Below, one piece after another: positions 1-64,000 of a stretch of DNA of 64,000 bases. Below the pieces are notes generated by a model that searched no databases, was not told the origin of the DNA, and saw nothing but the letters and a program-made list of their open reading frames with translations. Origin of the DNA: a virus; the IMG/VR virus record IMGVR_UViG_3300037153_000221, positions 1 through 64,000 of that record. The stretch is one strand, 5' to 3'. Within the stretch, counting starts at the first letter, position 1. Each line of letters starts with the position of its first letter. The position numbers and the translations under genes are program-made.

Positions 1-2070
1 GAGATCCGTTCGCGGCGGCGGATGCAGGAGGCACAGCGTGGCGCGGGGATGCCCGTCCAGCAGTTGACGGCCGGGGAGTTGATCCGCGACCTTCAGCGCG
101 ACCAGGACGACCTGGAGGCCGGACTGATCTCGCGGCGGGAGTTTCGCCATAGGCTCGCGCTCCACAACGAGGAACTGAAGACGCTACTCGGCAAGGACGC
201 CGATAAGCAGAGGGCGCGCTTGGCGCTCGCCGGGGCGGCGCGTGGTGGGACGGCCGAGGATTACGCGGCCACGCTTCGGACGCTCAAGCCCGAGCAGCTA
301 CAGCAAGAGGCGCAGGCCATCGTCGCAGTGGCCGAGATGACAGGCCGTACGGCTGAGGGCATCCGCAACCTCGGACTGGCGTACAACGACGCCGTGCGCA
401 GGTACGCAGGCCACACGGACGCCGCGAGCATCCTGGCGCTGGCGCAGGCGCGGGACCAGTTCTTCAAGGGCATTGAGGAGATGGTTCAGAACGAACTCCA
501 GTCTGCGCTTACCATGGCGGACTCGGAGAGTGACCGTAGGGCGGCCTTCGCCCGTGCGCGCGGTCAGTATCGGCGGGTGACCAGGCCGTCGCGTGACAGG
601 CTGGAGCAGGCCAACTCAGACCTTGAGGCAGCCAAGCGCAACAGGGCCTTCATCAAGGAGCAGATGGAGAATCTGCTGCCCAACGCCGAAGTGAACCCAT
701 TGACCGGGGAGCCGGAGTTCGGTGGACTGCCGGACACGAGCGGGGAGCAGCGGCTACGCAAGGAACTGGACAAGGCGAACGCCGATGTCAAGCGATTCCG
801 GAGGCAGCGTAAGAAGTTCCAGGACGAGTTCAACGACGCGAAGAAGAAGCAGAACGAGCTACAGCGCGAACTGGACAGGGCGGCGTACAGCGACCGAGAA
901 ACCGGCCGTAACATCCAACTTCAGTTGCGGCTTAGTCAGACCGCGAGTGGTTCCGAGCAGGCGCGCATCCAGATCCGGTTCGCCGAGCGCCAGGTCAGGG
1001 ACGCGGCCGAAACGTTCGGGAAGAACAGTCGCGAGTACCGCCAGGCGCTCACGAACCTCAACAACGCGCGCGCCGATGCCGTCCAGCAGATGCTCGCCGA
1101 CGTGGACGCCGAGAACGCCCTGATGCTTGCCAAGGCGGGTAACGACCCGAGCGCCCAGAACGCCGCTCGTGTCCAGGCCGAGACCAACCGGCTCAACACC
1201 CTGCTGCGCGCCCAGGCCCAGGGCCGCCGAGTGGACCCCAACGCTATCAAGGAGCAGCAGGCGAAGGTCATCGAGGCCAAGAACCAGCAGCAGGAGCAGC
1301 TTCGCCAGGACGCTGAGACACTGGCCAACCTCCAAACTCAAATCGCGCAGGCGCGTGCGTACGGCGACCCGGTGCGCCAGGCGCGCATCGCCGTCGCCGC
1401 CGCGAACCGTGCTCGCGCTCGCGCCCGTACACCCATCGAGCGGGCGCAGGCGCTACTGGACTGGATCAACGCCAACAACACGCTTGAGCAGGCGCTGGCC
1501 GAGCGTGAGGAGACCCGCACGGACCTCCTCACCAGCCGTACTGAGGACCCCGTGAAGATCACGGCCATCGAGGAGCGCGCGGCGCGCCGGGCGATCAAGG
1601 GCACGCACGGCATCGAGCGGATGCAGAAGGTGGCGGACTACAACCGTAAGAAGACGGCCCATCGCAACGCGGTGATCGACTCCAAGGAAGATGACATCAA
1701 CTTCCTGCTGGAGATGGACAAGATCACCAACGAGGAGGCGGCGAAGCGGCTGGAACAGCTTGCGAAGATCAAGGGGATCTCCAAGGCGAAGAAGCGTGAA
1801 CTGCTGTTGGCCGCTAAGCGCCTGCGTGACGAGGCCGAGGGCGAGTACAACATCGACATCGGGTCCATCAAGCTCCCGACGCTGTACGAGATCCGCCGCT
1901 TCGTGCAGGGCGGGATGCCGACAGGACCCGCAGGCGGCACCGTCAACAACAACCAGTCCATCAACATCACGGTCAACAACTCCAGCGACATGCAGAGCGT
2001 CATCGACGTGCTGAACGCCAACCTGAACGGCACGAACAAGTCCATCGCACGAAACACGGGGCTGCGCTGA
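1..2070 (+). CDS. tape-measure protein, C-terminal part (5' end outside window)
   Basis: The reading frame is open to the left edge, so the true start lies outside the window; at least 689 residues are present. The protein is mostly long alpha-helix and coiled coil rich in Gln, Ala, Glu and Arg. It ends with a short domain containing an Asn-rich stretch (TVNNNQSINITVNN) typical of tape-measure C termini. Tape-measure proteins set tail length and pass through the tail tube during infection. The distal tail gene follows with an ATGA overlap, the usual order in siphoviruses. Length outside the window is unknown. Confidence 0.85.
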   Translation, partial: EIRSRRRMQEAQRGAGMPVQQLTAGELIRDLQRDQDDLEAGLISRREFRHRLALHNEELKTLLGKDADKQRARLALAGAARGGTAEDYAATLRTLKPEQLQQEAQAIVAVAEMTGRTAEGIRNLGLAYNDAVRRYAGHTDAASILALAQARDQFFKGIEEMVQNELQSALTMADSESDRRAAFARARGQYRRVTRPSRDRLEQANSDLEAAKRNRAFIKEQMENLLPNAEVNPLTGEPEFGGLPDTSGEQRLRKELDKANADVKRFRRQRKKFQDEFNDAKKKQNELQRELDRAAYSDRETGRNIQLQLRLSQTASGSEQARIQIRFAERQVRDAAETFGKNSREYRQALTNLNNARADAVQQMLADVDAENALMLAKAGNDPSAQNAARVQAETNRLNTLLRAQAQGRRVDPNAIKEQQAKVIEAKNQQQEQLRQDAETLANLQTQIAQARAYGDPVRQARIAVAAANRARARARTPIERAQALLDWINANNTLEQALAEREETRTDLLTSRTEDPVKITAIEERAARRAIKGTHGIERMQKVADYNRKKTAHRNAVIDSKEDDINFLLEMDKITNEEAAKRLEQLAKIKGISKAKKRELLLAAKRLRDEAEGEYNIDIGSIKLPTLYEIRRFVQGGMPTGPAGGTVNNNQSINITVNNSSDMQSVIDVLNANLNGTNKSIARNTGLR

Positions 2071-2504
2071 TGGCCTACGGGAGAGTCCGACTCACAGACC
2101 TGGCGCCCGGTGGGCTGGGCGACTACTCGTGGCCCGCCAACTACAGCGAGGAGGGCGAGTTCGGCCGCCGCCGCAACTACGAGCGCACCGCGTCCACCAG
2201 CGGCGTCGGCGTCGTGCGTCAGCAGGGTGATGATGGACCTGTCGTCATCTCTGTCACCGGCACGATTCTGGAGAAGGATCAGCACTCCTTCTTCTGCGCG
2301 TTCATGAAGATCGGCAAGCTGCGCACGCTGATCTTCACCGACTTCGAGGGGCATCAGTACGAGGTGCTGATGACCGCCTACCTGCCGACGAGGCAGAGGG
2401 CAGCACGCAACCCGCGCGACCCGAGCATCCTGCTCCACTACTACAAGTATCAGATGGAGATGGAAGCGGTGCGTGTCCTCTCCGGCCCGTGGGCGGGTAT
2501 CTGA
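2070..2504 (+). CDS. distal tail-like minor tail protein
   Basis: This 144-residue protein starts with ATG overlapping the tape-measure stop (ATGA) and is followed by the tail hub gene with a TGATG overlap. It has no recognisable catalytic motif. Its size, beta-rich composition and position straight after the tape measure match small distal tail or baseplate hub-adaptor proteins. The assignment rests on gene order more than on sequence motifs. Confidence 0.6.
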   Translation: MAYGRVRLTDLAPGGLGDYSWPANYSEEGEFGRRRNYERTASTSGVGVVRQQGDDGPVVISVTGTILEKDQHSFFCAFMKIGKLRTLIFTDFEGHQYEVLMTAYLPTRQRAARNPRDPSILLHYYKYQMEMEAVRVLSGPWAGI

Positions 2505-5146
2505 TGACAGGCGTCCCCAACGGCTTCCGTCAGCGCTGGCAGTCCGGACGCCACTTCGGGCCGTGGCGCCCGGTCATGAAGGTCTACGTGCGCGAGATCT
2601 ACATGGACAAGGAGTTCTGGCCCGGCTGGGCCGCTCCACTGGTCGGTGCCAAGGTCCCCGGCGAGAGCAAGGACAAGCCGTGGCGCGCGAAGTACACTGC
2701 GCGCTCTGATTGGGTGGAGCTTCCCGGCGTGCGCAACTGCCAGATCCAGCAGGATCTCGGCCAGAACGGGATGATGACGTGTACGCTCCAGATCGACAAC
2801 GTGATCTACCCCGAGGCGAATAATCTCGGCTACCTCTACCACCTGATTGAAGTCGGAGCGTTGTCGCCGTGGCGCGGCTACGCGCCGCCTGGACGGCCGA
2901 ACCCCATCGCCGTGGCAAAGAACGAGTGGTACGAGAAGCTGTTGCACAACAGCCAGGTCAAGGTGCTCATGGGCTACGGCGAGGATTTCCTGGTGCCCGT
3001 CTTCACCGGCATGGTGGACGATGTGGACCCGTCAGCCGGTGGGGGCGCCACGCTCCAGGTGACGATCCGCGACTTCGGCCAGCTTCTCGTAGACCAGCAC
3101 GTCATGGGTCTCAACACCGGCCCGAAGATCGGCGAGCCGTGCATCTTCTCGCCCGTCCAGCCCGACAAGCTCTGGGGCGTCGGCGTCGAGAAGGGCTACC
3201 ACGCCGAGGCGTCCAGCGTACGCGATGGGCACCCGGCGCGGTTCATCATCGACCGCGACAAGAATACGGACTGGATCTCGGCCGACCGCTCGCGCGCGGA
3301 TGACACCGAGTGGGTCCAGTGCCGCCTGCCGCGTGGCCGCTACGAGAGCTTCTGGATCAACCCGCGCTACCCGAACATGGAGGCGTGGGTGGGCGTGTAT
3401 GCGCGCGACCGCAACCTGGGCGGCGAACCGTGCACGCTGGATGACATGTCGATACCGAACGGCTGGGTGAGCATCCCCGCCGACGAGGGCGGCGGCACCA
3501 CCCCCGGCTCGCTCGACGGCGGCTGGCCGTACCTCAAGCACTACAAGGTGCTGCCACCGGACGGCCAGTTCCTACGCCTGGACTGCAAGCTCGTCGTAGG
3601 CGACGACAGCATCCTGCGCGTCGGCTTCCGCAACCTGTACAAGATCGGCGGCCAGGAACGGTACCGCGCGGGCGCCACGGGCTTCACCGGGGTCAAGCGT
3701 GTAAACCCCAACCCGCCCCGCTACCGGCGCGTCGGCTTCAACGCCGAGGCGTCCAGCGAACGTGACGGGCACCCGGCCAAGCTCGTGCTGGACACCGGCA
3801 AGGACACACGCTGGACTTCGCACGATCACACCATCCCGAACTTCACCGAGTACGTCGAGATTCATCTGCCGCAGGCTCGCTACACGGGCTTTCGCATCAA
3901 CGTGCCGTCGCCGAACGTCACCATGTACATCTCCGTTTTCGCGCGTAACCGGCGCCGGAAGAAGAAGGGCGGCGGTTACGAGTACCGGCCGTCGCAGATG
4001 GACGGAGTGGACATCCCCGAGGGCTTCATCAACATCCCGGAGTCACAGGGCGGCGGGCAGGTGCCGGGTGGTCACGGCGGTCATGCCTACATGCGCCGCA
4101 TCGAGAACGTCGGCCCGCACCCGAAGGGTGTCCAGGAGGCGTTCAAGATCCACCCCGATGGCAAAGCGCTGGATCTAGGCTACAACTCCGTTCTGCGCGT
4201 TAGCTTCCGCGAGCTACACCAGACCAGCCCCGGCACCTTCAGGGTCTCCGTGCGCACGCTGAAGGCCAACACCAAGAGCGGCGTGCCGCAGCCGCCCAAG
4301 CCGCCGAAGGAACCCAAGCGCATCGAAGTCAACGACATCTCCGACATCGTGCGCGTGGTGCTGCGCTGGGCGGGCTTTGAGGAGTGGGAGATCGAGAACA
4401 CGGGCGCCAAGCTCAGCGGCGACTGGGTGTTCAACCGCCAGACCTTCTTCATCGACATCATCAAGAAGGTCCAGGAGGTGACGGGCTTCGTGTTCTTCAT
4501 GAAGCCACCGACGAACAACGACCGCTCCATCGGCGTGCCGGTGTTCCGTTCGTCCTGGCTGCTGCGTGATGACATCCCCGACTTGGCGCTTGTCACGCAG
4601 GACGATCTTCTGACTGGAGTTCAGGGAAAGATCACGGACGAACCGCTGGCGTCCATCATCTACGTGCGCGGCGCCCCCGATCAGAAGGGCAAGACCTACC
4701 TCGCCGACCGCACCAAGCGACTCCAGGCCAAGTACGTGCCGACCTGGTGGCGCAAGCACAACCGCCTCGGCGGCGTGCTGCGCCACGTCGTGCACACCGA
4801 GGACCGCCTGACCGACCAGAAGTCCGTGGACGTGTACGCGCGCCTGTGGGCGCTGCGGATGGCGCTGGAGGGCGCGACGGCGACTGCCGCCGTGCCCGGC
4901 ACGCCCGAGTTCGACCTGGACGACCAGATCGGCCTGGCCGATAACATCGCGGGCCTGACCACGCGGCTGTACGTCGCCCAGCGAAACCTGGAGTTCACGA
5001 CAGGCGAGAACGGCAGTTGGAAGCTAACGCTCGGCGGCGCGCTGCTGGACACGCCGGACATCGTGGAGACCAAGGCGGACCTTCGGGCGATCCTGCCGCC
5101 GTCGCAGGCGCTCAGCTACATCGGCGACTACTACGAGATCAACTGA
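2504..5146 (+). CDS. tail hub / tail-tip protein with duplicated discoidin-like domain
   Basis: 880 residues from the ATG at 2504, chosen over an in-frame upstream ATG at 2489 because it overlaps the previous stop (TGATG). The ends look like a phage tail hub (gp27-like) protein. The middle holds two copies of one domain, about residues 228-390 and 409-585. Each begins with a related motif (AEASSVRDGHPA in copy 1, AEASSERDGHPA in copy 2) followed by an Asp-rich 'D..kdT.W.S' segment, which resembles F5/8 type C (discoidin, galactose-binding-like) domains. A carbohydrate-binding role on the tail tip is inferred. Confidence 0.65.
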   Translation: MTGVPNGFRQRWQSGRHFGPWRPVMKVYVREIYMDKEFWPGWAAPLVGAKVPGESKDKPWRAKYTARSDWVELPGVRNCQIQQDLGQNGMMTCTLQIDNVIYPEANNLGYLYHLIEVGALSPWRGYAPPGRPNPIAVAKNEWYEKLLHNSQVKVLMGYGEDFLVPVFTGMVDDVDPSAGGGATLQVTIRDFGQLLVDQHVMGLNTGPKIGEPCIFSPVQPDKLWGVGVEKGYHAEASSVRDGHPARFIIDRDKNTDWISADRSRADDTEWVQCRLPRGRYESFWINPRYPNMEAWVGVYARDRNLGGEPCTLDDMSIPNGWVSIPADEGGGTTPGSLDGGWPYLKHYKVLPPDGQFLRLDCKLVVGDDSILRVGFRNLYKIGGQERYRAGATGFTGVKRVNPNPPRYRRVGFNAEASSERDGHPAKLVLDTGKDTRWTSHDHTIPNFTEYVEIHLPQARYTGFRINVPSPNVTMYISVFARNRRRKKKGGGYEYRPSQMDGVDIPEGFINIPESQGGGQVPGGHGGHAYMRRIENVGPHPKGVQEAFKIHPDGKALDLGYNSVLRVSFRELHQTSPGTFRVSVRTLKANTKSGVPQPPKPPKEPKRIEVNDISDIVRVVLRWAGFEEWEIENTGAKLSGDWVFNRQTFFIDIIKKVQEVTGFVFFMKPPTNNDRSIGVPVFRSSWLLRDDIPDLALVTQDDLLTGVQGKITDEPLASIIYVRGAPDQKGKTYLADRTKRLQAKYVPTWWRKHNRLGGVLRHVVHTEDRLTDQKSVDVYARLWALRMALEGATATAAVPGTPEFDLDDQIGLADNIAGLTTRLYVAQRNLEFTTGENGSWKLTLGGALLDTPDIVETKADLRAILPPSQALSYIGDYYEIN

Positions 5147-5682
5147 TGCCCGCCTCGTCAACAGGTCTGCCCGTCGCCTACAGCGCGCAGGCCGTCGTGC
5201 GCAATATGACCATCGGTGCGATCACCTCCTACGACGCCCGCAAGAAGGAGGACTGGGAGCGTCAGATGGACGAGTACGACTGCCAGGTCAAGGTGCCGGT
5301 ACAGGTGCCTGCGGTCGGCGCCGTCCCGGTCTGGCTGCCGTTCGAGGTGGGCTTCACGGTGTACTTCATCGCGCCACTGGACAACCCCAAGCGCGAGACA
5401 CCGTACGACGACCCGATCTTCACATGGGGCTGCCGTCGTATCGGCAAGTTCCGCTTCTTCGTCATGGTCAACCTGCTGGAGTGGGTCGGTCATCCCGCGC
5501 CGGTCTCTCCCGACGACGACAGCAAGGGCATCACCGGGGCGAGGATGGAAGTCGGCATCATGCACCCCGCCGTGCATCCGGGCGAGGACAAGAAGTACAA
5601 CTGCGAACTGGAGTTGCACCTGAACTTCCAGGGATACGGCGGGGCGATCTCTGATCTCGATGGCGTGGAGGGCGAAAGCTGA
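5146..5682 (+). CDS. tail-module protein of unknown function
   Basis: 178 residues starting at an ATG that overlaps the hub stop (TGATG), followed by the fibre gene with an ATGA-type junction. No motif is recognised; the sequence is beta-rich with several aromatic residues. Its place between hub and fibre suggests a baseplate or fibre-attachment component. Confidence 0.55.
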   Translation: MPASSTGLPVAYSAQAVVRNMTIGAITSYDARKKEDWERQMDEYDCQVKVPVQVPAVGAVPVWLPFEVGFTVYFIAPLDNPKRETPYDDPIFTWGCRRIGKFRFFVMVNLLEWVGHPAPVSPDDDSKGITGARMEVGIMHPAVHPGEDKKYNCELELHLNFQGYGGAISDLDGVEGES

Positions 5683-8138
5683 TGGACAAGACACCGCTTG
5701 GACTCACCAGGCTGGACCCGGCCGAGTCGCTGGCGACGGACGGCTACTCGTTCCAGGCGATCAACCCCATCATCATCGACCGCCTGCTGCGCGTCGGCGT
5801 CTACCTGCACAAGCACGATGCGCACGCGCGCCTCGGCGATCCACTGGACGAGCCGGAGATCACCACGGCCGCGACGGGCGGCCAGATCCCGTCCGACACG
5901 CTCGTGGCGACGTGCTACACGGTCGTGGACGAGTACGGCGGCGAGAGCCTGCCGTCCCCCATCGCCTCCGTGAGCACGGCGCCGGGGATTGCGGAGCCGT
6001 TCGACGTGCCCGCGTACGAGATCGACAACACGCAGGGGAACCTGCGCAATGGCACCTACTACTACGTGCTGACGCTGACCGACGACACAGGCGGCGAGAC
6101 CATCCCGTCCCCGCCTCTGCAAGTGGACATCCAACCTGGCAACGACCTGAACGCCGTCGTCTTCAGCGGCCTGACCGAGATCACCGAGAGTAGCGAAGGC
6201 GCGACCGGCTGGCGCATGTACAAGTCCACCGGCCAGTCTCGCTACCACTACATCGCAGACGGCCCGGCCGGTCTGGACTCCATCACCGACGACGGCTTGC
6301 TGTGCGCCGACTGCCTGACCGAACCGCCGACCGAGGGCCACACCAACTCGACCAACAGCGTCACCGTCACCGTTCCGGACGCTGGCGTGCTCGCCGGGGC
6401 GAGTGCCTTCCGGATCTACCTGGGCGTGGACGGAGACTTCACCTCCCCCGCGCTGGCCGGGGAGTTCGACCCCGACCAGGTGAACGTCGCCATCGAGTTC
6501 CTTCAGGTCGCCGTGGACACCGGCACGCCGCCTGATGCCTCAACTACAGTCGCGGGCGCGCAGAAGATCAACCCCGACACGGACATCCTCAACTGGCCGT
6601 GGAAGGCGCCGGTCGCCACGACGGCCGATCTTCCCGACGACGCCGAAGAAGGCGACGTGCGCTTCGTGCTGGAGGACGCCACCATCTGGCTGTTCAAGGA
6701 CACGTCCTGGATTCAGTACACGGCGCCGCCGCAGTTCTGGAAGGCACCCGTGACGAGCCTGGCCGAGCTTCCGACGACCGGGAATGTGCCCGGCGACGTG
6801 CGCGTCGTACTGGCCGACTTGAGTCTGTACATCTGGGACGTGGGCACCACGTCGTGGAAGCTGCTCTCTCCGCGTCCGGTGCCGGTCCAGGACGAGGGCG
6901 ACGATCTTCCCGCGCGCGGCACCATCGACTTCCACGGCTCCGGCGTCACTGTCACCGACGACCCGGACAACAACAAGACCGTCGTCACGGTCAGCGGTGG
7001 GGGCGGGGGCGGCGGCGGGGGCGGTCCCTACACCATTGAGGGCGGCGAGGGGCCGAGCTACACATTCGATGACGCCGAGCAGGTGCGGCTGGCCGTGCGG
7101 CGCTACGAGGTGCCGCGCTTCTGGACCGCAGGGTTCCTTCCCCTGGAGCACGAAAATTACAGCCCCGCAGGCGCCTACCACCTCGTGGACGGCGAGATGA
7201 TCCCGCAGTCGGCCGGGACCGGCAGTCACTCCGTGATCCACGGAACGGGTGCCGCCCAGGTCAGGGATGGCTTCGGCCTGAGCATCATGGTGGACTACAC
7301 GATCCTGTCTGACGACTGGGACGAGATCGGCCTGAAGGTCCGCGATGGACTCGATTTCGGCAACGGCGGGCCGACCATCACCATTGACAAGGCGGCGGGC
7401 ACGATCACGCTGCACAACGGCGTGACTGACGTTCAGACGTTGGGCGCGGCCGAGGACTACGTGCTCCCCGAGATCGGCGAGACACGGCGTCTGACGTTGC
7501 GCGTAGAGAAGTACAGCGATGCTGACCCCTGGTACCTGACCGGCGTGGACCAAAGCCCGACCGACAACAGCGTGTACTGGCAGATGGAGGCTGATGTCAG
7601 CGCGACGTGGGGCGCGCACGAGCCGCACAGTGAGATCTACGCCACCTGGTCGGCTACGGGCGCACTCAAGTTCTTCAACTTCCGCCAGTGGACGCTCGTC
7701 ATCAAGAGCATCCTCACGCTCCTTGTGCCTGACCCCGTGTCCGGCGATATCACGCATGAGTGGATGATCGTCGCGGAGGACGGTGGCTTCGGCATCAACG
7801 CAGGCTTCACGGTGTCGCCCGAGAACGACTGGACCGTGGACAACGTGTACGGCTATGCGGACGGCGGCATGTGCGTGATGGCCGGGACGCTGACGAGCGG
7901 GGCGTCGGCGGCGCCCGCGCCCGGCGACCTGATCGCCACGGTCTGGCCGACGCCGACGACCAACCTACTCCTCCAGGTCATCACGGGCGACGACGACGGC
8001 CGCGAGTTCGGCGCGGTGTCCATCGACCTCAACGGCACCGTGCGATGGGAGATGGGTCGCTCCAGCGCTCCGGCGACTAAGCATCCGTACGTCGTGCTGG
8101 ATGGCGTGACGTATCCGATGAACAGGCCGAACTGGTAA
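5682..8138 (+). CDS. tail fibre / receptor-binding protein
   Basis: 818 residues, coupled to both neighbours by stop/start overlaps. The N-terminal half has repeated beta-sandwich segments with FN3-like spacing (about residues 65-210). A linker of about ten glycines (nt 7000-7022) leads to a C-terminal half (about residues 450-818) that resembles a concanavalin/laminin-type lectin sandwich, with phrases such as DYTILSDDWDEIGLKVRDG. A flexible glycine hinge before a lectin-like head suits a host-binding fibre. The lectin call is an inference from pattern. Confidence 0.6.
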   Translation: MDKTPLGLTRLDPAESLATDGYSFQAINPIIIDRLLRVGVYLHKHDAHARLGDPLDEPEITTAATGGQIPSDTLVATCYTVVDEYGGESLPSPIASVSTAPGIAEPFDVPAYEIDNTQGNLRNGTYYYVLTLTDDTGGETIPSPPLQVDIQPGNDLNAVVFSGLTEITESSEGATGWRMYKSTGQSRYHYIADGPAGLDSITDDGLLCADCLTEPPTEGHTNSTNSVTVTVPDAGVLAGASAFRIYLGVDGDFTSPALAGEFDPDQVNVAIEFLQVAVDTGTPPDASTTVAGAQKINPDTDILNWPWKAPVATTADLPDDAEEGDVRFVLEDATIWLFKDTSWIQYTAPPQFWKAPVTSLAELPTTGNVPGDVRVVLADLSLYIWDVGTTSWKLLSPRPVPVQDEGDDLPARGTIDFHGSGVTVTDDPDNNKTVVTVSGGGGGGGGGGPYTIEGGEGPSYTFDDAEQVRLAVRRYEVPRFWTAGFLPLEHENYSPAGAYHLVDGEMIPQSAGTGSHSVIHGTGAAQVRDGFGLSIMVDYTILSDDWDEIGLKVRDGLDFGNGGPTITIDKAAGTITLHNGVTDVQTLGAAEDYVLPEIGETRRLTLRVEKYSDADPWYLTGVDQSPTDNSVYWQMEADVSATWGAHEPHSEIYATWSATGALKFFNFRQWTLVIKSILTLLVPDPVSGDITHEWMIVAEDGGFGINAGFTVSPENDWTVDNVYGYADGGMCVMAGTLTSGASAAPAPGDLIATVWPTPTTNLLLQVITGDDDGREFGAVSIDLNGTVRWEMGRSSAPATKHPYVVLDGVTYPMNRPNW

Positions 8139-8785
8139 TGCCTGGAACCGTACTTCAGTTCGACCCTAGCTGCTCCAACCGCCAGAAGGAGTGGTTTCAG
8201 GAGGCGATGCTGCGCTCGCACTTCCCGTTCGACCGGGCCGATCTGAAGTTGAGCGTCAAGGGTGTGGACGAGCCGCCGTGTCCTGGACACAACGACTACA
8301 TGTGCACCGAGACCTACCACGGCGGACCCGAGGGCACGTTCTCCATCATCTACATCCGCAACGGCGTCGAGGACCCCAACCACCCGGCCAATGCCGGGGT
8401 GCCGACCATCGAAGGACGCAAGCTGTTCTGGCTGGAGAGCGCCATCCACGAGGTGGGCCACGCCTTCACTCTCGGTCACCTCGCGGTGGACGACCCGTCC
8501 ACCGCGCACCTGTGCGAGATGTTCCAGTACCGCGACTCGCCGGGCACTCCGCGCTACGGCACACTCCCGGACTGGAGCGTCGGCGCCGACACGAGCACGA
8601 GCCTGGACCCATGGCGCAACGCCATCTCCGAGGCCGTCGCCGAGTGGTTCAAGGATCTCTACCTCCCCGCCCAGTACCGCTGGTACAGCCAGCGCACGCT
8701 GTGGGACTTCAGACGGGAGTCCTTCACTAGCTGGTGGGATCTGCTCGAAGCGTTCATGTGTCCAGCCCCGAGCGACAGTTCCTGA
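8138..8785 (+). CDS. putative zinc metallopeptidase in the tail module
   Basis: 215 residues with the motif HEVGHAFTLGH at residues 104-114. His104, Glu105 and His108 form a classic HExxH zinc site and His114 is a possible third ligand with metzincin spacing, although the glycine is at position 10 instead of 8 of the motif. A further His/Cys-containing stretch precedes it. The gene overlaps the fibre gene (ATG within TAATG) and the next gene (TGATG), so it is made with tail proteins. It may be a virion-bound protease acting on host surface protein; substrate is unknown. Confidence 0.6.
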   Translation: MPGTVLQFDPSCSNRQKEWFQEAMLRSHFPFDRADLKLSVKGVDEPPCPGHNDYMCTETYHGGPEGTFSIIYIRNGVEDPNHPANAGVPTIEGRKLFWLESAIHEVGHAFTLGHLAVDDPSTAHLCEMFQYRDSPGTPRYGTLPDWSVGADTSTSLDPWRNAISEAVAEWFKDLYLPAQYRWYSQRTLWDFRRESFTSWWDLLEAFMCPAPSDSS

Positions 8786-9375
8786 TGGAGTTCCCGCACC
8801 GTCCAGAATGGTTGTTGGAGCCAAGCCAGGGCTACGTGTTGATCGGCACGGCGTCGGGCACGGGCGACCGGACGTTCCGCCCCGGCGAGATCTCCGTCCA
8901 GGCGCCACATGACCCTGCGGCCCTCAGCTACACCGCATGGGCCGAGATCTCGGGGTATGGGCCAGTCTCCTCGTACGGGGCAGTGGACATCTGGGGGATG
9001 ATGAGCGAGGAGGGCGGCGTCGCCGTCCCGCTGCTGTCGGCGTACCAGACGGGGATCATGAAGGACATCTTCAGCGCATCGGCGGCGCTCGTCGGCACGC
9101 CGTACTACGACATCCCCCCGTACCCGCCGTCGATGACCTACGTGCGCGCGAATCTGTACGGCTACGAGGTGACCGGCGACGACGTGCCGCACGTCCTCGG
9201 ACCCTGGATCATCGAACTGTACAAGCGCATGAACGTCGGCGGTGGCGGCGTGACGCCTGAGCCGCCCGAGGACGCCCCGTGCCCGCCGCGCCAGCCCTGG
9301 CCGTACGTCGATCCTGAGACCGTGCCGCCTCGGATTGACTCCGAGTCCGGCCGGGTACGACGCTCCAACCCGTAG
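8785..9375 (+). CDS. tail-module protein, terminal fibre-like
   Basis: 196 residues from the ATG at 8785, which overlaps the peptidase stop (TGATG); an upstream in-frame ATG at 8734 would overlap 51 nt and is less likely. The N-terminal two thirds are aromatic and beta-rich. The C terminus is a Pro-rich tail (about residues 155-196). It is the last gene of the tail module and precedes a palindromic promoter-like site. Confidence 0.5.
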   Translation: MEFPHRPEWLLEPSQGYVLIGTASGTGDRTFRPGEISVQAPHDPAALSYTAWAEISGYGPVSSYGAVDIWGMMSEEGGVAVPLLSAYQTGIMKDIFSASAALVGTPYYDIPPYPPSMTYVRANLYGYEVTGDDVPHVLGPWIIELYKRMNVGGGGVTPEPPEDAPCPPRQPWPYVDPETVPPRIDSESGRVRRSNP

Positions 9376-9386
9376 CATCATGCTAC
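9372..9386. promoter_or_regulatory. palindrome with -10-like boxes upstream of the Rpf-like gene
   Basis: GTAGCATCATGCTAC is a perfect 15-nt palindrome. It contains TAGCAT, and TACGCT overlaps its right end; both occur as probable -10 boxes elsewhere in this genome. It sits just after the tail module and may be a promoter with an operator for the gene at 9513. Confidence 0.4.
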
Positions 9387-9435
9387 GCTGCCGGACTTTC
9401 CCACGAGAGGAGGTGTTCCCACGGACCATGACTAA

Positions 9436-9473
9436 GCGCCGCGCTTGAGCGAAGTCAACGTAGCGAGCGGCGC
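9436..9473 (+). promoter_or_regulatory. possible leader hairpin with mini-ORF
   Basis: A strong GAGGAGG site at 9408-9415 precedes a six-codon ORF (MTKRRA, 9428-9448). The ORF overlaps a stem whose arms are 9436-9442 and 9467-9473. This could be a translated leader controlling the gene at 9513, or chance. Confidence 0.25.
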
Positions 9474-9512
9474 GACTGGAACCGATGTGTCAACTCAAGT
9501 CAGGAGATCAAC

Positions 9513-10088
9513 TTGCGAATCGCAATCGCGGCGGCGCTCTCGACCGCCGCCCTCGCCTTCGTACTTCCATCCACCGCGTCCGCCGACATGGCGGACTGCA
9601 AGCCGAAGCTGGAGCGCAACTACTCCAAGCATTACCGGCAGGTAGCACACAAGCACGGCACTCGTGCACCGGGGCGCAATATCCGCAGGCAAGGGGTCCT
9701 GTTCCGTCACGTCACCTTCAGAGCGACGTGCGGGGAGATCCGGCGCAGCGACCACCAGTTGAAGAAGCTGTTGGCGCGCCCGACGTTCGCTGAACTCACA
9801 CGGCTGGCCGTGCCGCCGCCGCAACCACCGGCAGGCGTCCAGTCAACTACACAACGTGCCACGGGTGGTCCACTAGCCTCCATCCGCGCGTGCGAGTCCG
9901 GGGGCAACTACGCCACGAACACCGGCAACGGGTTCTACGGCGCCTACCAGTTCACCCTGGAGACCTGGCAAGCCATGGGTGGCAGTGGACTGCCGTCCAA
10001 CGCTAGCCCGGCCGAGCAGGACATGCGGGCCGCGAAGCTCTGGAACGGGGGAGCCGGAGCCGGTAACTGGCCCGTTTGCGGCCACTGA
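9513..10088 (+). CDS. secreted Rpf-like (transglycosylase-like) wall hydrolase
   Basis: 191 residues starting with TTG, chosen because AGGAG lies 6 nt upstream and the protein then begins with a clean signal peptide (about residues 1-24, cleavage after ASA). The C-terminal domain, about residues 120-191, has IRACESGGNY...GFYGAYQF and ends WPVCG. That is the resuscitation-promoting-factor or transglycosylase-like domain of actinobacteria, with Glu near residue 128 as the likely catalytic acid. It would cut peptidoglycan outside the membrane. A perfect hairpin follows the stop. A structural wall-opening role or a secreted lysin are both possible. Confidence 0.75.
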   Translation: MRIAIAAALSTAALAFVLPSTASADMADCKPKLERNYSKHYRQVAHKHGTRAPGRNIRRQGVLFRHVTFRATCGEIRRSDHQLKKLLARPTFAELTRLAVPPPQPPAGVQSTTQRATGGPLASIRACESGGNYATNTGNGFYGAYQFTLETWQAMGGSGLPSNASPAEQDMRAAKLWNGGAGAGNWPVCGH

Positions 10089-10147
10089 CGGCGCCTGCTA
10101 GCATCGCGGGCCGAGCGACATCGGCATCCGCTCTACCTCCAAACGCT

Positions 10148-10180
10148 CGACGGGCCGCGCCCACAAGGTGCGGCCCGTCG
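10148..10180 (+). terminator. hairpin, probable terminator
   Basis: A perfect 11-bp inverted repeat (CGACGGGCCGC / GCGGCCCGTCG) with an 11-nt loop lies 60 nt after the Rpf-like gene. The following tract TGTGTCT is a poor U-run, so termination may be weak. Confidence 0.5.
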
Positions 10181-10214
10181 TGTGTCTCGACTCCTCCCAG
10201 CAGCCGTTCTACCC

Positions 10215-10307
10215 ATGGACCAGACCGACCTAACCGCCCTCGTGATCCTGTTCTTCGTGGTGCTCCTGGCGATCATCACGGTGCTTGCGGTCATCAACTC
10301 CGGCTGA
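10215..10307 (+). CDS. tiny single-span membrane peptide (30 aa)
   Basis: ATG to TGA encodes 30 residues. After a polar MDQTDL start almost everything is hydrophobic (LVILFFVVLLAIITVLAV), so it is a single transmembrane helix. No clear ribosome-binding site is seen. Its place after a wall hydrolase could fit a lysis accessory peptide, but this is speculative. Confidence 0.4.
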   Translation: MDQTDLTALVILFFVVLLAIITVLAVINSG

Positions 10308-10384
10308 CCAGCGTTCCGTCCGCAGCGACGGATAGGGTGTGTAGCACGATGCCACACACGACTGGAGTTCGGAGGTAGCTAGAG

Positions 10385-11479
10385 ATGGCAGCGACGCAGG
10401 AGGGGCCGAAGCGCCTGGAGCCGCTTCGCTACGGAAGCCGGTGGCTGTACGCACCGCCGAGTGAGGAGGACGTGAAGACCTGGTTCGACGGCCAGCGCCT
10501 GCATCCGGGGATGGCGCATGAGCCGTACTACGGCGGGATCGTGCTGATCGGCGCCAAGGAGAAGATCCAGCAGACGTTCGAGAACGCCAACGGGACGCTG
10601 CTCCAGCGCGAGATCGAGCGCATGACGTTCACCCCATACGTCAAGGTGGACACGCGCATCGCCTACTTCCACGACCTGATCGCGGCGCTCAATGCGGAGG
10701 ACCCGTTCAAGTACATCCCGGTCATCGAGCCGGTGCCGGTGAAGATCATCACCGACCGCAACTCGCCGTACTACAACGAGCACTTGCCCGAGGGCTACTT
10801 CATGTTCCCGGTGCGCAACAACACCGAACGGGAGTCCTTCAATCGCTACATCGGCGCGCGCTGGCGGGTCGCCATCTACGAGGCCGACCAGTACATGAAC
10901 GCCATCGCGGGCAAGGAGCCGCGTCCACTGATCCAGGGCGTCGGCACCAAGCAGTCGCTCCTGGTGAAGCAGTACGCCGACGACAACGTGCTGATGAAGG
11001 CCGAGACCGGCGCCATCGGGCGCGCGCTAGGCGTGGCGGGCATCCTCGTGGTCGGCACTGGCATCGCCACGGCCGAGGACATGCAGGAGTTCCAGAGCGC
11101 GCCGCCGCCCGGTCAGGCAGCCGGGGACATCACGCCGCTGCCCGAGATCGTCGCTCCGTCCGAGCCGCAGGCGGGCGTGCGCCAGGAAGGCCCGGAGGCC
11201 GAGGGCCAGGTGAACATGCCCGGCGTCAACGACCAGGGCGCGGTGGTCCCGGACGAGTCCACGCCGCAGGAGCGTGACGAGGAGATGCGCGCACGGGCGC
11301 GCACGCTTTCGGACGAACTGAAGTCTGTATCTCCGGCTGCGCACGCCGCCTACGTCGAGTGGTACACCAAGGAGCGCCAGTTCCCGGCGCTCGACCAACT
11401 CAGCGGCCCGGCGCTCAACGGCGCCGTCGTGGCGCTGGAGCGCAAGCTGGACGAGGCGCGGCAGGCGAGCACGGCATGA
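10385..11479 (+). CDS. putative single-strand annealing / recombination protein
   Basis: 364 residues; GGAGG lies 8 nt before ATG, and TAGCAC with flanking GTGTG/CACAC sits about 45 nt upstream. A central segment near residues 205-230 reads ETGAIGRALG...GIATAED, a pattern seen in phage annealing proteins of the ERF/Sak type. The C-terminal third is Pro/Glu/Gln-rich and probably disordered. The next genes are RusA-like and PD-(D/E)XK nuclease-like, which supports a recombination role. Family assignment is tentative. Confidence 0.5.
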   Translation: MAATQEGPKRLEPLRYGSRWLYAPPSEEDVKTWFDGQRLHPGMAHEPYYGGIVLIGAKEKIQQTFENANGTLLQREIERMTFTPYVKVDTRIAYFHDLIAALNAEDPFKYIPVIEPVPVKIITDRNSPYYNEHLPEGYFMFPVRNNTERESFNRYIGARWRVAIYEADQYMNAIAGKEPRPLIQGVGTKQSLLVKQYADDNVLMKAETGAIGRALGVAGILVVGTGIATAEDMQEFQSAPPPGQAAGDITPLPEIVAPSEPQAGVRQEGPEAEGQVNMPGVNDQGAVVPDESTPQERDEEMRARARTLSDELKSVSPAAHAAYVEWYTKERQFPALDQLSGPALNGAVVALERKLDEARQASTA

Positions 11480-12015
11480 GCGAGTTCGACGGGAGCGTGA
11501 CCGTCTTCTACGACGACACGCCGACCACCGTCAACAAGGGCGGTGGCGGCTCGCGCGGGCACTGGTCCAAGGGCCACAAGGAGAAGCAGCGCTGGGAAGG
11601 CGTCTATCTCGCGCTATTCCTCCAGGCCAAGCTGCCGAGGCGCCTGGACTTCGTGCGCGTCCACATCCTGCTGGAGTATGCGAGGCCGAACACCAAGCGC
11701 GATCCGGAGAACTTCCGTCACCCTGTAGTGAAGCCGCTGGCCGACGCCTTCGTGAAGGCGGGCTACCTCAAGGACGACAACCCCGACTACTTCGATGTCG
11801 GCAGCCTGACCATCAGCCGCGACAAGCTGGACGCTCCGAAAACCATCAAGTCGCGGATCACCGTCACCATCGACTACAGGTTGGCCAGCGCCGACCCGGA
11901 GCCGTATGGTCTGGCGGCCCCGGCACCGGGCGGCGCGGCAGGCGCAACGGGCCGGGACGTGGGGGATGATGCTCACGCCCGGCGAACGCCCACGCGCCAG
12001 CCTACTAGGAGGTGA
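11476..12015 (+). CDS. RusA-like Holliday-junction resolvase
   Basis: 179 residues from an ATG that overlaps the previous stop (ATGA). A conserved stretch, NTKRDPENFRHPVVKPLADA then KDDNPDYF, corresponds to the RusA motif of an Asp-x-x-Asn pair followed by an acidic DD turn that binds metal. RusA enzymes cut four-way junctions made in recombination and replication. The last 40 residues are low-complexity Ala/Gly/Arg. This phage also carries a RuvB-like ATPase in the opposite arm. Confidence 0.65.
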   Translation: MSEFDGSVTVFYDDTPTTVNKGGGGSRGHWSKGHKEKQRWEGVYLALFLQAKLPRRLDFVRVHILLEYARPNTKRDPENFRHPVVKPLADAFVKAGYLKDDNPDYFDVGSLTISRDKLDAPKTIKSRITVTIDYRLASADPEPYGLAAPAPGGAAGATGRDVGDDAHARRTPTRQPTRR

Positions 12016-12021
12016 CGCGAG

Positions 12022-13227
12022 TTGCTACTACCCGGTGACGCCATCGGAATATCAGACATCCTCCAGTACAGGGCGTGCGCGCAACTGTTCGCCTTCGGGA
12101 TGCGCCGCCACGTCCCGCTGCCCGAGCGCTTCCAGCTATACGCGGGCGAGGCCGACGAGCCGCCCGAGTCCGAGAGCTATGCCACCGCTTACGGGCACGC
12201 CGCCCACGAGATGGTGGAGATGGTCGAGGTGACCGGCTGTTCGCACGACGTGGCCGTGGACAGCGTGTGGCCCAAGTACCAGCACTGGCTGGACCCCGAC
12301 GACCTGGACCGGCTGCGCGCAGACCTGGACACCTGGGAGGGCCGCCGAGTTCAGGGCTTCAGGCTGATTGGAACCGAACTTGAGTTGCGAGTTCCGCTGT
12401 TCGTCCACGACGGCCGCCAGATCTACTTCCGTGGCCGGATCGACGCGCTCTACCAGCACCTCCAGAACCCGGCCTTCTTCTACTCGCGCGACTACAAGTC
12501 CAGCCGCTGGCCCAAGTCCGAGGCCGAGGTGCACAAGGATCTCCAGCAGTGGGCGTACAACTGGATGGTCCACGAATACTTCCCCGAGTGCGCGCGGCTC
12601 ATACAGATCTACGACCAGTTCCGCTTCGGCGCCATCCCCACCCAGAAGAACGACGAGCAGCGCAAGCGCATCAAGGACTGGCTGATCCGTCAGGTGAAGG
12701 CGATCCTCGCCGACGACCGGCTGAAGCCCACCAGCAACGACATGTGTCACTTCTGCCCGATTCTTCTCGACTGCCGCGTCACCCATCAGAGCGGCGACTA
12801 CTGGGTCAACCGGCTGGGGGCGCTCGCGCCCGAGAAGAAGGTCGGCCGCAAGATCCAAGTCCAACTCACGCAGGAGTTCGCGGGCTACGAGATCTACGCC
12901 GAGCTACTGCCCCGCGTCAAGCGCGCCCAGAAGGTCATGGAGCGCTTCATCGCGGCCGTCGAAGGCGACCTGAAGGAGATGGACCAGGAGACCAGGGAGG
13001 CGCTGGGGTTCGAGCTTTCCCGGCCGCGCCGACTGGACACCTGGGACGCTGACGCCAAACGGCAGTTGCTCGCTGAGTTCGGCGACGATGCCGTCCACCT
13101 GATGCGCGTGACCAAGACGGACGTGGAGGAGTTCTTCGGCGCCGACTCCGATGAAGCGCGCCGGATCATCAACATGGCGTCCAAGCGTGAGACCGCGCCG
13201 TCCCTCAAGCAGCGAAAGGCAGCGTGA
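12022..13227 (+). CDS. PD-(D/E)XK superfamily nuclease (Cas4/RecB-like)
   Basis: 401 residues beginning with TTG, preceded by a near-perfect AGGAGGTGA site 7 nt upstream. The nuclease core shows FRGRIDALY followed by FYSRDYKSSRW (D...DYK motif, about residues 140-165). A Cys group, MCHFCPILLDC near residue 245, resembles the Fe-S cluster residues of Cas4/AddB-type exonucleases. It probably resects or processes DNA ends together with the neighbouring annealing-like and RusA-like proteins. Confidence 0.65.
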   Translation: MLLPGDAIGISDILQYRACAQLFAFGMRRHVPLPERFQLYAGEADEPPESESYATAYGHAAHEMVEMVEVTGCSHDVAVDSVWPKYQHWLDPDDLDRLRADLDTWEGRRVQGFRLIGTELELRVPLFVHDGRQIYFRGRIDALYQHLQNPAFFYSRDYKSSRWPKSEAEVHKDLQQWAYNWMVHEYFPECARLIQIYDQFRFGAIPTQKNDEQRKRIKDWLIRQVKAILADDRLKPTSNDMCHFCPILLDCRVTHQSGDYWVNRLGALAPEKKVGRKIQVQLTQEFAGYEIYAELLPRVKRAQKVMERFIAAVEGDLKEMDQETREALGFELSRPRRLDTWDADAKRQLLAEFGDDAVHLMRVTKTDVEEFFGADSDEARRIINMASKRETAPSLKQRKAA

Positions 13228-13228
13228 G

Positions 13229-13495
13229 ATGGGAGTCGTAATCCAGATCGTCGGACTGGCGGCAGGAGATATCACGGGCGCCGAGGGCAAGTACGTCAAG
13301 GAGTACACGCCGAGCGGATTCGGCGGGCGCGGCGACCTGGTGGTCACCGACGAGATCGCGGACGCCAAGCTCTACCCGGACCTGGTGGCGGCGTGGGAGG
13401 AGTACAAGCGGGTCTCGGACACGCACCCGTGGCGCAGCGATGGCAAGCCCAACCGGCCGCTGACCGCGTTCACGGTGTCGATGCAGAACGTCTAA
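13229..13495 (+). CDS. hypothetical protein in the recombination operon (88 aa)
   Basis: Starts at an ATG one base after the nuclease stop. 88 residues, soluble, with a Gly-rich centre and no recognised motif. Close spacing indicates co-expression with the recombination genes. It is followed by a 300-nt region without an obvious gene. Confidence 0.6.
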   Translation: MGVVIQIVGLAAGDITGAEGKYVKEYTPSGFGGRGDLVVTDEIADAKLYPDLVAAWEEYKRVSDTHPWRSDGKPNRPLTAFTVSMQNV

Positions 13496-13796
13496 GATCT
13501 GACGACAGTCCAGGGTTCAGATCCGGGGCGGCCAGCTTTCGGACTTGTTCCCGCATCTTCGGAGAAAAGTCCGTGACGACGGCGAAGCTCCATGCTACGG
13601 TGCCGCGAAACGCGAGCGGTCAGAGATGTGGCCGTAGCGCAGACATAGCGAGAGGGCCGAAGGCTCCACCGTGATCGCTGGCGGTGATCTTGTAGGCGGT
13701 GCCCCCGACCCTCTGCGGGATGACGCTGAGAGCCAGTCGCCTGGACCCAGCGAGGCCCACTGTAGCACGGCGCGACAGTCCTTCGAGCTAGCACGG
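13496..13796. other. intergenic region between recombination and replication genes
   Basis: About 300 nt without a convincing gene. It has short inverted repeats (GATCTGA/TCAGATC at 13496-13525; CGGACTT/AAGTCCG near 13540-13573). A -10-like TACGGT lies at 13596-13601, in a context (TACGGTGCCG) like the TACGCTGCCG box of the sigma gene. A promoter for the replication operon may lie here. I looked for a tRNA and did not find a cloverleaf. Confidence 0.4.
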
Positions 13797-13907
13797 ATGC
13801 GGTGCGACATCTGTCGCCTTCCCTGGCTCGCGTCCGGTTCCTTGGCGGACTCCCGAGAGTGCCCCTTCTGCGGGGCGAAGTTCGGAGCTAGGAGACTGGA
13901 GCAGTGA
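13797..13907 (+). CDS. small zinc-ribbon protein (36 aa)
   Basis: ATG to TGA gives 36 residues with CDIC near the start and CPFC near the end, a four-cysteine zinc-ribbon pattern. A longer reading from GTG at 13671 exists, but its first part looks non-coding. The TGA overlaps the next GTG (GTGA), so it is the first gene of the replication operon. Probable DNA- or protein-binding adaptor. Confidence 0.55.
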   Translation: MRCDICRLPWLASGSLADSRECPFCGAKFGARRLEQ

Positions 13908-14887
13908 CCAACCCCAACCCGCGCCTCCTGGACGAGCGTGTCGTCCTAATCATCCCGTCGCTGGCTGTTCATCTTGGCCTGAACGAAGCGGTGGTCCTCC
14001 AGCAGTTGCACTACGTGCTCATGCGCAACACCGCCGAGGTGAGGGATGGACTGAAGTCGGTCCGTATGACCTACGCCGACTGGCAGCGCGAGTTCCCCTG
14101 GTGGTCCGATTCGACCATCCGACGCATCTTTGATGGACTCCGTGACGCCGGTCTCGTGCGTTTCACACGCACGAAGGAGGCTGCCTGGTACGCCATCGAC
14201 CACGCTGCGGTTGACGCCAGGTTGGGCACTTCGAGAGTGGCAGATCGAGCAGAACGGAGTGGTCAATCTGAGCAGAACCCGTGTAGTGAAGAAGGTAAAG
14301 AAGAAGAAGGACTACCAGGCGGCGAAGGCACGCTGTTCGGCGGCGACGTGGCCCCGGCCGAGGAAACCCCGGACGAAGTGGCGCTCGTGTGGGAGCGCTG
14401 GGAGCAGACGTTTCCCGGCCAGAACCGTGGTGGACTCACGGGTCCACGGCGCCGGGATCTCACCAAGGCGTTGAACGCAGTCGAGGGAAACCTGGACGTG
14501 ATGCTGCGCGCTATCGCCGGATTCTCGTCCTGGCTCAAGAGCGACCGGGGAACCGGACGGCCCGAGATTCCCCGTGTCTTCGCCACGGGGATGCACGACA
14601 GGAAGAACCTCACGGACAAGATCTACGGCTGGGCCGACGAGGCGCCGTCCGACACGATCACTACGGTCCACATCTCAGAAGGGCGTCGGCGCGAGATCTC
14701 GAATCGCAAGGGGTCCATCGTGGCGATGTTCACGTACGGCGCGCAGGACGACGAGCGCAGTCCGTACTACGTCACGGCGATGCAGGACACGGCGTGGCTG
14801 AAAGACAACTTCGGCATTGAGTGGGAAGTGGTGGATGGACGCCCCGTCTTCACCGAGCCGACCAAACTTCCGGAACCGAGAACATGA
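13904..14887 (+). CDS. replisome organiser / helicase loader-like winged-helix protein
   Basis: 327 residues, GTG start overlapping the previous stop. The N-terminal 100 residues (IPSLAVHLGLNEAVVLQQLH... WWSDSTIRRIFDGLRDAGLV) match the winged-helix domain of phage replication initiators and DnaD-like proteins. An acidic linker follows (about residues 120-160), then a helical C-terminal domain. The DnaB-type helicase is encoded 640 nt downstream, so it probably loads that helicase at the origin. Confidence 0.65.
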   Translation: MTNPNPRLLDERVVLIIPSLAVHLGLNEAVVLQQLHYVLMRNTAEVRDGLKSVRMTYADWQREFPWWSDSTIRRIFDGLRDAGLVRFTRTKEAAWYAIDHAAVDARLGTSRVADRAERSGQSEQNPCSEEGKEEEGLPGGEGTLFGGDVAPAEETPDEVALVWERWEQTFPGQNRGGLTGPRRRDLTKALNAVEGNLDVMLRAIAGFSSWLKSDRGTGRPEIPRVFATGMHDRKNLTDKIYGWADEAPSDTITTVHISEGRRREISNRKGSIVAMFTYGAQDDERSPYYVTAMQDTAWLKDNFGIEWEVVDGRPVFTEPTKLPEPRT

Positions 14888-15402
14888 CAGCGATCAGAAG
14901 TGAAGCGGGTCCAGCAGTCCTGAGCCAAGACCGGCGCTACCGCTACACCCTGACGAGAGTCTGGGATGAAGAACTGCCGACGATCAACTTCATCGGGCTG
15001 AACCCTTCGACCGCCGACGAATCCGCACTCGACCCCACCCTGCGCCGTTGCCTGCGCTTCGCTCACGACTGGGGATTTGGAGCGTTCGTCGTCACCAACC
15101 TGTTCGCATACCGCGCGACAGATCCGCTGGACATGAAGCGCGCGCTCGAACCAGTGGGTGAGCACTTCCAGGACTTCAACCAGAACGACGTGCACCTACT
15201 GCACGAAGCGCGGACGGCGAGTCGGGTCGTCGCGTGCTGGGGCACGCATGGACACTTCAAGAACCGAGACCAGCATGTCCGCCGCATCTTGCAGGCGGCG
15301 ACGATCCCGCTGTATGTCTTCGGGCTGAGTAAGCACGGGTTTCCAGTCCACCCGTTGTACCAGTCCTCCGAAACCAAGCTCAAGCTGTGGCCGTACGAGT
15401 GA
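14884..15402 (+). CDS. DUF1643 family protein
   Basis: 172 residues from ATG overlapping the previous stop (ATGA). It has the hallmark of the family: NPSTADESALDPTLRRC, then FVVTNLFAYRATDPLDM, then an ACWGTHG strand. DUF1643 proteins occur in many phages and bacteria and their function is not established. It sits inside the replication operon, and its stop overlaps the start of a small membrane protein. Confidence 0.75.
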   Translation: MTAIRSEAGPAVLSQDRRYRYTLTRVWDEELPTINFIGLNPSTADESALDPTLRRCLRFAHDWGFGAFVVTNLFAYRATDPLDMKRALEPVGEHFQDFNQNDVHLLHEARTASRVVACWGTHGHFKNRDQHVRRILQAATIPLYVFGLSKHGFPVHPLYQSSETKLKLWPYE

Positions 15403-15530
15403 CCTGGTGGCTGATCGTCGGCGGGATCGTGGTGTGGATCGCTGCGGTCGCGTTCGCGCTCGCCATCATGCGCATCGTGGCGAAGGCCGACGAGCGGATC
15501 GAGCAGGAGAAGGAGCGCGAGCGTAGGTGA
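15399..15530 (+). CDS. small membrane protein upstream of dnaB (43 aa)
   Basis: GTG start overlaps the DUF1643 stop (GTGA), and its own TGA overlaps the GTG of the helicase gene. The protein is one transmembrane helix (WWLIVGGIVVWIAAVAFALAI) followed by a charged Glu/Arg/Lys tail. Overlap at both ends shows it is a real translated unit. Its role in a replication operon is unknown; membrane anchoring of the replisome is one idea. Confidence 0.6.
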   Translation: MTWWLIVGGIVVWIAAVAFALAIMRIVAKADERIEQEKERERR

Positions 15531-16900
15531 CAACGGCAGTCGTCCCCTACAGCGACGAAGGCGAGTGGAGCATCGTCGGCCAGATGATGTCCAACCCGAC
15601 GCGCGTGGCCGAGGCCATCGGCGCGCAGATCGAACTGGAGGACTTCTACCGTCCAGACGCGCGCCTGATCTTCGAGGCCATCGTGTACTCCTACTACGCG
15701 GACGAACCCGTGGACCCCGTGGTGATCGGCGACCGGCTCGCGGACCCACTGAGCAGACAGTGGAACTGCCAGCCGTCCGAGGTGCCTGGACGGCTGAAGG
15801 CGCAGGCGGACGCGCGCCGCTACGACGACAACGTGCGCGACCACGCACTGCTGATAAAGCGCCACAGCACCAACCGCCAGATGCTCGCGCTCTGCCAGGC
15901 CGTCGAGCACCGGATCGCCGAGGGCCGCGACACGCCGGAGGAGATCGGCGACTTCATGACCACCGAGGCGGCACGCCTGACCACGGGCGCCGCCAAGCGT
16001 GCCGAGATCATCTCTCACGCGGACGTGGGCCGCGAGTACATCCGCTACCTCCAGATGCAGCAGGCGGCGAGGGCGCAGGGCTTCGAGATCGGCGTTTACA
16101 CCGGACTGTCGTTCATAGATAACTGGACGCGCGGGATCGCGCCGTCCGAACTCATGATGCTGGGCGGACCGCCCGGCGTCGGCAAGTCGGCCGTCGCCTG
16201 GAGCGCCGTCGAGGGGTTCGCCCGGCGCCAGGTGACCAAGCACCCGGACAAGCGCGTCGGCGCCATGGTGTTCAGCCTGGAGATGGCGCTGGTCGGCTCG
16301 TCGGCGCGTGTCGCCACCAGGTCCAGCGGTATCGTCGGCGACAAGCTGCGCGAGGGCGACGTGACCAACGACGAACTCTCGCGCATCATCGCGTCGTGGA
16401 AGAACGACATGTACCTGCCGCTGTACTGGAACTTCGCCTCGAACTTCAAGATGTCCCAGATGCGGGCATTGATAGTCGAGGCCATCAGGCGCCATAATGT
16501 CGGACTGGTGTTGGTAGATCACTTCCGGATGTTCGATCCAGACCGGCGCATCAACAATCCAAACCAGGAGGACGAAGCCAAAGCCCGATTCCTCAAGGAA
16601 GACGTAGCCAAGGACTTGAACGTGGCCGTCATGTGTCTCGCGCACACCATCAAGCTCTCGCGCGACTACGGCGACGGCCGTCCAACCCTCAACGACCTAC
16701 GCGGGTCCGGACAGGTAGCGGCGCATTGCGACATCGTGGCGTTCATGCACATGCCCATCCTGCTAGCGACCGAGGCCGAGTTGAAGGAGAACACCTACGA
16801 CCCGCACGCCGCCGAGATGCTGTACCGAAAGAACAGGAACGGTGGACTGGGTAGAGCGAACTTCGAGTTCATTGCCCAGACCATGACCGTCCGCGACTAG
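15527..16900 (+). CDS. dnaB: DnaB-type replicative DNA helicase
   Basis: 457 residues from GTG. The N-terminal domain (residues 10-105) matches the DnaB primase-interaction domain. The RecA-like ATPase domain has Walker A GGPPGVGKS at 213-221 and Walker B LVLVDHF near 330, and further on DLRGSGQVA, a DnaB-family H4-type motif. The hexamer unwinds DNA at the phage fork. It is the last core gene of the replication operon. Confidence 0.9.
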   Translation: MTTAVVPYSDEGEWSIVGQMMSNPTRVAEAIGAQIELEDFYRPDARLIFEAIVYSYYADEPVDPVVIGDRLADPLSRQWNCQPSEVPGRLKAQADARRYDDNVRDHALLIKRHSTNRQMLALCQAVEHRIAEGRDTPEEIGDFMTTEAARLTTGAAKRAEIISHADVGREYIRYLQMQQAARAQGFEIGVYTGLSFIDNWTRGIAPSELMMLGGPPGVGKSAVAWSAVEGFARRQVTKHPDKRVGAMVFSLEMALVGSSARVATRSSGIVGDKLREGDVTNDELSRIIASWKNDMYLPLYWNFASNFKMSQMRALIVEAIRRHNVGLVLVDHFRMFDPDRRINNPNQEDEAKARFLKEDVAKDLNVAVMCLAHTIKLSRDYGDGRPTLNDLRGSGQVAAHCDIVAFMHMPILLATEAELKENTYDPHAAEMLYRKNRNGGLGRANFEFIAQTMTVRD

Positions 16901-16915
16901 AGGAGTGAACTGAAG

Positions 16916-17695
16916 TTGTCCGAACAGCAACCACAGACGCAGCCGGTGGAGGACGATCCGTTCGCCGCCCCGGCCGAAGATCCGTTCGCCGAGTCCAGCG
17001 AGCAGGGCGCGCCGCCCTCCGAGGCGCCGCCGCCCGCCGCCGAAGCGCCCGCCGAGCCGACGCCGCCCGCCGAGGCGCCGCCCATCGTGGACCGTGAGGG
17101 CGCCCCGGTGCAAGGGCCGCTCGACACCGCGCCCGAGGACCACGAGCCGCCGCCGCAGCCGGACCCGACGCCGGACCCGGACGCAGGCAGCCAGCAACCG
17201 GCCCAGGAGGCGCCCCAGCCGCCCCAGGAGCCGCAGGCGCCGCCGCCCGCAGCCCCGGAGCCTCCGGCCGCTGAGGCGCCGCAGGAGGAGCCTGCCGCGC
17301 CGCCGCCGCCGCCCGCGCCCGAGCCGACGCCGCAGCCCCCGGCCGACCCCGCAGCGCAGGGAACGCCGGACAGCAACGGCGACGGCGGGGACGAGAAGAA
17401 GTCCACCGTGCGTCACTACGTCGTGCTCTACCAGACCGGCCCGACGACGTTCGAGGTGGCCAAGCTGCTGGACGCGGACGGCCAGCCCAAGCACGCCGTC
17501 GTCGTCATGGACGGCCAGGCGTACCTGGAGGCGCGCAACAACGAGCACGCCTACAAGCTCGCCTTCCACATCCTCGGATCGCCCAAGGAGGGCGCCACGC
17601 TGTGGCCGATCCCGAAGGCGAGCTACCGACCGCGCCGTGTCCAGCCCGCCCCGCCGCAGCCCGAGCGCGAACGGCTCACGATCACGGCGACGTAA
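16916..17695 (+). CDS. Pro/Ala/Glu-rich protein with small C-terminal domain
   Basis: 259 residues from TTG with AGGAG ten bases upstream. Residues 1-160 are low-complexity Pro, Ala and Glu and must be disordered. About 90 C-terminal residues (VRHYVVLYQTGPTTFEVAKL onward) look folded. No known domain is recognised. The strong composition bias makes a scaffold, tether or multivalent linker possible; codon use fits the neighbours. Confidence 0.6.
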   Translation: MSEQQPQTQPVEDDPFAAPAEDPFAESSEQGAPPSEAPPPAAEAPAEPTPPAEAPPIVDREGAPVQGPLDTAPEDHEPPPQPDPTPDPDAGSQQPAQEAPQPPQEPQAPPPAAPEPPAAEAPQEEPAAPPPPPAPEPTPQPPADPAAQGTPDSNGDGGDEKKSTVRHYVVLYQTGPTTFEVAKLLDADGQPKHAVVVMDGQAYLEARNNEHAYKLAFHILGSPKEGATLWPIPKASYRPRRVQPAPPQPERERLTITAT

Positions 17696-17752
17696 GGCCC
17701 AACCGAAGTCCAGTGCTAGCGCCGGGGGACCAGTGCCCCCGGCGCACCGCCG

Positions 17753-18211
17753 ATGTCCGCACACCACGACCCGACCAAGGTCTTCGAGACCAGCATCATC
17801 GTCAAGGAGACCCGTGCGATCCACCAGGGTCGCAACGGGAGCACGGGCGAGGAGTACACGCTGTACCAGATCGTGGCGACCAGGCCGAACGGGCAGATGA
17901 TCGACCTGAACCTGCGCAGCTTCGAGGACTTGGCCCGCGACGAGGTGCTGCCGGTGGAGGTGACGCCGTTCGTCAGCGAGCAGTACGGCACGTCGTACAC
18001 GCTCAAGGCGAAGGCCAAGTCCAAGGCTCGCCAGGAACTGGAGCAGTTGGCCTCCAGGGTCGAACGACTGGAACGTCATCTCGGTCTAACTTCTGACTCA
18101 AGTTCGGATCTTGCCGCTGGACCCCCGCCACCGCCAGCGCCGGACCGACAACCCGCCGCCCCGCCGCCGCCGATCCAGCGGCAGGAAACCGGGGGAGGCC
18201 AAGCGTTCTAG
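17753..18211 (+). CDS. OB-like protein with coiled coil, paralogue of the gene at 29566
   Basis: 152 residues. The first 90 form a beta-rich module (GEEYTLYQIVATRPNGQMID ... YTLKAK), then a short coiled coil (LEQLASRVERLERHLG), then a Pro-rich tail. The minus-strand protein at 29566-29946 has the same order with similar phrases (WTLYRVYATELDGTPI ... YTIKIV; LESRVTDLERKL). A single-strand-DNA or nucleic-acid-binding OB fold is a guess. The two proteins may be partners or have diverged for different infection stages. Confidence 0.6.
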   Translation: MSAHHDPTKVFETSIIVKETRAIHQGRNGSTGEEYTLYQIVATRPNGQMIDLNLRSFEDLARDEVLPVEVTPFVSEQYGTSYTLKAKAKSKARQELEQLASRVERLERHLGLTSDSSSDLAAGPPPPPAPDRQPAAPPPPIQRQETGGGQAF

Positions 18212-18220
18212 GAGGAAGCG

Positions 18221-18523
18221 ATGGAGGCAGCGCCGAGGCTCCCAACCACGACCAGCAACCTGGACAAGCAGCCGAACTTCGACGCGCTCAAGCGGTGGAT
18301 GGGCCAACTTGAGTCGTGGTCTGTGGACATCTACGAGGAGCGCCAACGCCTGCTGGCCGAGAAGGAGGAGATCACCCAGGAGCGCGACGGCCTACAGCAA
18401 GTCGTCAACGACGTGGAGTGGAAGGCCGACGCTTACGACACGTTAGTGGAGAAGCTGGCCGACGCGGCACGCGGCATCGCGGACTTTCAGGAGGTGTACG
18501 ACCTGTGCGGCGTGAGAGCATGA
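18221..18523 (+). CDS. coiled-coil protein (100 aa)
   Basis: Nine bases after the previous stop, with AGGAGG 4 nt before ATG. A helical, Glu/Gln/Leu-rich protein with a coiled coil at about residues 40-75. No family recognised. Its stop overlaps the next ATG. Confidence 0.6.
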   Translation: MEAAPRLPTTTSNLDKQPNFDALKRWMGQLESWSVDIYEERQRLLAEKEEITQERDGLQQVVNDVEWKADAYDTLVEKLADAARGIADFQEVYDLCGVRA

Positions 18524-18843
18524 CGTACGCTCCGGTCGCTGTCATGTGGGCGAACCGGCGCTGGGGTCGCGGGCGCCTGTGGCAGCTAGCCACGCGGGCG
18601 TTCTGCTTCACGTTCGGGCACCGCTTCACGGCGTGGTTCGAGGACTGGGACGAGGACCAGCCACCGCCGCACCCGGAGATCCGTGGGCTGTGGCACCGGG
18701 GCTGCCGCCGCGAGTGTGGGATCATCCAGACGGCCACGACGACGCGACTTCAGTTGGAGGCTGGCGCGCTCACCGATGGCGACGACCTCTGGCACCGTTG
18801 GGGCAGTAGCGACAGGAGGAGTTATGAACGACGGCAAGACTGA
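18520..18843 (+). CDS. hypothetical basic/aromatic protein (107 aa)
   Basis: ATG overlaps the previous stop (ATGA). The N terminus is Trp/Arg-rich (MWANRRWGRGRLWQLATRAF), which could be amphipathic. Two Cys and several His (LWHRGCRRECG) may bind metal. No family recognised. Its last 20 nt overlap the next gene. Confidence 0.5.
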   Translation: MTYAPVAVMWANRRWGRGRLWQLATRAFCFTFGHRFTAWFEDWDEDQPPPHPEIRGLWHRGCRRECGIIQTATTTRLQLEAGALTDGDDLWHRWGSSDRRSYERRQD

Positions 18844-19312
18844 GATGTACGAGCCGGTGTCCGATCCGCGCCACGGCGATCACCAACTGACCCCGCTCAA
18901 AGGCGGGCGCTACGACCAGATCATCCACGGCCCCCCCGGCACCGACGTGGGCGACCTTCACATCGAACTGGAGCCGGTCGTGTTCGAGGACCAGCACCCG
19001 ACGACAGTCACACATTCCGGCTGGCACGTCAGCGAGGAGCACCTGGAGCAGATCGAGCAGGGCGCGCACGTCCGGCTGTCGCTCTGGCAGCACCCGATGC
19101 CGCCCGTCGCCGTGTCCGTGGAGCCGCCCGTGTGCGCGTGCCATGGCGACACGATGGAGTGGGACCCCGACGAGGGCAACTACTACTGCGCGCACCTGAC
19201 ACGACTGGACCAGCGCGCGACCGGCGAACCCGCCAAGTCGGCACTGGACCAGGCGCATGAGGGGTTCAAGCCGCGCCCCGACGAGCAGGACCCGTACCTC
19301 GGCCACGACTAG
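18824..19312 (+). CDS. hypothetical protein (162 aa)
   Basis: ATG at 18824 follows AGGAGG by 4 nt, so it is preferred over upstream in-frame starts. 162 residues, acidic, with paired cysteines (CAC near residue 104 and a later Cys) that could form a metal site. No family recognised. It closes the forward early operon before the sigma-like gene. Confidence 0.6.
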   Translation: MNDGKTEMYEPVSDPRHGDHQLTPLKGGRYDQIIHGPPGTDVGDLHIELEPVVFEDQHPTTVTHSGWHVSEEHLEQIEQGAHVRLSLWQHPMPPVAVSVEPPVCACHGDTMEWDPDEGNYYCAHLTRLDQRATGEPAKSALDQAHEGFKPRPDEQDPYLGHD

Positions 19313-19394
19313 GTGGACCGACCGGAAGGAAGACTGGACACCCCGGACGGCCGCAAACTCGAACGCCAGTTGGCCGTAGGCGCTGGCGGTCTGG

Positions 19395-19410
19395 TACGCT
19401 GCCGTCCGGG
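19395..19410 (+). promoter_or_regulatory. leaderless-type promoter of the sigma-like gene
   Basis: TACGCT lies 10 nt before the ATG at 19411 and no Shine-Dalgarno sequence is present, so transcription probably starts at or next to the start codon. The same TACGCTGCCG string occurs at 9383-9392. Confidence 0.45.
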
Positions 19411-20010
19411 ATGATGCTGGGAGCCGACGACATCGGCCCTTACGAGGGGCTGATCTTCTCCACCGCTGCGCGCTACGCCGCGTACTTTGACGACGACGTG
19501 GAGGACATCCAGCAGGTACTGCGGCTGAAGGTCTGGCGCGCGCTGAAGGCATACGATCCACGGCGCTCCAGTCAACCAGTACAGAAGTTCGTATTCTCCT
19601 GTCTGCGCAACCAGGTCAAGGACTTACTGAAGCAGCAGTTCCGGCTCAACCGCGCGCGCCGGTCCGCCTCGCCGGTCTACCTGGACGACGAGGCCGGACT
19701 GACACCCGACTTCTTCGAGCGCAAGTACCTCGTGGTGGAGGAAGAAGCCGTCTTCGCCGTCGTGGACGACGAGGACTGCGAACTCCCGTCCACACTTACG
19801 ACGTTCGAGGTGACGGTTGTACACCTGCTTCTGCTGGAGTACAACCAGACCGAGGCGGCGCGGATACTCGACGTACCGCGCGGGCGGATACGCGCCGCGC
19901 ACACCTCGGTCAAGGAGAAAATGGCGGACTGGCGTCCGACGCTACCGCTGCCCGCCATGAACGGCAACGGGCACCACGAGCGCGCGACGCTGGACCGCAT
20001 CCTCTCCTAA
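19411..20010 (+). CDS. sigma-70 family (ECF-like) RNA polymerase sigma factor
   Basis: 199 residues. An N-terminal region 2-like helix bundle (YEGLIFSTAARYAAYFDDDV ... IQQVLRLKVWRALKAYD ... KFVFSCLRNQVKDLLKQQ) is followed by an acidic linker. A region 4-like HTH (FEVTVVHLLLLEYNQTEAARI.. VPRGRIRAAHTSVKEKM) covers about residues 130-175. It may direct host polymerase to phage promoters. Its stop codon overlaps that of the convergent minus-strand gene (CTAA at 20007-20010). Confidence 0.7.
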   Translation: MMLGADDIGPYEGLIFSTAARYAAYFDDDVEDIQQVLRLKVWRALKAYDPRRSSQPVQKFVFSCLRNQVKDLLKQQFRLNRARRSASPVYLDDEAGLTPDFFERKYLVVEEEAVFAVVDDEDCELPSTLTTFEVTVVHLLLLEYNQTEAARILDVPRGRIRAAHTSVKEKMADWRPTLPLPAMNGNGHHERATLDRILS

Positions 20011-20366
20011 GCTAGCCGCTTGCTCGTCACGCTGAGCTTCGCGGCCCACTCGCCGTAGGTGACGCGGAACTGGCCCGACACCCGCGCGCGCAGGCTGGCG
20101 TCGTCGTCCCCGTTCGGCTTGTGGTCCACCATGAACATCAGCTTGCACGCCCGCCAGTCGTTGTCCTCCGGCCCCACCGCCAGGGCCTCCACCATCCACT
20201 TCTCCTTGGGCTGTGTCGTTCCGTCAGTCACGGGGTAGTCGTACCTTCCCTTGTCCAGTTGAGCGGGGGTGCTAGGTGGTAACGGTAGTCCACGGTGAGG
20301 CGGGAGCGCGTCGTATAGCGCCCGCTTCGCCAGGTACACCTCGTCGGTCTCGGGCTTAGGCGGCAC
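20007..20366 (-). CDS. hypothetical protein at end of integrase operon
   Basis: About 119 residues if started at the GTG at 20366, which overlaps the integrase stop; a second GTG at about 20336 is also possible. The sequence (YGEWAAKLSVTSKRLA at the end) has no recognised family. The gene is convergent with the sigma-like gene and their stop codons overlap. Confidence 0.5.
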   Translation of the reverse strand: MPPKPETDEVYLAKRALYDALPPHRGLPLPPSTPAQLDKGRYDYPVTDGTTQPKEKWMVEALAVGPEDNDWRACKLMFMVDHKPNGDDDASLRARVSGQFRVTYGEWAAKLSVTSKRLA

Positions 20367-21384
20367 GCGCGACGGCCTCGTTGAACGTGCCCTGTCGCCT
20401 CGCCATGGACTTGCCGATGTCGCGCTTGCTGATCTCCACGTAGCAGAGGGTCTGCTGGAGCGTGGCGTGTCCAAGCAGGCGCGAGACCTGTTCGAGATCC
20501 ATGCCCGCCCGCAGCCACTCGGTGGCGCAGGTGTGACGCAGCCGGTGCCAGCGCCACCCCATGCCCAGCGAGTCCTGGAGCAGCGAGCCGAAGCGATCCT
20601 CGGGCATCGGGTTGTTGCGCCACTGCGCGTAGCACACCAGCCACGGCCTGTCATGCGTCGGCCGCATCGTAGCTCTGAACTCAAGCCAGGCGTAAACGCG
20701 GGCGCGGGCCTCGTCGGTGTAGGGGATCTCGCGGATCTTCACGTAGCCGGTGGTCGGGTCGGCCTTGCCACGCACGACGAAGTATTCGTTGTCGTAGTGG
20801 ACATCATCGACCGACAGTCCGTAGATCTCCGACGAGCGCATCCCCAGGTCCAGCGCCAGGCGGATCATGCAGTCAAGCTGGAGCCGGAAGGCGTGCCGCC
20901 ATACGCGCGCCCACGGACCCTTGCCCTCGATCCAGCGCCGCACCGCAAACGAGCCGCGCCCCCGCTCCCCGGCCGCACGGTCCGGCAGGTACGGGAGCTT
21001 GCGGTTGATGGTCTCCCAGAAGACGGCCATCTCCGCTGTGGTGTACGGCTTGGGCTGCGTGACGCCGGTCGAGCCGCGCGGATTCTTCACGGCCTTCAGG
21101 CGCAGGTACTGGTCGGCGGTGATGACGCCAGCCGTGTACGCCCAGGTGAAGAACCCGCGCAGCATGTTCATCTTCTTGCGCACGGTGTTGACGTGCAGGC
21201 CACCTGCCAGCAGTTCGGACGAGTAGCCGAGGAAGTCGGCCGACGTGACCTGAGAGAGATCGCGGCCCTCCTCCTCAAGTCGAGACTCCAGTCCGCCGAG
21301 AACGATCAGGGTCTCGTGGCACCGGCCCGGCGAGATGTTGTTGAACACCAGGTGCTCGGCGGTGAAGCGCTCGGTCACGTTCAT
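20356..21384 (-). CDS. int: tyrosine recombinase (phage integrase)
   Basis: 342 residues from ATG overlapping the previous stop (ATGA). A SAM-like core-binding domain covers residues 10-100. The catalytic domain shows Arg183 (LALDLGMRSSEIYG), the HRLRH box with His280 and Arg283, LLGH with His306, and the nucleophile Tyr315 (TLCYVEIS). All key residues are present, so it should be active. It implies a temperate life style or resolution of genome multimers. No attachment site could be identified. Confidence 0.9.
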   Translation of the reverse strand: MNVTERFTAEHLVFNNISPGRCHETLIVLGGLESRLEEEGRDLSQVTSADFLGYSSELLAGGLHVNTVRKKMNMLRGFFTWAYTAGVITADQYLRLKAVKNPRGSTGVTQPKPYTTAEMAVFWETINRKLPYLPDRAAGERGRGSFAVRRWIEGKGPWARVWRHAFRLQLDCMIRLALDLGMRSSEIYGLSVDDVHYDNEYFVVRGKADPTTGYVKIREIPYTDEARARVYAWLEFRATMRPTHDRPWLVCYAQWRNNPMPEDRFGSLLQDSLGMGWRWHRLRHTCATEWLRAGMDLEQVSRLLGHATLQQTLCYVEISKRDIGKSMARRQGTFNEAVARAA

Positions 21385-21572
21385 CTGACGCGCTCGATCT
21401 TGCCGGACCCGCCGTCGCGGGTCACGTTGCCCTCGGTGATGCGCACCTCGCCCTGGCGCTCCAGTTCCAGCGCCGCCCGGCACTCCACGATCCCGCCGAC
21501 GTACAGCGTCTTGCTGTCACGCCGATCCAGCGCAGTGAGCAGCCTGCGCGCGCTCTTGCTCAACTCGGTCAT
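21381..21572 (-). CDS. small protein upstream of integrase (63 aa), possible winged helix
   Basis: 63 residues, ATG overlapping the stop of the HTH gene and TGA overlapping the integrase ATG. The pattern (SARRLLTALDRRDSKTLYVG, then ALELERQGEVRITEGNV) fits a small winged-helix or ribbon. By size and position it could be a recombination directionality factor, but no diagnostic motif is visible. Confidence 0.5.
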   Translation of the reverse strand: MTELSKSARRLLTALDRRDSKTLYVGGIVECRAALELERQGEVRITEGNVTRDGGSGKIERVR

Positions 21573-22291
21573 CGCTTCCCTGCTCCCACCCTCATGACTT
21601 TGCCACCTTTCTTTCGCCGGACGAGAGTCCCGGCCTTGCGGTCCGACGCCTTATCGCTCGGACCCTTTGGACGCCCGGTGTGCGCCACCGGCAGCACACC
21701 GTCGATACGTGACCGCTCGCGTGGCCCCTTGTCCTCACCGCGCGGTCTCCGGCGAGGACTCTGACGAGGGTCCGGTGGCACATACTCCCAGCGCGCAGTC
21801 GGACCCATACTCGGCGAGCCGGGGGGACGGCGGATCATGCCGTCAGGTAGCTCGTCCAGCTTGGCAGCGGCGGTGGTTCGAGCGATGTCGAACGCGCGCG
21901 CCACGTCAGGCACAGAGAACGGCTCGCTCTGGCCGACCACCCAGTCACGGATCTGCTCGACCCGGACCTTGGTGGCTGGCTTGCGACTGGACCCGTTCGT
22001 GTCAGGGGGTGCGGCCTCCGCTTCGGCCGGACCCCCCTCCTGCGTTTTTGCCGCACCCTTGTGCTCGTCCTTATCTTCGGACTCAAGTTGAGAGATACGG
22101 TCGCTCAGCAGGAGCACCGTCTTGGACAGCGACTCGACTGCTTCACGCAGCGCGTCGCTCTCGCTGACGTACTCGCGTCCGTTGAGTGCGGCGAGCGTCT
22201 TCCGGAGCACGGGCAGTTCGTCCACCAGTGGCTCGATGAACTCGATGCGCTCGCGGATGTGCTGGCGCTGGTTGTCCAAGAACTCGGTCAT
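21569..22291 (-). CDS. HTH DNA-binding protein with coiled coil
   Basis: 240 residues from the ATG at 22291, preferred over an upstream start because it overlaps the previous stop (ATGA). An N-terminal helix/coiled coil (residues 1-80) is followed by a charged linker and a winged-helix-like domain (IRDWVVGQSEPFSVPDVARA then IARTTAAAKLDEL, about 115-155). A very basic C terminus (RRKKGGKVMRVGAGKR) follows. Position in the integrase operon makes a regulator of lysogeny plausible. Confidence 0.6.
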   Translation of the reverse strand: MTEFLDNQRQHIRERIEFIEPLVDELPVLRKTLAALNGREYVSESDALREAVESLSKTVLLLSDRISQLESEDKDEHKGAAKTQEGGPAEAEAAPPDTNGSSRKPATKVRVEQIRDWVVGQSEPFSVPDVARAFDIARTTAAAKLDELPDGMIRRPPGSPSMGPTARWEYVPPDPRQSPRRRPRGEDKGPRERSRIDGVLPVAHTGRPKGPSDKASDRKAGTLVRRKKGGKVMRVGAGKR

Positions 22292-22470
22292 CGGACCACC
22301 ATCGCGCCTTCCTCGAAACGCCAGTCCCGTTCTTGGGCCAGCGCCTCGGCATCCTCGCGGCTCCGATGTCCATAGGTAGCGAGCACCGTGCGGTCGTGTC
22401 CCCACAGCAGAACGCAGGCGCCGATGGCCTCGTTCTCCTGGGTGGGATGCCAGACGAGAATGTCAGTCAT
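22288..22470 (-). CDS. hypothetical protein (60 aa)
   Basis: ATG overlaps the upstream gene by 8 nt and the stop overlaps the next ATG. A small alpha/beta protein; the phrase TVLATYGHRSREDAEALAQ suggests a strand followed by a helix. No family recognised. Confidence 0.5.
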   Translation of the reverse strand: MTDILVWHPTQENEAIGACVLLWGHDRTVLATYGHRSREDAEALAQERDWRFEEGAMVVR

Positions 22471-23170
22471 CGTCCACCTCCTCTAGCCGGATACTGGCGC
22501 CGTCCGGTAGGTGGATCGTGTCGCCGGGTTGCATGTCCGCCGCCCTGGCGAGCGCATCACCCCACGAGTCGGGCGCGGCGTCCACGGGCGTGGACGAGAG
22601 ACCGCCCGCCTGCGTGGGCGTGAGCAAGCCAGCGGACATGTCCTCCTCGGCGTCTGGCTTGTCGTTGCGTCCCTCGGCCACGGGAAGTCCGGGCTGGAAC
22701 GGACGCTGGCGACCCTTGTGCTCGCCGCGCTTGCGACCGTCGTTGAACATCCGGACCTGGGTATCGCTGGACAGCAGTTGCTCGGTAAAGCCGAACTCGA
22801 TGTAGTAGTCCTCCGGGAACACCCACAGGTGATATTCGTTGGACGTGTCCACCAAGCGCGACTCGGCCGGGTAGATCTCGACCGCCTCGCGCTCGGGACC
22901 CGCGATCTCGTTCTTGATCGCCTGGTAGTGCCGCCAGTCCGTCATCGGGTGGCGGTCGTGGCGCTTCATGGAGAGGTGCATGAACCCCTCGCGCCCCTCG
23001 TCAGGCCCGCCCATGTACGTGACGGTGACCTGGTAGAGATCGTTGAACCACACCTCGTCGGCGGGTCGGGAGCCGACCTGGACCCTGAGCGCGTCCAGCA
23101 TCGGGTTCGGGGTGCCCTGTCGCATGGGCGTCCACTCGTGGCGTAGGTTCCTACTGCTGGAACGGGCCAT
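22463..23170 (-). CDS. DUF7694-like conserved phage protein
   Basis: 235 residues. The central part (HDRHPMTDWRHYQAIKNEI ... EIYPAESRLVDTSNEYHLWV) matches a domain found in many phages, which I believe is DUF7694. Its function is unknown. The C-terminal third is polar and low complexity. The protein encoded at 47446-47844 shows a more distant version of the same pattern (P.W..., N.HP..LHL). Confidence 0.6.
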   Translation of the reverse strand: MARSSSRNLRHEWTPMRQGTPNPMLDALRVQVGSRPADEVWFNDLYQVTVTYMGGPDEGREGFMHLSMKRHDRHPMTDWRHYQAIKNEIAGPEREAVEIYPAESRLVDTSNEYHLWVFPEDYYIEFGFTEQLLSSDTQVRMFNDGRKRGEHKGRQRPFQPGLPVAEGRNDKPDAEEDMSAGLLTPTQAGGLSSTPVDAAPDSWGDALARAADMQPGDTIHLPDGASIRLEEVDDD

Positions 23171-23399
23171 TCATGTCATCCCACATCATGGCCTGCTCGC
23201 GCAAGCCGGTGATCGCTTCCTCGACGGTCTCGGCGCCCTGTGTGACGAGCGGAAGCGCGGCCGGGGTGTCCGCGCGTCGTCCTTGCGCGATCCACCAGTT
23301 GTTGTTCGTGCCCTCACGAGGTGACACGATGTAGGTCCAGCCAGGCAGTCCGAGATCCCTCGGCTGGCGAGAACCCAGCGGCTGTTGCGGCGTAGTCAA
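23151..23399 (-). CDS. hypothetical protein, first gene of the integrase operon (82 aa)
   Basis: The start is TTG at 23399 because GGAGG lies 7 nt upstream and a TATACT box lies about 40 nt upstream; a longer reading from ATG at 23459 would run through the promoter. 82 residues; phrases such as LPGWTYIVSPREGTNNNWWI and a C-terminal helix. No family recognised. Confidence 0.55.
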   Translation of the reverse strand: MTTPQQPLGSRQPRDLGLPGWTYIVSPREGTNNNWWIAQGRRADTPAALPLVTQGAETVEEAITGLREQAMMWDDMNGPFQQ

Positions 23400-23438
23400 G
23401 CTCCGTCCTCCAAACGGTTCAGTGTCGCGTCCTGCGAC

Positions 23439-23444
23439 AGTATA
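23439..23444 (-). promoter_or_regulatory. probable promoter (TATACT) of the integrase operon
   Basis: TATACTG on the minus strand, 40 nt before the TTG start and just after the terminator of the upstream gene. It matches the TACACTG boxes at 28262, 24384, 32438 (minus) and 53611 (plus). Confidence 0.5.
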
Positions 23445-23472
23445 TAGGACATCCCCCACGTTCGTGCATAAC

Positions 23473-23497
23473 GAGAAAAGGGGGCCGAAGCCCCCTT
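23473..23497 (-). terminator. rho-independent terminator of the HTH/coiled-coil gene
   Basis: On the minus strand GGGGGC-TTCG-GCCCCC is followed by TTTTCTCG, a stable tetraloop hairpin with a U-run. It lies 35 nt after the stop of the gene at 23532. Confidence 0.8.
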
Positions 23498-23531
23498 CCC
23501 GTCCAGTCTGCGGCTGATCGCCGAACTTCAG

Positions 23532-24317
23532 TTAGGCCGCTGCCGCCTCGGCCGCCGCGTCCGCCGCCTCGGCCTCGGCCTTGGCCGCGATGTCCTCGTC
23601 GCCGTCCTGGGTGAACGGGTCGGCGGTCGCCTCGCGCTCGGTCTGGCTGGACGGCTTGGGCGTCGCGGCGGCGCCGTCCTGCTGCTTGCCCGTCTTGGCG
23701 TTGCCCTTGGCGTTGGACGCGGCCTTGGTGGCGGCGGGCTTCGGCTCGGCCTTGGTCTCGGCGGGCTTCTCGGCCTCCGGCTCCGGCGCGGGTGTCGGCT
23801 CGGGCGCCGGGGTCGGCTCCGGGGTCGGCTCCGGATCGGGCTGGACGCTCTCGCCCTTCAGCGCCGCCTCGGCGGCGTCCAGCAGGCGAAGCTCGGGCGT
23901 GACCTTCTCCGAGATCTTGTCGCGCTGCTCGATGGCCTTCGCCAGCGCCTTCTCGGCGTCGCTGACGGCGCCCTCGGCCTCGCGCAGACCCGCCGTGACG
24001 GACTCGCGTCGAGCGCGGATCGCCTGGAGCGGCGTCATGTCGCGGACGGTGCTGGTCGCCTGCGGCTGCGGCTTGGGCTGTGCCTGCGGCTGCGCCTTGC
24101 TCGCGGCGGGCTTGGCGTTGGCGGTGGACTTGGCGCCGGACTTGCGTCCGGTGTTCGAGGGCGTCTTGCCGGACCGTCCGCCCGTCGTGGCCCGCATCCG
24201 GCGAAGCTGCTGGTACACGCCGTTGGTGGTGATGCCCAGCGCCTCCGCGATCTGCGTCGCGTTCTTCCCCTGCTCCAGAAGGTTCTGGATCTGCTGCTGT
24301 CGCTCGGTGAGCGCCAT
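23532..24317 (-). CDS. HTH protein with long low-complexity tail
   Basis: 261 residues with AAGGAGG before ATG. Residues 1-42 form a LuxR/sigma-type HTH (LTERQQQIQNLLEQGKNATQ, IAEALGITTNGVYQQL). A Lys/Ala/Pro/Gln-rich linker, a coiled coil near residues 95-150 and then Pro-Glu repeats (PEPTPEPTPAPEPT) and an Ala/Glu tail follow. It has its own promoter and terminator, so it is a single-gene unit. Perhaps a nucleoid-like or scaffold DNA-binding protein. Confidence 0.6.
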   Translation of the reverse strand: MALTERQQQIQNLLEQGKNATQIAEALGITTNGVYQQLRRMRATTGGRSGKTPSNTGRKSGAKSTANAKPAASKAQPQAQPKPQPQATSTVRDMTPLQAIRARRESVTAGLREAEGAVSDAEKALAKAIEQRDKISEKVTPELRLLDAAEAALKGESVQPDPEPTPEPTPAPEPTPAPEPEAEKPAETKAEPKPAATKAASNAKGNAKTGKQQDGAAATPKPSSQTEREATADPFTQDGDEDIAAKAEAEAADAAAEAAAA

Positions 24318-24383
24318 GTCTACTTCCTCCTTGCGGTGGTGTTCCGCGTTCTAGTGATGGCTGTGCGCCACCGATCCAGGTCC

Positions 24384-24389
24384 AGTGTA
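24384..24389 (-). promoter_or_regulatory. probable promoter (TACACT) of the HTH/coiled-coil gene
   Basis: TACACTGG on the minus strand 67 nt before the ATG at 24317, in the only intergenic gap upstream of that gene. Confidence 0.5.
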
Positions 24390-24437
24390 GACCCGGATCG
24401 GCGTCACGTCCAGTTCTTATATACGACGGTACGGCTA

Positions 24438-24626
24438 CTACTTGGTGACGTTGCCCGTCGCCCCGCATACGGGACAGGCAACCTTGAGCGCGGTCTGGCC
24501 CAGCACGCCCGTGCCGTCGCAGTGTGCGCACGGCTCGGTGTTGGCGGCTAGCGCCTCGGCGTGGGCGGAACCACAACCCCAGTCATCGAACGGGAGTCCG
24601 ATGTTCGCGTCGTTCCTGCTCACCAC
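24438..24626 (-). CDS. DnaJ-type zinc-finger protein (62 aa)
   Basis: GTG start (two in a row) after a GGTAGGAAG site. Two CxxCxGxG repeats, CAHCDGTG and CPVCGATG, 16 residues apart, form a DnaJ-like zinc module. Such small proteins are common in phages and probably bind protein or nucleic acid. Confidence 0.6.
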   Translation of the reverse strand: MVSRNDANIGLPFDDWGCGSAHAEALAANTEPCAHCDGTGVLGQTALKVACPVCGATGNVTK

Positions 24627-24648
24627 TTCCTACCCATCTTGACCCTCC

Positions 24649-24957
24649 TTAGTCCACGCGCCATCCGGCCGCGAATACGGCCTCGGCGCTGTCGTAGTCC
24701 TCGTGATCCATGCCGCCGTCCTCGCCGGTCGCCAGGAAGGTGTTGAGGCGCCGGTCGAACATCAGCGTCTTCCAGATGGTCCAGCGCCGGTCGGGACTGG
24801 CGAGCATGACGCCAGGCTCGTGGTGGCTGCCACGAGTGCGGTTCATGAGCGGCAGCGCGTCATCGAGCGGCCAGTGATCGGGGGACTTCATCATCAGGAT
24901 GTCCGCCACCTCGCCCTGGATCTGCGGGTGGATTCTGCTCTCGTCCATATCGTTCAA
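24649..24957 (-). CDS. hypothetical protein (about 102 aa)
   Basis: Start is TTG at 24957 or ATG at 24948; a GAGAG stretch precedes the TTG. Soluble, Asp/Trp-rich (SPDRRWTIWKTLMFDRRL). No family recognised. It follows the cysteine-peptidase-like gene by 13 nt. Confidence 0.55.
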   Translation of the reverse strand: MNDMDESRIHPQIQGEVADILMMKSPDHWPLDDALPLMNRTRGSHHEPGVMLASPDRRWTIWKTLMFDRRLNTFLATGEDGGMDHEDYDSAEAVFAAGWRVD

Positions 24958-24970
24958 CTCTCGTTAGCGG

Positions 24971-25597
24971 TTAGTAGGTGCGACGGTCCGGGTCGTAGCG
25001 GACCTTGAGAAGCGGGAAGTCGTGGTTGACCGAGAAGTCGTACGGCTCGCCGAACGAGTCCGTGGCGCCGTGTAGCGCGCGCTCCTCGGCGGGCCGGTCC
25101 ATCATCGGCGGCCAGTATTCGCACTCCTCCAGGTGGTGCGTGACGAGATCCGTGTGGATCACGACGCCCCAGTAGGTCCAGGACTCCTGCGGGAGCACCG
25201 GCAGCCCGTGCATGTCGGTGCCGCCGACCCAGGAAGCGTCCGCTGTGAAGTCCAGGATCTGGCCGTCTGGCGTGATGCACCAGGCGTGGTTGACGTAGGC
25301 GCCGTTGCCCAGCGTGTAGTAGCCCTCGACGTAGCGAAGCTCCGGGTCCGCCTTCGCGGCCTGCCAGGCGTTGTTGAAGCACTGCTGCATCGGACCCTTG
25401 AGGTGTTCGTACTCGGGCGGGACCGGCGCGCCCGTCCAGAACGCGCCGTGCCGCAGGATCAGGTCGGCGCCGCCCTTGTAGTAATACTCCCAGCGGTCAC
25501 CATCCCACTGCTCGCGGCGAAGCTCCAGTGCACGCTTGAACGCCATCTTGCCCGCCTCACCGGGCGGCAGGAGATCTCTGAACTTGAATCCGCTCAT
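24971..25597 (-). CDS. papain-like (cysteine peptidase or amidase) fold protein
   Basis: 208 residues. The centre shows MQQCFNNAWQA, then YVEGYYTLGN, then NHAWCITPDGQILDFT. Cys73, His104 and Asp116 fit a Cys-His-Asp triad as in NlpC/P60 and transglutaminase-like proteins. Related stand-alone phage proteins exist without known role. No signal peptide is present, so it acts inside the cell. The stop of the gene follows the methyltransferase-like gene's order in one operon. Confidence 0.5.
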   Translation of the reverse strand: MSGFKFRDLLPPGEAGKMAFKRALELRREQWDGDRWEYYYKGGADLILRHGAFWTGAPVPPEYEHLKGPMQQCFNNAWQAAKADPELRYVEGYYTLGNGAYVNHAWCITPDGQILDFTADASWVGGTDMHGLPVLPQESWTYWGVVIHTDLVTHHLEECEYWPPMMDRPAEERALHGATDSFGEPYDFSVNHDFPLLKVRYDPDRRTY

Positions 25598-26646
25598 GCG
25601 ACGTTGGCCTCCGGGTCCTCGTTGGGGCGGTGCATCGGCTCGTCGTCGTCCAGATCCTCGTCCATGATGCGCTGGAGATCTTCGGCCATCTCCGGGCGCG
25701 CGGCCAACTGCTCACGCACGGCGTCCCGGACATGGAACTGCTCCTCGGCGAACTGGCGCACCTCGTCGGGAAGCTCGGCGAACGGGTCCAGTCGCAGCAT
25801 ACGGCGGATGTGGTAGTCCACCAACATGCTCTCGCGGACCGTCATGTCGGTCTCGGCGATGAACTGACGCGCCCACTCGTGGTGCTGGTGACGCTCGTAC
25901 TCCTTCGCCGCGCGCATCTTCAGCGCCTCCGGGTACGCCCAGGCGCCCTGGTAGTCGCAGAACGGGTCGTACATGTCGAACATCGTCTGGTACGAGATGC
26001 CGTGCTCGGCCACGCTGTCGTCGTCCAGGTTGCGGTCGGCGATGTGCGACCAGATGTCATGCCAGGCGTAGTCGAAGTCCGGACCCGTGTAGTTCGCGGC
26101 GAACCGGATCGCGTCATCGTTGACGAGCGTCACGCGCGGCTCGTTGGCGTAGAACTTGCCGGTGAGCGCGAGCACGTCCTTGTCGATCTCGACCACGGTG
26201 ATGTGCTCGACGCCGGGCTTGGACAGCAGCGCCGCCACGAGACATCCCAACCCCAGTCCAGTGATAAGCACCCGGCCGTGGGCGTTGACGAACGCATGGC
26301 CGTGCTCGTAGATCTCGGCCGGAGTGTCCGACATGATCGGGATGTAGCCGGGGTGCGGCGAGTCGGCGTCCACCACAGACCCGTCCTCGATGTCCTCCTG
26401 CTCGCCCTTGGTGACCTTGCGAAGCAGCGTCACGTAGTGGCCGGGCGGGATCGTCCGGCGCAGGCGCTCCTCCGTGTTGACGCCACCCTGAGCGATGGCG
26501 ACGGCCTTCGAGCGCCGGTAGTGCTCCTCGGTGATGTCGAAGTGCATGATGCGCCAGCGGCCCACCTCGTCGTCCTCGGTGATGAAGCGGCCGACGCGCG
26601 CAGCTTCGGCCAGGCGGTTCAGTTCCTCTACAGGCAGCGTCGCCAT
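25594..26646 (-). CDS. SAM-dependent methyltransferase-like (spermidine-synthase-like fold)
   Basis: 350 residues from ATG in a TGATG overlap. The Rossmann core has GRVLITGLGLGCLVAALL (glycine-rich SAM loop, about residues 145-162), then HITVVEIDKDVLAL with the acidic residue that ends strand 2, then VTLVNDDAIRF. About 170 C-terminal residues are charged and helical. Substrate is not evident; spermidine-synthase-type and other Class I methyltransferases share this fold. Confidence 0.6.
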   Translation of the reverse strand: MATLPVEELNRLAEAARVGRFITEDDEVGRWRIMHFDITEEHYRRSKAVAIAQGGVNTEERLRRTIPPGHYVTLLRKVTKGEQEDIEDGSVVDADSPHPGYIPIMSDTPAEIYEHGHAFVNAHGRVLITGLGLGCLVAALLSKPGVEHITVVEIDKDVLALTGKFYANEPRVTLVNDDAIRFAANYTGPDFDYAWHDIWSHIADRNLDDDSVAEHGISYQTMFDMYDPFCDYQGAWAYPEALKMRAAKEYERHQHHEWARQFIAETDMTVRESMLVDYHIRRMLRLDPFAELPDEVRQFAEEQFHVRDAVREQLAARPEMAEDLQRIMDEDLDDDEPMHRPNEDPEANVA

Positions 26647-26840
26647 CAGGACTCCATCACGTCGATCAGGTAGTCCTCGGGGCGGATCGTGTACATCCCG
26701 CCCTCCCAGTTGATCTGCACGCCACGATCCACGACCGTCGTGGACTTGACCGTGCCGCGCTCGGTGAAGTCGATGGACGGGCCGACGCACAAGTCGCCGG
26801 GCTGAAGGTCGATGGCGCGCTTGCTTACGACTGTAGTCAT
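26646..26840 (-). CDS. hypothetical protein (64 aa), possible KOW/SH3-like fold
   Basis: ATG at 26840 overlaps the previous stop (ATGA). The sequence (AIDLQPGDLCVG, GTVKSTTVVDRGVQINWEGG) reads like a small beta-barrel, as in KOW/SH3-like domains. No precise family. Confidence 0.5.
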   Translation of the reverse strand: MTTVVSKRAIDLQPGDLCVGPSIDFTERGTVKSTTVVDRGVQINWEGGMYTIRPEDYLIDVMES

Positions 26841-27112
26841 AGGTTCTCCTCGATCTCCTGAAGCTCTACGAGAGCGTTGATGATGACATCGGGCACTGGC
26901 TCGCCCGTGTCGGTGTAGAAGTCGCCGATGCGGCGGATGATGTGCGTCTGGATGGCCAGGCACGCGCGCGAGAAGTCCGTGAACGCCGACAGGTCTCGGA
27001 AGTCCTCGTCCTCGGGTACCAGTTCCTCCATCGTGCGCAGCCAGATGCCGCCTGTGCGCTGGGCGGCGGTGAGCAGCAACTGAAGTCGCTCCAAGCGGTC
27101 GGCGTCGCTCAT
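26837..27112 (-). CDS. hypothetical helical protein (91 aa)
   Basis: ATG overlaps the stop of the RuvB-like gene and the TGA overlaps the next ATG. Mostly helical, acidic C terminus. No family recognised. Confidence 0.5.
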   Translation of the reverse strand: MSDADRLERLQLLLTAAQRTGGIWLRTMEELVPEDEDFRDLSAFTDFSRACLAIQTHIIRRIGDFYTDTGEPVPDVIINALVELQEIEENL

Positions 27113-28242
27113 GCTGACAACTCCATCGCTCGCAAGACTCCGGCATTGGTGAGGAACCGCCCACCGTGGCCGACTTGCAGGTAGCCGCGCTCGATCAAGT
27201 ACGGCTCGACGCGAAGCTGGATGGCCTTGGCGTCACGCGACTTGCCGATGGCGGTCGCAATCGTGGACACCGAAGCCTGGTAGGTGACGACGCCCTGCGC
27301 TGTCTCGCGGCGAGCGTGGTTGAGCAGGAAGACAAGCATCCCCTGCATGTCTGCGGTCAGGCCGTCCGGCGTGACGCCGACGAGATCGTGCAGAACTTCC
27401 AACGCAAGTTCACGGGTAACGTGCGAGTCCGTGAGCATGGCGGCGTTCTTGAGGTAGTTGTTGATCTCGCGCGGCACACCTCGGGAAGCGCGAGCGAACA
27501 CACGGGCGACCGGCTCGCCCATCGCCAGGCCAAGCTGGTCGGCGTTGCGGCGCGCGATGATCGTCATGTCGTCCTCGCTGTAGGGTGCGAGCAGCGGACG
27601 GATCGGGAAGCGGTTGATGAACGCATCGGGCAGCGCACCCTCGTCGGTGGTGGCGCCCATGATGGTGACGTGCGGGAACTGGAGGACGCCCGTGCCGGTC
27701 GGCAGTGTGAAGTCCTCCATCACCGAGAACAGCACCTCCGGCTGCGTGGACGAGTTGCGCCCACGACGATCCATGATCGCCTGCTGGTGCACCTCGTCAA
27801 TGAATAGGATGTCGCCGTCCTGCATTACGCGCGAGAGTTCCAGCAGGGTGTCGGCGCTGATCGGCGCCTCAAGTTGGAACACCCGGCGCCCAAGCTCGTG
27901 AGCGATGACGTGCGCGAACGTCGTCTTGCCGGTGCCGGACCGACCGACGAGCAGGATGTGGTCCATGCGACGGCCACGGGAAACCGCGACTTCAGTCATG
28001 CGCTTGAGCAGCGCCTTGGCCTTCTCCTGTCCGACGATCTGATCGAACGTGACGGGGCGAAGCTCGTTGCCGGAGCGGTCGGCCGTCGAGACCGGCTGGA
28101 TCGGCGCTTGCGGCGCCTGCGGCTTGCGGATCGCGTCGCGGATCGCGCGCGTCTGATCCTTGAAGCGCTCGTAGGCGAGCCAGGCGGGCGTCGTGCCCTC
28201 GTCGCGCGGCTCGTCGGGGTTATCGGTCCAAAGCGGGTTCAC
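27109..28242 (-). CDS. RuvB-like Holliday-junction AAA+ ATPase
   Basis: 377 residues from GTG with GGAGG 4 nt upstream. Walker A GRSGTGKT at 100-107, Walker B ILFIDE ending at Glu150, sensor 1 GATTDEG at 196-202, an arginine (Arg211) in the finger position, and a C-terminal winged helix (YLIERGYLQVGHGGRFLTNA). This is the RuvB order, about the usual length of bacterial RuvB plus a 60-residue N-terminal extension. It would drive branch migration; the phage also has a RusA-like resolvase. Confidence 0.75.
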   Translation of the reverse strand: MNPLWTDNPDEPRDEGTTPAWLAYERFKDQTRAIRDAIRKPQAPQAPIQPVSTADRSGNELRPVTFDQIVGQEKAKALLKRMTEVAVSRGRRMDHILLVGRSGTGKTTFAHVIAHELGRRVFQLEAPISADTLLELSRVMQDGDILFIDEVHQQAIMDRRGRNSSTQPEVLFSVMEDFTLPTGTGVLQFPHVTIMGATTDEGALPDAFINRFPIRPLLAPYSEDDMTIIARRNADQLGLAMGEPVARVFARASRGVPREINNYLKNAAMLTDSHVTRELALEVLHDLVGVTPDGLTADMQGMLVFLLNHARRETAQGVVTYQASVSTIATAIGKSRDAKAIQLRVEPYLIERGYLQVGHGGRFLTNAGVLRAMELSA

Positions 28243-28261
28243 GTCACCTCCAAACGTTGAC

Positions 28262-28281
28262 AGTGTAGCACCGGGCTACAC
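28262..28281 (-). promoter_or_regulatory. TACACT promoter inside a dyad, upstream of the RuvB-like gene
   Basis: TACACTGTC on the minus strand lies 19 nt before GTG. It overlaps GTGTAGC-ACCGG-GCTACAC, a perfect 7-bp inverted repeat (28263-28281) that could be an operator covering the -10 box. Confidence 0.5.
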
Positions 28282-28908
28282 CTCGTGTACAGGGCAGGAT
28301 TCGGTCCAGTCGTGTAGCACTGGACCACCGAATGTATCGGGCATACCGTTGCAGCCCTTGAGCCATTCGGACCAGGCGGTCCGCCACCAGATGCGACCCT
28401 TGCCGATGGCGGCGATGGCGGCGAAGTCCTTTGTGTCGTCGCGGAATTCGTTACGCTGCAACTCCAGTTCAGCGGAGAGGGCGGCACGCTCGGCCTCGGG
28501 CCGCTCGTGAGCCTTGGCGTTCAGGGCGTTCTGCTTCTCGCGCAGTTCAGCCCAGCGCTCCATGTCCACCCTGATATGCGACCAGAACTCGACGGGCATC
28601 GGGTCGCTGGACGCCTGGAGGAGCGGCATGAAGAACCACTCCATGCCGTTCCAGAACAGATCAGCGATGTGGTGCTCGCCGACGAACACCTTGGCGGTGT
28701 CGGCGTCCAGCCAGTGCAGCTTCGGGCGAACTGGAGTCTCCATCTCGGCCTCCGGGTCGGTTGCGGGGAACCACATGCCGCAGTTGGGGCAGTCGATCAG
28801 GCCCTCGTCGTCTGCGACAGCGGTGAACACATGACCGCACCCGACCACGTACAACGGACCGTGGAGCGGGGGCGGCATGTGCGGGGAGTCGGGACAGCGG
28901 AACCTCAT
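28276..28908 (-). CDS. hypothetical protein with N-terminal zinc ribbon (210 aa)
   Basis: ATG at 28908 overlaps the previous stop. Cysteines in FRCPD, VVGCGH and CPNCGMWF (first 55 residues) form a likely zinc site. The rest is helical with many Trp/Glu (WAELREKQNALNAKAHERPE). The last residues (ESCPVHEV) overlap the promoter of the RuvB-like gene. Confidence 0.55.
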   Translation of the reverse strand: MRFRCPDSPHMPPPLHGPLYVVGCGHVFTAVADDEGLIDCPNCGMWFPATDPEAEMETPVRPKLHWLDADTAKVFVGEHHIADLFWNGMEWFFMPLLQASSDPMPVEFWSHIRVDMERWAELREKQNALNAKAHERPEAERAALSAELELQRNEFRDDTKDFAAIAAIGKGRIWWRTAWSEWLKGCNGMPDTFGGPVLHDWTESCPVHEV

Positions 28909-29093
28909 GACGGCTTCTCCGACTCCGGCAATTCGGCGAGCGCGTCGATGATCGCCTCGCGCGGCGTGTCGCCGTAGCCACGACGCTGGTAGCCGTCGTC
29001 CATCGTGATGTGCGCTTCGTACGGGTAGTGCGGGGGGCGGTGGAAGAACACCTCCAGGCGAGCCTGAATGTGCATGGCGACGTGCTCCATCAT
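28905..29093 (-). CDS. hypothetical protein (62 aa)
   Basis: Overlaps both neighbours by ATGA-type junctions. A His-rich beta segment (FFHRPPHYPYEAHITMDDGY) then a helix (REAIIDALAEL). No family recognised; may be a small HicB-like or regulatory fold, unproven. Confidence 0.45.
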   Translation of the reverse strand: MMEHVAMHIQARLEVFFHRPPHYPYEAHITMDDGYQRRGYGDTPREAIIDALAELPESEKPS

Positions 29094-29569
29094 CGCACCC
29101 GCTGGATCGGCGTGACCATGTAGTAGTCATGGCGCGCCGGGAGTCCGCCGTCAGCGTTGCTGCGCAGGATCTCCAGGTGGCACGGCGCCCAGCCCGTGGA
29201 CTTGCCGACGATGAACCGGCGCGTTGCCGACTCGGGCGTGTCCTGGACTTCGACGCGCCAGCCCTCCAGGCCCATCAGTTGGGGCGACTGGGAGTAGACG
29301 GCCTGCTCGTCGGCGTCCTCGCACGCGAGCTTGAGCATTTCGAGCACCGTCATGTAGACGTTCCAGGCGTCGGGCGTGCCGCGATCAACGTCGGGCATCT
29401 CGTCCAGCCACTTCTCGTCCACCTTCAGGCGGCCGACAAGCTCGGCCAGGATGCGCTCGGTGCGCTCGGCGCACACGTCGTAGCCGAGGGTGGTCAGGTG
29501 GTCGCCGTGGTCCACGATGTACAGGCGCTGCTCGTCGTTACAGGTGACGTAGACTTCGAGCTTGCTCAC
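29090..29569 (-). CDS. hypothetical protein (159 aa)
   Basis: GTG start overlapping the previous stop (GTGA). Alpha/beta protein with no known motif; coupled on both sides within a long operon. Confidence 0.55.
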   Translation of the reverse strand: MSKLEVYVTCNDEQRLYIVDHGDHLTTLGYDVCAERTERILAELVGRLKVDEKWLDEMPDVDRGTPDAWNVYMTVLEMLKLACEDADEQAVYSQSPQLMGLEGWRVEVQDTPESATRRFIVGKSTGWAPCHLEILRSNADGGLPARHDYYMVTPIQRVR

Positions 29570-29946
29570 TGGTTCACCTCCAGGGGTGTGTCGATTGATC
29601 GGATGAGCGCGTTCAGCTTGCGCTCCAGGTCGGTAACGCGCGACTCCAGTTCCGTGATGCGCTGGTTGTCGCTGCGCTCGCCGCCGCTCGGAGTGTCCTG
29701 ACGGCGCGCCTTGTCGCGGACGATCTTGATGGTGTAGTTCTCGACCTTGCCGTCCTTGACGTACGGGTCGAAGGTCACCTCGACCACGCCGTTGACGGCA
29801 TCGAACGTCTTGAGCACGTCCGTGATCGGCGTGCCGTCCAACTCGGTGGCGTAGACACGGTAGAGCGTCCAGCCACGACCGCCGCGCGTGCCCGTCTTCT
29901 CGACTTCGACGCGGTTGACGTTGATCTTGCGGGTGGTGCCGCTCAT
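29566..29946 (-). CDS. OB-like protein with coiled coil, paralogue of the gene at 17753
   Basis: 126 residues. Beta-rich module (RGWTLYRVYATELDGTPI to NYTIKIV, about residues 20-75), then coiled coil (ITELESRVTDLERKLNALI, about 95-115). The plus-strand protein at 17753-18211 has the same plan and similar key phrases but a Pro-rich tail. The two may be related subunits. Confidence 0.55.
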   Translation of the reverse strand: MSGTTRKINVNRVEVEKTGTRGGRGWTLYRVYATELDGTPITDVLKTFDAVNGVVEVTFDPYVKDGKVENYTIKIVRDKARRQDTPSGGERSDNQRITELESRVTDLERKLNALIRSIDTPLEVNQ

Positions 29947-30380
29947 GGAGTCTGGTGCTCCTTCGTAGTTGTGACGGGAGTTCCGTCTTGGGCGAATGTG
30001 GTGAACGTGTAGCCGTCGTAGTCCGGCAGGCGCCGGAGTTGACGGTGCACGTAGTGGATCTGCTCCACGCTCAGCGGCGCGGGCCTGTCGGACAGCACGA
30101 TGGCGCCCGGCTTGAGGATTCTGAACTGACCCCACAGCCAGTAGTACATGATGGCCATGTTGCGCTCGTCATCGAAGTTGCCTTCGGCACGGCGCGCGGC
30201 CTCGAACGTGGCCTCGGGGATGCCCGGCTCGCCGTCCATCTCGAAGATGTCCATGAACGAGAAGCCGAACTCGTCCAGCGCGATCTCCTCCAACGGCATC
30301 GCCGCGTCGCACTGGCGCATCACGATGGTGATGGGTTCGAGCGAGTCGGGCGGGTAGGTGGACACGCGCATGACCTTCAT
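29943..30380 (-). CDS. hypothetical protein (145 aa)
   Basis: ATG at 30380 overlaps the previous stop. Acidic (EEIALDEFGFSFMDIFEMDG), with a C-terminal segment suggesting a SAM- or nucleotide-binding-like fold (ILKPGAIVLSD). No firm family. Confidence 0.5.
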   Translation of the reverse strand: MKVMRVSTYPPDSLEPITIVMRQCDAAMPLEEIALDEFGFSFMDIFEMDGEPGIPEATFEAARRAEGNFDDERNMAIMYYWLWGQFRILKPGAIVLSDRPAPLSVEQIHYVHRQLRRLPDYDGYTFTTFAQDGTPVTTTKEHQTP

Positions 30381-30637
30381 GGCGTGTCCGGCCTCTCCGT
30401 GAGCGCGTCGATGCGGTCCTGCGGCACCGTCTTGTCGATCTCGGCGCCGATGGCGTTCAGTAGCCCCTGACTTGCGTCGTGGACTACCGCCCACGCCTCG
30501 TAGCCGTACAGACCGCCCATGTCGGCGTTGGCGAAGGCGCCCTGTCGGGTCAACTCGTCCGGCGTGAGCTTCGCGCCCTCCGGGTGCTCGGACGTGTAGT
30601 CCTCGTCGCTGATGTACAGCACGATCAGGTGCTTCAT
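30377..30637 (-). CDS. hypothetical protein (86 aa)
   Basis: Coupled at both ends. Alpha/beta; begins with a hydrophobic strand (MKHLIVLYISDED). No family recognised. Confidence 0.5.
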   Translation of the reverse strand: MKHLIVLYISDEDYTSEHPEGAKLTPDELTRQGAFANADMGGLYGYEAWAVVHDASQGLLNAIGAEIDKTVPQDRIDALTERPDTP

Positions 30638-30768
30638 CGGTCTCTCCGCATCCAGTCGAGTGCGAGGCAGATGGGGACTGCGATCACGGCGAGCGCCAGG
30701 AACACCACGATGGCCTGGGCGGACTCGTCGTTCAGGTTGAAGATGACGAACACGCGAGCGATCTCCAT
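30634..30768 (-). CDS. small membrane protein (44 aa)
   Basis: ATG at 30768. The helix from AIVVFLALAVIAVPICLAL is a single transmembrane span, followed by WMRRDR. Its ATG is two bases from the previous stop and its TGA overlaps the next ATG, so it belongs to the operon. Confidence 0.55.
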   Translation of the reverse strand: MEIARVFVIFNLNDESAQAIVVFLALAVIAVPICLALDWMRRDR

Positions 30769-30769
30769 G

Positions 30770-30988
30770 TCAGGACTCCAGTTCGGTCTTGGTTTCGCCG
30801 GGCACACCGTCAACCGTCCACGGGCACTTGTCGTCCGGGCGGTCACAGCGGGCGATGGCCGCGCCGGGCCACTGGAAGCCGCCCGCACGACGTTCACGGA
30901 CGATCTCTGCCTTCGTTCGACGGGTAGCACCGACGCGCGGACCGTCGCTGGTGAAGTCGTTGAAGTACACCTCGTGGTAGTGGGCCAT
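30770..30988 (-). CDS. hypothetical protein (72 aa)
   Basis: ATG in a TGATG overlap. Basic N-terminal half, two Cys (RCDRPDDKCPW) near the middle. No family recognised. Confidence 0.5.
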   Translation of the reverse strand: MAHYHEVYFNDFTSDGPRVGATRRTKAEIVRERRAGGFQWPGAAIARCDRPDDKCPWTVDGVPGETKTELES

Positions 30989-31176
30989 CACTTCACCTCG
31001 AACTTGTCGTAGTCGATGCCGACGAGCGTCATCTTGTTGTAGCGACCGGGAAGCCAGTCGCCCGTGAACTCGCGCCGGTCCTTCTTGGTGGCGAAGAACA
31101 TGCAGACGAGATCGCCGCGCTCGGCGACGCCGTACAGCACGTACACCTTCTTCGCCTTCTTCGTCTTGGACTTCAC
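30988..31176 (-). CDS. hypothetical basic protein (62 aa)
   Basis: GTG start overlapping the previous stop (GTGA). Lys-rich N terminus (KSKTKKAKK), then a small beta-rich body. No family recognised. Confidence 0.5.
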   Translation of the reverse strand: MKSKTKKAKKVYVLYGVAERGDLVCMFFATKKDRREFTGDWLPGRYNKMTLVGIDYDKFEVK

Positions 31177-31418
31177 GGCTTCGCTCGCTTTCGTTTCTTC
31201 GCGTCCCTACGTAGGGACTTGAGTTGAGTGATGGTGAGCGCACGGGCAGCGTGCGCCTGCGCCACGTCGTAGTGACGCCTGAACTCGACCAGGCGTGGGT
31301 CGCCGTCGAGATCCAAGGTGGTGACACGGAAGAAGAACGGCCGCGAGTAGCGGCCGTCCTCCTTCACATCGGACACGATGACGCGCCCGATCTTCGTTCC
31401 TTCGGGCGGGATGCTCAT
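31173..31418 (-). CDS. hypothetical protein (81 aa)
   Basis: ATG overlaps the stop of the upstream 323-residue protein. Ends with a Lys/Arg tail (KSLRRDAKKRKRAKP) that suggests nucleic acid contact. No family recognised. Confidence 0.5.
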   Translation of the reverse strand: MSIPPEGTKIGRVIVSDVKEDGRYSRPFFFRVTTLDLDGDPRLVEFRRHYDVAQAHAARALTITQLKSLRRDAKKRKRAKP

Positions 31419-32386
31419 GTCAGCTTCTTCAACTGCTCCTGGAGCATCCGCGCCATGTCGTTGATCTCCTCCTGCTCGTCGCCGAGGATGGAGGCGTACT
31501 CACCGGCACGGCGCTGGAGCGCACGGAACCGGCTCCAGTGGTTGGCGATGACATCGCTTCGGACGGCGCGCTCGCGCTGCTCGGTCCGGAGCTTGCGCAC
31601 CTCCTGCATCGCCTCCTTGATCTCCTCACGGGCGTTGGCCATGTGGTGCCTACGGACCAACTCCCGTTCGCTCGCGCTGTCGGCGAGCGGGACGGCGTGC
31701 AGGTAGGCACGGCCCTTGTAGAGATCGTGCAGCATCTCCGACAGCGCCTCCACCTGCTCGGCGTGCCGTTCGGGGATGAAGTAGATCCCTCCGGCCTTGC
31801 CGCGCAGGTTCTCGCCGGACAGGCCCTCGACCTTGCGGGTCTCGTCGGCCTCGCTGCGGATGTAGTTGCGCACGACCCCTCGCACGCGGGCGCCCGTGAT
31901 CTTCGAGGTGTTCTTGTCGTAGAAGTCCTGGATGGACTCCATCATGCCCAGCACCTCGGGACGCGAGACCCCGCCGAGCGCGTTGTACTTGATCGGGTCC
32001 GTGTCATCGTTCTTCATAAAGATGACGCGCATCGCCTTCGGGTAGTCCACGACCCGCTCGTCCAGGTCTCGCACGACGGTGGAGATCTGGTACACGCAGT
32101 CGTCGGCGCTCTCGGAGATCTGCACCACGTCGGTCTCGTGGATGACATCGCCGACGCGCTTGCGACCCTCCTGCTCGCGCATCGCGCGCTTGAAGGTGTT
32201 GATGGCCTTCGTGTCCTTCGGGGCGAGCGTCGGCGGAAGGCCCGCCTTGGCGAGCGCGAGCTTGAGCGCTCGCAGTCCGACCGACTCGTCCGGCACGCTG
32301 AACCAGGTCAGGTAGCCGAGAGGCTTGATCTTCTTGTCGTCGCTGATGGCGACGACCCCTTCGATGCTCTTGGGCATGGTCGGCAT
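31415..32386 (-). CDS. conserved phage protein of unknown function (about 323 aa)
   Basis: Two starts are possible: ATG at 32386 or in-frame GTG at 32398; AAAGGAG is badly spaced for either. The N terminus resembles DUF6744-like phage proteins (IKPLGYLTWFSVPDESVGLR). The C-terminal third is a long Arg/Glu-rich coiled coil. It is the first gene after the VWA gene's terminator and has its own TACACT promoter. Confidence 0.6.
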   Translation of the reverse strand: MPTMPKSIEGVVAISDDKKIKPLGYLTWFSVPDESVGLRALKLALAKAGLPPTLAPKDTKAINTFKRAMREQEGRKRVGDVIHETDVVQISESADDCVYQISTVVRDLDERVVDYPKAMRVIFMKNDDTDPIKYNALGGVSRPEVLGMMESIQDFYDKNTSKITGARVRGVVRNYIRSEADETRKVEGLSGENLRGKAGGIYFIPERHAEQVEALSEMLHDLYKGRAYLHAVPLADSASERELVRRHHMANAREEIKEAMQEVRKLRTEQRERAVRSDVIANHWSRFRALQRRAGEYASILGDEQEEINDMARMLQEQLKKLT

Positions 32387-32437
32387 GGCCGCGTCCACAC
32401 TCCTTTCGATTCGTACATGGGACTGTAGTTATGGGAC

Positions 32438-32443
32438 AGTGTA
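32438..32443 (-). promoter_or_regulatory. probable promoter (TACACT) of the 31415 gene operon
   Basis: TACACTGTCC on the minus strand about 50 nt before the start codon, overlapped by GTGTA-C-TACAC, an 11-nt palindrome. It lies just after the terminator at 32450-32475. Confidence 0.45.
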
Positions 32444-32449
32444 CTACAC

Positions 32450-32475
32450 GGGGTGGACAGATGACTGTCCACCCC
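32450..32475 (-). terminator. hairpin terminator after the VWA gene
   Basis: A perfect 11-bp stem (GGGGTGGACAG / CTGTCCACCCC) with a four-base loop starts 9 nt after the VWA stop. The minus strand then reads CGTGTAGT, so the U-run is weak. Confidence 0.6.
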
Positions 32476-32483
32476 GGTCCTGC

Positions 32484-34178
32484 TCAGGTGATGTGCGTGG
32501 CGAGTTGGGCGGTCGCCTCGCTCGGATCTTCGAGGTTGAAGTCGTGCACGTCCACGACGTTCTCCCCGCAGTAGTCGCGCAGGTACTGGAACGACCCGCC
32601 GATGCCGACGCCGTGGAACCTGACGCCCTTCGCATCGAGTCCGTCGCGCAGCATCTTGTCCTCGGGACCGAAGCTCGCCTGGCCGTCGCCCACGAGCACG
32701 ATGTCCGCCTTGCGGAACTCGTTGGCGGTCTCCATGATCTTCTTCGCAAGCGCGACGCCCTGGAGGGGCACCGTGCCGCCACCGAAGAAGTGGCTCGCCA
32801 TGTCCACGATGTCCTGCGCGTTCAGTTCGCGCTTGGCCGGGAACAGGAAGTGGTGGACTTCGCCACTGGACCCGAACCCGACGTACGCGAAGTCGCGGTC
32901 CTCGCGTCGGCAGATGTTCAGCAGGCAGCACGCGATGGCCTTGCACCACACGTTGCGCTGTCCGCCCATCGAACCCGACTCGTCGCCGACCAGCACGATG
33001 GGACCGCGCCCGGCGTGCTCCTCGCCCACGGTGTCGTACACCATGAGTTCGCCGGACAGGTAGCGCATGTAGAAGTCGTCCTCGGTGTCCGGGTCCGCGA
33101 GCACGCCCAGTTCGGCCGGGAGGATGCGCCGTAGCTCATCTCCCAACTTGAGATCCACGATCTCGTCCTGACCGCCGACGACGCGCTTGGCACGCTCGAA
33201 GCGCATGTGCTGATCGAGTCGGCCGTACAGTTCGGCCACCGCCTTCAGCGTGGGATTGTTCATCCACATGTCGGCGATGGTCAGCGCCTGCTCGGGCGAC
33301 TCGTAACGCGGCTCGCCCTTGTCCAGACCGGCACCGAAGCTCGGCATGTTGCCCGCGCTCTCGGCCGCAGCCTTCGCCTCCTTGACCGCGCTCACGACCG
33401 CATCGTGAGCGGCCTTCGAGAACGGCTTGGGGATGTTCGCAGCGACCGCCTGCGCCTGCGCGATGGCGCCGCGCTTGTCCAGGACGCCCTGGCGAATGGC
33501 GTCCACAAGCTCCTGCGGGATCGGCTGTCCGTTGGCGTTCAGTTCGCGCGCCTCCTGACGCAGCGACTCCAGTTCGTTGATCGCGCCGTCCGCCGTGTCG
33601 CGCGCCTGCTCGAACTCCTCGGCCATGCGAGCCTGTTCGACTAGCTCGTCACCGAGAATGGACTTCAGCGCGCCGATGGCGGCCATGGTGGCGACAGCGG
33701 CCGTGCTCGGACTGTCGCGGGTGATGTTGCGCGACTGCGCGTGATCGTCCTCGGCCGTCATCTTCGAGAGGATCTTCGCGTGATGCGCGACGCCGGGGTC
33801 CACCTCGTCGGGCGAGAGGATCTGCGGCTCGCGTGCGTGGTGGTAGGAGTAGAACACATCTCGTGTCAACTCCTCCCACGCATCGTACGCGGGAGCGTTC
33901 TCGCGCGCCGCCTTCGCAGCACGCGCCTGCTCCTGGTAGGACTTGATCTCGTCCGGACTGGCCGTGGTGAAGTCCGGCGCGTCCGGTTCGGGCACGTCGG
34001 GCGCGATGTGCGGCGCGTCCTCGACGGCCATGCGCCTGAAGCGCGGGGAGTCGTCGGTGTAGTTGCCGAAGACCATCTTGTCCACGGAATCGTGCTCCAC
34101 GGACTGGCGCGGCATCTGCACGGGCGGGGTGTCACCACGCCGGTTGAACAGGCGGCGGATGATGTCGTCGTAACCCAC
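32484..34178 (-). CDS. VWA domain protein (MoxR-associated)
   Basis: 564 residues from GTG at 34178, chosen because AAGGAAGGAG lies just upstream; a longer reading from 34271 crosses the leader hairpins. The N-terminal 390 residues are helical, with coiled coil. The VWA domain (about 390-564) has a complete MIDAS: DESGSMG near residue 399, the GGGTVPLQG Thr, and VLVGDGQASF. Such proteins partner with MoxR ATPases, as in RavA-ViaA, and the MoxR gene is directly upstream. Target is unknown. Confidence 0.75.
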   Translation of the reverse strand: MGYDDIIRRLFNRRGDTPPVQMPRQSVEHDSVDKMVFGNYTDDSPRFRRMAVEDAPHIAPDVPEPDAPDFTTASPDEIKSYQEQARAAKAARENAPAYDAWEELTRDVFYSYHHAREPQILSPDEVDPGVAHHAKILSKMTAEDDHAQSRNITRDSPSTAAVATMAAIGALKSILGDELVEQARMAEEFEQARDTADGAINELESLRQEARELNANGQPIPQELVDAIRQGVLDKRGAIAQAQAVAANIPKPFSKAAHDAVVSAVKEAKAAAESAGNMPSFGAGLDKGEPRYESPEQALTIADMWMNNPTLKAVAELYGRLDQHMRFERAKRVVGGQDEIVDLKLGDELRRILPAELGVLADPDTEDDFYMRYLSGELMVYDTVGEEHAGRGPIVLVGDESGSMGGQRNVWCKAIACCLLNICRREDRDFAYVGFGSSGEVHHFLFPAKRELNAQDIVDMASHFFGGGTVPLQGVALAKKIMETANEFRKADIVLVGDGQASFGPEDKMLRDGLDAKGVRFHGVGIGGSFQYLRDYCGENVVDVHDFNLEDPSEATAQLATHIT

Positions 34179-34216
34179 GGTACTCCTTCCTTGTTCGTGA
34201 TTACAGTTCGTTCGTA

Positions 34217-34299
34217 AGCGGTGGTCGGCGCCCGCATGTCCATCCATGTCCGTCACACGGACGCCGACCACCGCTCACGCACAGGATGCGTGAGCGGTG
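34217..34299 (-). promoter_or_regulatory. two competing hairpins in the VWA leader
   Basis: Between MoxR and VWA, 34269-34280 pairs with 34288-34299 (12 bp, perfect) and 34217-34230 pairs with 34262-34275 (14 bp, perfect). The two pairings share 34269-34275, so they exclude each other. A small third stem (GTCCG/CGGAC, 34248-34262) sits inside. This resembles an attenuator or riboswitch-type switch, but no U-run follows. Confidence 0.45.
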
Positions 34300-34316
34300 T
34301 CCCTGGAGGGAAGTGT

Positions 34317-35567
34317 TCACTCCTCCTCGCCTGCGATGGTCTTCTCGACCCAGTTGTGCGCCTGGGTGATCTCGGACAGCACCGCCTCCAGGTCGGCGGT
34401 GTCGTGACCCTGCGAGCCGCCTTCGCGGATCTGGTCGTTCGCGTCGCGCTTGAGGCGCCGGAGGTCGCGCATGACCTTGAAGCCGCGCTCCATCTGCTCG
34501 TCGGTCGGCTCGCCGCCGTTCGCCTGGATGTCGCCCTTGACGGCATCCAGTTCGTTGAGCACCGGATCGAGAGCTTCGCGCATCCGCGACGCCTTGCGGG
34601 CGAACACGTTGGCGAACTCCATGACGATCTTGTGCGCCGACTCGCGGTGGTCCGGGTGGTTCCACGCCATGTGCTGGCAGACGATCATGTCGTCGGTGGA
34701 CACCGACCCTTCGCCTCGCGTCCACGCACGCGCCTTCATGGCGCGCAGCATCTGACCGATGCGACGCTGGCTCGGCGGGTGACCGGCGCTCGCCCAGCGC
34801 TCCTGCGCGATCTGCATGGACTCGATGACGGCATCGGGGATGATGACCGACATCGCCTCCATGCGCGCCTGACGGATCTCGTCCAGCGAGATGTTCGGAG
34901 CGTTCGACATGTCCACCGTGGACGCCGACGCCTGGTACTCGTCCTGGATGCGCATGACATCCTTGCGACCTTCGGGCGAGCGCACCGGCTGCACCACGAG
35001 CGAGATGCCCCAGCGGTCACGGAACGGTTGAAGATCCTCGCGGTCGGGAAGCTCGTTCGAGCTACCGAAGATGCAGAGGAGTTGCGACAGGTCCAGCGTC
35101 GCGCCGCCGACCTTCAGCTTGCGCTGCGCCATCACGTCCAGCAGCGCGTTCGCCATGGTGGGCGAGCACTTGAAGATCTCGTCCAGGTAGCCGAGAACGG
35201 CAGTCGGGAGAAAGCCGTCCGTGAGGCGTTCGATGCGCCCCTCCTTCATGGCCGGGAGCGAGCGCGGACCCAGCACGTCATCCGCGCTGGACTCCTTGAA
35301 GACCATGTAGTTGAACAGGTCGGACTTGCTCGCGCCCGAGATGCAGCGGAGCATCAGTTCGATGGCCCACGTCTTGCCCACGCCCGGATCGCCGAGGAAC
35401 AGCGGATCGACGCCGGACACGAGCGAGTTGCCGAGAAGTTCGATCATGTCTCGGCGCTCGATGTTGTACTGCGCGAGCCAGCCGTCCGGCGCGAAGATCT
35501 CGCGGTGCTTGACCACGAGCGCGTCCGTGACGGTGCCACGCTTGACTACGGGATCGGCGATTGCCAC
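34317..35567 (-). CDS. MoxR-type AAA+ ATPase
   Basis: 416 residues from GTG with GGAGGG upstream. Walker A GDPGVGKT at 59-66, Walker B LGYLDE ending at Glu130, sensor 1 FGSSNE near 171 and a candidate arginine finger (RDRWG) near 183-185. The helical C-terminal half (about 230-416) is typical of MoxR/RavA proteins. With the VWA gene downstream it forms a MoxR-VWA pair, a chaperone-like or conflict-system module. The 446-residue gene just upstream may be the third part. Confidence 0.75.
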   Translation of the reverse strand: MAIADPVVKRGTVTDALVVKHREIFAPDGWLAQYNIERRDMIELLGNSLVSGVDPLFLGDPGVGKTWAIELMLRCISGASKSDLFNYMVFKESSADDVLGPRSLPAMKEGRIERLTDGFLPTAVLGYLDEIFKCSPTMANALLDVMAQRKLKVGGATLDLSQLLCIFGSSNELPDREDLQPFRDRWGISLVVQPVRSPEGRKDVMRIQDEYQASASTVDMSNAPNISLDEIRQARMEAMSVIIPDAVIESMQIAQERWASAGHPPSQRRIGQMLRAMKARAWTRGEGSVSTDDMIVCQHMAWNHPDHRESAHKIVMEFANVFARKASRMREALDPVLNELDAVKGDIQANGGEPTDEQMERGFKVMRDLRRLKRDANDQIREGGSQGHDTADLEAVLSEITQAHNWVEKTIAGEEE

Positions 35568-35573
35568 TTCGTA

Positions 35574-36914
35574 TCACCCTCCAGGGGTATCGTTGGACTC
35601 TAGTTCGGGGATTGCGCTGCGCATGGCGCTCAGTTCGAGCATGATGCGCTGCGCTGTCCCCTCGAAGGTTCGCGCGTGCTGCGCCTCACGGCGAGCACGG
35701 ACACGAGCCTTGAACTTCTCGACGGCTCGGCGCTCGCGCATGTGCGCACGCTCGGCGCGCTCCAGCCTGCGCTGCTCACGGGCACGCTCACGCTTGCCCT
35801 TCAGGTAGTTCTCGCCATCCTTTCGCATGGCGTGCGTGCCGTCCACCAACCTCGGCACGCCGTGCGCGTCGCGTGACACGGCGGAAAGGGGGATGTAGTT
35901 TCGTTCGACCCACGCAGCGTGCGCCTCACGAGACTGGACGACCTTCGCGCGGTCGGCGCGCCAGGCTTCCAGCCACCCTTCCCAGCCGCCGTACGCATGG
36001 AGCGCGGCTTCGCGCGAGGACCACGACGGCCAGCGCTGCCCGGCGAACCACTTGCCGTTCATGTACGCATCCCAGCGGTCGTGCCGGTTGCGGAAGCGCT
36101 GGCAGTGCAGGCACTGCTTGTACTCGACGCGCGACGTTCGGTCGAACGAGCGATAGGTGTCGTCGTACTGGGCGTAGTTCTCGGACCCCCACACGATCAC
36201 GCCGTTCACCATCGTTCGCCTATAGAGCGACTTGCGTTCGGGCGTATACCGGCGCCAGTACGTGAACTCGCCGGGCTTGCCACGATTCCACAGTCGTTCG
36301 CCGACCATGTACGTGTCCACGCCTGCGAACTCCTCGGACGTGGAGACCATCTCGTCCTCGGCGTACGAGTAGTGCTCCACGGTGCCCGCGACGCACAGGT
36401 GGCGCTCGGTGTCCACCGGCTCGGGTCCGGGTTCGTACGCATGGAAGCGCTTGGGCACGGACGGCTCGAAGACCTCGGGTTCGGGGTCATCCGCGCGCGG
36501 GATGATCGGAACGCCGTTCGGCAGGTTGTACGAGGACAGCCACGCCTCGCGCACCTTGATGCGTCCACGCGAGATGGACTCGACTTGCTGCGCGGCGATC
36601 TTCACGTTCCAGTGGTCGCCGGGCGTGTCCGCCCATCCGCGTACGGGGTAGTAGTCCTTGTTGACCACGATCTCCACGCACTCGCCGCGCACGTTGCGGC
36701 AGATGCGACCCATTGGGAAGTGATGGCCGAACGAGTACACCACGTCGCGCGTGATGATGATGCTGTTCGTGTCGCCGCTGTTCGCCACGCACTCGGGCAC
36801 GAGCGCGTGCGCGGCCCAGAAGTCCACAGCTTCGCTGTTCGAGCGCGGCTTGCGCACACGGCGTCCGCCGTTCTTCTCACGCATGATGGCGTCACGCCAG
36901 TCACGAATGTCCAT
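35574..36914 (-). CDS. large protein of unknown function upstream of MoxR (446 aa)
   Basis: 446 residues from ATG, 6 nt upstream of the MoxR gene and so in the same operon. The middle is aromatic and beta-rich with a pair of cysteines (KQCLHCQRF). The C-terminal 100 residues are a long Arg/Glu helix (KGKRERAREQRRLERAERAH). No family recognised. It could be the substrate or adaptor of the MoxR-VWA pair. Confidence 0.6.
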   Translation of the reverse strand: MDIRDWRDAIMREKNGGRRVRKPRSNSEAVDFWAAHALVPECVANSGDTNSIIITRDVVYSFGHHFPMGRICRNVRGECVEIVVNKDYYPVRGWADTPGDHWNVKIAAQQVESISRGRIKVREAWLSSYNLPNGVPIIPRADDPEPEVFEPSVPKRFHAYEPGPEPVDTERHLCVAGTVEHYSYAEDEMVSTSEEFAGVDTYMVGERLWNRGKPGEFTYWRRYTPERKSLYRRTMVNGVIVWGSENYAQYDDTYRSFDRTSRVEYKQCLHCQRFRNRHDRWDAYMNGKWFAGQRWPSWSSREAALHAYGGWEGWLEAWRADRAKVVQSREAHAAWVERNYIPLSAVSRDAHGVPRLVDGTHAMRKDGENYLKGKRERAREQRRLERAERAHMRERRAVEKFKARVRARREAQHARTFEGTAQRIMLELSAMRSAIPELESNDTPGG

Positions 36915-37119
36915 CGTTCACCTCCTCGCGGGTGGGGGGATAGGGGTACATGTCACGCAGCAGCGCATAGTCCTGCGCTGCACGCTGGATTTCGGACTCC
37001 AGTTCGGAGTTCTCGCGCTTCAGGTTGCGCACCTGAAGCACCAGGAAGATGATGGCGCCGTACGCGATGAACAGCGCGAGCGCTGCGATGGACGCGAGCG
37101 TGTGGGAGACTTCGATCAT
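36901..37119 (-). CDS. small membrane protein with coiled coil (72 aa)
   Basis: One transmembrane helix (IAALALFIAYGAIIFLVLQV) then a coiled coil (LKRENSELESEIQRAAQDY). The stop overlaps the next gene by 14 nt. Could anchor the 446-aa protein or its complex to the membrane; this is an inference from gene order. Confidence 0.55.
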   Translation of the reverse strand: MIEVSHTLASIAALALFIAYGAIIFLVLQVRNLKRENSELESEIQRAAQDYALLRDMYPYPPTREEVNDGHS

Positions 37120-37277
37120 CGGCCGATCCTCACGAGGTGGAGCGCCGAGTAGTAGTCCTGCGGCCAGCGCGCAGGATCGACGTATCCGACCTTGCGGTCG
37201 TACGCGCGAGCGTTCGCAACCCAGCGATACAGGGCAGCGCGCGCGGTGCGCAAACGGGCGAGGGCGAGCGGGGACAT
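37116..37277 (-). CDS. hypothetical protein (53 aa)
   Basis: ATG at 37277 follows GGAGG by 5 nt. Basic, helical, no family. The first gene of the operon running into the MoxR region; a TACCCT box lies 22 nt upstream. Confidence 0.5.
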   Translation of the reverse strand: MSPLALARLRTARAALYRWVANARAYDRKVGYVDPARWPQDYYSALHLVRIGR

Positions 37278-37299
37278 GCGAACCTCCAAACTAGGGTCC

Positions 37300-37305
37300 A
37301 GGGTA
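37300..37305 (-). promoter_or_regulatory. possible promoter (TACCCT) of the MoxR operon
   Basis: TACCCTGGAC on the minus strand resembles the TACACTG boxes of this phage and precedes the first gene of the operon. The 200 nt upstream (to 37510) show no gene. Confidence 0.35.
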
Positions 37306-37510
37306 TCAGAAATACGGAAGCATGGACGCTCGCGCAGACGGCGCGGACGCCCGAGACAGCGGGTTCTTACAGGGAAACTGGCGTCCGTTCGTAGGCACGG
37401 ACAGGCGGGAGGCAAAGTCTTCAGTCACGCCGTCCGGCTCGCGCTCGCACAGGCATCGGGACCCCTCTCGAAGCTGCGGCGCGCGCCTGGACGGCGTGAC
37501 GCTTGTGACG

Positions 37511-37690
37511 CTAGTTGCGCCCGATGTGGGCGATAGCGTCCAGTGAGTCGGCGAACACGAGCACGGACCACTGTCCGCACTTCGCGCATCGCTCCATCAC
37601 CGCGAGGACACCGTGGTCCTCCAGTTCGTACAGCAGGCCACGCGCGACACCGCGCGAAACGTGGTCCAGAACGACGGTCCCCTCGTTCAT
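37511..37690 (-). CDS. hypothetical protein with CxxC (59 aa)
   Basis: ATG overlaps the previous stop (ATGA). Has ERCAKCGQWSVL, a possible two-Cys metal site. It ends about 230 nt upstream of the 37277 gene, with no terminator seen. Confidence 0.45.
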   Translation of the reverse strand: MNEGTVVLDHVSRGVARGLLYELEDHGVLAVMERCAKCGQWSVLVFADSLDAIAHIGRN

Positions 37691-37974
37691 GCCGCCACCC
37701 ACACGGGCGACGGCGCGAACGAGTTGGCGAGGTGACGCGCGAACGCGACCTTCGCAGCGTGGAACGTCGGGTACGAGTTGCCGGTATGGATCTCGGCGTG
37801 GTACGCGCCCGGCGCCAGCGTGGCGTCGCACACTACGTACGGACCGGAGTCCGTTCGTAGGAGCAGGCCCACGGCGTGCGTGGTGCCGAGTTCGTCGCGC
37901 TCGAAGATTCCAAGGATCTCGGCGCCCTGTTCGTCAGCGCACTCGGCGTAGGCGCGGTAGCGCGAGGAGTGCAT
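37687..37974 (-). CDS. hypothetical protein (95 aa)
   Basis: ATG overlaps the previous stop. Beta-rich soluble protein, no recognised family. Confidence 0.5.
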   Translation of the reverse strand: MHSSRYRAYAECADEQGAEILGIFERDELGTTHAVGLLLRTDSGPYVVCDATLAPGAYHAEIHTGNSYPTFHAAKVAFARHLANSFAPSPVWVAA

Positions 37975-38150
37975 CACAGCACCTCCAGGTCGATGGCGGA
38001 CAGGTTGTACAACTCGTAGGCGCACAGGACCGTGGTCTCCGTGCACCCGTGGAAGTCGGCGACCATGTTGGCCGCGAGCTTCGCAGGCACGCTGCGCGAA
38101 CGCAGCGCGAGGAAGTCCAGCGCGAGCGTGAGGCGGGCCATGCTCAGCAT
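37974..38150 (-). CDS. hypothetical protein (58 aa)
   Basis: ATG at 38150 (a second at 38141). Hydrophobic first half (MARLTLALDFLALRSRS), no clear membrane span. No family recognised. Confidence 0.4.
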   Translation of the reverse strand: MLSMARLTLALDFLALRSRSVPAKLAANMVADFHGCTETTVLCAYELYNLSAIDLEVL

Positions 38151-38377
38151 CGCCCCTCCCCGAAAGCCGCCACGCGGCGCTCGCGCTCCACCTGCTGCGC
38201 GTGGCGCCGGGGGTAGGCGACGCACTCGCTGCACTTGCCCTGCGTGATGTGCAGCACGCGGTCGTCCAGGCGGGCGACGGGCATGTCATCCCAGCACTCT
38301 GGACAGCACACGATCTCTAGCGCGTGCACGGGGTCGCGCTCGCGCAACTCGTTCTCGACTGCTTGCACGGGGTCCAT
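38144..38377 (-). CDS. zinc-binding protein (77 aa)
   Basis: ATG at 38377 follows GGAG by 6 nt. Four cysteines in CCPECWDD and GKCSECVAY form a zinc-ribbon-like pattern. Basic C terminus. The upstream segment holds a repeated ACGAACGAACGAAC stretch on the minus strand. Confidence 0.5.
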   Translation of the reverse strand: MDPVQAVENELRERDPVHALEIVCCPECWDDMPVARLDDRVLHITQGKCSECVAYPRRHAQQVERERRVAAFGEGRC

Positions 38378-38457
38378 GCGTAACTCCAGTCTGTTCGTAG
38401 GTACAGGTACGTTCGTTCGTTCGTGTTCGCCCACAGACGTGAGCGAGCACCAAAGAA

Positions 38458-38485
38458 CGCCCGAAGGCGGGGGGGCCTAAGCCCC
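38458..38485 (-). terminator. double hairpin terminator of the 38477 gene
   Basis: On the minus strand GGGGC-TTAG-GCCCC overlaps the stop codon, then CGCC-TTCG-GGCG and TTCTTTGG follow. A plausible weak intrinsic terminator. Confidence 0.4.
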
Positions 38486-38806
38486 ACCCGCCTGCTTGGC
38501 GATGCTCTCCTGCGCGGCCTTGACCGCCTTGGCGAGCGCGTCCAGCTTGCCGGTAGCGGCGAACGCTCCGGCGATGTCGGCGGCCGTGAACACCTTGCCG
38601 CCCGCGATGGCCGAGCCGACCGCGTACTCCGGGACCGCGATCTGGTTCACGCCCACCTGATGGATCAGGTAGGTGTCGTCCGGATCGCCCGCGCGGACAC
38701 CCACGCCCACGCGCTCACCGATGTCGGCGTTGAGCGTGAGCGTGCGGGAGTCGTCCAGCACGTAACGAGCGCGGCTCTTTGCCGCGCCATTGGTGGCGAG
38801 TGCCAT
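38477..38806 (-). CDS. hypothetical protein at the divergent edge (109 aa)
   Basis: 109 residues, GGAGG 9 nt before ATG. The first part is beta-rich (ARYVLDDSRTLTLNADIGER), the last third an Ala/Lys helix. It is the first minus-strand gene left of the repeat region and has its own terminator, so it is a single-gene unit. It may act early or bind the repeats; unknown. Confidence 0.55.
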   Translation of the reverse strand: MALATNGAAKSRARYVLDDSRTLTLNADIGERVGVGVRAGDPDDTYLIHQVGVNQIAVPEYAVGSAIAGGKVFTAADIAGAFAATGKLDALAKAVKAAQESIAKQAGGA

Positions 38807-38897
38807 GATTGCGTACCTCCAGGGTGCGCGTAGGATTCACACGAGCACAGGCGCCCGTTCGAGCGCGTGCACTTGCACTTGCATTGGAGACACGGAG

Positions 38898-38930
38898 CAG
38901 CCGCGCCGATGTGTGACATCGGCGCGGCTG
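38898..38930. repeat. 15-bp perfect hairpin
   Basis: CAGCCGCGCCGATGT - GTG - ACATCGGCGCGGCTG. It follows directly a copy of the GGAGACACGGAG element. A second, similar hairpin (with one bulged A) lies at 38960-38989 after the next copy. Confidence 0.85.
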
Positions 38931-39029
38931 CGCCGCATCCTGCACTGGAGACACGGAGTCGGCGCGCCGATGTGTGACACGGCGCGCCGGACGTGAGTCC
39001 AGCGTGAGAGTCGGTCTCCCGGTCTCACG

Positions 39030-39093
39030 GGAGACACGGAGCGGAGACCCCCCGATGTGACGTCACACCCTGGACGGTCCGCTCCGTGTCTCC
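39030..39093. repeat. 16-bp perfect inverted repeat
   Basis: GGAGACACGGAGCGGA at 39030-39045 pairs with its exact inverse at 39078-39093 across a 32-nt spacer. It is the centre of the left-to-right inverted symmetry of the region. Confidence 0.85.
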
Positions 39094-39230
39094 AGTGCAG
39101 GAAGCTGGAACGCTGGACGGTCCGACTAGGCGTCACACCCTGGACGGTCCGCTCCGTGTCTCCAGTGCAGGAACGCTGGACGGTCCGATGTGTCACACAT
39201 TGGACGGTCCGCTCCGTGTCTCCAGTGCAG
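39061..39230. repeat. three direct repeats of about 40 nt
   Basis: Copies at 39061-39102, 39131-39173 and 39191-39230 share TGGACGGTCC, GCTCCGTGTC and TCCAGTGCAG blocks in the same order. Spacers of 28 and 17-18 nt also carry GGACGGTCC or relatives. Copies 1 and 2 are identical. Confidence 0.9.
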
Positions 39231-39438
39231 CACGCTGGACGCTCCGTGAGAAACCCGGACCCTACCCGCCGATACCGGCGACCGACTGACCGGACTGACT
39301 AGCTCACGGCGCGTCCAGCGCCATGGCCCTGGAGCACCCTGGACAAACGTCCGACTACAGTTGGACGCTAGGATCTCCGATAATCGTCGTGAGCGCGCAC
39401 CCGCGCGCCGAACCCACCGACACACTGGAGACCCCCCA

Positions 39439-40416
39439 ATGTCACTCAAGCTCTACACCGCCGCTGATCGGCGCCGCATGAATCTCGTCACTGCTGACGA
39501 CATCTTGAAGTCCACCCGTGCCGCCGCAAAGCTCGGCCTACAGGGCGAGCAGTGGAGCGCGGAGGATCGCGCGGAGTGCGCGGCTCACCTCGTCACCCTG
39601 GTTATGGGGCGCGCCACGCTGGACGCCGAAACCGTCCGCACTCCGGCGCACGGGAACCTGTACCCCGCGCGCCTGATCGGCATGGACTTTCTCGTCAAGC
39701 GTGCGGGCGACTGGCGCCGCGCGCGTGAGGCGCAGATTGCGCGCGATGCGGCGGACGCTAACGAGCGCGGCGGCATGGCCGTGCACGGGAGCACTACCGG
39801 CGATAACGGCGACGCAAACAACCTCACCCCGTGGGGCGCGCGCATCCGCGCGGTGGAGATGCTCCAGAACGCGGGCATCATCGGCGCAACGATGGACGCG
39901 CCCGCGCCGATGTGGTCGCTTGCCTACGGCGCCGCGCGCGGCGCCGCCGGTATCGAATCGCGCGAGGTTGCGGAAGAACTGGAGTTGACGTTTGACACCT
40001 ATCGCGCGCACCTCAGCCGCGCGGCTAAGACGCTCCGCGCGTGCGGCGGATGGGACGCATGGCTGGACGCGCTGCTCATGGAAGGCATCGACTGGAGCGC
40101 GCCGGGCGAGTACGTGCACGAGCGCGCGGAGGACATCGCCTCCCGCACCGCGCGGGCAAACGCGCGAGATGCGGCCGTGAGCGTGCGGACCGTCAAGCCG
40201 CGCACCATCGGCAAGCGCGCAAGCGCCGGAGCCGCCTGGAGCCGCGCGCGAGTCTCGCCCGCCTTCCGCGTGCGGACCGTCATCGACCCGCTACCCGCGC
40301 GCACGCACGACCGACTCCGAAAGGCGTCCGACATGCGGCGCAAGCGCGCGGCGGCGGTCACTCCGGCCGAACGGCGGCAGGCGCGCCTAGCGGCTGGACT
40401 CCCGGTCGAGTCCTAA
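39439..40416 (+). CDS. DNA-binding-like protein next to the repeat region (325 aa)
   Basis: ATG at 39439 follows GGAG by 8 nt; a longer reading upstream would overlap the promoter. Residues about 165-200 read like a sigma region 4/HTH (IESREVAEELELTFDTYRAH). Several Arg-rich stretches, especially the C terminus, fit DNA contact. It uses GCG alanine codons more than its neighbours. Being the first gene beside the repeats, it is the natural candidate for the protein that binds them. Confidence 0.55.
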   Translation: MSLKLYTAADRRRMNLVTADDILKSTRAAAKLGLQGEQWSAEDRAECAAHLVTLVMGRATLDAETVRTPAHGNLYPARLIGMDFLVKRAGDWRRAREAQIARDAADANERGGMAVHGSTTGDNGDANNLTPWGARIRAVEMLQNAGIIGATMDAPAPMWSLAYGAARGAAGIESREVAEELELTFDTYRAHLSRAAKTLRACGGWDAWLDALLMEGIDWSAPGEYVHERAEDIASRTARANARDAAVSVRTVKPRTIGKRASAGAAWSRARVSPAFRVRTVIDPLPARTHDRLRKASDMRRKRAAAVTPAERRQARLAAGLPVES

Positions 40417-40434
40417 ACGGACAACCCCCCGGTT

Positions 40435-40459
40435 GCGCCGGAGCTTTCCGCTCCGGCGC
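40435..40459 (+). terminator. hairpin after the 39439 gene
   Basis: Perfect 9-bp stem GCGCCGGAG / CTCCGGCGC with a 7-nt loop, 18 nt after the stop. C-rich tail, no U-run, so termination may need Rho. Confidence 0.45.
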
Positions 40460-40773
40460 CCGCCCCCCACATGGCTTCCGCTCTCTCGCCAGCCCTGAAA
40501 AAAACCCCTGCAAATGGACCGAACTCGCGCTCGTCCAATGTGCAACTCAAGTTCAGCTTTGCACGTTTGGACGGGGCAGATTCAACCCGAAACCGACTGG
40601 ACCGGGGGCAGTCCACGCCTACTGTGCAGGACGGGTACGGCGGACCCCTCGAATTGGGTCCGGTCAGCACGGAAAGCCCCTGCAAATCCCCAGGCTGGAT
40701 ACCGCTGGAGGAATCTCAGCGGTCAATAAGACCCCCTCCCCTACCCAGCCGGGGTGGAGTCCCGGCGCGGTGG

Positions 40774-40779
40774 TAGGGT
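40774..40779 (+). promoter_or_regulatory. leaderless-type -10 box
   Basis: TAGGGT six bases before the ATG at 40786. No Shine-Dalgarno is present. Confidence 0.4.
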
Positions 40780-40785
40780 CCAGGG

Positions 40786-40911
40786 ATGGCGTATGTGCTC
40801 GCGGCGGTGTGCGTGCTGGTGGTGCTCTGGCACGTCTTCCTCGTACCCCCGGACTGGCCGGAGGAGGATGGACCGCTCGCGGAGATCTACAACCTGGACG
40901 ACTACCGTTGA
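40786..40911 (+). CDS. small membrane protein (41 aa)
   Basis: ATG to TGA with an N-terminal transmembrane helix (MAYVLAAVCVLVVLWHVFLV) and an acidic tail. Its TGA overlaps the next ATG (TGATG). A TAGGGT box six bases before the ATG suggests a leaderless transcript. Confidence 0.55.
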   Translation: MAYVLAAVCVLVVLWHVFLVPPDWPEEDGPLAEIYNLDDYR

Positions 40912-41286
40912 TGCCGAGATACGAGCCGATCCCTGAACTAGAGTCCGCACGTTTGGAGTCCCAGGCGGCACGCAGGTGGTTCAACCTGCTGGACGAACTG
41001 GACTGGGTGGCGTACACGTTCGACCCCGTGTACGGACCGACCAAGGACTTCAACTTCGACTACGCGGCCGGGAAGGGCGCCAGGGTCATCGCCGAAGTGC
41101 TCGCCCACCCGCGAGGCCACGAACTCGCGCAGCCGAGGCAGTACCCGTGTCCACGATGTTGGGGGACGGGAAAGCCTGGAGTCCTCGGACAGCACGGACG
41201 ACGGCTGGTGGGACTGCCCGACCTGTCAGGGCACCGGCAAGCTCGCCGACCGGCGCAAACCCCAAACTGGAGTCGTGAACTCGTGA
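40911..41286 (+). pseudogene. DnaJ-type zinc protein split by an apparent +1 frameshift
   Basis: Frame 1 from ATG 40911 gives MPRYEPIPELE... up to CPRCWGTGK. The matching second zinc half (WWDCPTCQGTGKLADRRKPQ) is in the next frame and ends at TGA 41286, whose GTGA overlap with the following gene fits normal coupling. Reading through needs one base skipped near 41175-41176 (AAAGCCTGG). An assembly error, a real mutation or programmed frameshifting could explain it. Without the shift the protein would lose the second CxxC. Confidence 0.5.
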
Positions 41287-41489
41287 CCGCACCCGACACT
41301 CACAAGTCGTCCACCATCACCGACCATCCCTTCACCCCGAGGACCGAGGCGACGCTGGCGCTCCCGATGTACCACGGCTTCGTCACCGTGGACCCCGAGC
41401 ATCGCAAGCGCCTGCCGCCCAATCCATACCTCTGCGGCCACCCCGGCTGCAACCTGGCCGAGAGCGCGCACGAGACCACCACGAACTGA
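41283..41489 (+). CDS. hypothetical protein (68 aa)
   Basis: GTG start in a GTGA overlap with the shifted frame's stop. It has a C-terminal CGHPGCNLAESAH segment with Cys and His that may bind zinc. No family recognised. Confidence 0.5.
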   Translation: MTAPDTHKSSTITDHPFTPRTEATLALPMYHGFVTVDPEHRKRLPPNPYLCGHPGCNLAESAHETTTN

Positions 41490-42343
41490 TAGCCTCACCA
41501 GGTCCGTCGCGGGCGCCTATACCGCGAGGTGAAGGGTCGGTCCGGCCGGGACAAGGGCCAGCGCAACCGTGCACGGCGGCGCAAGGTACTCCCCGGCTGG
41601 GGCAACAGATGCCATGGCAACGCGGCTGATCTGCCCCCGTTCCCGCGACGGACTTCCTCACTTATACCTTGTCAAGTCCCGTCGCCTCCCCGGACGACCG
41701 AAAGTCCAACGGTAATCCAGGCGTAGGCGCCACCGGCTCCCCCACCCAGCCGCAGTTCAGGGGTTTCCACACGGCGGAACGCTGGACCGCTATGGTCAGA
41801 CATGGGACGGTAAGCGTCCAGGGGGGCGAATTGTCACCGGGAGGACACCTTCTGCCCGGAAATCGCAAACACCGGAAGTTAGTGGCGCACGGACGGTCCG
41901 GCCCGTGCTACAACGCTTCAGGCCGTCAGGGAAGACGGCTCGCCAGCGTCCTGACCCCCAGACGGCGCTGGCCTTCGAGAGAGCACAACGGGGGCGGCAC
42001 GCGACCAGCCTCCCCGCGTCGCGGCGCCGCCCTCGAAGTGTGCCGTCCGTGCCCGGCGCTAGCAGCCGGTCGTCGCGGACCCCCCGGAGTCCAAAAGTAC
42101 CCCGCGCGCGCGTTGGCCCACGACGCCAGTCCGCAAATAGACCACAGCGCGCCAGGCCCGTCAGATGTGCTACGGTCCGCGCGAGTTCACGATCTGGTCG
42201 CCTCGCCACCCGGCTCGCCGGGCGCCCTGGCGGCGGACACGAACTCTGAGCGACGGGGGCGGGCGAGCTTCGACGCCACGCCCGCCCCCCGAGCCTCCCC
42301 ACTGGTGACCCGACGCCGCCACGGAGAGACACGAGGGGGAGAT

Positions 42344-42382
42344 CGGGTGGGCGGCCCATCCCGCCGTGGCGCCGCCCACCCG
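42344..42382. repeat. 11-bp inverted repeat
   Basis: CGGGTGGGCGG and its exact inverse flank 17 nt. It lies inside the noncoding region. Confidence 0.7.
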
Positions 42383-42520
42383 AACGTCCAGTTCCGGCCA
42401 TGCTCTGGGCGTGATAGCGTTCCGCGCGTGCGGGCGGACGCGGGTCGAAGTCGCGGCCCGTCCGCACACCCCTCGTTCCGCTCCGACGCCAATACCGGCT
42501 GGGACGCGGAGCACCCCCGA

Positions 42521-42594
42521 CCGCCCCTCCACTCCACCTGGACTCCTGCTCAAGACACGGCCGGGGAACAGGCCGGGCCGAAGTGGAGGGGCGG
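42521..42594. repeat. 12-bp inverted repeat upstream of the 42632 gene
   Basis: CCGCCCCTCCAC at 42521-42532 pairs with GTGGAGGGGCGG at 42583-42594. It ends 37 nt before the next start codon and may be a terminator or a leader structure. Confidence 0.6.
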
Positions 42595-42631
42595 AAGGCT
42601 TCACAAACGAAGTGTCCACTTGGAGGTGGAG

Positions 42632-42946
42632 ATGGCGTCGATACTCTGGCGAAGCAAGGACAAGGGCCGTCACGAATGGCTCGTGTCCGACACCAACGAC
42701 GAGGCGTACGGCCTCAACGTCGCGGTGAACACCCACCCGTCCGTGATCGGCGGGCACGACCAGCGGTTCGTGGAGACCCAGATCTACGACCACGCGCAAC
42801 CGCGCAACTCCCGTTGGACGATCACCGTGCTCGACCGCGAGACCGGCGAATCGTTCAGCTTCCACGAGAAGGGCGGCGAAGGCCAGAAGGCGCTCACCCT
42901 GCGCGCGCTCACCGTCGCCCGCGTCAAGCCGAGGCTGGCGGCATGA
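42632..42946 (+). CDS. hypothetical protein (104 aa)
   Basis: ATG at 42632 with GGAGGTGG upstream; the long in-frame upstream reading is not coding. Beta-rich, His-containing. First gene of a coupled series of eight small genes ending at 44541. Confidence 0.6.
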   Translation: MASILWRSKDKGRHEWLVSDTNDEAYGLNVAVNTHPSVIGGHDQRFVETQIYDHAQPRNSRWTITVLDRETGESFSFHEKGGEGQKALTLRALTVARVKPRLAA

Positions 42947-43137
42947 CACGGCGAGAGAAGGACATCGTGCGCTACTCGCTCGCCTACCTGGCCACAGGTG
43001 ACGGGCGCAAGGCCCGCAGCCACACCGCCACGAACCTGCCGCCCGAGACCCGGCGCGAGGTGCGCAAGATCACCGACAAGATGCGCCCGATGGTGGTCGC
43101 CCGCGTCCGTTCGGTCTTCGGCACCAGGGGGCGCTGA
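42943..43137 (+). CDS. small basic protein (64 aa)
   Basis: ATG overlaps the previous stop (ATGA). Rich in Arg and Lys with helical pattern; probably contacts nucleic acid. No family recognised. Confidence 0.5.
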   Translation: MTRREKDIVRYSLAYLATGDGRKARSHTATNLPPETRREVRKITDKMRPMVVARVRSVFGTRGR

Positions 43138-43358
43138 TGTACGTCGTGGAGATGACGAGCAAGCTCGCCATGCCGGTCGGTGACAGTGACGAGCCGACCA
43201 TGCTCGTCCAGGAATACTTCGAGACCTACGAGCAGGCCAAGGCGTTCATGGACACGCTGGAGATGAAGCGTGGACGGGCCATCAGCATCGAGCACCTGAC
43301 GCTCTACGAGTGGGGGACCGAGCGCAAGATGGGCGCCGTGCTCCAGATCCGCACATGA
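43137..43358 (+). CDS. hypothetical protein (73 aa)
   Basis: TGATG overlap with the previous gene. Ferredoxin-like or ACT-like alternation (YVVEMTSKLA ... FETYEQAKAFMDTLEM) is suggested but unproven. Confidence 0.5.
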   Translation: MYVVEMTSKLAMPVGDSDEPTMLVQEYFETYEQAKAFMDTLEMKRGRAISIEHLTLYEWGTERKMGAVLQIRT

Positions 43359-43552
43359 ACGACCACCCCACCGTCCACGAGATGTGCCTGGAGATCCTGG
43401 AGCGCCTGGACCGGATCGAGAACCTGGTCGAGTGGGTGCTGCGCGGCAAGCTGCACGAGATCCGCACGGCCGACATTCCGCGCGAGACCGACATCCATCT
43501 CGCCGGGGAGATCGAGCGGGCGCTGTATCCAGGAACTGAAGTTCAGCCGTAA
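43355..43552 (+). CDS. hypothetical helical protein (65 aa)
   Basis: ATG at 43355 overlaps the previous stop. A helix or short coiled coil (LEILERLDRIENLVEWVLRG). No family recognised. Confidence 0.5.
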   Translation: MNDHPTVHEMCLEILERLDRIENLVEWVLRGKLHEIRTADIPRETDIHLAGEIERALYPGTEVQP

Positions 43553-43770
43553 TGGTCGGCACGCACCAGCAGCGCTTCCGCTTCCAGTGTCCGGTCTGCT
43601 GGGCCGGGCCGGGCAAGCCGTGCGTCCACACCGAAGGTCCGCGCAAGGGCAAGACGTGCAAAGCCCACTGGGAGCGCTGGAAGCGCGCGAAGATCGCCTC
43701 GGACCCGGACAAGTTCCGGGTCAAGGCGGTCTGGTCCAGTCAATTCGAGTCAAACCGGAGAAGTCACTGA
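43552..43770 (+). CDS. zinc-finger protein (72 aa)
   Basis: ATG within TAATG. Cysteines in CPVCWAGPGKPCVHTEGPRK and a later Cys-x3-His (CKAHWERWKRA) match a zinc motif often seen in actinophage small proteins. Basic, probably DNA-binding. Confidence 0.6.
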   Translation: MVGTHQQRFRFQCPVCWAGPGKPCVHTEGPRKGKTCKAHWERWKRAKIASDPDKFRVKAVWSSQFESNRRSH

Positions 43771-44081
43771 TGAAGAAGCTGCTGTACGACAAGTCGCTGC
43801 ACGTCCACGGCTCGCTGCGTGTCCAGGTGGGCGGGGACCTATCGGCGAACTGGCGCGGCCCGGTCGTCATCACCACCTACGGCGGTGGCGGCGGTCAGCG
43901 CAACATCTACGGCACGAAGACCAGCGAGGCGCGCGCGTGGGCCATCGCGGTCCTGGAGGCGTGCAAGGTCGCCGACGACGAGTACGGCCTGGAGGTGGAC
44001 GAGAAGGGCGAGGCCACCCTGATCGTGGACCTGGTGGACAACACCCAGACCAAGCGCCCGAAGCTCCGGTCGGCTGCATGA
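43770..44081 (+). CDS. hypothetical protein (103 aa)
   Basis: ATG in a TGATG overlap. Gly-rich middle (YGGGGGQRNIYG). No family recognised; coupled to the next gene. Confidence 0.5.
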   Translation: MKKLLYDKSLHVHGSLRVQVGGDLSANWRGPVVITTYGGGGGQRNIYGTKTSEARAWAIAVLEACKVADDEYGLEVDEKGEATLIVDLVDNTQTKRPKLRSAA

Positions 44082-44308
44082 CGCTGGAGCACAACCGCAG
44101 CGCGCCGAGCCGGAGCGTCACGGACATCGGACCTGGCGACTACATCAAGGTCGGGCGCCAGTGGAAGCAGGTGCGCTCGAACAGCGACCATGGCGCCGAC
44201 CGTCCACAGCGCGACGGCAACTGGCGCGTGACCACCACGGACGGCTCCACCTACTCGGGCTGGGGCATCAACCTGTACGCCAAGGCCGAGGACATGGTGC
44301 AGCGGTGA
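44078..44308 (+). CDS. hypothetical protein (76 aa)
   Basis: ATG overlaps the previous stop. Beta-rich with a KOW/SH3-like run (IGPGDYIKVGRQWKQV). No family recognised. Confidence 0.5.
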   Translation: MTLEHNRSAPSRSVTDIGPGDYIKVGRQWKQVRSNSDHGADRPQRDGNWRVTTTDGSTYSGWGINLYAKAEDMVQR

Positions 44309-44541
44309 CCGTCGAGATCGACACGCCGCAGACCGAGACCACGCGACCGCCGATCCGGGCGATACCGGGTCGGCGGCGCTACCGCGTCACGATCATCAAG
44401 CCCGCCCAGGACATCGTGCACCGCCACCTGAGTGAGCCGATGGCCGACCAGATGGTCAAAGCGATGACCGGCGTCATGTACAAGCAGAAGGCCGACGAGA
44501 CCGATCTGATCCTCGGCGTGAAGATCGAACCGGAGTTCTAG
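44305..44541 (+). CDS. hypothetical protein (78 aa)
   Basis: GTG start overlapping the previous stop (GTGA). Ends the coupled small-gene series. No family recognised. Confidence 0.5.
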   Translation: MTVEIDTPQTETTRPPIRAIPGRRRYRVTIIKPAQDIVHRHLSEPMADQMVKAMTGVMYKQKADETDLILGVKIEPEF

Positions 44542-44550
44542 CTTCCGGCG

Positions 44551-44556
44551 TAGATT
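44551..44556 (+). promoter_or_regulatory. leaderless-type -10 box of the collagen-like gene
   Basis: TAGATT with a 7-nt spacer to ATG 44564 and no Shine-Dalgarno; the same box and similar spacing occur before the portal gene at 63505. Confidence 0.5.
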
Positions 44557-44563
44557 ATGGGGT

Positions 44564-45877
44564 ATGGCCGTCACCCCACAGTCGCTGAACAGGCATACGA
44601 AAGTCCTCCGCAACGCTGGGCTGCCAGACGACGCCATCGGCGTCCTGCTCAGCATGTCGCGCGCGGATGTCCACAACGTCACCGAGGACCCGAACTACCC
44701 GGTCCCGCCGTGCATGAGCAACAACGCCGTCACGCGCTGCATCGACCCCAGTGGCGGCGGCGGGGGCGGCACCCAGGGACCAGAAGGTCCGCAAGGGCCG
44801 GAGGGTCCGGCCGGGCCTGCCGGTCCACAGGGTCCGGAGGGGCCTCCGGGTCCGCAGGGCCTGAAGGGCGACACCGGAGCGACCGGCTCCTCGGGCGCGC
44901 AAGGGCCGAAGGGCGACACCGGGGCCAAAGGTGTGGACGGCAGTCCGGGCGTAGCGGGCGCGAAGGGCGATCCCGGACCGCAGGGCGCGCTCGGCCCGCA
45001 GGGTGATCCGGGTCCGCAGGGCGCGCAGGGTCTTCAGGGCGTCCCCGGCGCCAAGGGTGACAAGGGTGACAAGGGTGACACCGGCGCCCAAGGCCCAAAG
45101 GGTGACACCGGACCGCAAGGTCCCGGCAAGGCCGGGCAGCCGCTGGTGTTCGAGTTCAACGCGGTGTCAGCCCTCAAGAGCGCGCCGGGTCCGGGCGAGG
45201 TGTGCATCAACGGCGCCTGGAACACGGTGGACACAATCTACCTGAGTGGACAGGATGCGGACGGCAACAGCATCGCTGACATCTTCAGGATGGGCTACAT
45301 GGGCGGCGTTGCCACGATCCAGCAGATCGGCACGACCAACCTGTGGAGGCAGTCCACAGCCATCGTGTATGTCAAGGCGGACGGCCATGTGGAGTTGGTC
45401 GGCCTGCCGTACCCGATGTACGCCGACACCGCCCTTCCTAACGCCCGCGTGCGGGTGACGCTCCTGCCGATGGTGCCGCTCCCGGTTGGTGGCGCCTACA
45501 ACGACGTGCTCACGCGCGGCGAGACCGAGGAGGAACTGTCATGGCGGACGCTGAAGTTCCAGATCGGGCAGTCCTTCACAGTCCCCGGCGCCGTGAGCGC
45601 GGCGACGCTGCCGGTGATCTACGTGCCGGTGACGTTCCCGCAGGCAGTGAGGCTGGTAGGCGTGCGAGCGGCGCTCCAGTCCGGGACCAGTGTCGTGGCC
45701 CAGATGCAGCGCAACGGCTCGAATCTCGGCTCCCCGATCACCGTGACGCCGACAGCGGCCACGACGGCGTTCAGCCAGGCGCTCTCGAATAACGACCGCC
45801 TCGGCGTGGTGCTCTCGGCGCCGACCGGCTCTCCGGTCGGCCTGTCGCTCACAGCGATCCTGGAGCACTCGGTCTAG
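44564..45877 (+). CDS. collagen-like fibre protein
   Basis: 437 residues. A short N-terminal region is followed by a Gly-X-Y repeat of about 120 residues (about 70-190; [18 protein letters not shown] and similar). A C-terminal domain of about 240 residues, beta-rich, follows. Phage collagen-like stretches form trimeric rods, so this is probably a fibre or head decoration. It is far from the tail module and has its own probable leaderless promoter (TAGATT seven bases before ATG). Confidence 0.7.
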
Positions 45878-45901
45878 CTCGCGCGGGCGCTCAGCATCGT
45901 G

Positions 45902-45907
45902 TAGCAT
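45902..45907 (+). promoter_or_regulatory. leaderless-type -10 box of the 45917 gene
   Basis: TAGCAT, 9 nt before ATG 45917, without a Shine-Dalgarno. Confidence 0.45.
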
Positions 45908-45916
45908 CCTGCGACA

Positions 45917-46129
45917 ATGAGCGATGCTGAGCGCCCCGACATCCGGCCGACCCGCTGGCGAGCGGTGATCGTGGCCGAGTTCACGACGCACGACTACCCG
46001 GCCAGCGAGGGCAACACGGCCGCACGCCAGGCCAGCTTGGTCCGCGACGCGGCGATCCGAGGCGAGCGAGACATCAACTCAAGTCGTCCAGTAGTCCTCC
46101 TCCAGAACCTCGAACGGGTCGATGCCTAA
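45917..46129 (+). CDS. hypothetical protein (70 aa)
   Basis: ATG directly after the TAGCAT box. Arg-rich soluble protein with no recognised family. It overlaps the next gene by 8 nt. Confidence 0.5.
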   Translation: MSDAERPDIRPTRWRAVIVAEFTTHDYPASEGNTAARQASLVRDAAIRGERDINSSRPVVLLQNLERVDA

Positions 46130-46586
46130 GCGCAAGCTGGACTCGAAGCGTGCCATGACGATCCTGGCGGCGGTCCCAATAGACGGGGGCCTCACACGCC
46201 GGGAGGTGGCCATGGCGGTCAGTCCGATCTCCGATCAGACCGTCTACAAGTACCTGGAGCAGATGGTGCGCGACGGCTGGCTCAGGAAGGACGGCGGCGC
46301 TGTCAAGGTGTACACGCGCAAGTGGCACCTGGACCGCTGGTTCACGCCGATGCACCTCCCGACCGCCGTCTTCATCAACGAGGACGTGATCCTCGGACCG
46401 TTTTGCCGGAACTGCGGTTGGAACATCGACATGCACGGAGGCCGGACGCGCCGCTGTCCAACCGACTTCAACCCCTTACTAGGCGGGAGAGCCTTCCATG
46501 GGAGCCGTGCTGTTCGCAGGGATCGAGAGCGTGACGGGTCGAGAGATCCGTCTGTGGAGCACGCCACTGGCGATCCAAGTCGCTGA
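46122..46586 (+). CDS. winged-helix protein with zinc motif (154 aa)
   Basis: N-terminal winged helix (LAAVPIDGGLTRREVAMAV, then TVYKYLEQMVRDGWLRK, about residues 14-62) and a later CRNCGW ... RRCPTD zinc-type segment. The last about 30 codons overlap the next gene in another frame by 89 nt, so the true product may end earlier if there is a frameshift; the reading is given as it stands. A regulator is likely. Confidence 0.55.
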   Translation: MPKRKLDSKRAMTILAAVPIDGGLTRREVAMAVSPISDQTVYKYLEQMVRDGWLRKDGGAVKVYTRKWHLDRWFTPMHLPTAVFINEDVILGPFCRNCGWNIDMHGGRTRRCPTDFNPLLGGRAFHGSRAVRRDRERDGSRDPSVEHATGDPSR

Positions 46587-46773
46587 TGGTCCACTCCAGC
46601 GCGTCGATATACACCGAGGCGATGATGTGAAAATCGCCAAGGAGATGATGGGGTCCGTCTGCGTGGTGGCGCGCGTGAACGGCAAGCTCTATGTCGCGTT
46701 CGATCTGATGACGTGGCGGACCGCCAGTGTCGAGCAGAAGCGCGAACTGGAGTCCAAGGCGAGGGCTGCATGA
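46498..46773 (+). CDS. hypothetical protein (91 aa)
   Basis: ATG 46498 with GGGAGA upstream. Beta-rich, coupled to the next ATG by ATGA. No family recognised. Confidence 0.5.
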   Translation: MGAVLFAGIESVTGREIRLWSTPLAIQVADGPLQRVDIHRGDDVKIAKEMMGSVCVVARVNGKLYVAFDLMTWRTASVEQKRELESKARAA

Positions 46774-46994
46774 AGGCTCCTCGCTGCTACGTCTGCGGCG
46801 CCGGGGAAGACGCGCCGTGTGCCGGTCCGCCACCCGGCTATCGTTGTCCATTCGTTTGGAGAGGTGAGCAAGATGGCAGTGATCGAGGAGACTCCGCAGG
46901 ACGTGGAGACCCAGAAGGCGATCAACAACATCATCCAGATCTTCACGGAACTGTCGCACCCGGTGAGGGTGAGGGCACTGCTGTACATCCGTGA
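46770..46994 (+). CDS. small zinc-binding protein with overlapping 3' end (74 aa)
   Basis: ATG overlaps the previous stop. CYVCGAGEDAPCAGPPPGYR gives a Cys-rich zinc site in the first 30 residues. The rest runs 122 nt into the next gene in another frame and is low-complexity, so only the first part is clearly meaningful. Confidence 0.4.
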   Translation: MKAPRCYVCGAGEDAPCAGPPPGYRCPFVWRGEQDGSDRGDSAGRGDPEGDQQHHPDLHGTVAPGEGEGTAVHP

Positions 46995-47202
46995 GCACAA
47001 GCAGGCATCGCCCGTGCAGATGGCCGGACCACTCGGCGTGAGTCTCGGAACCATCGCCTACCACATCCGGGTGCTGGAGGGGAAGATGGGGATGATCGAA
47101 CTCAAGTCCGAGACTCGCGTCCGGGGCGCCGTCGAGCACACCTACAGGCTCACGACGAAAGGGCGCCGCATCCTGAAGATCGTGGACAAGGCAACGCAAT
47201 GA
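46873..47202 (+). CDS. ArsR-like winged-helix regulator (109 aa)
   Basis: ATG after GGAGAGGTGA. The domain (ELSHPVRVRALLYIREHKQA ... GVSLGTIAYHIRVLEG, about residues 25-75) matches ArsR/SmtB winged helices; no metal-binding Cys is seen. Probably a phage transcription regulator. Overlaps the next gene (ATGA). Confidence 0.7.
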   Translation: MAVIEETPQDVETQKAINNIIQIFTELSHPVRVRALLYIREHKQASPVQMAGPLGVSLGTIAYHIRVLEGKMGMIELKSETRVRGAVEHTYRLTTKGRRILKIVDKATQ

Positions 47203-47459
47203 CAGCCTCAGAACTACTCGCGCAGTTCATGGAGGAGAACCGTCCGGACTACAGCGCCTACGCGATCTACATGGTGGACGAGCAGGACGTGGAGGCCGGG
47301 AAGACGCGCAGCGCCGACGACTGGCTCCGGTTCTTCGGCTACGACATGATCGCCAACGTGGACGCCGCCATCGTCGGCCTGGGCGACGTGCTGTTCGTCG
47401 TCAAGGACCGCTACCGCGAAGTCCCCTTCCACTACCACGGTGACGATGGGCCTGCCTAG
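47199..47459 (+). CDS. hypothetical protein (86 aa)
   Basis: ATG overlaps the regulator's stop. Acidic alpha/beta protein; no recognised family. It ends inside the next gene. Confidence 0.5.
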   Translation: MTASELLAQFMEENRPDYSAYAIYMVDEQDVEAGKTRSADDWLRFFGYDMIANVDAAIVGLGDVLFVVKDRYREVPFHYHGDDGPA

Positions 47460-47844
47460 CGGCTGGACTGAAGTTCCGGCTTCGGCGACCTACAGGAAGC
47501 AGTGGGTGGCGATGTTCGGTACGGCGGTGCCCGTGCCGCGCGAGTTCCACCACCGCGACGGACGCACCGCGCTCATGGGCCGCGAGCCGTATGGACCCGA
47601 CGACATGCGCTGGCACATCAGCGTGCGCCACGGCGAAGTCAACGTCGATGGTCGGATACCGACATGGGACGAGATGGTGGACACCGCGCACGCGCTGCGG
47701 CCGGGCGTGCCCTTCGTGGTCGGTGTTCCGCCGCGCTCGTGGTGGATGAACGTCCATCCTCACGTCCTGCACCTGATCGAGACCAAGGACCAGCCGCTAA
47801 TCGCACGCTGGCGCGAGGAGCGGATGGGCACGCCGCCGACATGA
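47446..47844 (+). CDS. DUF7694-like protein (132 aa)
   Basis: ATG 47446, or GTG at 47440. The body (MRWHISVRHGEVNVDG, IPTWDEMVDTAHAL, WWMNVHPHVLHLIE) shows the pattern of DUF7694-like phage proteins (W.. motif, N.HP, LHL). More distantly like the protein at 22463. Function unknown. Confidence 0.55.
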   Translation: MGLPSGWTEVPASATYRKQWVAMFGTAVPVPREFHHRDGRTALMGREPYGPDDMRWHISVRHGEVNVDGRIPTWDEMVDTAHALRPGVPFVVGVPPRSWWMNVHPHVLHLIETKDQPLIARWREERMGTPPT

Positions 47845-47963
47845 CGAACAGTCCGACTGAAGTTGTGGCGTTAGGCGCGTCCGGCGTGCTGGGTATCCTG
47901 GCCGCAGTGTTCTACGGTCTGGGCTGGTGGATGAACCGGAAGGAGCGACATGGCAAGCGATGA
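47841..47963 (+). CDS. small membrane protein (40 aa)
   Basis: ATG overlaps the previous stop (ATGA). A single span (VVALGASGVLGILAAVFYGL) followed by WWMNRKERHGKR. Its stop lies 14 nt inside the next gene. Confidence 0.55.
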   Translation: MTNSPTEVVALGASGVLGILAAVFYGLGWWMNRKERHGKR

Positions 47964-48174
47964 CGGCGTGATGGACCACCAGGAGATGGTCCGGGCGTTC
48001 GGGATCGGCAACATGCACGAGGACCCGTGGCGCGATCCGGCCTTCACAAGCGACCCGCACGCCTACGACCCACGCGACGACCGGCCGACGCGCCGTGAAC
48101 TCGCCGAGGACGAGGAGTGGTGGCGGCGCCGGGAACGCAGGCTGGCTCGTGAACAGGCCACTGACGAGGGGTGA
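47950..48174 (+). CDS. hypothetical protein (74 aa)
   Basis: AAGGAG 4 nt before ATG. Very acidic and Arg-rich, probably disordered; no family recognised. Confidence 0.5.
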   Translation: MASDDGVMDHQEMVRAFGIGNMHEDPWRDPAFTSDPHAYDPRDDRPTRRELAEDEEWWRRRERRLAREQATDEG

Positions 48175-48343
48175 GCGAGCGGTCGTAGCCCTGGCGGTGA
48201 TCGCCGGGGGCCTGGTGGGTGGACTGCTGCCGATGCCGTGGAGGCTCGCGCTGCTGCTCGTGGTGCCGATTGGTATATACATCAACGAGCGCAGCACGTA
48301 CGAGAGCCGTTGGTACAAGGAACCGAAGGAGAAGAAGAAGTGA
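48149..48343 (+). CDS. two-span membrane protein (64 aa)
   Basis: GTG at 48149 is the best start before the spans (AVVALAVIAGGLVGGLLP and RLALLLVVPIGIYI), with a Lys-rich C terminus. It overlaps the previous gene by 26 nt and the next by GTGA. Holin-like in shape but not in position. Confidence 0.5.
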   Translation: MNRPLTRGERAVVALAVIAGGLVGGLLPMPWRLALLLVVPIGIYINERSTYESRWYKEPKEKKK

Positions 48344-48630
48344 TCGAAGTTGAACGTGACGAGCGGAGCTTCATCGTCAAGTCCGACGACCAGAACGCGG
48401 AGAACCTGGCGCTGGACTCGGCCGTCCAGGTCGCGGCGCCGCATCTGGCTGCCGACTTCCAGTCCACACAGGTGGATGACGACGGCTGGCTGCGGTGGCG
48501 GGTCCAGCGCGAGGACTGGGAGTCGCTGATCGAGGTGCTGGAGGCCCTGGGCACCGAGGACGGCATCAATCCCGAGGAGACCGACGCCGCCGTGACCGAG
48601 ATCGAGGAGGCGCTGAAGGAGCCGGTGTAA
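48340..48630 (+). CDS. hypothetical acidic protein (96 aa)
   Basis: GTG start overlapping the previous stop (GTGA). Acidic, with a helical C terminus. Followed by a strong terminator, so it closes the operon. Confidence 0.5.
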   Translation: MIEVERDERSFIVKSDDQNAENLALDSAVQVAAPHLAADFQSTQVDDDGWLRWRVQREDWESLIEVLEALGTEDGINPEETDAAVTEIEEALKEPV

Positions 48631-48661
48631 CCTCGGACGACAGTTGGGGTAGAAGTCTCTG

Positions 48662-48705
48662 AAAGGGCCGCGAAACCCGCCATCGCGGCCCTTTTCCGTG
48701 TTTTG
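48662..48705 (+). terminator. rho-independent terminator
   Basis: 11-bp perfect stem (AAAGGGCCGCG / CGCGGCCCTTT) followed by TCCGTGTTTT, 32 nt after the last gene of the operon. Confidence 0.85.
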
Positions 48706-48851
48706 GAGCATTGGTCAGTTTCCTGCCCTTGACTTTTGGTCTGAGGATCTGAGAGGGTGCCGCTGCCGGTCGATCTGGACCGGCCACCAGGCGGCGTCAG
48801 GGAGTGGTTGGGACGGCCGCGCGGTGCCATATCCACAAGGAGGGCTAGCGC

Positions 48852-50297
48852 ATGAAGCGCACCCATCTCGTGCTCCTTGTGAGCACTCTCGTGGCCTGTC
48901 TCGGCGGTCCGTCCGTCGCGCAGGCGCTACCGGGCGACCCGGCCATCGACAGCCAGTCCCCGTTCCGTCTGGACGACCGCAACCTGGAGCCGGGTTGCTT
49001 CGTGCCCGGCCGTGGGCCAGTCGATCTGGACACGCATCTGGACCTCACGTACCTCATGAACGGCGAGATCGCCCGTGAGCTTCACGTCACGGTCGATCAC
49101 GACTCGCCGGTCAACGTGGACCAGGTGTTGGTGCCCTCGGCCATCGACGGCTACCAGGTGTACAACACGTTCACCAACACCGGGAACGCGAACGACATCG
49201 GCCCGAACTTCACGGCCGTGGACCTGTTCGCGCCGGACTCGAACGGCATCGACGGGCCTGATCCGATCAGCACCCGCGATGTCATCGTGTGCGTGTCGGA
49301 CCACGGCGCCGCGCAGAACGAGCCGTACCAGCAGGAGGACGGCGGACTGGTGTCCGCGAAGAACCGGCCGATCATCGCCCCGCACGTCACGGCGTTCGGT
49401 CAGTCGGCCATCGCTCCACTGAAGACCTACAAGATCGGCTTCGGCTACTCGGTCGAGAAGTGGTACACCGCTCCGTCGTACGACGGCGCCAACACGTTCC
49501 CGTTCCACCCCACGGTCACGGACCCCAACGCGGTTCCGTCGCCGACGTGGCTGGGCGCGCTGCCGTCATCTGTCCGGATCGCCCCTCGTCCCAACGACTT
49601 CGCGTATGACGCTCGTCGCGTCAACGACGTGGACCAGTTCGGCGAGGAGTTCGGGGACCTGAAGACCGACTACGGTCAGACGACCCGGTTCCGGCAGGAG
49701 GGTGACATGTTCGCCTGGACATCCTCCAACAACAACGAGCCGGACACGCTCGCGCACCTGATTACCCTCAACGCGCAGGGCGACCTGCCGATGAAGTGGT
49801 CGATCCGGCCGTCGCTGGCGTCGCCGTCCTCGCTGCGTGAAGTCACGTTCAACGACGCGGACTTCCGCGCGTGGGACAAGTCGTGGCAGGACTACTACTG
49901 CGGCAAGGGTCCGCGCCCGGCGATGCTGCTCCCGCCCGGCACGAACTCGCCCGATCCGCGCGACTGCGCCATCGTGGTGAACCCGCCCGTGTCGCAGCCC
50001 GCCGAGCCGGTCGTCAACGTGACGACTCCGGCGCCGGTCGTCAACACGACGGTGGTCCAGCCGCAGTGCGTGTCCAACCGCGTCATCAACATGAAGTTCG
50101 GCAAGAAGGTCCGCAAGGCCAGCGTCCGCCTGAACGGCGTCACGTACAAGGCCCACAAGTCCAACGGTCGTCTGCGACTGAGCCTGTCCCTGCGCGGCCT
50201 CAAGGGTCTGCCGGGCCAGTACGTCAAGGTCACCGTGAAGACCCAGAAGCGGCACCACAAGGCGGTCAAGAGCGCCCGCCTGTACAAGCTCTGCTGA
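48852..50297 (+). CDS. secreted protein with conserved C-terminal domain (481 aa)
   Basis: AAGGAGGG precedes ATG. A Sec signal peptide (about residues 1-26, ending AQA) is followed by about 370 residues of beta-rich extracellular protein. Pro/Val linkers (VVNVTTPAPVVNTT) lead to a C-terminal domain of about 65 residues that begins and ends with Cys (CVSNRV...LYKLC). A related domain ends the secreted protein at 51728. It resembles proteins of Thermoleophilia. Probably exported by the infected cell or lysogen; function is unknown. Confidence 0.6.
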   Translation: MKRTHLVLLVSTLVACLGGPSVAQALPGDPAIDSQSPFRLDDRNLEPGCFVPGRGPVDLDTHLDLTYLMNGEIARELHVTVDHDSPVNVDQVLVPSAIDGYQVYNTFTNTGNANDIGPNFTAVDLFAPDSNGIDGPDPISTRDVIVCVSDHGAAQNEPYQQEDGGLVSAKNRPIIAPHVTAFGQSAIAPLKTYKIGFGYSVEKWYTAPSYDGANTFPFHPTVTDPNAVPSPTWLGALPSSVRIAPRPNDFAYDARRVNDVDQFGEEFGDLKTDYGQTTRFRQEGDMFAWTSSNNNEPDTLAHLITLNAQGDLPMKWSIRPSLASPSSLREVTFNDADFRAWDKSWQDYYCGKGPRPAMLLPPGTNSPDPRDCAIVVNPPVSQPAEPVVNVTTPAPVVNTTVVQPQCVSNRVINMKFGKKVRKASVRLNGVTYKAHKSNGRLRLSLSLRGLKGLPGQYVKVTVKTQKRHHKAVKSARLYKLC

Positions 50298-50322
50298 TCC
50301 GCACGAGACCAGCGGAGAAAAT

Positions 50323-50350
50323 CGAGGGGGTCGCTACGGCGGCCCCCTCG
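50323..50350 (+). terminator. hairpin after the secreted-protein gene
   Basis: CGAGGGGG / CCCCCTCG, 8-bp stem, 26 nt after the stop. No good U-run. Confidence 0.5.
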
Positions 50351-50522
50351 GTCGTTCACTGGACTGAAGTTCGGACGTAGTGGACCGAGCAGCCGGATCG
50401 CGGGCCGAGTTTGCTACTCTGCGAACCACCTCATGCTCTTGGGGTCAGGGCGCACGGCGGCGGCGATGATGGGAGGCGCGGCCACATGGGACGGCCGCGC
50501 GCATCGTCGCCGCAGCGTCCTG

Positions 50523-50528
50523 TAGCAT
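50523..50528 (+). promoter_or_regulatory. leaderless-type -10 box of the SLOG gene
   Basis: TAGCAT 8 nt before ATG 50537, without a Shine-Dalgarno. Confidence 0.45.
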
Positions 50529-50536
50529 GGCGCAAC

Positions 50537-51052
50537 ATGGGCGTCTACACGGGGGTGGGGAGCCGGAAGGCTCCGGCCGAGATCCTTGATCTCCTCTGGC
50601 GGGCCGCTGTGGCGCTGCGTAAGGACGGCTGGACGGCCCGGAGCGGCCACGCCGAGGGTTCGGACCAGGCCGTCGAGAACGGGGCGCGAGCGAGCGCGGA
50701 GATCTACCTTCCGTGGCCGGGGTTCAACGGGCGCGTTCTGTGGGCATCCTTCGTGATGGCTCGCCCCCAGCCCGAGGCGTTTACCATCGCACGGGAGTTT
50801 CACCCTAACTGGGCCGCGTGCTCGACGGCAGCCCGCGCCCTCCATGCCCGCAACGCTCACCAGATCCTCGGACCCGACGTGCTCAACCCCGTGCTGCCGA
50901 CCTTCGTGCTCTGCTGGACTCCCGGCGCGCGCGTGCAGGGGGGCACGGCGACGGCGCTGCGCCTGGCCGAGCACTACGGAGTGGACGTGTACAACCTGGC
51001 GCTCGCCACGGCGCGCGGCCGGATCGAACGGTGGACAAGGGAGGCGGCGTGA
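50537..51052 (+). CDS. SLOG/DprA-like nucleotide-binding protein (171 aa)
   Basis: ATG 50537, eight bases after TAGCAT; earlier in-frame starts give a non-coding-looking prefix. MGVYTGVGSRKAPAEILDLL and SGHAEGSDQAVENGAR are the N-terminal strand-loop and GS-loop of the SLOG superfamily (as in DprA, LOG and YpsA-type proteins), which bind nucleotides or their derivatives. A sensing or DNA-related role in defence or counter-defence is possible. It couples to a tiny membrane protein. Confidence 0.6.
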   Translation: MGVYTGVGSRKAPAEILDLLWRAAVALRKDGWTARSGHAEGSDQAVENGARASAEIYLPWPGFNGRVLWASFVMARPQPEAFTIAREFHPNWAACSTAARALHARNAHQILGPDVLNPVLPTFVLCWTPGARVQGGTATALRLAEHYGVDVYNLALATARGRIERWTREAA

Positions 51053-51138
51053 TAATCGCAGGCGTGATCGTGGTCATCGTGGCGGCATACTTCATCCGCC
51101 GCAGGCGTCGGACGGGCCAGTGGATGGACCTGGGCTAG
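51049..51138 (+). CDS. tiny membrane protein (29 aa)
   Basis: GTG in a GTGA overlap with the SLOG gene. A single span (IIAGVIVVIVAAYFI) with a basic tail (RRRRRTGQWMDLG). Coupling to a nucleotide-binding protein is notable because many defence modules pair a sensor with a membrane effector, but this pair is unproven. Confidence 0.5.
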   Translation: MIIAGVIVVIVAAYFIRRRRRTGQWMDLG

Positions 51139-51407
51139 CCCGCTGCGTGCTCTGTCACGCGGAAGTCGAGTGGAGGGGCCTGATGCCGGAGCGCTGCGGT
51201 AGCTGCGGCGCGCGCGGAGGGATGCGCGTGCTGCGCGTCCACGGCAAGCGCTACGACCCCGAGGCCGACTGGGCGCGGGTCATCGAGAACCTGCGCCGGG
51301 TGATCGCTAAGCACGGACGGAAGTTGGAGCTACCGCGTGAACAGAGAAGCCAAGCTCGAAGCCCTGTACAGCCAGCTACCGAGCCTCGACTGCCTGGGAT
51401 TGTGTAG
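51120..51407 (+). CDS. zinc-ribbon protein with overlapping 3' end (about 95 aa)
   Basis: The start is uncertain; GTG 51120 keeps both Cys pairs (CVLC and CGSC, 18 residues apart). A helix (WARVIENLRRVIAKHGRK) follows. The last 71 nt overlap the next gene in another frame. A zinc ribbon linked to a basic helix suggests nucleic acid binding. Confidence 0.45.
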   Translation: MDGPGLARCVLCHAEVEWRGLMPERCGSCGARGGMRVLRVHGKRYDPEADWARVIENLRRVIAKHGRKLELPREQRSQARSPVQPATEPRLPGIV

Positions 51408-51693
51408 CGAGTCGTGCCACTTCATCGGGATGACGACCTTGGAGCACTCGCGCATCAAGCGTACGTCCGGGCACGACATCCAGTGGACGGACTCTCCGTG
51501 CCCGGCGCTGAACTTCATGGGCCGCTGCGACGTGTATTCGATGCGCCCGATGATCTGCCGGTTGTGGGGCGTGGTGGAGGACATGCCGTGTCACTACGGA
51601 TGCAAACCCTCACCGAGATACTTGACGAGGGAGGAAGGTTTCAGCTTTCTGAGGAGAGCCAGAGAACTCTCCGGACCGCAATCCATCGGATGA
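51337..51693 (+). CDS. YkgJ-like zinc/iron-chelating domain protein (118 aa)
   Basis: GTG start. Cysteines in CLGLCSESCHFIG, CPALNFMGRCDVYSMRPMIC and CHYGC match the YkgJ family (UPF0153; Cys cluster with G-C-x-x-Y-x-x-RP-x-x-C). These proteins bind zinc or iron; function is unclear. It lies in a cluster of small Cys-rich genes. Confidence 0.6.
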   Translation: MNREAKLEALYSQLPSLDCLGLCSESCHFIGMTTLEHSRIKRTSGHDIQWTDSPCPALNFMGRCDVYSMRPMICRLWGVVEDMPCHYGCKPSPRYLTREEGFSFLRRARELSGPQSIG

Positions 51694-51727
51694 TCCATCA
51701 ACTACTGATGGGGAAGGGAGCAGGGAA

Positions 51728-52474
51728 GTGCGACGTGTCGTTGTAGCCGGTGCCGTTAGCGCCGGACTGGTGTTGACCTTTGTGTCGGCACTACCAGCAG
51801 TGACGGGGGCCAACCAGGAGCCACCGCCCAAGCATCACCATCACAAGCACCACAAGCACCACAAGAAGCACAAGGTGACGGTCTGCCACAAGGGCATGAC
51901 GATCATGGTGGACAAGAGTGCGCTCCAGGCGCACCTAAACCACGGTGACCACATCGGTCCGTGTCCGCATCCCACGCCGACGCCGACTCCCACGCCGACG
52001 CCGACGCCCACGCCGACGCCGACGCCGACCGCGACACCGACGCCGACCGCGACACCAACGCCCACGCCGGTCGCCGGGCCACCCGGCCCTCCCGGTCCTC
52101 CTGGACCTCCTGGCCCTCCCGGTCCCGCTGGACCCCCTGGCCCTCCTGGGCCTGCCGGTGAGACCCGCTGCCCGAAGGGGTCGGTCCGTCTGACCAAGTG
52201 GCGCTTGGTCGTCAGGCGTGGCCATCGCGTGACGAGCTTCAAGGCGACGTTCAACGGCGAGAAGGCGAAGGTCACCCGCACGCACACCAAGGGCGGGCGG
52301 CGGATGTTCGTCGTGCGCATCGACATGCGTGGACTGAAGTTCGGCGTTTACAACGCACGGGTCCGGTACCGCCTGGCCGGTGACCACCGGAAGTTCCCGC
52401 GCAGCAAGGTCCACCTCTACCGCGCGTGTGGTGGCAAAGACTCGATGAACGCGAAGTCGATCATCACGCTGTGA
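51728..52474 (+). CDS. secreted His-rich, TP-repeat and collagen-like protein
   Basis: GTG with GGGAGCAGGGA upstream. Signal peptide (about residues 1-28), then a His/Lys tract, then a VCHKGMTIMVDKSALQAHLN module known from secreted bacterial proteins. About 22 residues of (TP)n repeats and a short Gly-Pro-Pro collagen-like stretch follow. The C-terminal domain (from CPKGS, about residue 150) resembles that of the 48852 protein and ends LYRACGGKDS. Exported or surface-bound; the His tract may bind metal. Confidence 0.65.
   Translation: MRRVVVAGAVSAGLVLTFVSALPAVTGANQEPPPKHHHHKHHKHHKKHKVTVCHKGMTIMVDKSALQAHLNHGDHIGPCPHPTPTPTPTPTPTPTPTPTPTATPTPTATPTPTPVAGPPGPPGPPGPPGPPGPAGPPGPPGPAGETRCPKGSVRLTKWRLVVRRGHRVTSFKATFNGEKAKVTRTHTKGGRRMFVVRIDMRGLKFGVYNARVRYRLAGDHRKFPRSKVHLYRACGGKDSMNAKSIITL
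51970..52075 (+). repeat. coding microsatellite (ACGCC/GACGCC repeats)
   Basis: Repeated CCGACGCC-type units encode Thr-Pro dipeptides within the gene above. Such tracts can change length by slippage. Confidence 0.7.
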
Positions 52475-52761
52475 AGCTCGACGCCGAGGAAGCGGAGAGG
52501 GCGGCTCGCGTGATCGAGGAGATGTTCGCGGACATCGAAGATCTGCGCGAGTTCGCCCGCCATCATGACGCCGAGCACCTTGGCACGCGGACGCGGGAGA
52601 GCCACGCGCGTGTCACCTTGTTCAACCTCATGAGCTACGCGACTGACGGCGACCTGTACGGCGAGGACGATGTGGAGGAGGCAGATGGAAGCGACAGTGT
52701 TCACCGACCCGGAGACCTCCGAGCCGAAGATCCTGACGAACGGGGAGAAGCTGGACCTTGA
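52471..52761 (+). CDS. hypothetical protein (96 aa) with overlapping 3' end
   Basis: GTG overlaps the previous stop (GTGA). Helical acidic first part (AEEAERAARVIEEMFADIED). The last 77 nt overlap the next gene in another frame and read as charged low complexity. Confidence 0.45.
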   Translation: MKLDAEEAERAARVIEEMFADIEDLREFARHHDAEHLGTRTRESHARVTLFNLMSYATDGDLYGEDDVEEADGSDSVHRPGDLRAEDPDERGEAGP

Positions 52762-53014
52762 GGTGCCGGTGGGTCTGGGGTGGGCGGACTATCACATCGT
52801 CAGCCAGTACAGCTTGGAGGCGGCGGTGGCCGCGCTGCAACACATAAAGCGCAACTCCCGTTGTCACATGGCCCGCGTCGTGGCCCAGGAAACGCTTAGG
52901 GTCATAGGTCTTACCGGAGACCTTCCGACCGATCCAGACGGGATGCCGGAACAGGTCAAGCTCGTGGGAACCGCCGACAATGCGATGTTGGTGGACAACT
53001 ACTACAGACCGTGA
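52685..53014 (+). CDS. hypothetical protein (109 aa)
   Basis: ATG at 52685 follows GGAGGAGG; ATG at 52670 is a second choice. Alpha/beta with no recognised family. Confidence 0.55.
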   Translation: MEATVFTDPETSEPKILTNGEKLDLEVPVGLGWADYHIVSQYSLEAAVAALQHIKRNSRCHMARVVAQETLRVIGLTGDLPTDPDGMPEQVKLVGTADNAMLVDNYYRP

Positions 53015-53073
53015 CCGGAAAACGCGGGAAAAGCGTGCTGGAAGTCTGGACCCGCGTGTGAAAGGCTGGACCG

Positions 53074-53247
53074 ATGTGGAGAATCACTGGCATCATCGAG
53101 TCGTACGCCCCAGGGGAGATCCTGCTGGCGCTCGTGGCCGGTGTCGGGACGTTCCTCGGCGGCGTGCAGTTCATCGTGGCCTTCGTGGTCGGGGTGAGCG
53201 TCGCTGGGCTGGCAAGGAAGCTCGACAGCTTCGGTCTTGGCGGGTGA
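53074..53247 (+). CDS. membrane protein (57 aa)
   Basis: ATG to TGA with two hydrophobic stretches (EILLALVAGVGTFLGG and VQFIVAFVVGVSVAGL) and a polar C terminus. A weak AAAGG precedes it. The TGA overlaps the next GTG (GTGA). Confidence 0.5.
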   Translation: MWRITGIIESYAPGEILLALVAGVGTFLGGVQFIVAFVVGVSVAGLARKLDSFGLGG

Positions 53248-53585
53248 AGTGCAACGCGCCGCTCCGGCGCTTCCAGACACGGTTCGGTGCTCCGTTTGTA
53301 GCGGAGCACCGCCCCGTGTGGTGGGATGCCCTAATGGTGGAGGTGTGGACAGCCGTGGCTGAAGACCCAGGCTACGAACCGCCGCAGTCCGACCAGTGTC
53401 CAGTGCCGCTCCAGCGGTTCCTGTACCTGCTCATGCGCGACTTCATCCCGCCCGGCTACGTAGAGAGCCTGATGATGCAGTCCACGAACGAGACCGCCGC
53501 CAAGATCGCGGGCTTCACCAACAAAGATCTGGCGAGCTACGCGGAGAAGCTGGGTCGCCAACTGACGTACGTACCGCCCGCCTGA
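53244..53585 (+). CDS. hypothetical protein (113 aa)
   Basis: GTG overlaps the membrane protein's stop; an internal ATG at 53334 is a second choice. Helical, acidic. No family recognised. Confidence 0.5.
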   Translation: MKCNAPLRRFQTRFGAPFVAEHRPVWWDALMVEVWTAVAEDPGYEPPQSDQCPVPLQRFLYLLMRDFIPPGYVESLMMQSTNETAAKIAGFTNKDLASYAEKLGRQLTYVPPA

Positions 53586-53610
53586 AGTTTGCAGGTAGGC
53601 GGTCGGCGGA

Positions 53611-53616
53611 TACACT
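53611..53616 (+). promoter_or_regulatory. probable promoter (TACACT)
   Basis: TACACTGCAA, 30 nt before the ATG at 53647, with GGGGG before the start codon. Same box as on the minus strand. Confidence 0.5.
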
Positions 53617-53646
53617 GCAACTGTCCAACGACCCCAAGGGGGAAGC

Positions 53647-54000
53647 ATGTCGGAAGACCCGCAGGACCAGCAGGAGCCGCAGGACGCTCCGGAGGCCGGG
53701 AGCCAGGAGCCGGACGAGGCTGACAGCGGCGTCCAGCCCATCGAAGGTGACCAGGGCGAGTACGTCGAGCAGGACCCGATGGCCGCTGGCGGGGGCCAGG
53801 GCTTCGACCCGGACCGTCCCGTCCGCACGTCGGCGCCGACCGCCGACCAGCAGTCCGGCGTCCCGCAGCCCACGGACGGCTCCAACGAGGGGGTCGAGCC
53901 GAACGAGGAGATGCGCGGGCCAGTCGAGCCGGGCAGCGGCAGCGAGGAGGAGGAGTCCGAGGAGGGCGGTGACGGCGAGGGCGAGCAGCCGCAGCAGTAA
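53647..54000 (+). CDS. acidic disordered protein (117 aa)
   Basis: AAGGGGG precedes ATG. The protein is almost all Glu, Asp, Gln, Pro, Gly and Ser, so it is intrinsically disordered. It has its own TACACT promoter and terminator. Acidic mimics of DNA are one class of phage anti-defence protein, and scaffolds are another; nothing proves either. Confidence 0.55.
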   Translation: MSEDPQDQQEPQDAPEAGSQEPDEADSGVQPIEGDQGEYVEQDPMAAGGGQGFDPDRPVRTSAPTADQQSGVPQPTDGSNEGVEPNEEMRGPVEPGSGSEEEESEEGGDGEGEQPQQ

Positions 54001-54024
54001 CCGGCGAACTGCCGTCGGAACTTA

Positions 54025-54055
54025 GAGGCCCGCTGTCCACTTGGCAGCGGGCCTC
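54025..54055 (+). terminator. hairpin terminator
   Basis: Perfect 11-bp stem GAGGCCCGCTG / CAGCGGGCCTC, 25 nt after the stop, then ACGCTT. Confidence 0.6.
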
Positions 54056-54084
54056 ACGCTTGAAACGAGCGGGGAGGGGAAAGC

Positions 54085-54234
54085 ATGAATGAATGGATAG
54101 GTCTTCTAGTCGCAGTGCTCATCGCGGTGCTGATCTGGTACCTCGTGCCGTCGCCCATCGGCCTAATCATCGCCCTGGCGATCCTGCTGCTGGTGCTGCT
54201 CGCGGCGTTCGGCGGGGTGCGGCGCAGGCCATAG
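54085..54234 (+). CDS. small two-span membrane protein (49 aa)
   Basis: GGGAGGGG 5 nt before ATG. Spans at IGLLVAVLIAVLIWYLV and IIALALAILLLVLLAAF-like stretch, ending RRRP. Holin-like in topology; located 1.5 kb before the lysis genes, so a role there is possible. Confidence 0.5.
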   Translation: MNEWIGLLVAVLIAVLIWYLVPSPIGLIIALAILLLVLLAAFGGVRRRP

Positions 54235-54293
54235 CCGGGCGGCACGTCTTCGGCTATTTGCGGAAGCTGGGCGGGCGCGAAGGGCGCCGGGTG

Positions 54294-54299
54294 TAGTAT
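54294..54299 (+). promoter_or_regulatory. leaderless-type -10 box
   Basis: TAGTAT 11 nt before ATG 54311; no Shine-Dalgarno. It is flanked by GTAG/CTAC, a small dyad. Confidence 0.4.
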
Positions 54300-54310
54300 G
54301 CTGCTACGCC

Positions 54311-54562
54311 ATGGCCGAGGCGTGGTTCCGCCAACTTGACAATCAGCGCGTTGAGATCTTCCTGAAGGTCGAGCGCCGGAACGGCGAGGACTACAAGCTC
54401 CGGGCGAGTGGGCCGGAGGAAGACATGTTCGAGCTTGTCACCTGGTTCGAGGAGCGGACCGGCGTGCGAGTGGACAGTCCGAACTGGCGCCGCGTGCGCA
54501 AGGGTCCACGAGTCGATCCAAGCCAGACGACCTTCGAGATCGAGGCGACGCCAAGTGGCTAG
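54311..54562 (+). CDS. hypothetical protein (83 aa)
   Basis: ATG after the TAGTAT box. Alpha/beta, charged; no family recognised. Overlaps the next gene by 8 nt. Confidence 0.55.
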   Translation: MAEAWFRQLDNQRVEIFLKVERRNGEDYKLRASGPEEDMFELVTWFEERTGVRVDSPNWRRVRKGPRVDPSQTTFEIEATPSG

Positions 54563-54788
54563 CTGTACAGACTGCGGGGCCGATATCGTCCACGCCAAAA
54601 CGAGGGACGGCGAGAACGTCCCCCTGGAGAAGTTCACCGAGCCGACTGGAGTCGGCCGGTACAGGATCGTGGAGCTAGGCCCTCCACTGATCGTGGAGAT
54701 GGTGCCGGAAGCGGGGGGCATCGACGCCTACCCGGACCATCGACTGGACTGTCCGGGGCATCTCAATGGCTCTCCCAACCGACGATGA
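54555..54788 (+). CDS. zinc-binding protein (77 aa)
   Basis: GTG at 54555. CTDCGADIV, PLEKF and a C-terminal HRLDCPGH give a widespread small phage zinc motif. Overlaps the next gene by 23 nt. Confidence 0.55.
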   Translation: MASCTDCGADIVHAKTRDGENVPLEKFTEPTGVGRYRIVELGPPLIVEMVPEAGGIDAYPDHRLDCPGHLNGSPNRR

Positions 54789-54978
54789 CGTGAGAGAACG
54801 CCTGCGGTCACTCGGCGAGCGGCGTGCGCGGCTAACTGAGGACGAGAGTTCGCTCGCAGTGGAGATCTCGGACGCCCTGCGTGATGCCGAAGGGCTGATC
54901 CCCCGCGCTGAGGCTGCGCGGCTGATCGGCGTCCACCGGACCACCCTGTACCGCGTCTACCTGAACGGCAATGGCTGA
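54766..54978 (+). CDS. HTH DNA-binding protein (70 aa)
   Basis: A coiled region then a C-terminal HTH (IPRAEAARLIGVHRTTLYRV, residues 45-64) like small actinophage HTH proteins. A regulator is likely. Confidence 0.65.
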   Translation: MALPTDDDVRERLRSLGERRARLTEDESSLAVEISDALRDAEGLIPRAEAARLIGVHRTTLYRVYLNGNG

Positions 54979-55231
54979 CGAGGGCATCAAGATCCGCAGG
55001 GAGTACATCGAGGCGAGCCTGCGCAACGAGGACTTACTGGGCCGTAAGCAACTGCGGCGCCTGGGGTATCCGGCGCTGGGGTCCATCCTGGCGATGACCG
55101 GCGTCGAGCGCATCCCGGACGAATACTGGGCGCTTGACGTGGACGAGGACGGCTACAGCGTGGCCATCGTGTCGTGCCCCTGCGGCATTACACCTCGCAT
55201 CGCGGCCGGTCTGGTCATCGTCCCGTGTTAA
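54971..55231 (+). CDS. hypothetical protein with CPCG (86 aa)
   Basis: Overlaps the HTH gene by 8 nt. C terminus SCPCGITPRIAAGLVIVPC could bind metal. No family recognised. Confidence 0.5.
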   Translation: MADEGIKIRREYIEASLRNEDLLGRKQLRRLGYPALGSILAMTGVERIPDEYWALDVDEDGYSVAIVSCPCGITPRIAAGLVIVPC

Positions 55232-55371
55232 GATCTGGAGGACCGCGAGGAGCCAGAGCGCTGTCAGCGGGCATACTCCTTCACCGGCAGCGCCGTGTTC
55301 GTCTTCAACTCCCCGAAGCGATCCGAAGCATAAGATTGGACGATAGTTTTGGGATCTGACCGGGTATGGTG

Positions 55372-55377
55372 TAGCAT
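55372..55377 (+). promoter_or_regulatory. probable -10 box (TAGCAT)
   Basis: TAGCAT 15 nt before ATG 55393. A TAAGAT box at 55331 is another option. Confidence 0.4.
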
Positions 55378-55392
55378 GGAGAGACACCGCAC

Positions 55393-55680
55393 ATGCACAC
55401 CAATCCACCCACCTCGCGTGACACCATCATCGCCCTCCGGGTGATCGCCCGCGAGCTTGGCGTGGACTGCGCCTGGGCGCACGCGGACTCGTTCGTCTTC
55501 GAGATCGGCGGCGGCTGGCTGCTCCGGGTTCGCCCGGACGATGCGGCGCGGTTCCGGCTTTCGGCTTGCTACGGCAGCACGGAGATCTGTAGGCTGTGGT
55601 CTCTTGCACGAGATCTGGGGCGCCTGGCGGCGCTGGCCCGTGATCTCCGAGCCGAAGTCGCGGCGCAGACCGCCGCCTAA
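55393..55680 (+). CDS. hypothetical protein (95 aa)
   Basis: Alpha/beta with two Cys and a C-terminal helix (LARDLGRLAALARDLRAEV). No family recognised. It lies alone between promoter boxes. Confidence 0.5.
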   Translation: MHTNPPTSRDTIIALRVIARELGVDCAWAHADSFVFEIGGGWLLRVRPDDAARFRLSACYGSTEICRLWSLARDLGRLAALARDLRAEVAAQTAA

Positions 55681-55739
55681 CAGAAGGGGATGATGCTGGT
55701 GCTGGGCCGTAGGGCGAACTCGTCTGGGATCTGACGGCC

Positions 55740-56420
55740 GTGGCGTACGCCAACGGCCGCATCCCCGCCTCTGCGCTCGTCGGCATCCCCGGCAACGGCC
55801 GTCTTCTCCGAACTCCAGGTCTGAGCTATATCGCCATGGCCGACCGCGCCAAGAAGGACGGCGTGGATATGGCCATCTGGGAGTCCTCGATGCGCCGGAC
55901 CTACCGCGAGTACGCGGCGCAGTTGATGGCGCGCAACTACTGGTGCTCGCGCGGCAACTGCGGCAACGCGGCCGTCCCCGGCACGTCCAACCACGGCTGG
56001 GGGCTGGCCGTGGACCTGATGTCGATGACGCAGCGCAACTGGGTGGACCGGCACGGCTCCTTCTACGGCTGGGCGAAGAAGTGGAGCGACGCGGCCTGGG
56101 AGTGGTGGCACCTCAAGTACCGTGCGGGCGTGTACAACCCGCCGCCGCCCGGTCCGCGCACGCTGTACAGGGGCTGTCGTCCAGGCAACGACGTGAAGTA
56201 CCTGATGTGGATGCTCCAGGTCATCCCCCTGCGGCATCCCACCAAGCGCAAGAAGCGCTACTTCAAGCGCTCGTGGAAGCGACACCGCGTGTACGGGCCG
56301 CGTGTTGCCGCGTCGGTTCGGCAGTTCCAACGTGACCACGGACTGAAGGCCGATGGTGTCTGCGGCCCGGTGACGTGGAAGAAGATCAAGGCGGCGTACA
56401 AGCGCCACCACAAGAGTTGA
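55740..56420 (+). CDS. M15-type peptidase (endolysin-like) with peptidoglycan-binding domain
   Basis: 226 residues from GTG; no good ribosome-binding site is seen, so the start is uncertain. The catalytic part has SNHGWGLAVDL (His about 85, Asp about 91) and AWEWWHL (His about 123) of VanY/D-Ala-D-Ala carboxypeptidase-type M15 enzymes. The C-terminal part (about 140-226) is a PG_binding_1-type domain (VRQFQRDHGLKADGVCG). It cuts peptide cross-bridges. The holin-like gene follows. Confidence 0.8.
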   Translation: MAYANGRIPASALVGIPGNGRLLRTPGLSYIAMADRAKKDGVDMAIWESSMRRTYREYAAQLMARNYWCSRGNCGNAAVPGTSNHGWGLAVDLMSMTQRNWVDRHGSFYGWAKKWSDAAWEWWHLKYRAGVYNPPPPGPRTLYRGCRPGNDVKYLMWMLQVIPLRHPTKRKKRYFKRSWKRHRVYGPRVAASVRQFQRDHGLKADGVCGPVTWKKIKAAYKRHHKS

Positions 56421-56430
56421 GGAGGTAGAC

Positions 56431-56883
56431 ATGAGCATGGAAGACCCGGCGCTCCCGCCCGAAACCGATCAACCTCCGGACCGTAGTCAGGAGCTAGTGG
56501 ACTACGCCTTGGACTGGATGCAGTCCTCGGCGATCAAGGTCATCGGCGCCAAGCTCCTGCCGCTGATCCTCGGCTCCGGCGCGCTCGCCACCGGCCTGGC
56601 CTGGCTCCAGGACGCCATCGGCATCGACCTCAGTCCAGCCGCCGTGACCGGCCTGATCGGCACGATCATCGCGGGCGCCGTCGTCATGGCGTTCGCGTAC
56701 GTGCGCAACCACGGGCGCGGCGCGGCGCAACTGGGCACGGCCCTGGTCGAGCTTCAGAAGTTGCGCGAGGCCGGGCAGCAATACTTCGATCCGTCCACCA
56801 CGAGCATCCCGGAGCCGGGCGAGGGCTACCGTGAACCTTCGGTGCCTCCGGGGATCGCAGGGCCGGGCGTGAACAAGCCGTGA
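56431..56883 (+). CDS. holin-like membrane protein (150 aa)
   Basis: GAGGAGGTAGAC before ATG, 11 nt after the lysin. Two membrane segments (KLLPLILGSGALATGLAW and VTGLIGTIIAGAVVMAFAY) and polar ends match a holin. Located between two lysins. Exact class is not assigned. Confidence 0.65.
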   Translation: MSMEDPALPPETDQPPDRSQELVDYALDWMQSSAIKVIGAKLLPLILGSGALATGLAWLQDAIGIDLSPAAVTGLIGTIIAGAVVMAFAYVRNHGRGAAQLGTALVELQKLREAGQQYFDPSTTSIPEPGEGYREPSVPPGIAGPGVNKP

Positions 56884-57629
56884 GCCTGCCGTCCACGCCG
56901 AACCGGGCCATCCCGTACGTCATCAAAGAAGGTGACAGCGGCTGGCCCGTGTACGGACTACAGCGGATGCTCAATGGCCATGGCGTCAAGATCGCATCCG
57001 ATGGCGACTTCGGTCCAGCCACCGAGAAGAAGACCAAGGAGGCGCAGAAGCGCCTGAAGCTCACGCAGGACGGCATAGCCGGTCCCAAGACGCAGGCCAG
57101 CCTCTGCGTCGAACTCGCCAACGAGACCACGATCCACGGCCTGCCGGTCGGACTCTCGCGGTCGGTTATGGAGGGCGAGTCGGGCTACTTCCTCGGCGCC
57201 GTCAACTGGAGCGTCATCGGGGGTGTGGACTGCGGCGTCGTGCAGCAGCGCGTGCTGGGGCCGGTCTTCAGCCCGACGATCATGATGGACGCCTTCGACC
57301 CCAACAAGTCACTTGTCAGGTCGATGCACCTGCTGGACGAGCGCGCCGAGACCTACTTCGACCGGCCGGGTGTCGTCAGGCGTCAGGACCGGCTGGAGTA
57401 CAGCATCCGCCTCGGCCTGCTCGCGCACAACTGGCCGTGGGCCGCACAGCAACTGGCGGACGGCCACCCGCTCTCCACGACCAAGGAGGCGACGTGGGTT
57501 CCGGCCGGACTAAAGTTCCCGGACGGCACCCCCGTGCACTCGTACGCGGACTGGTCGCAGTTCTACGCCATGGGCGGTCCGCACGGCGAGGCCAAGATGA
57601 CCAGGTATGTCAGGACGTGGCCGAAGTGA
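56880..57629 (+). CDS. second lysin: peptidoglycan-binding plus lysozyme-like domain
   Basis: GTG overlaps the holin stop (GTGA). N-terminal PG_binding_1 domain (residues 10-75; VYGLQRMLNGHG, SDGDFGPATEKK). The second half has a lysozyme/transglycosylase-like look (SVMEGESGYFLGAVNWSV with Glu at about 98). Actinophages often carry two lysins. Which bond it cuts is not clear. Confidence 0.65.
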   Translation: MSLPSTPNRAIPYVIKEGDSGWPVYGLQRMLNGHGVKIASDGDFGPATEKKTKEAQKRLKLTQDGIAGPKTQASLCVELANETTIHGLPVGLSRSVMEGESGYFLGAVNWSVIGGVDCGVVQQRVLGPVFSPTIMMDAFDPNKSLVRSMHLLDERAETYFDRPGVVRRQDRLEYSIRLGLLAHNWPWAAQQLADGHPLSTTKEATWVPAGLKFPDGTPVHSYADWSQFYAMGGPHGEAKMTRYVRTWPK

Positions 57630-58072
57630 ACGGCTCACAATGCAACTGGCACCTGGACAGCCTGGACGTTCCGGAGGCGAGTGATCCCATGGCCGAGATC
57701 GCCGAACTGAAGTCCAACGCCAAGGTCATCGACCTGTCCGGCGACCGCGCCGAACTGACGGCGCGCTTCAACAAGACGATGGAGAAGGAAGCGGGCTACT
57801 CGTACTACTCGAACCTGGAGTGCCACCTGAAGTGGACGCAGCCGGGTCCGAAGTACGCGAACGACCGCAACCCCTGCTACGACTGCCCGTACTACACCGA
57901 GGACCACTTCAACGAAGCGCGCGCCCTGCTGTGCGCCCTCGGCCGCGAGCAGAACGACCTCCTGGACGCGATGTACGCGCTGGACGCGCTCGCGGCGCTC
58001 GACGCCGAGCTAGCGCGCGTACACGACGCCGAGATCGGCGCGTCCGTCGAACTCGCCGCCGCCCTGCTGTAA
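57626..58072 (+). CDS. hypothetical protein with Cys motif (148 aa)
   Basis: GTG overlaps the lysin stop. Cysteines in NPCYDCPYY and a later Leu/Ala-rich helix (ALDALAALDAELARV). Function unknown; coupled to the lysin gene. Confidence 0.5.
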   Translation: MNGSQCNWHLDSLDVPEASDPMAEIAELKSNAKVIDLSGDRAELTARFNKTMEKEAGYSYYSNLECHLKWTQPGPKYANDRNPCYDCPYYTEDHFNEARALLCALGREQNDLLDAMYALDALAALDAELARVHDAEIGASVELAAALL

Positions 58073-58081
58073 GGGGCGGCG

Positions 58082-58537
58082 GTGTCGGACCCCAAGCCCT
58101 TCACCTCGCACAAGGCGGCGACCGTCTTCCTGCGCGTGCCGCACACCGACTGGGCGGCGATCAAGCGCGGCTCGAAGACGGAGTTCCGCACGCACGGCCT
58201 GGGATATCCGGCGCTGTTCAACGTCAAGACGCCAACTGCCGTCGTGGCCTACGTGATGCGCGGCAAGCCGCCGCGCTACGAGCACTGCATGTTGGTGCTG
58301 GAGGAGACCTTCAGGGAGCCGCTGGGCGCCATCTCGCCCGAATCGCTGGCGCGCGAGGGCTTCCCGGACATCGCGCACTTCCGGCGCTACTGGATGGGCC
58401 GCACCAAGCTGCGCTTCCGGCCGCTGTCGGAGGTGCAGGCGTATCGTGTGCGACCATACCGACAGGGCGACACCGCGATGCTGGGTCTCGTCCTGATGGA
58501 GCGCCTGTACGGGGACTACTTCAATGGAAAGCGCTGA
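58082..58537 (+). CDS. ASCH/PUA-like domain protein (151 aa)
   Basis: GTG with AAGGGGCGG upstream. Pattern AIKRGSKTEFRTHG, VLEETFREPLG, EGFPDIAHFRRYWM fits the ASCH (PUA-like) fold, which binds RNA or modified nucleic acid. The assignment is tentative. Confidence 0.5.
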   Translation: MSDPKPFTSHKAATVFLRVPHTDWAAIKRGSKTEFRTHGLGYPALFNVKTPTAVVAYVMRGKPPRYEHCMLVLEETFREPLGAISPESLAREGFPDIAHFRRYWMGRTKLRFRPLSEVQAYRVRPYRQGDTAMLGLVLMERLYGDYFNGKR

Positions 58538-58766
58538 AGTCTCGATCTACGACGCGATGGTCATGCTGCTCAACGCTGGGCGGCTACCGATCTTCCTGAT
58601 ATCGCCGGACGGCGAGGAGTGGATCATGCGCTACTACTACATGAAGCCGGAGTGTCCACTGATCCCCAACGACTACGGCGAGGAGCAGGGCGACTCCGTG
58701 GAGCGCGAGCGCATCCTGGTCGAGATCGTGTATTGGACCGGACTTGACATATGGTCGAGTGTGTAG
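58524..58766 (+). CDS. hypothetical protein (80 aa)
   Basis: Overlaps the previous gene by 14 nt. Acidic, with an aromatic YYYMKPECP segment. No family recognised. Confidence 0.5.
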   Translation: MESAEVSIYDAMVMLLNAGRLPIFLISPDGEEWIMRYYYMKPECPLIPNDYGEEQGDSVERERILVEIVYWTGLDIWSSV

Positions 58767-58780
58767 AAAGGAGGTGAAAG

Positions 58781-59035
58781 ATGGTTACCGCCAGGTTCAG
58801 GGTCACGCGCGTCACTCCCCAAGGCTGCACGCAGGAGGAGATCGACTCAGGCGAGAAGCAGCCGTACGCCTACGAAGTCGAGATGACGCCCGACTATGCC
58901 GGTGGACGCAACAAGCAGTGGTCTGAGGCCACGCCGCAGGGCGTCTTCCGGATGCTCATTACGAACCTCGCCGCAGTCGAGGCGTTGCCGCTGGGATCGC
59001 ACCAGCACATCACGCTGGAGACAGTGGACGAGTAG
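58781..59035 (+). CDS. hypothetical protein (84 aa)
   Basis: AAAGGAGGTGAAAG, a near-perfect ribosome-binding site, precedes ATG. Beta-rich; no family recognised. Confidence 0.55.
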   Translation: MVTARFRVTRVTPQGCTQEEIDSGEKQPYAYEVEMTPDYAGGRNKQWSEATPQGVFRMLITNLAAVEALPLGSHQHITLETVDE

Positions 59036-59055
59036 CGGTACGGCTGAGGATAAGG

Positions 59056-59481
59056 GTGTCCGGACCCAGCCAGACCGTCTACACCACCATGAGCACTCCG
59101 ATCATCGCCAACAAGGCCAGCTTCCACGAGGAGGCGCGCTACCAGATGTGCTGCGCCGTCTGCGGCACGACCAAGGGCTTCAACGCGCACCACGTCCTCT
59201 ACGCGCAGATCCTGGAGCGCGAGTATGGGCTGACTGGAAACGCGCTGTACGACACGCGCAACGCGCTGCGGATCTGCACCGAGAACGGCAACAACTGCCA
59301 CTCGCGCCACCACCACGCCGTCCGCAAGATCATGACCGTCGAACTGACGGACGAGAACGTCGCGTACGTGTTCGAGGTGATGGGCCTGTACGGCGCCGAC
59401 TGGCTTCGCCGGTACTACGACGACGACGTGCAGGACAGCCGGATCGTCAAACTGGAGTCCGAACTTAGGGTGGCGGCATGA
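59056..59481 (+). CDS. HNH endonuclease
   Basis: GTG at 59056, or ATG at 59089. CAVCGTTKGFNAHHV, then NALRICTENGNNCHSRHHH gives an HNH/zinc motif (CxxC, HH, N, CHSRHHH). HNH enzymes near phage terminases help in packaging; this one may do so, or be a selfish nuclease. Confidence 0.7.
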   Translation: MSGPSQTVYTTMSTPIIANKASFHEEARYQMCCAVCGTTKGFNAHHVLYAQILEREYGLTGNALYDTRNALRICTENGNNCHSRHHHAVRKIMTVELTDENVAYVFEVMGLYGADWLRRYYDDDVQDSRIVKLESELRVAA

Positions 59482-59597
59482 ATCCCCCTTACGACGGAAA
59501 GCTGTTCACGGTGGACCTGATCCTCAAGCTCCTCGGCATCGAGATCAAGGTCGTTGGCACCATCGAGATGCTGGACATCAGGCGGGAACTGACGTGA
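59478..59597 (+). CDS. small hypothetical protein (39 aa)
   Basis: ATG to TGA, overlapping both neighbours (ATGA and GTGA-type junction), so translation is likely. Hydrophobic beta pattern (LILKLLGIEIKVVGTIEML). Function unknown. Confidence 0.5.
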   Translation: MNPPYDGKLFTVDLILKLLGIEIKVVGTIEMLDIRRELT

Positions 59598-60265
59598 GCG
59601 CGCTCCTGCCGCCCACGCCGTTCAACAACTTCGAGGTGGAGATGCCTGCGGGCGGGAAGATGTACCTCCAGTCCGACGAGGAGGTGGAGTTGTGGGACAA
59701 GACGATGGAGCGGTACATGGACGACTACCACCTCACGAACATCAACGACCTACACCTCCTGGGCGCGATCCTCCAGCAGCAAGTCCTGCTGTTCCGCTCG
59801 CAGCGGATGCTCAACGGCATGGAGGCCGAGCTAGACAACGCAGGCGTGCCGACCGGCCGCTACATCCAGCACAAGCTCGACGCCGAGCAGACGGTCGCGG
59901 CGCAGAAGCTCATGAACACGGCCACCACCCAGATCACGTCGCTGGAGCGCACGCTGGGCTTGACAAAGGAGCAGCGAGAGGCTGGCGGACAGGTGTCGGT
60001 GCCGAACTACATTCGGACGCTAAAGCGCGCGGCGCACGCGCGGGGCATCCACATCTCGAAGCGTGTAATCGCGTATGAGAAGTTCGTCCAGGACTTCTCG
60101 TGGCGGCTGCGTGTCCTCCAGAACGCCGACGCGGAGGACCGGGCATACCATGACCTCTCCCCGGAGAAGCTGTGCGACTGGGCGCGGGATCAGATCGCGG
60201 AGCTAGCCGAGGTGGACAGGAAGTTCGCGCGTGAGATCGGTGCGCTCTACGTTGGAAAGCTCTGA
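59594..60265 (+). CDS. probable terminase small subunit or packaging protein
   Basis: GTG overlaps the previous stop. 223 residues, helical, with coiled-coil-like sections and phrase TKEQREAGGQVSVPNYIRTL. It lies 830 nt before the large terminase, where the small subunit is expected. No HTH is clear, so the assignment is by position. Confidence 0.45.
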   Translation: MSALLPPTPFNNFEVEMPAGGKMYLQSDEEVELWDKTMERYMDDYHLTNINDLHLLGAILQQQVLLFRSQRMLNGMEAELDNAGVPTGRYIQHKLDAEQTVAAQKLMNTATTQITSLERTLGLTKEQREAGGQVSVPNYIRTLKRAAHARGIHISKRVIAYEKFVQDFSWRLRVLQNADAEDRAYHDLSPEKLCDWARDQIAELAEVDRKFAREIGALYVGKL

Positions 60266-60599
60266 GAAGGCCGATCTGTACCTGGTCCTATGGCGAGCCT
60301 GGGGTATCAACAGTTTCGCAGCGAGCAACATGTTCGCTCGCGGGCAAGTGTCCATCGACGGCTTCGTCGTGCCGCATCCGTGGGCGCGCAACCACTGGAC
60401 CAAGCAGCAGTTGTACGGCCGGATGCTGACGTGTATGCGCGGACAGGTGAGGCTGTACGGATCGGCCATCGACCGGACGTGCGTAGTGGTCAACGAGCAA
60501 CTGGAGTTACGCCGTGAGCCTCACTCCGCACGAGCGCGAGTTCATGGAACGCTTCGCCTCGCTGCCGAACCCACTCGGTTGGAAGCCAGCGGGTCGTGA
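60231..60599 (+). CDS. hypothetical protein with overlapping 3' end (about 120 aa)
   Basis: Start is uncertain (GTG 60231, GTG 60240 or TTG 60252, all within the end of the previous gene). Core GQVSIDGFVVPHPWARNHWT and TKQQLYGRMLTC. The last 86 nt overlap the next gene in another frame. Confidence 0.4.
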   Translation: MRSVRSTLESSEKADLYLVLWRAWGINSFAASNMFARGQVSIDGFVVPHPWARNHWTKQQLYGRMLTCMRGQVRLYGSAIDRTCVVVNEQLELRREPHSARARVHGTLRLAAEPTRLEASGS

Positions 60600-60723
60600 C
60601 GAGGACGGCGTGGCGCAGATGCAGTGCGTCACGCACGGCCAGGGCACCATGACCGTCACGATCATGAAGATCACGGAGAAGGGGCTGGTGTACAGCCACC
60701 GGAGGTACATCTACGATGGCTAA
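60514..60723 (+). CDS. hypothetical protein (69 aa)
   Basis: GTG start. Beta-rich with His/Met; no family recognised. Overlaps the HNH gene by 8 nt. Confidence 0.5.
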   Translation: MSLTPHEREFMERFASLPNPLGWKPAGRDEDGVAQMQCVTHGQGTMTVTIMKITEKGLVYSHRRYIYDG

Positions 60724-61102
60724 GCTGTGCGAGTGCGGCTGTGGACGGCCGACAAAGCCCGCAACGCAGACTCGGCGCCGCGACGGCGTGGTCAAGGGCG
60801 AGCCGCAGCGCTTTGTGAAGGGTCACGCCCGTCGCGTTGGACGGCCCCCGGTTCGACGTGGCGACGGCTGCCTGATCTGGCAGGGCAGGCCATCAGCACA
60901 GGGTTATGGACGGACTGTAGTTGACGGCAAGACCATCCCGGCGCATGTCGCGGTATGGGTGGAGGCGAACGGTCCGGTTCCCGAGGACCACGAGATCGAC
61001 CACACCTGTTTCGAGCGCATGTGTGTAGAGTTGACGCATCTGGAGTGTGTGACGCGAGCGGAGAACCGCAGGCGTGCAGCGCTGAGGAGATGGCATGGCT
61101 AA
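60716..61102 (+). CDS. HNH endonuclease (homing-type, 128 aa)
   Basis: CECGCGRPTK zinc start, then GYGRTVVDGKTIPAHVAVWV, HEIDHTCFERMCVELTHLEC, ENRRRA: the HNH_3-type homing endonuclease pattern. Two HNH genes flank the packaging genes here. Overlaps the terminase gene by 8 nt. Confidence 0.7.
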   Translation: MAKLCECGCGRPTKPATQTRRRDGVVKGEPQRFVKGHARRVGRPPVRRGDGCLIWQGRPSAQGYGRTVVDGKTIPAHVAVWVEANGPVPEDHEIDHTCFERMCVELTHLECVTRAENRRRAALRRWHG

Positions 61103-62897
61103 GGGCGAACTGGGGTTCATCGACGGCCAGCACAACGTCGAGATGACGGACGGCGTGTGGCGCTTTGACGATGACGACTGGGCCTTGATCGCCATGCTCA
61201 TGGACCCGATCCACTGCGCAGAGCTTCTGTTCGAGGACCCGAAGAATCGAGACCAGGGTGGGTGCTACAGGGTCTGGGATTACCAATACGGCTTGTTCCG
61301 CCGCACCGACAACTACGAGGGCTACCCGTGCGCTCGTACAGTGGGCAAGACGGAGAGCATGAAGGCCGACGCGGTGTCTCACGTCTTCCGGCGCCAGGGC
61401 GAGGGGATGCTGATAACGGCGCCGGAGTTGATCCACCTGATGCCGCTGTGCGACGCCATCGAGGAGCGCATCCGTGACACGCGCCTGACGCGCGACTTCC
61501 TGGACACCCGCAACCAGAAGACCGGCTTCAACCACCGGCCCTTCCAGGCCGACTTCCTGGACGGCACCAAGATCATCGGGCGCATCCCCAAGCTCACGGG
61601 CACGGGCGTCAAGGGCCAGCACGTTCCCGACCTACGCATCGAGGAGGGCCAGGACTACCCGGAGAAGGGCTGGATCGAAGTCCACGAGACCGTGATGAAG
61701 GACCATGTGGACGGCGACGGCGAGGGCGACTTCACGTACATCTTCTACGGCGTGCACTCCGGCGCGCGCGACGGGCGCTTCTACCGGCTGTCCACGTCCG
61801 GCGAGTTCAGGATCTCCACGATCACCGCCGTGATGCGGCCGGGCTGGGGTCCAGACGAGAAGGCGCGGGCGGCGGCCATCTACGGCGGAACTCAAGCTCC
61901 GGACTACCGGCGCAACATCCTGGGCGAAGCCGGGGGAGCGTCGTCGGCGTTCTTCGTCACCGCGCGCCTGATGGCCTGCTTGGACCAGGACCGCGAGAGC
62001 GACTACAACACCGTCCACTGGAAGCGCCAGGCGCTGATGGCCGAGGAGATCGACCGGATGATCGGCGACCTGTCCGGCGTGCCGAAGGAGCAGCACACGG
62101 AGATCATGTACGACACGCTCAAGACGCTCGTGGACCTTCCCGAGCTACCGAACGTGCAGCAGATCTACCTCGGTGGCGACATCGGCCTCGTCAACGACCC
62201 GACCGTGCTGACGCTGTGGGCGGTCCAGCCGGACACCAAGAAGCGCTCGCGCATCCGGCTCGTGCGCATGTTCCACCTCTGGCGCTTCCGCGAGAAGATG
62301 ATCCGCCAGTTGCTGTACATCATCGGCTGGCGCTACGGGCAGCGTCTGCGGGGCGCGGGCATCGACGTGACGGGGCTGGGCCTGCCGATCTTCCAGGCCA
62401 TCGAGGACGACGAGGCGGCGCCGCAGCACCTCGTGGACGTGACGCGCGGCTACGTCTTCAACGCCAAGGTGCCCATCGGCGTGGACAAGAGCCTCGTCAC
62501 GCAGGACTCGCAGGGGCGCCTGCGCGACCATCTCGGCAACATGGTGGAGAAGCTGGAGGACCCGTTCACGCGCGAGGAGCGCTACGTCGTCAAGATGACG
62601 ATGATCGAAGCCTCGACGCGCTACTTGCGAGAGTTCGTGGACGCGATGTACCTCCAACTGCCGTTCGATCCTGAGATCGCAGGGGACTTCCAGGGCGAGA
62701 CCGAGCAGCGCGTGAAGGCCATGGCGGGCGTCCGGAAGAAGCCCAACGCCTTCCACATCCTGGACTCGGCACGCGCCTTCGCCATGGTGTTCAAGGCGGC
62801 CGACGTGGAGGCGCAGACCAAGGTGACCGCACAGCAGCCGGTGCTCGCGCGCGCCGTGGACGTGCGCGGGTCGGCGTCAATGGCTGGAGTGACATGA
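61095..62897 (+). CDS. terL: terminase large subunit
   Basis: 600 residues. ATPase domain: Walker A variant ARTVGKTE near residue 78 and Walker B-like LRIEEGQDY near 180. RNase H-like nuclease domain: YLGGDIGLVNDPTVLTLW (Asp near 360) and a later GIDVTGLG and AIEDDE acidic group. It packages DNA into the prohead and cuts it. Coupled to the portal-proximal genes by ATGA. Confidence 0.85.
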   Translation: MAKGELGFIDGQHNVEMTDGVWRFDDDDWALIAMLMDPIHCAELLFEDPKNRDQGGCYRVWDYQYGLFRRTDNYEGYPCARTVGKTESMKADAVSHVFRRQGEGMLITAPELIHLMPLCDAIEERIRDTRLTRDFLDTRNQKTGFNHRPFQADFLDGTKIIGRIPKLTGTGVKGQHVPDLRIEEGQDYPEKGWIEVHETVMKDHVDGDGEGDFTYIFYGVHSGARDGRFYRLSTSGEFRISTITAVMRPGWGPDEKARAAAIYGGTQAPDYRRNILGEAGGASSAFFVTARLMACLDQDRESDYNTVHWKRQALMAEEIDRMIGDLSGVPKEQHTEIMYDTLKTLVDLPELPNVQQIYLGGDIGLVNDPTVLTLWAVQPDTKKRSRIRLVRMFHLWRFREKMIRQLLYIIGWRYGQRLRGAGIDVTGLGLPIFQAIEDDEAAPQHLVDVTRGYVFNAKVPIGVDKSLVTQDSQGRLRDHLGNMVEKLEDPFTREERYVVKMTMIEASTRYLREFVDAMYLQLPFDPEIAGDFQGETEQRVKAMAGVRKKPNAFHILDSARAFAMVFKAADVEAQTKVTAQQPVLARAVDVRGSASMAGVT

Positions 62898-63091
62898 GCA
62901 AGATACTGGTCCAGCAGCGTCCGGGCGGCCCTGTCCGCTTGGCGACGCGCGAGGAGAAGTGCCAGCACATCTGGGTGCCCAAGCAGGCGTGGAGCGGCGG
63001 CAGGCAGCACCACTACTGCATCAACTGCCCGGCCACCTGCGTCGGCGATCCGGTGGCTCTGGGGCGCACCAGTGGAACTCGCAGAGATTAG
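62894..63091 (+). CDS. hypothetical Cys/His protein (65 aa)
   Basis: ATG overlaps the terminase stop. EKCQHIWVPK, QHHYCINCPATC look metal-binding. No family recognised; overlaps the next gene by 20 nt. Confidence 0.45.
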   Translation: MSKILVQQRPGGPVRLATREEKCQHIWVPKQAWSGGRQHHYCINCPATCVGDPVALGRTSGTRRD

Positions 63092-63479
63092 GCGCCGACT
63101 GGAGTCCGCGCTTCCTCTGCGCATCCCGCAGTTCGACCCCAACACTCCACCGCGCGAGAAGATCAGCAAGCTGGAGGACTACATCCTGACGTGCGCCTAC
63201 CATCGCGGCGAATTGGAGGAGGCGCTGCACTGGTGCCTCGAAGCCGGGAAGAAGCTGCGCGCCCAGTGGGATGACATACAGGGCTACGAGGTGGGCCTGC
63301 CGACGCGGCCGACCAAAGAGCAGATCGACCTGTCCAAACGTCACGTCGCGCCGCAGATCTGGGCCGGACTGGACGAGGCCCGCACCCTGACCGAGAGCAT
63401 AAAGAGGCAGATTTCTCGCTTGGGCGGGAGCGACTACGACGCCGCCAGTCGCGCTTACACCATGCTCAGCGGGTCTTAG
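63072..63479 (+). CDS. hypothetical protein (135 aa)
   Basis: GTG start (63072). Helical with coiled-coil-like sections (IRRRLESALPLRIPQF). Between terminase and portal genes, so a packaging or head-related helper is plausible. Confidence 0.5.
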   Translation: MELAEIRRRLESALPLRIPQFDPNTPPREKISKLEDYILTCAYHRGELEEALHWCLEAGKKLRAQWDDIQGYEVGLPTRPTKEQIDLSKRHVAPQIWAGLDEARTLTESIKRQISRLGGSDYDAASRAYTMLSGS

Positions 63480-63504
63480 GCGCCCAATCTCAGGGCTTGA
63501 GTCG

Positions 63505-63510
63505 TAGATT
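63505..63510 (+). promoter_or_regulatory. leaderless-type -10 box of the portal gene
   Basis: TAGATT, 6 nt before ATG 63517, as at 44551. No Shine-Dalgarno. Confidence 0.5.
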
Positions 63511-63516
63511 AGGGCT

Positions 63517-64000
63517 ATGCCCGAGGCCCAGGAATCCCCCGGCGCGCTCAAGGGTCGCCCTGGACCCGACAACGCGATCATCGACAACCGGACCGGCCTG
63601 CCGGACAACGTGGTCCGCGAGGCCGTCATGTCCTACTGGGTGGAGAGCGCCGCGTTGCAGTTCGGGACGCCGACGAACTTCCAGCTTTACAGCACCAACC
63701 AGGGGTCCAACATGCTGGCGCGGTCTCCCTTCGAGACCCCGAGCAACGTCCTGGACGAGATCAGGCTGGCGCGCCAGGTGGCCGAGTGCGACGACGACGT
63801 GCGCGCCGTCATCGACCAGATGGTCCACACCGCCTACCGCGACGGCATGGAGAACCACCACCCGGACCTGACGACACTTCACGTCTTCAACGAGATCGCC
63901 AAGCAGATGAACCTGGATCTCGCGCTCAAGGAGTTGCTGCGCGAGTACCTGATCGCGGCACAGGTGGTCACGCTGTCGCTGTTCACGCGGTCGCGGATCA
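63517..64000 (+). CDS. portal protein, N-terminal part (3' end outside window)
   Basis: 161 codons to the edge of the window. The text (LDEIRLARQVAECDDDVRAV, QMVHTAYRDGM) is typical of portal-protein N termini, and it follows the large terminase. Portals form the ring at the head vertex through which DNA passes. Confidence 0.65.
   Translation, partial: MPEAQESPGALKGRPGPDNAIIDNRTGLPDNVVREAVMSYWVESAALQFGTPTNFQLYSTNQGSNMLARSPFETPSNVLDEIRLARQVAECDDDVRAVIDQMVHTAYRDGMENHHPDLTTLHVFNEIAKQMNLDLALKELLREYLIAAQVVTLSLFTRSRI

Follow-up and report, generated by a model that had tools for sequence, protein, structure and literature searches.

A Repeat-Rich Gap between Two Opposed Gene Blocks

The window analyzed here, a stretch of 64,000 nucleotides, covers part of the 67,589-bp record of an uncultured phage (IMGVR_UViG_3300037153_000221). 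Gene calling divides this part of the genome into a leftward block, which runs from 38,806 down to 20,007 (genes 58 to 23), and a rightward block that begins at 39,439. The leftward block encodes an integrase, a clamp-loader-like ATPase, and a MoxR ATPase with a ViaA-like partner, and the rightward arm carries lysis genes followed by the large terminase. The GC content and distant matches hint at an actinobacterial host. Before the leftward block lie genes for an exonuclease, a DnaD-like loader or initiator, and a DnaB helicase (12.0–16.9 kb), together with gene 22 (19411–20010, plus strand), which encodes an ECF-type sigma factor of 199 amino acids. The gap between the blocks is flanked by gene 58 (38477–38806, minus strand), the first gene of the leftward block, homologs of which occupy the same place in the relatives G001, G002, and G016, and by gene 59 (39439–40416, plus strand). 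A preliminary description of this DNA had placed a noncoding repeat region between diverging arms at this point, and the gene calls bear out that placement.

Other features of the window and of related records are noted here in their own right. The MoxR-type AAA ATPase and the ViaA-like von Willebrand protein (32484–35567) form a RavA-ViaA-like pair that is kept in all close relatives, and a DUF7694-domain protein beside the integrase (22463–23125) is also kept in relatives. A stretch of about 2.2 kb that follows gene 59 (40417–42631) is almost without confidently called genes and contains repeated CCCCTGCAAAT near 40,490–40,720. Two collagen-like tail-fibre genes were seen, one in the window (44564–45877) and one at L007:3551–4588. 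Finally, record L086 represents a near-identical phage and extends past the end of the present record.

Six Directional Bipartite Units

The gap contains six near-identical, directional, bipartite elements, three in each direction, with the form GTCACA-N17-CGTGTCTCC. In the alignment of the copies, the spacer measures 17 bp in all six and the orientation is outward throughout. The block patterns were first picked by eye and counted afterwards, such that the block boundaries, and not the spacing, carry some choice. The three minus-strand units point at the leftward gene block, that is, at gene 58: L1 (38886–38917, with GTCACA at 38912–38917 and CGTGTCTCC at 38886–38894), L2 (38947–38978), and L3 (39030–39061). 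The three plus-strand units, R1 (39062–39093), R2 (39132–39163), and R3 (39192–39223), point at gene 59 and resemble tandem duplicates of 60–70 bp. L3 directly abuts R1 and points the opposite way, and their GTCACA blocks together make the palindrome TGTGACGTCACA. The distance from L1 to the start of gene 58 is about 80 bp, and that from R3 to gene 59 is about 215 bp.

Several counts show that these repeats are a distinctive property of the gap. In repeated 11-mers, the 400-bp segment at 38851 exceeds every other segment of the 64-kb window, with 178 pairs, whereas 1000 shuffles of the region gave at most 8. The sequence GGAGACACGGAG has exactly six matches in the 67.6-kb record, at 38886, 38947, and 39030 on the plus strand and at 39082–39093, 39152–39163, and 39212–39223 on the minus strand, and none outside the gap. 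No other good match to the unit was found elsewhere in the genome, and a search for the exact unit in other viral contigs returned just single copies, which are probably due to chance. The density of the repeats and the three copies each way that the preliminary description reported are thus real. Its account of the element itself needs revision on two points: the third left copy, which it called partial, is a full unit that adjoins the first right copy in the opposite orientation, and the repeated box that it took for the element, although correctly located in every copy, is the proximal half of a larger unit to which the GTCACA block 17 bp away also belongs.

The same description offered a replication origin, a partition site, and a control region without ranking them. 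If the region were the phage's replication origin, the repeats would be iterons for an initiator, and the iterated and inverted repeats, the strong hairpins, and the diverging arms on both sides are all features that such an origin could have. We nevertheless consider this improbable. The cumulative GC-skew, which had been proposed as a check on an origin, reaches its minimum at 43,051 and not at 39,060. There is a turn in A-T skew at 39,248, but it falls where gene direction switches. The mean AT content of the gap (0.339) equals that of the genome (0.341), and its richest 60-bp segment reaches 0.45 as compared with 0.53 elsewhere. The genes for the DnaD-like initiator or loader and for DnaB, at 13.9–16.9 kb, are 22–25 kb distant. 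The gap therefore lacks the skew turn, the AT-rich unwinding element, and the adjacent initiator gene of an iteron origin, and its outward-facing units match the architecture of promoters instead. The integrase encoded by the phage, and the lack of a ParA or ParB match among the proteins scanned, make a partition site unlikely.

Palindromes and Hairpins around the Units

A second layer of symmetric sequence is interleaved with the units. Five GGACGGTCC palindromes (39071, 39114, 39141, 39177, and 39201) lie within 39067–39246, in the spacer of every right-hand unit and between units, and a single GGACGCTCC at 39236 belongs to the same set of candidate operators. The five palindromes of the preliminary description are likewise recovered: TGGACGGTCCG has exactly five copies in the window, all of them in the gap, and one additional copy carries a single mismatch. 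The hairpin and the inverted repeat that it listed are also present. The former is a perfect palindrome of 15–16 bp at 38893–38938 whose tip is formed by the -35-like block of L1 (RNA fold -42 kcal/mol), and the latter consists of 18 nt at 39233–39250 and 39303–39320 that are 94% complementary. Weaker palindromes akin to that of L1 surround L2 (38950–38992) and R3 (39172–39216). Both the GGACGGTCC sites and these hairpins, which lie around the -35-like blocks, may serve as operators.

The palindromes of L1, L2, and R3 pair through different stem sequences, with z-scores of -8.5, -4.3, and -4.6, respectively. Such retention of pairing with differing stems is what would be seen if the hairpins worked as RNA, in the leaders of the two diverging transcripts, to steer termination or translation, and if folding had shaped the repeats. 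We regard this as highly improbable, since G001, G002, and G016 retain the bipartite units yet carry back-to-back dyads in place of hairpins, and the region has no match among the known RNA families of Rfam. A search of the region for tRNAs also found none.

Equivalent Arrays in Related Phages

Relatives were found through the MoxR, terminase, and gene 59 proteins, as records with the same gene order. Divergent, outward-facing elements are present in the equivalent gap of four of them: G001, G002, G016, and G017. The first three keep the 17-bp spacing of the window and differ in their letters, which read GTAACA-N17-CATGGA in G001, GTAACC-N17-ACTGTACC in G002, and GTAAGG-N17-ACTGTCCC in G016. 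Each has a back-to-back outward pair, to which G002 adds a third copy, and the -35-like blocks of the pair are separated by exactly 20 bp in all three phages. An outward pair of such quality is expected by chance about 0.007 times per 600-bp gap. In G001 and G016, as in the window, the units are confined to the gap.

Two relatives depart from this pattern. In G003 the element is AGAAC-N~16-CCATACTG, with exactly three copies in the genome, all in promoter-like placement and orientation: one upstream of the gene 58 equivalent, one upstream of gene 50, and one just past the gene 59 equivalent. A promoter-like TGAGAACGG-N-CCCATACTG in G003 (L120:477–506, 3577–3606, and 4981–5010) was separately recorded in its sole three copies, each preceding a transcription unit. 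In G017, the most distant relative, the outward array is 2+2 and its unit is shorter, GGTAACGG-N6-GACTAT[CG]. In G004 an equivalent array was not found, and the contig stops near that place. Cultured phages yielded neither nucleotide relatives nor relatives of gene 59, and a scan of genome contigs with the gene 59 family returned no relative.

The occurrence of units in the same gap with other letters indicates, on comparison of these genomes, that the array is a conserved feature of the gap and that its sequence is quick to change. The preliminary description had made conservation among relatives a test of the elements, and it is the architecture that is conserved and not the exact sequence. 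Of the three functions that it had proposed, the control region is supported by the divergent elements in four relatives and by the copies at promoter distance from genes in G003.

A Candidate Promoter Array for an ECF-Type Sigma Factor

We think it likely, on balance, that the region is a divergent transcription control region with six promoters for an ECF-type sigma factor, most likely the product of gene 22. The two blocks, 17 bp apart, form a directional element aimed at the neighboring gene, and each of the phages also encodes an ECF-type sigma factor; an alternative-sigma promoter is the reading that suits this combination best. The spacer falls within the 15–19 bp typical of promoters in all six units of the window and in G001, G002, and G016, and fails to do so in G017. 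The units also point at genes from promoter distance, as in L1, in the G003 copies 5' of gene starts, and in R3. An ECF-type sigma gene is present in all seven phages (the window, G001–G004, G016, and G017). In the window this is gene 22, which may be the cognate reader of the units; its product scores above the Pfam cut-off for Sigma70_r2 and matches sigma regions 2 and 4 alone, with region 4 ending near residue 164–172. FliA/sigma-28-like promoters (GCCGATAA) were considered and rejected, as their core occurs at chance frequency (4 seen vs. 4.3 expected).

We propose that the array would control the transcription of both the leftward block (genes 58 to 23, 38.8–20.0 kb) and the rightward block starting at gene 59. 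Each promoter would comprise the -35-like GTCACA, exactly 17 bp, and the -10-like CGTGTCTCC, such that three would fire leftward and three rightward. The multiplied units probably boost promoter strength or co-ordinate both arms after the phage sigma factor is made. The GGACGGTCC sites and the palindromes with a -35-like block at the tip would be likely operators for a second protein, the gene 59 product or another, which may tune or block the array.

Several observations argue against a promoter array. The main contrary fact is the length of the four outward units of G017, which falls short of a normal sigma promoter. In addition, one sigma factor usually serves several promoters, and the window has no unit copies outside the gap. 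Lastly, gene 59 has a promoter candidate of its own (TACAG-N18-GATAAT, 39354–39384, plus strand) that is nearer to it than R3 is.

Gene 59 as a Candidate Local Regulator

In another reading, the units are bipartite operators bound by a regulator encoded nearby, the gene 59 protein being the most likely one, that governs both arms via ordinary nearby promoters. The helical protein encoded by gene 59 diverges rapidly (21–30% identity between relatives) and may contain a helix-turn-helix near residues 171–201; the gene adjoins the units, and both diverge fast between relatives. The restriction of the units to the gap in three phages is consistent with a local regulator. The length of the G017 unit does not suit a sigma promoter and would better suit a two-headed protein, with the gene 59 product as the obvious candidate. 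Ordinary promoters are plausibly at hand: besides the proximal candidate in the window, TAAC-N16/18-GATAA is present in G002 and G017 at the matching position, and the G016 counterpart near gene 59 is TTGACA-N17-TAGCTT. We judge this reading to be possible but unlikely. The units are directional and always aimed at the next gene, the G003 copies are at promoter distance from starts, the unit sequences resemble known sigma-factor promoters, and the gene 59 protein has no significant family or fold match. As a separate observation, the promoter-like TAAC/TACA-N16-18-GATAA lies just 5' of gene 59 in three phages (window 39354–39384; L111:14981–15010; L130:1797, minus strand).

A more speculative and rather doubtful proposal is that gene 59 and its relatives represent a new regulator family, DNA-binding and two-headed (possibly far-diverged sigma factors), that co-evolves with outward bipartite sites in the same gap and whose sites have been multiplied to three each way in the window. 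That gene 59 encodes a recognizable sigma factor was rejected. This idea arose by eye and from one sub-threshold match; a profile comparison with gene 22 was unsupportive, and neither a PDB sequence search nor a fold search of a low-confidence model supported it.

Comparison with Known Systems

The lambda OL and OR regions are divergent operator-promoter regions in which the operators are palindromic repressor sites. The two sets of three repeats between diverging arms recall this arrangement; the window units differ in being directional and bipartite. The SAS and ESAS elements of cluster K mycobacteriophages are short repeats and imperfect inverted repeats upstream of genes, and the 13-bp SAS (GGGATAGGAGCCC) is tied to the translation starts of many genes (PMC3203893). 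Our repeats share the phage-borne combination of short repeats with imperfect inverted repeats but, unlike a 13-bp repeat at many translation starts, they are gathered in a single gap at a distance from start codons.

Closer parallels to the units are found among sigma-factor promoters. The late promoters of Salmonella phage 7-11, which have been mapped experimentally, read GTAAtg-(16)-aCTA and are recognized by the phage sigma factor SaPh711_gp47; there are eight, scattered over the late genes (PMC8948821). The units of the relatives similarly combine a GTAA-type block, a 16–17-bp spacer, and an ACTA/ACTG-type block in phages that encode their own sigma factor, and GTAACC-N17-ACTG of G002 comes close to the 7-11 sequence. 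Unlike in 7-11, the units here are packed as outward arrays in one gap, and the letters in the window are GTCACA and CGTGTCTCC. ECF41 sigma factors use promoters of the form TGTCACA-n16(+/-1)-CGTC (PMC3426412), and L1, L2, and R3 read TGTCACA-N17-CGTG. In contrast, the units of the relatives carry GTAAC or GAAC, and the gene 22 product is apparently not long enough to include the C-terminal domain that is fused in ECF41 factors; it shows no such regulatory extension.

If the promoter-array reading is true, the gap would be a regulatory hub, the first control region to be recognized in this group of uncultured tailed phages. The arrays of 1+1, 1+2, 2+2, and 3+3 units would then form a natural series in which changes of the sites could be followed together with those of their phage sigma factor or regulator.
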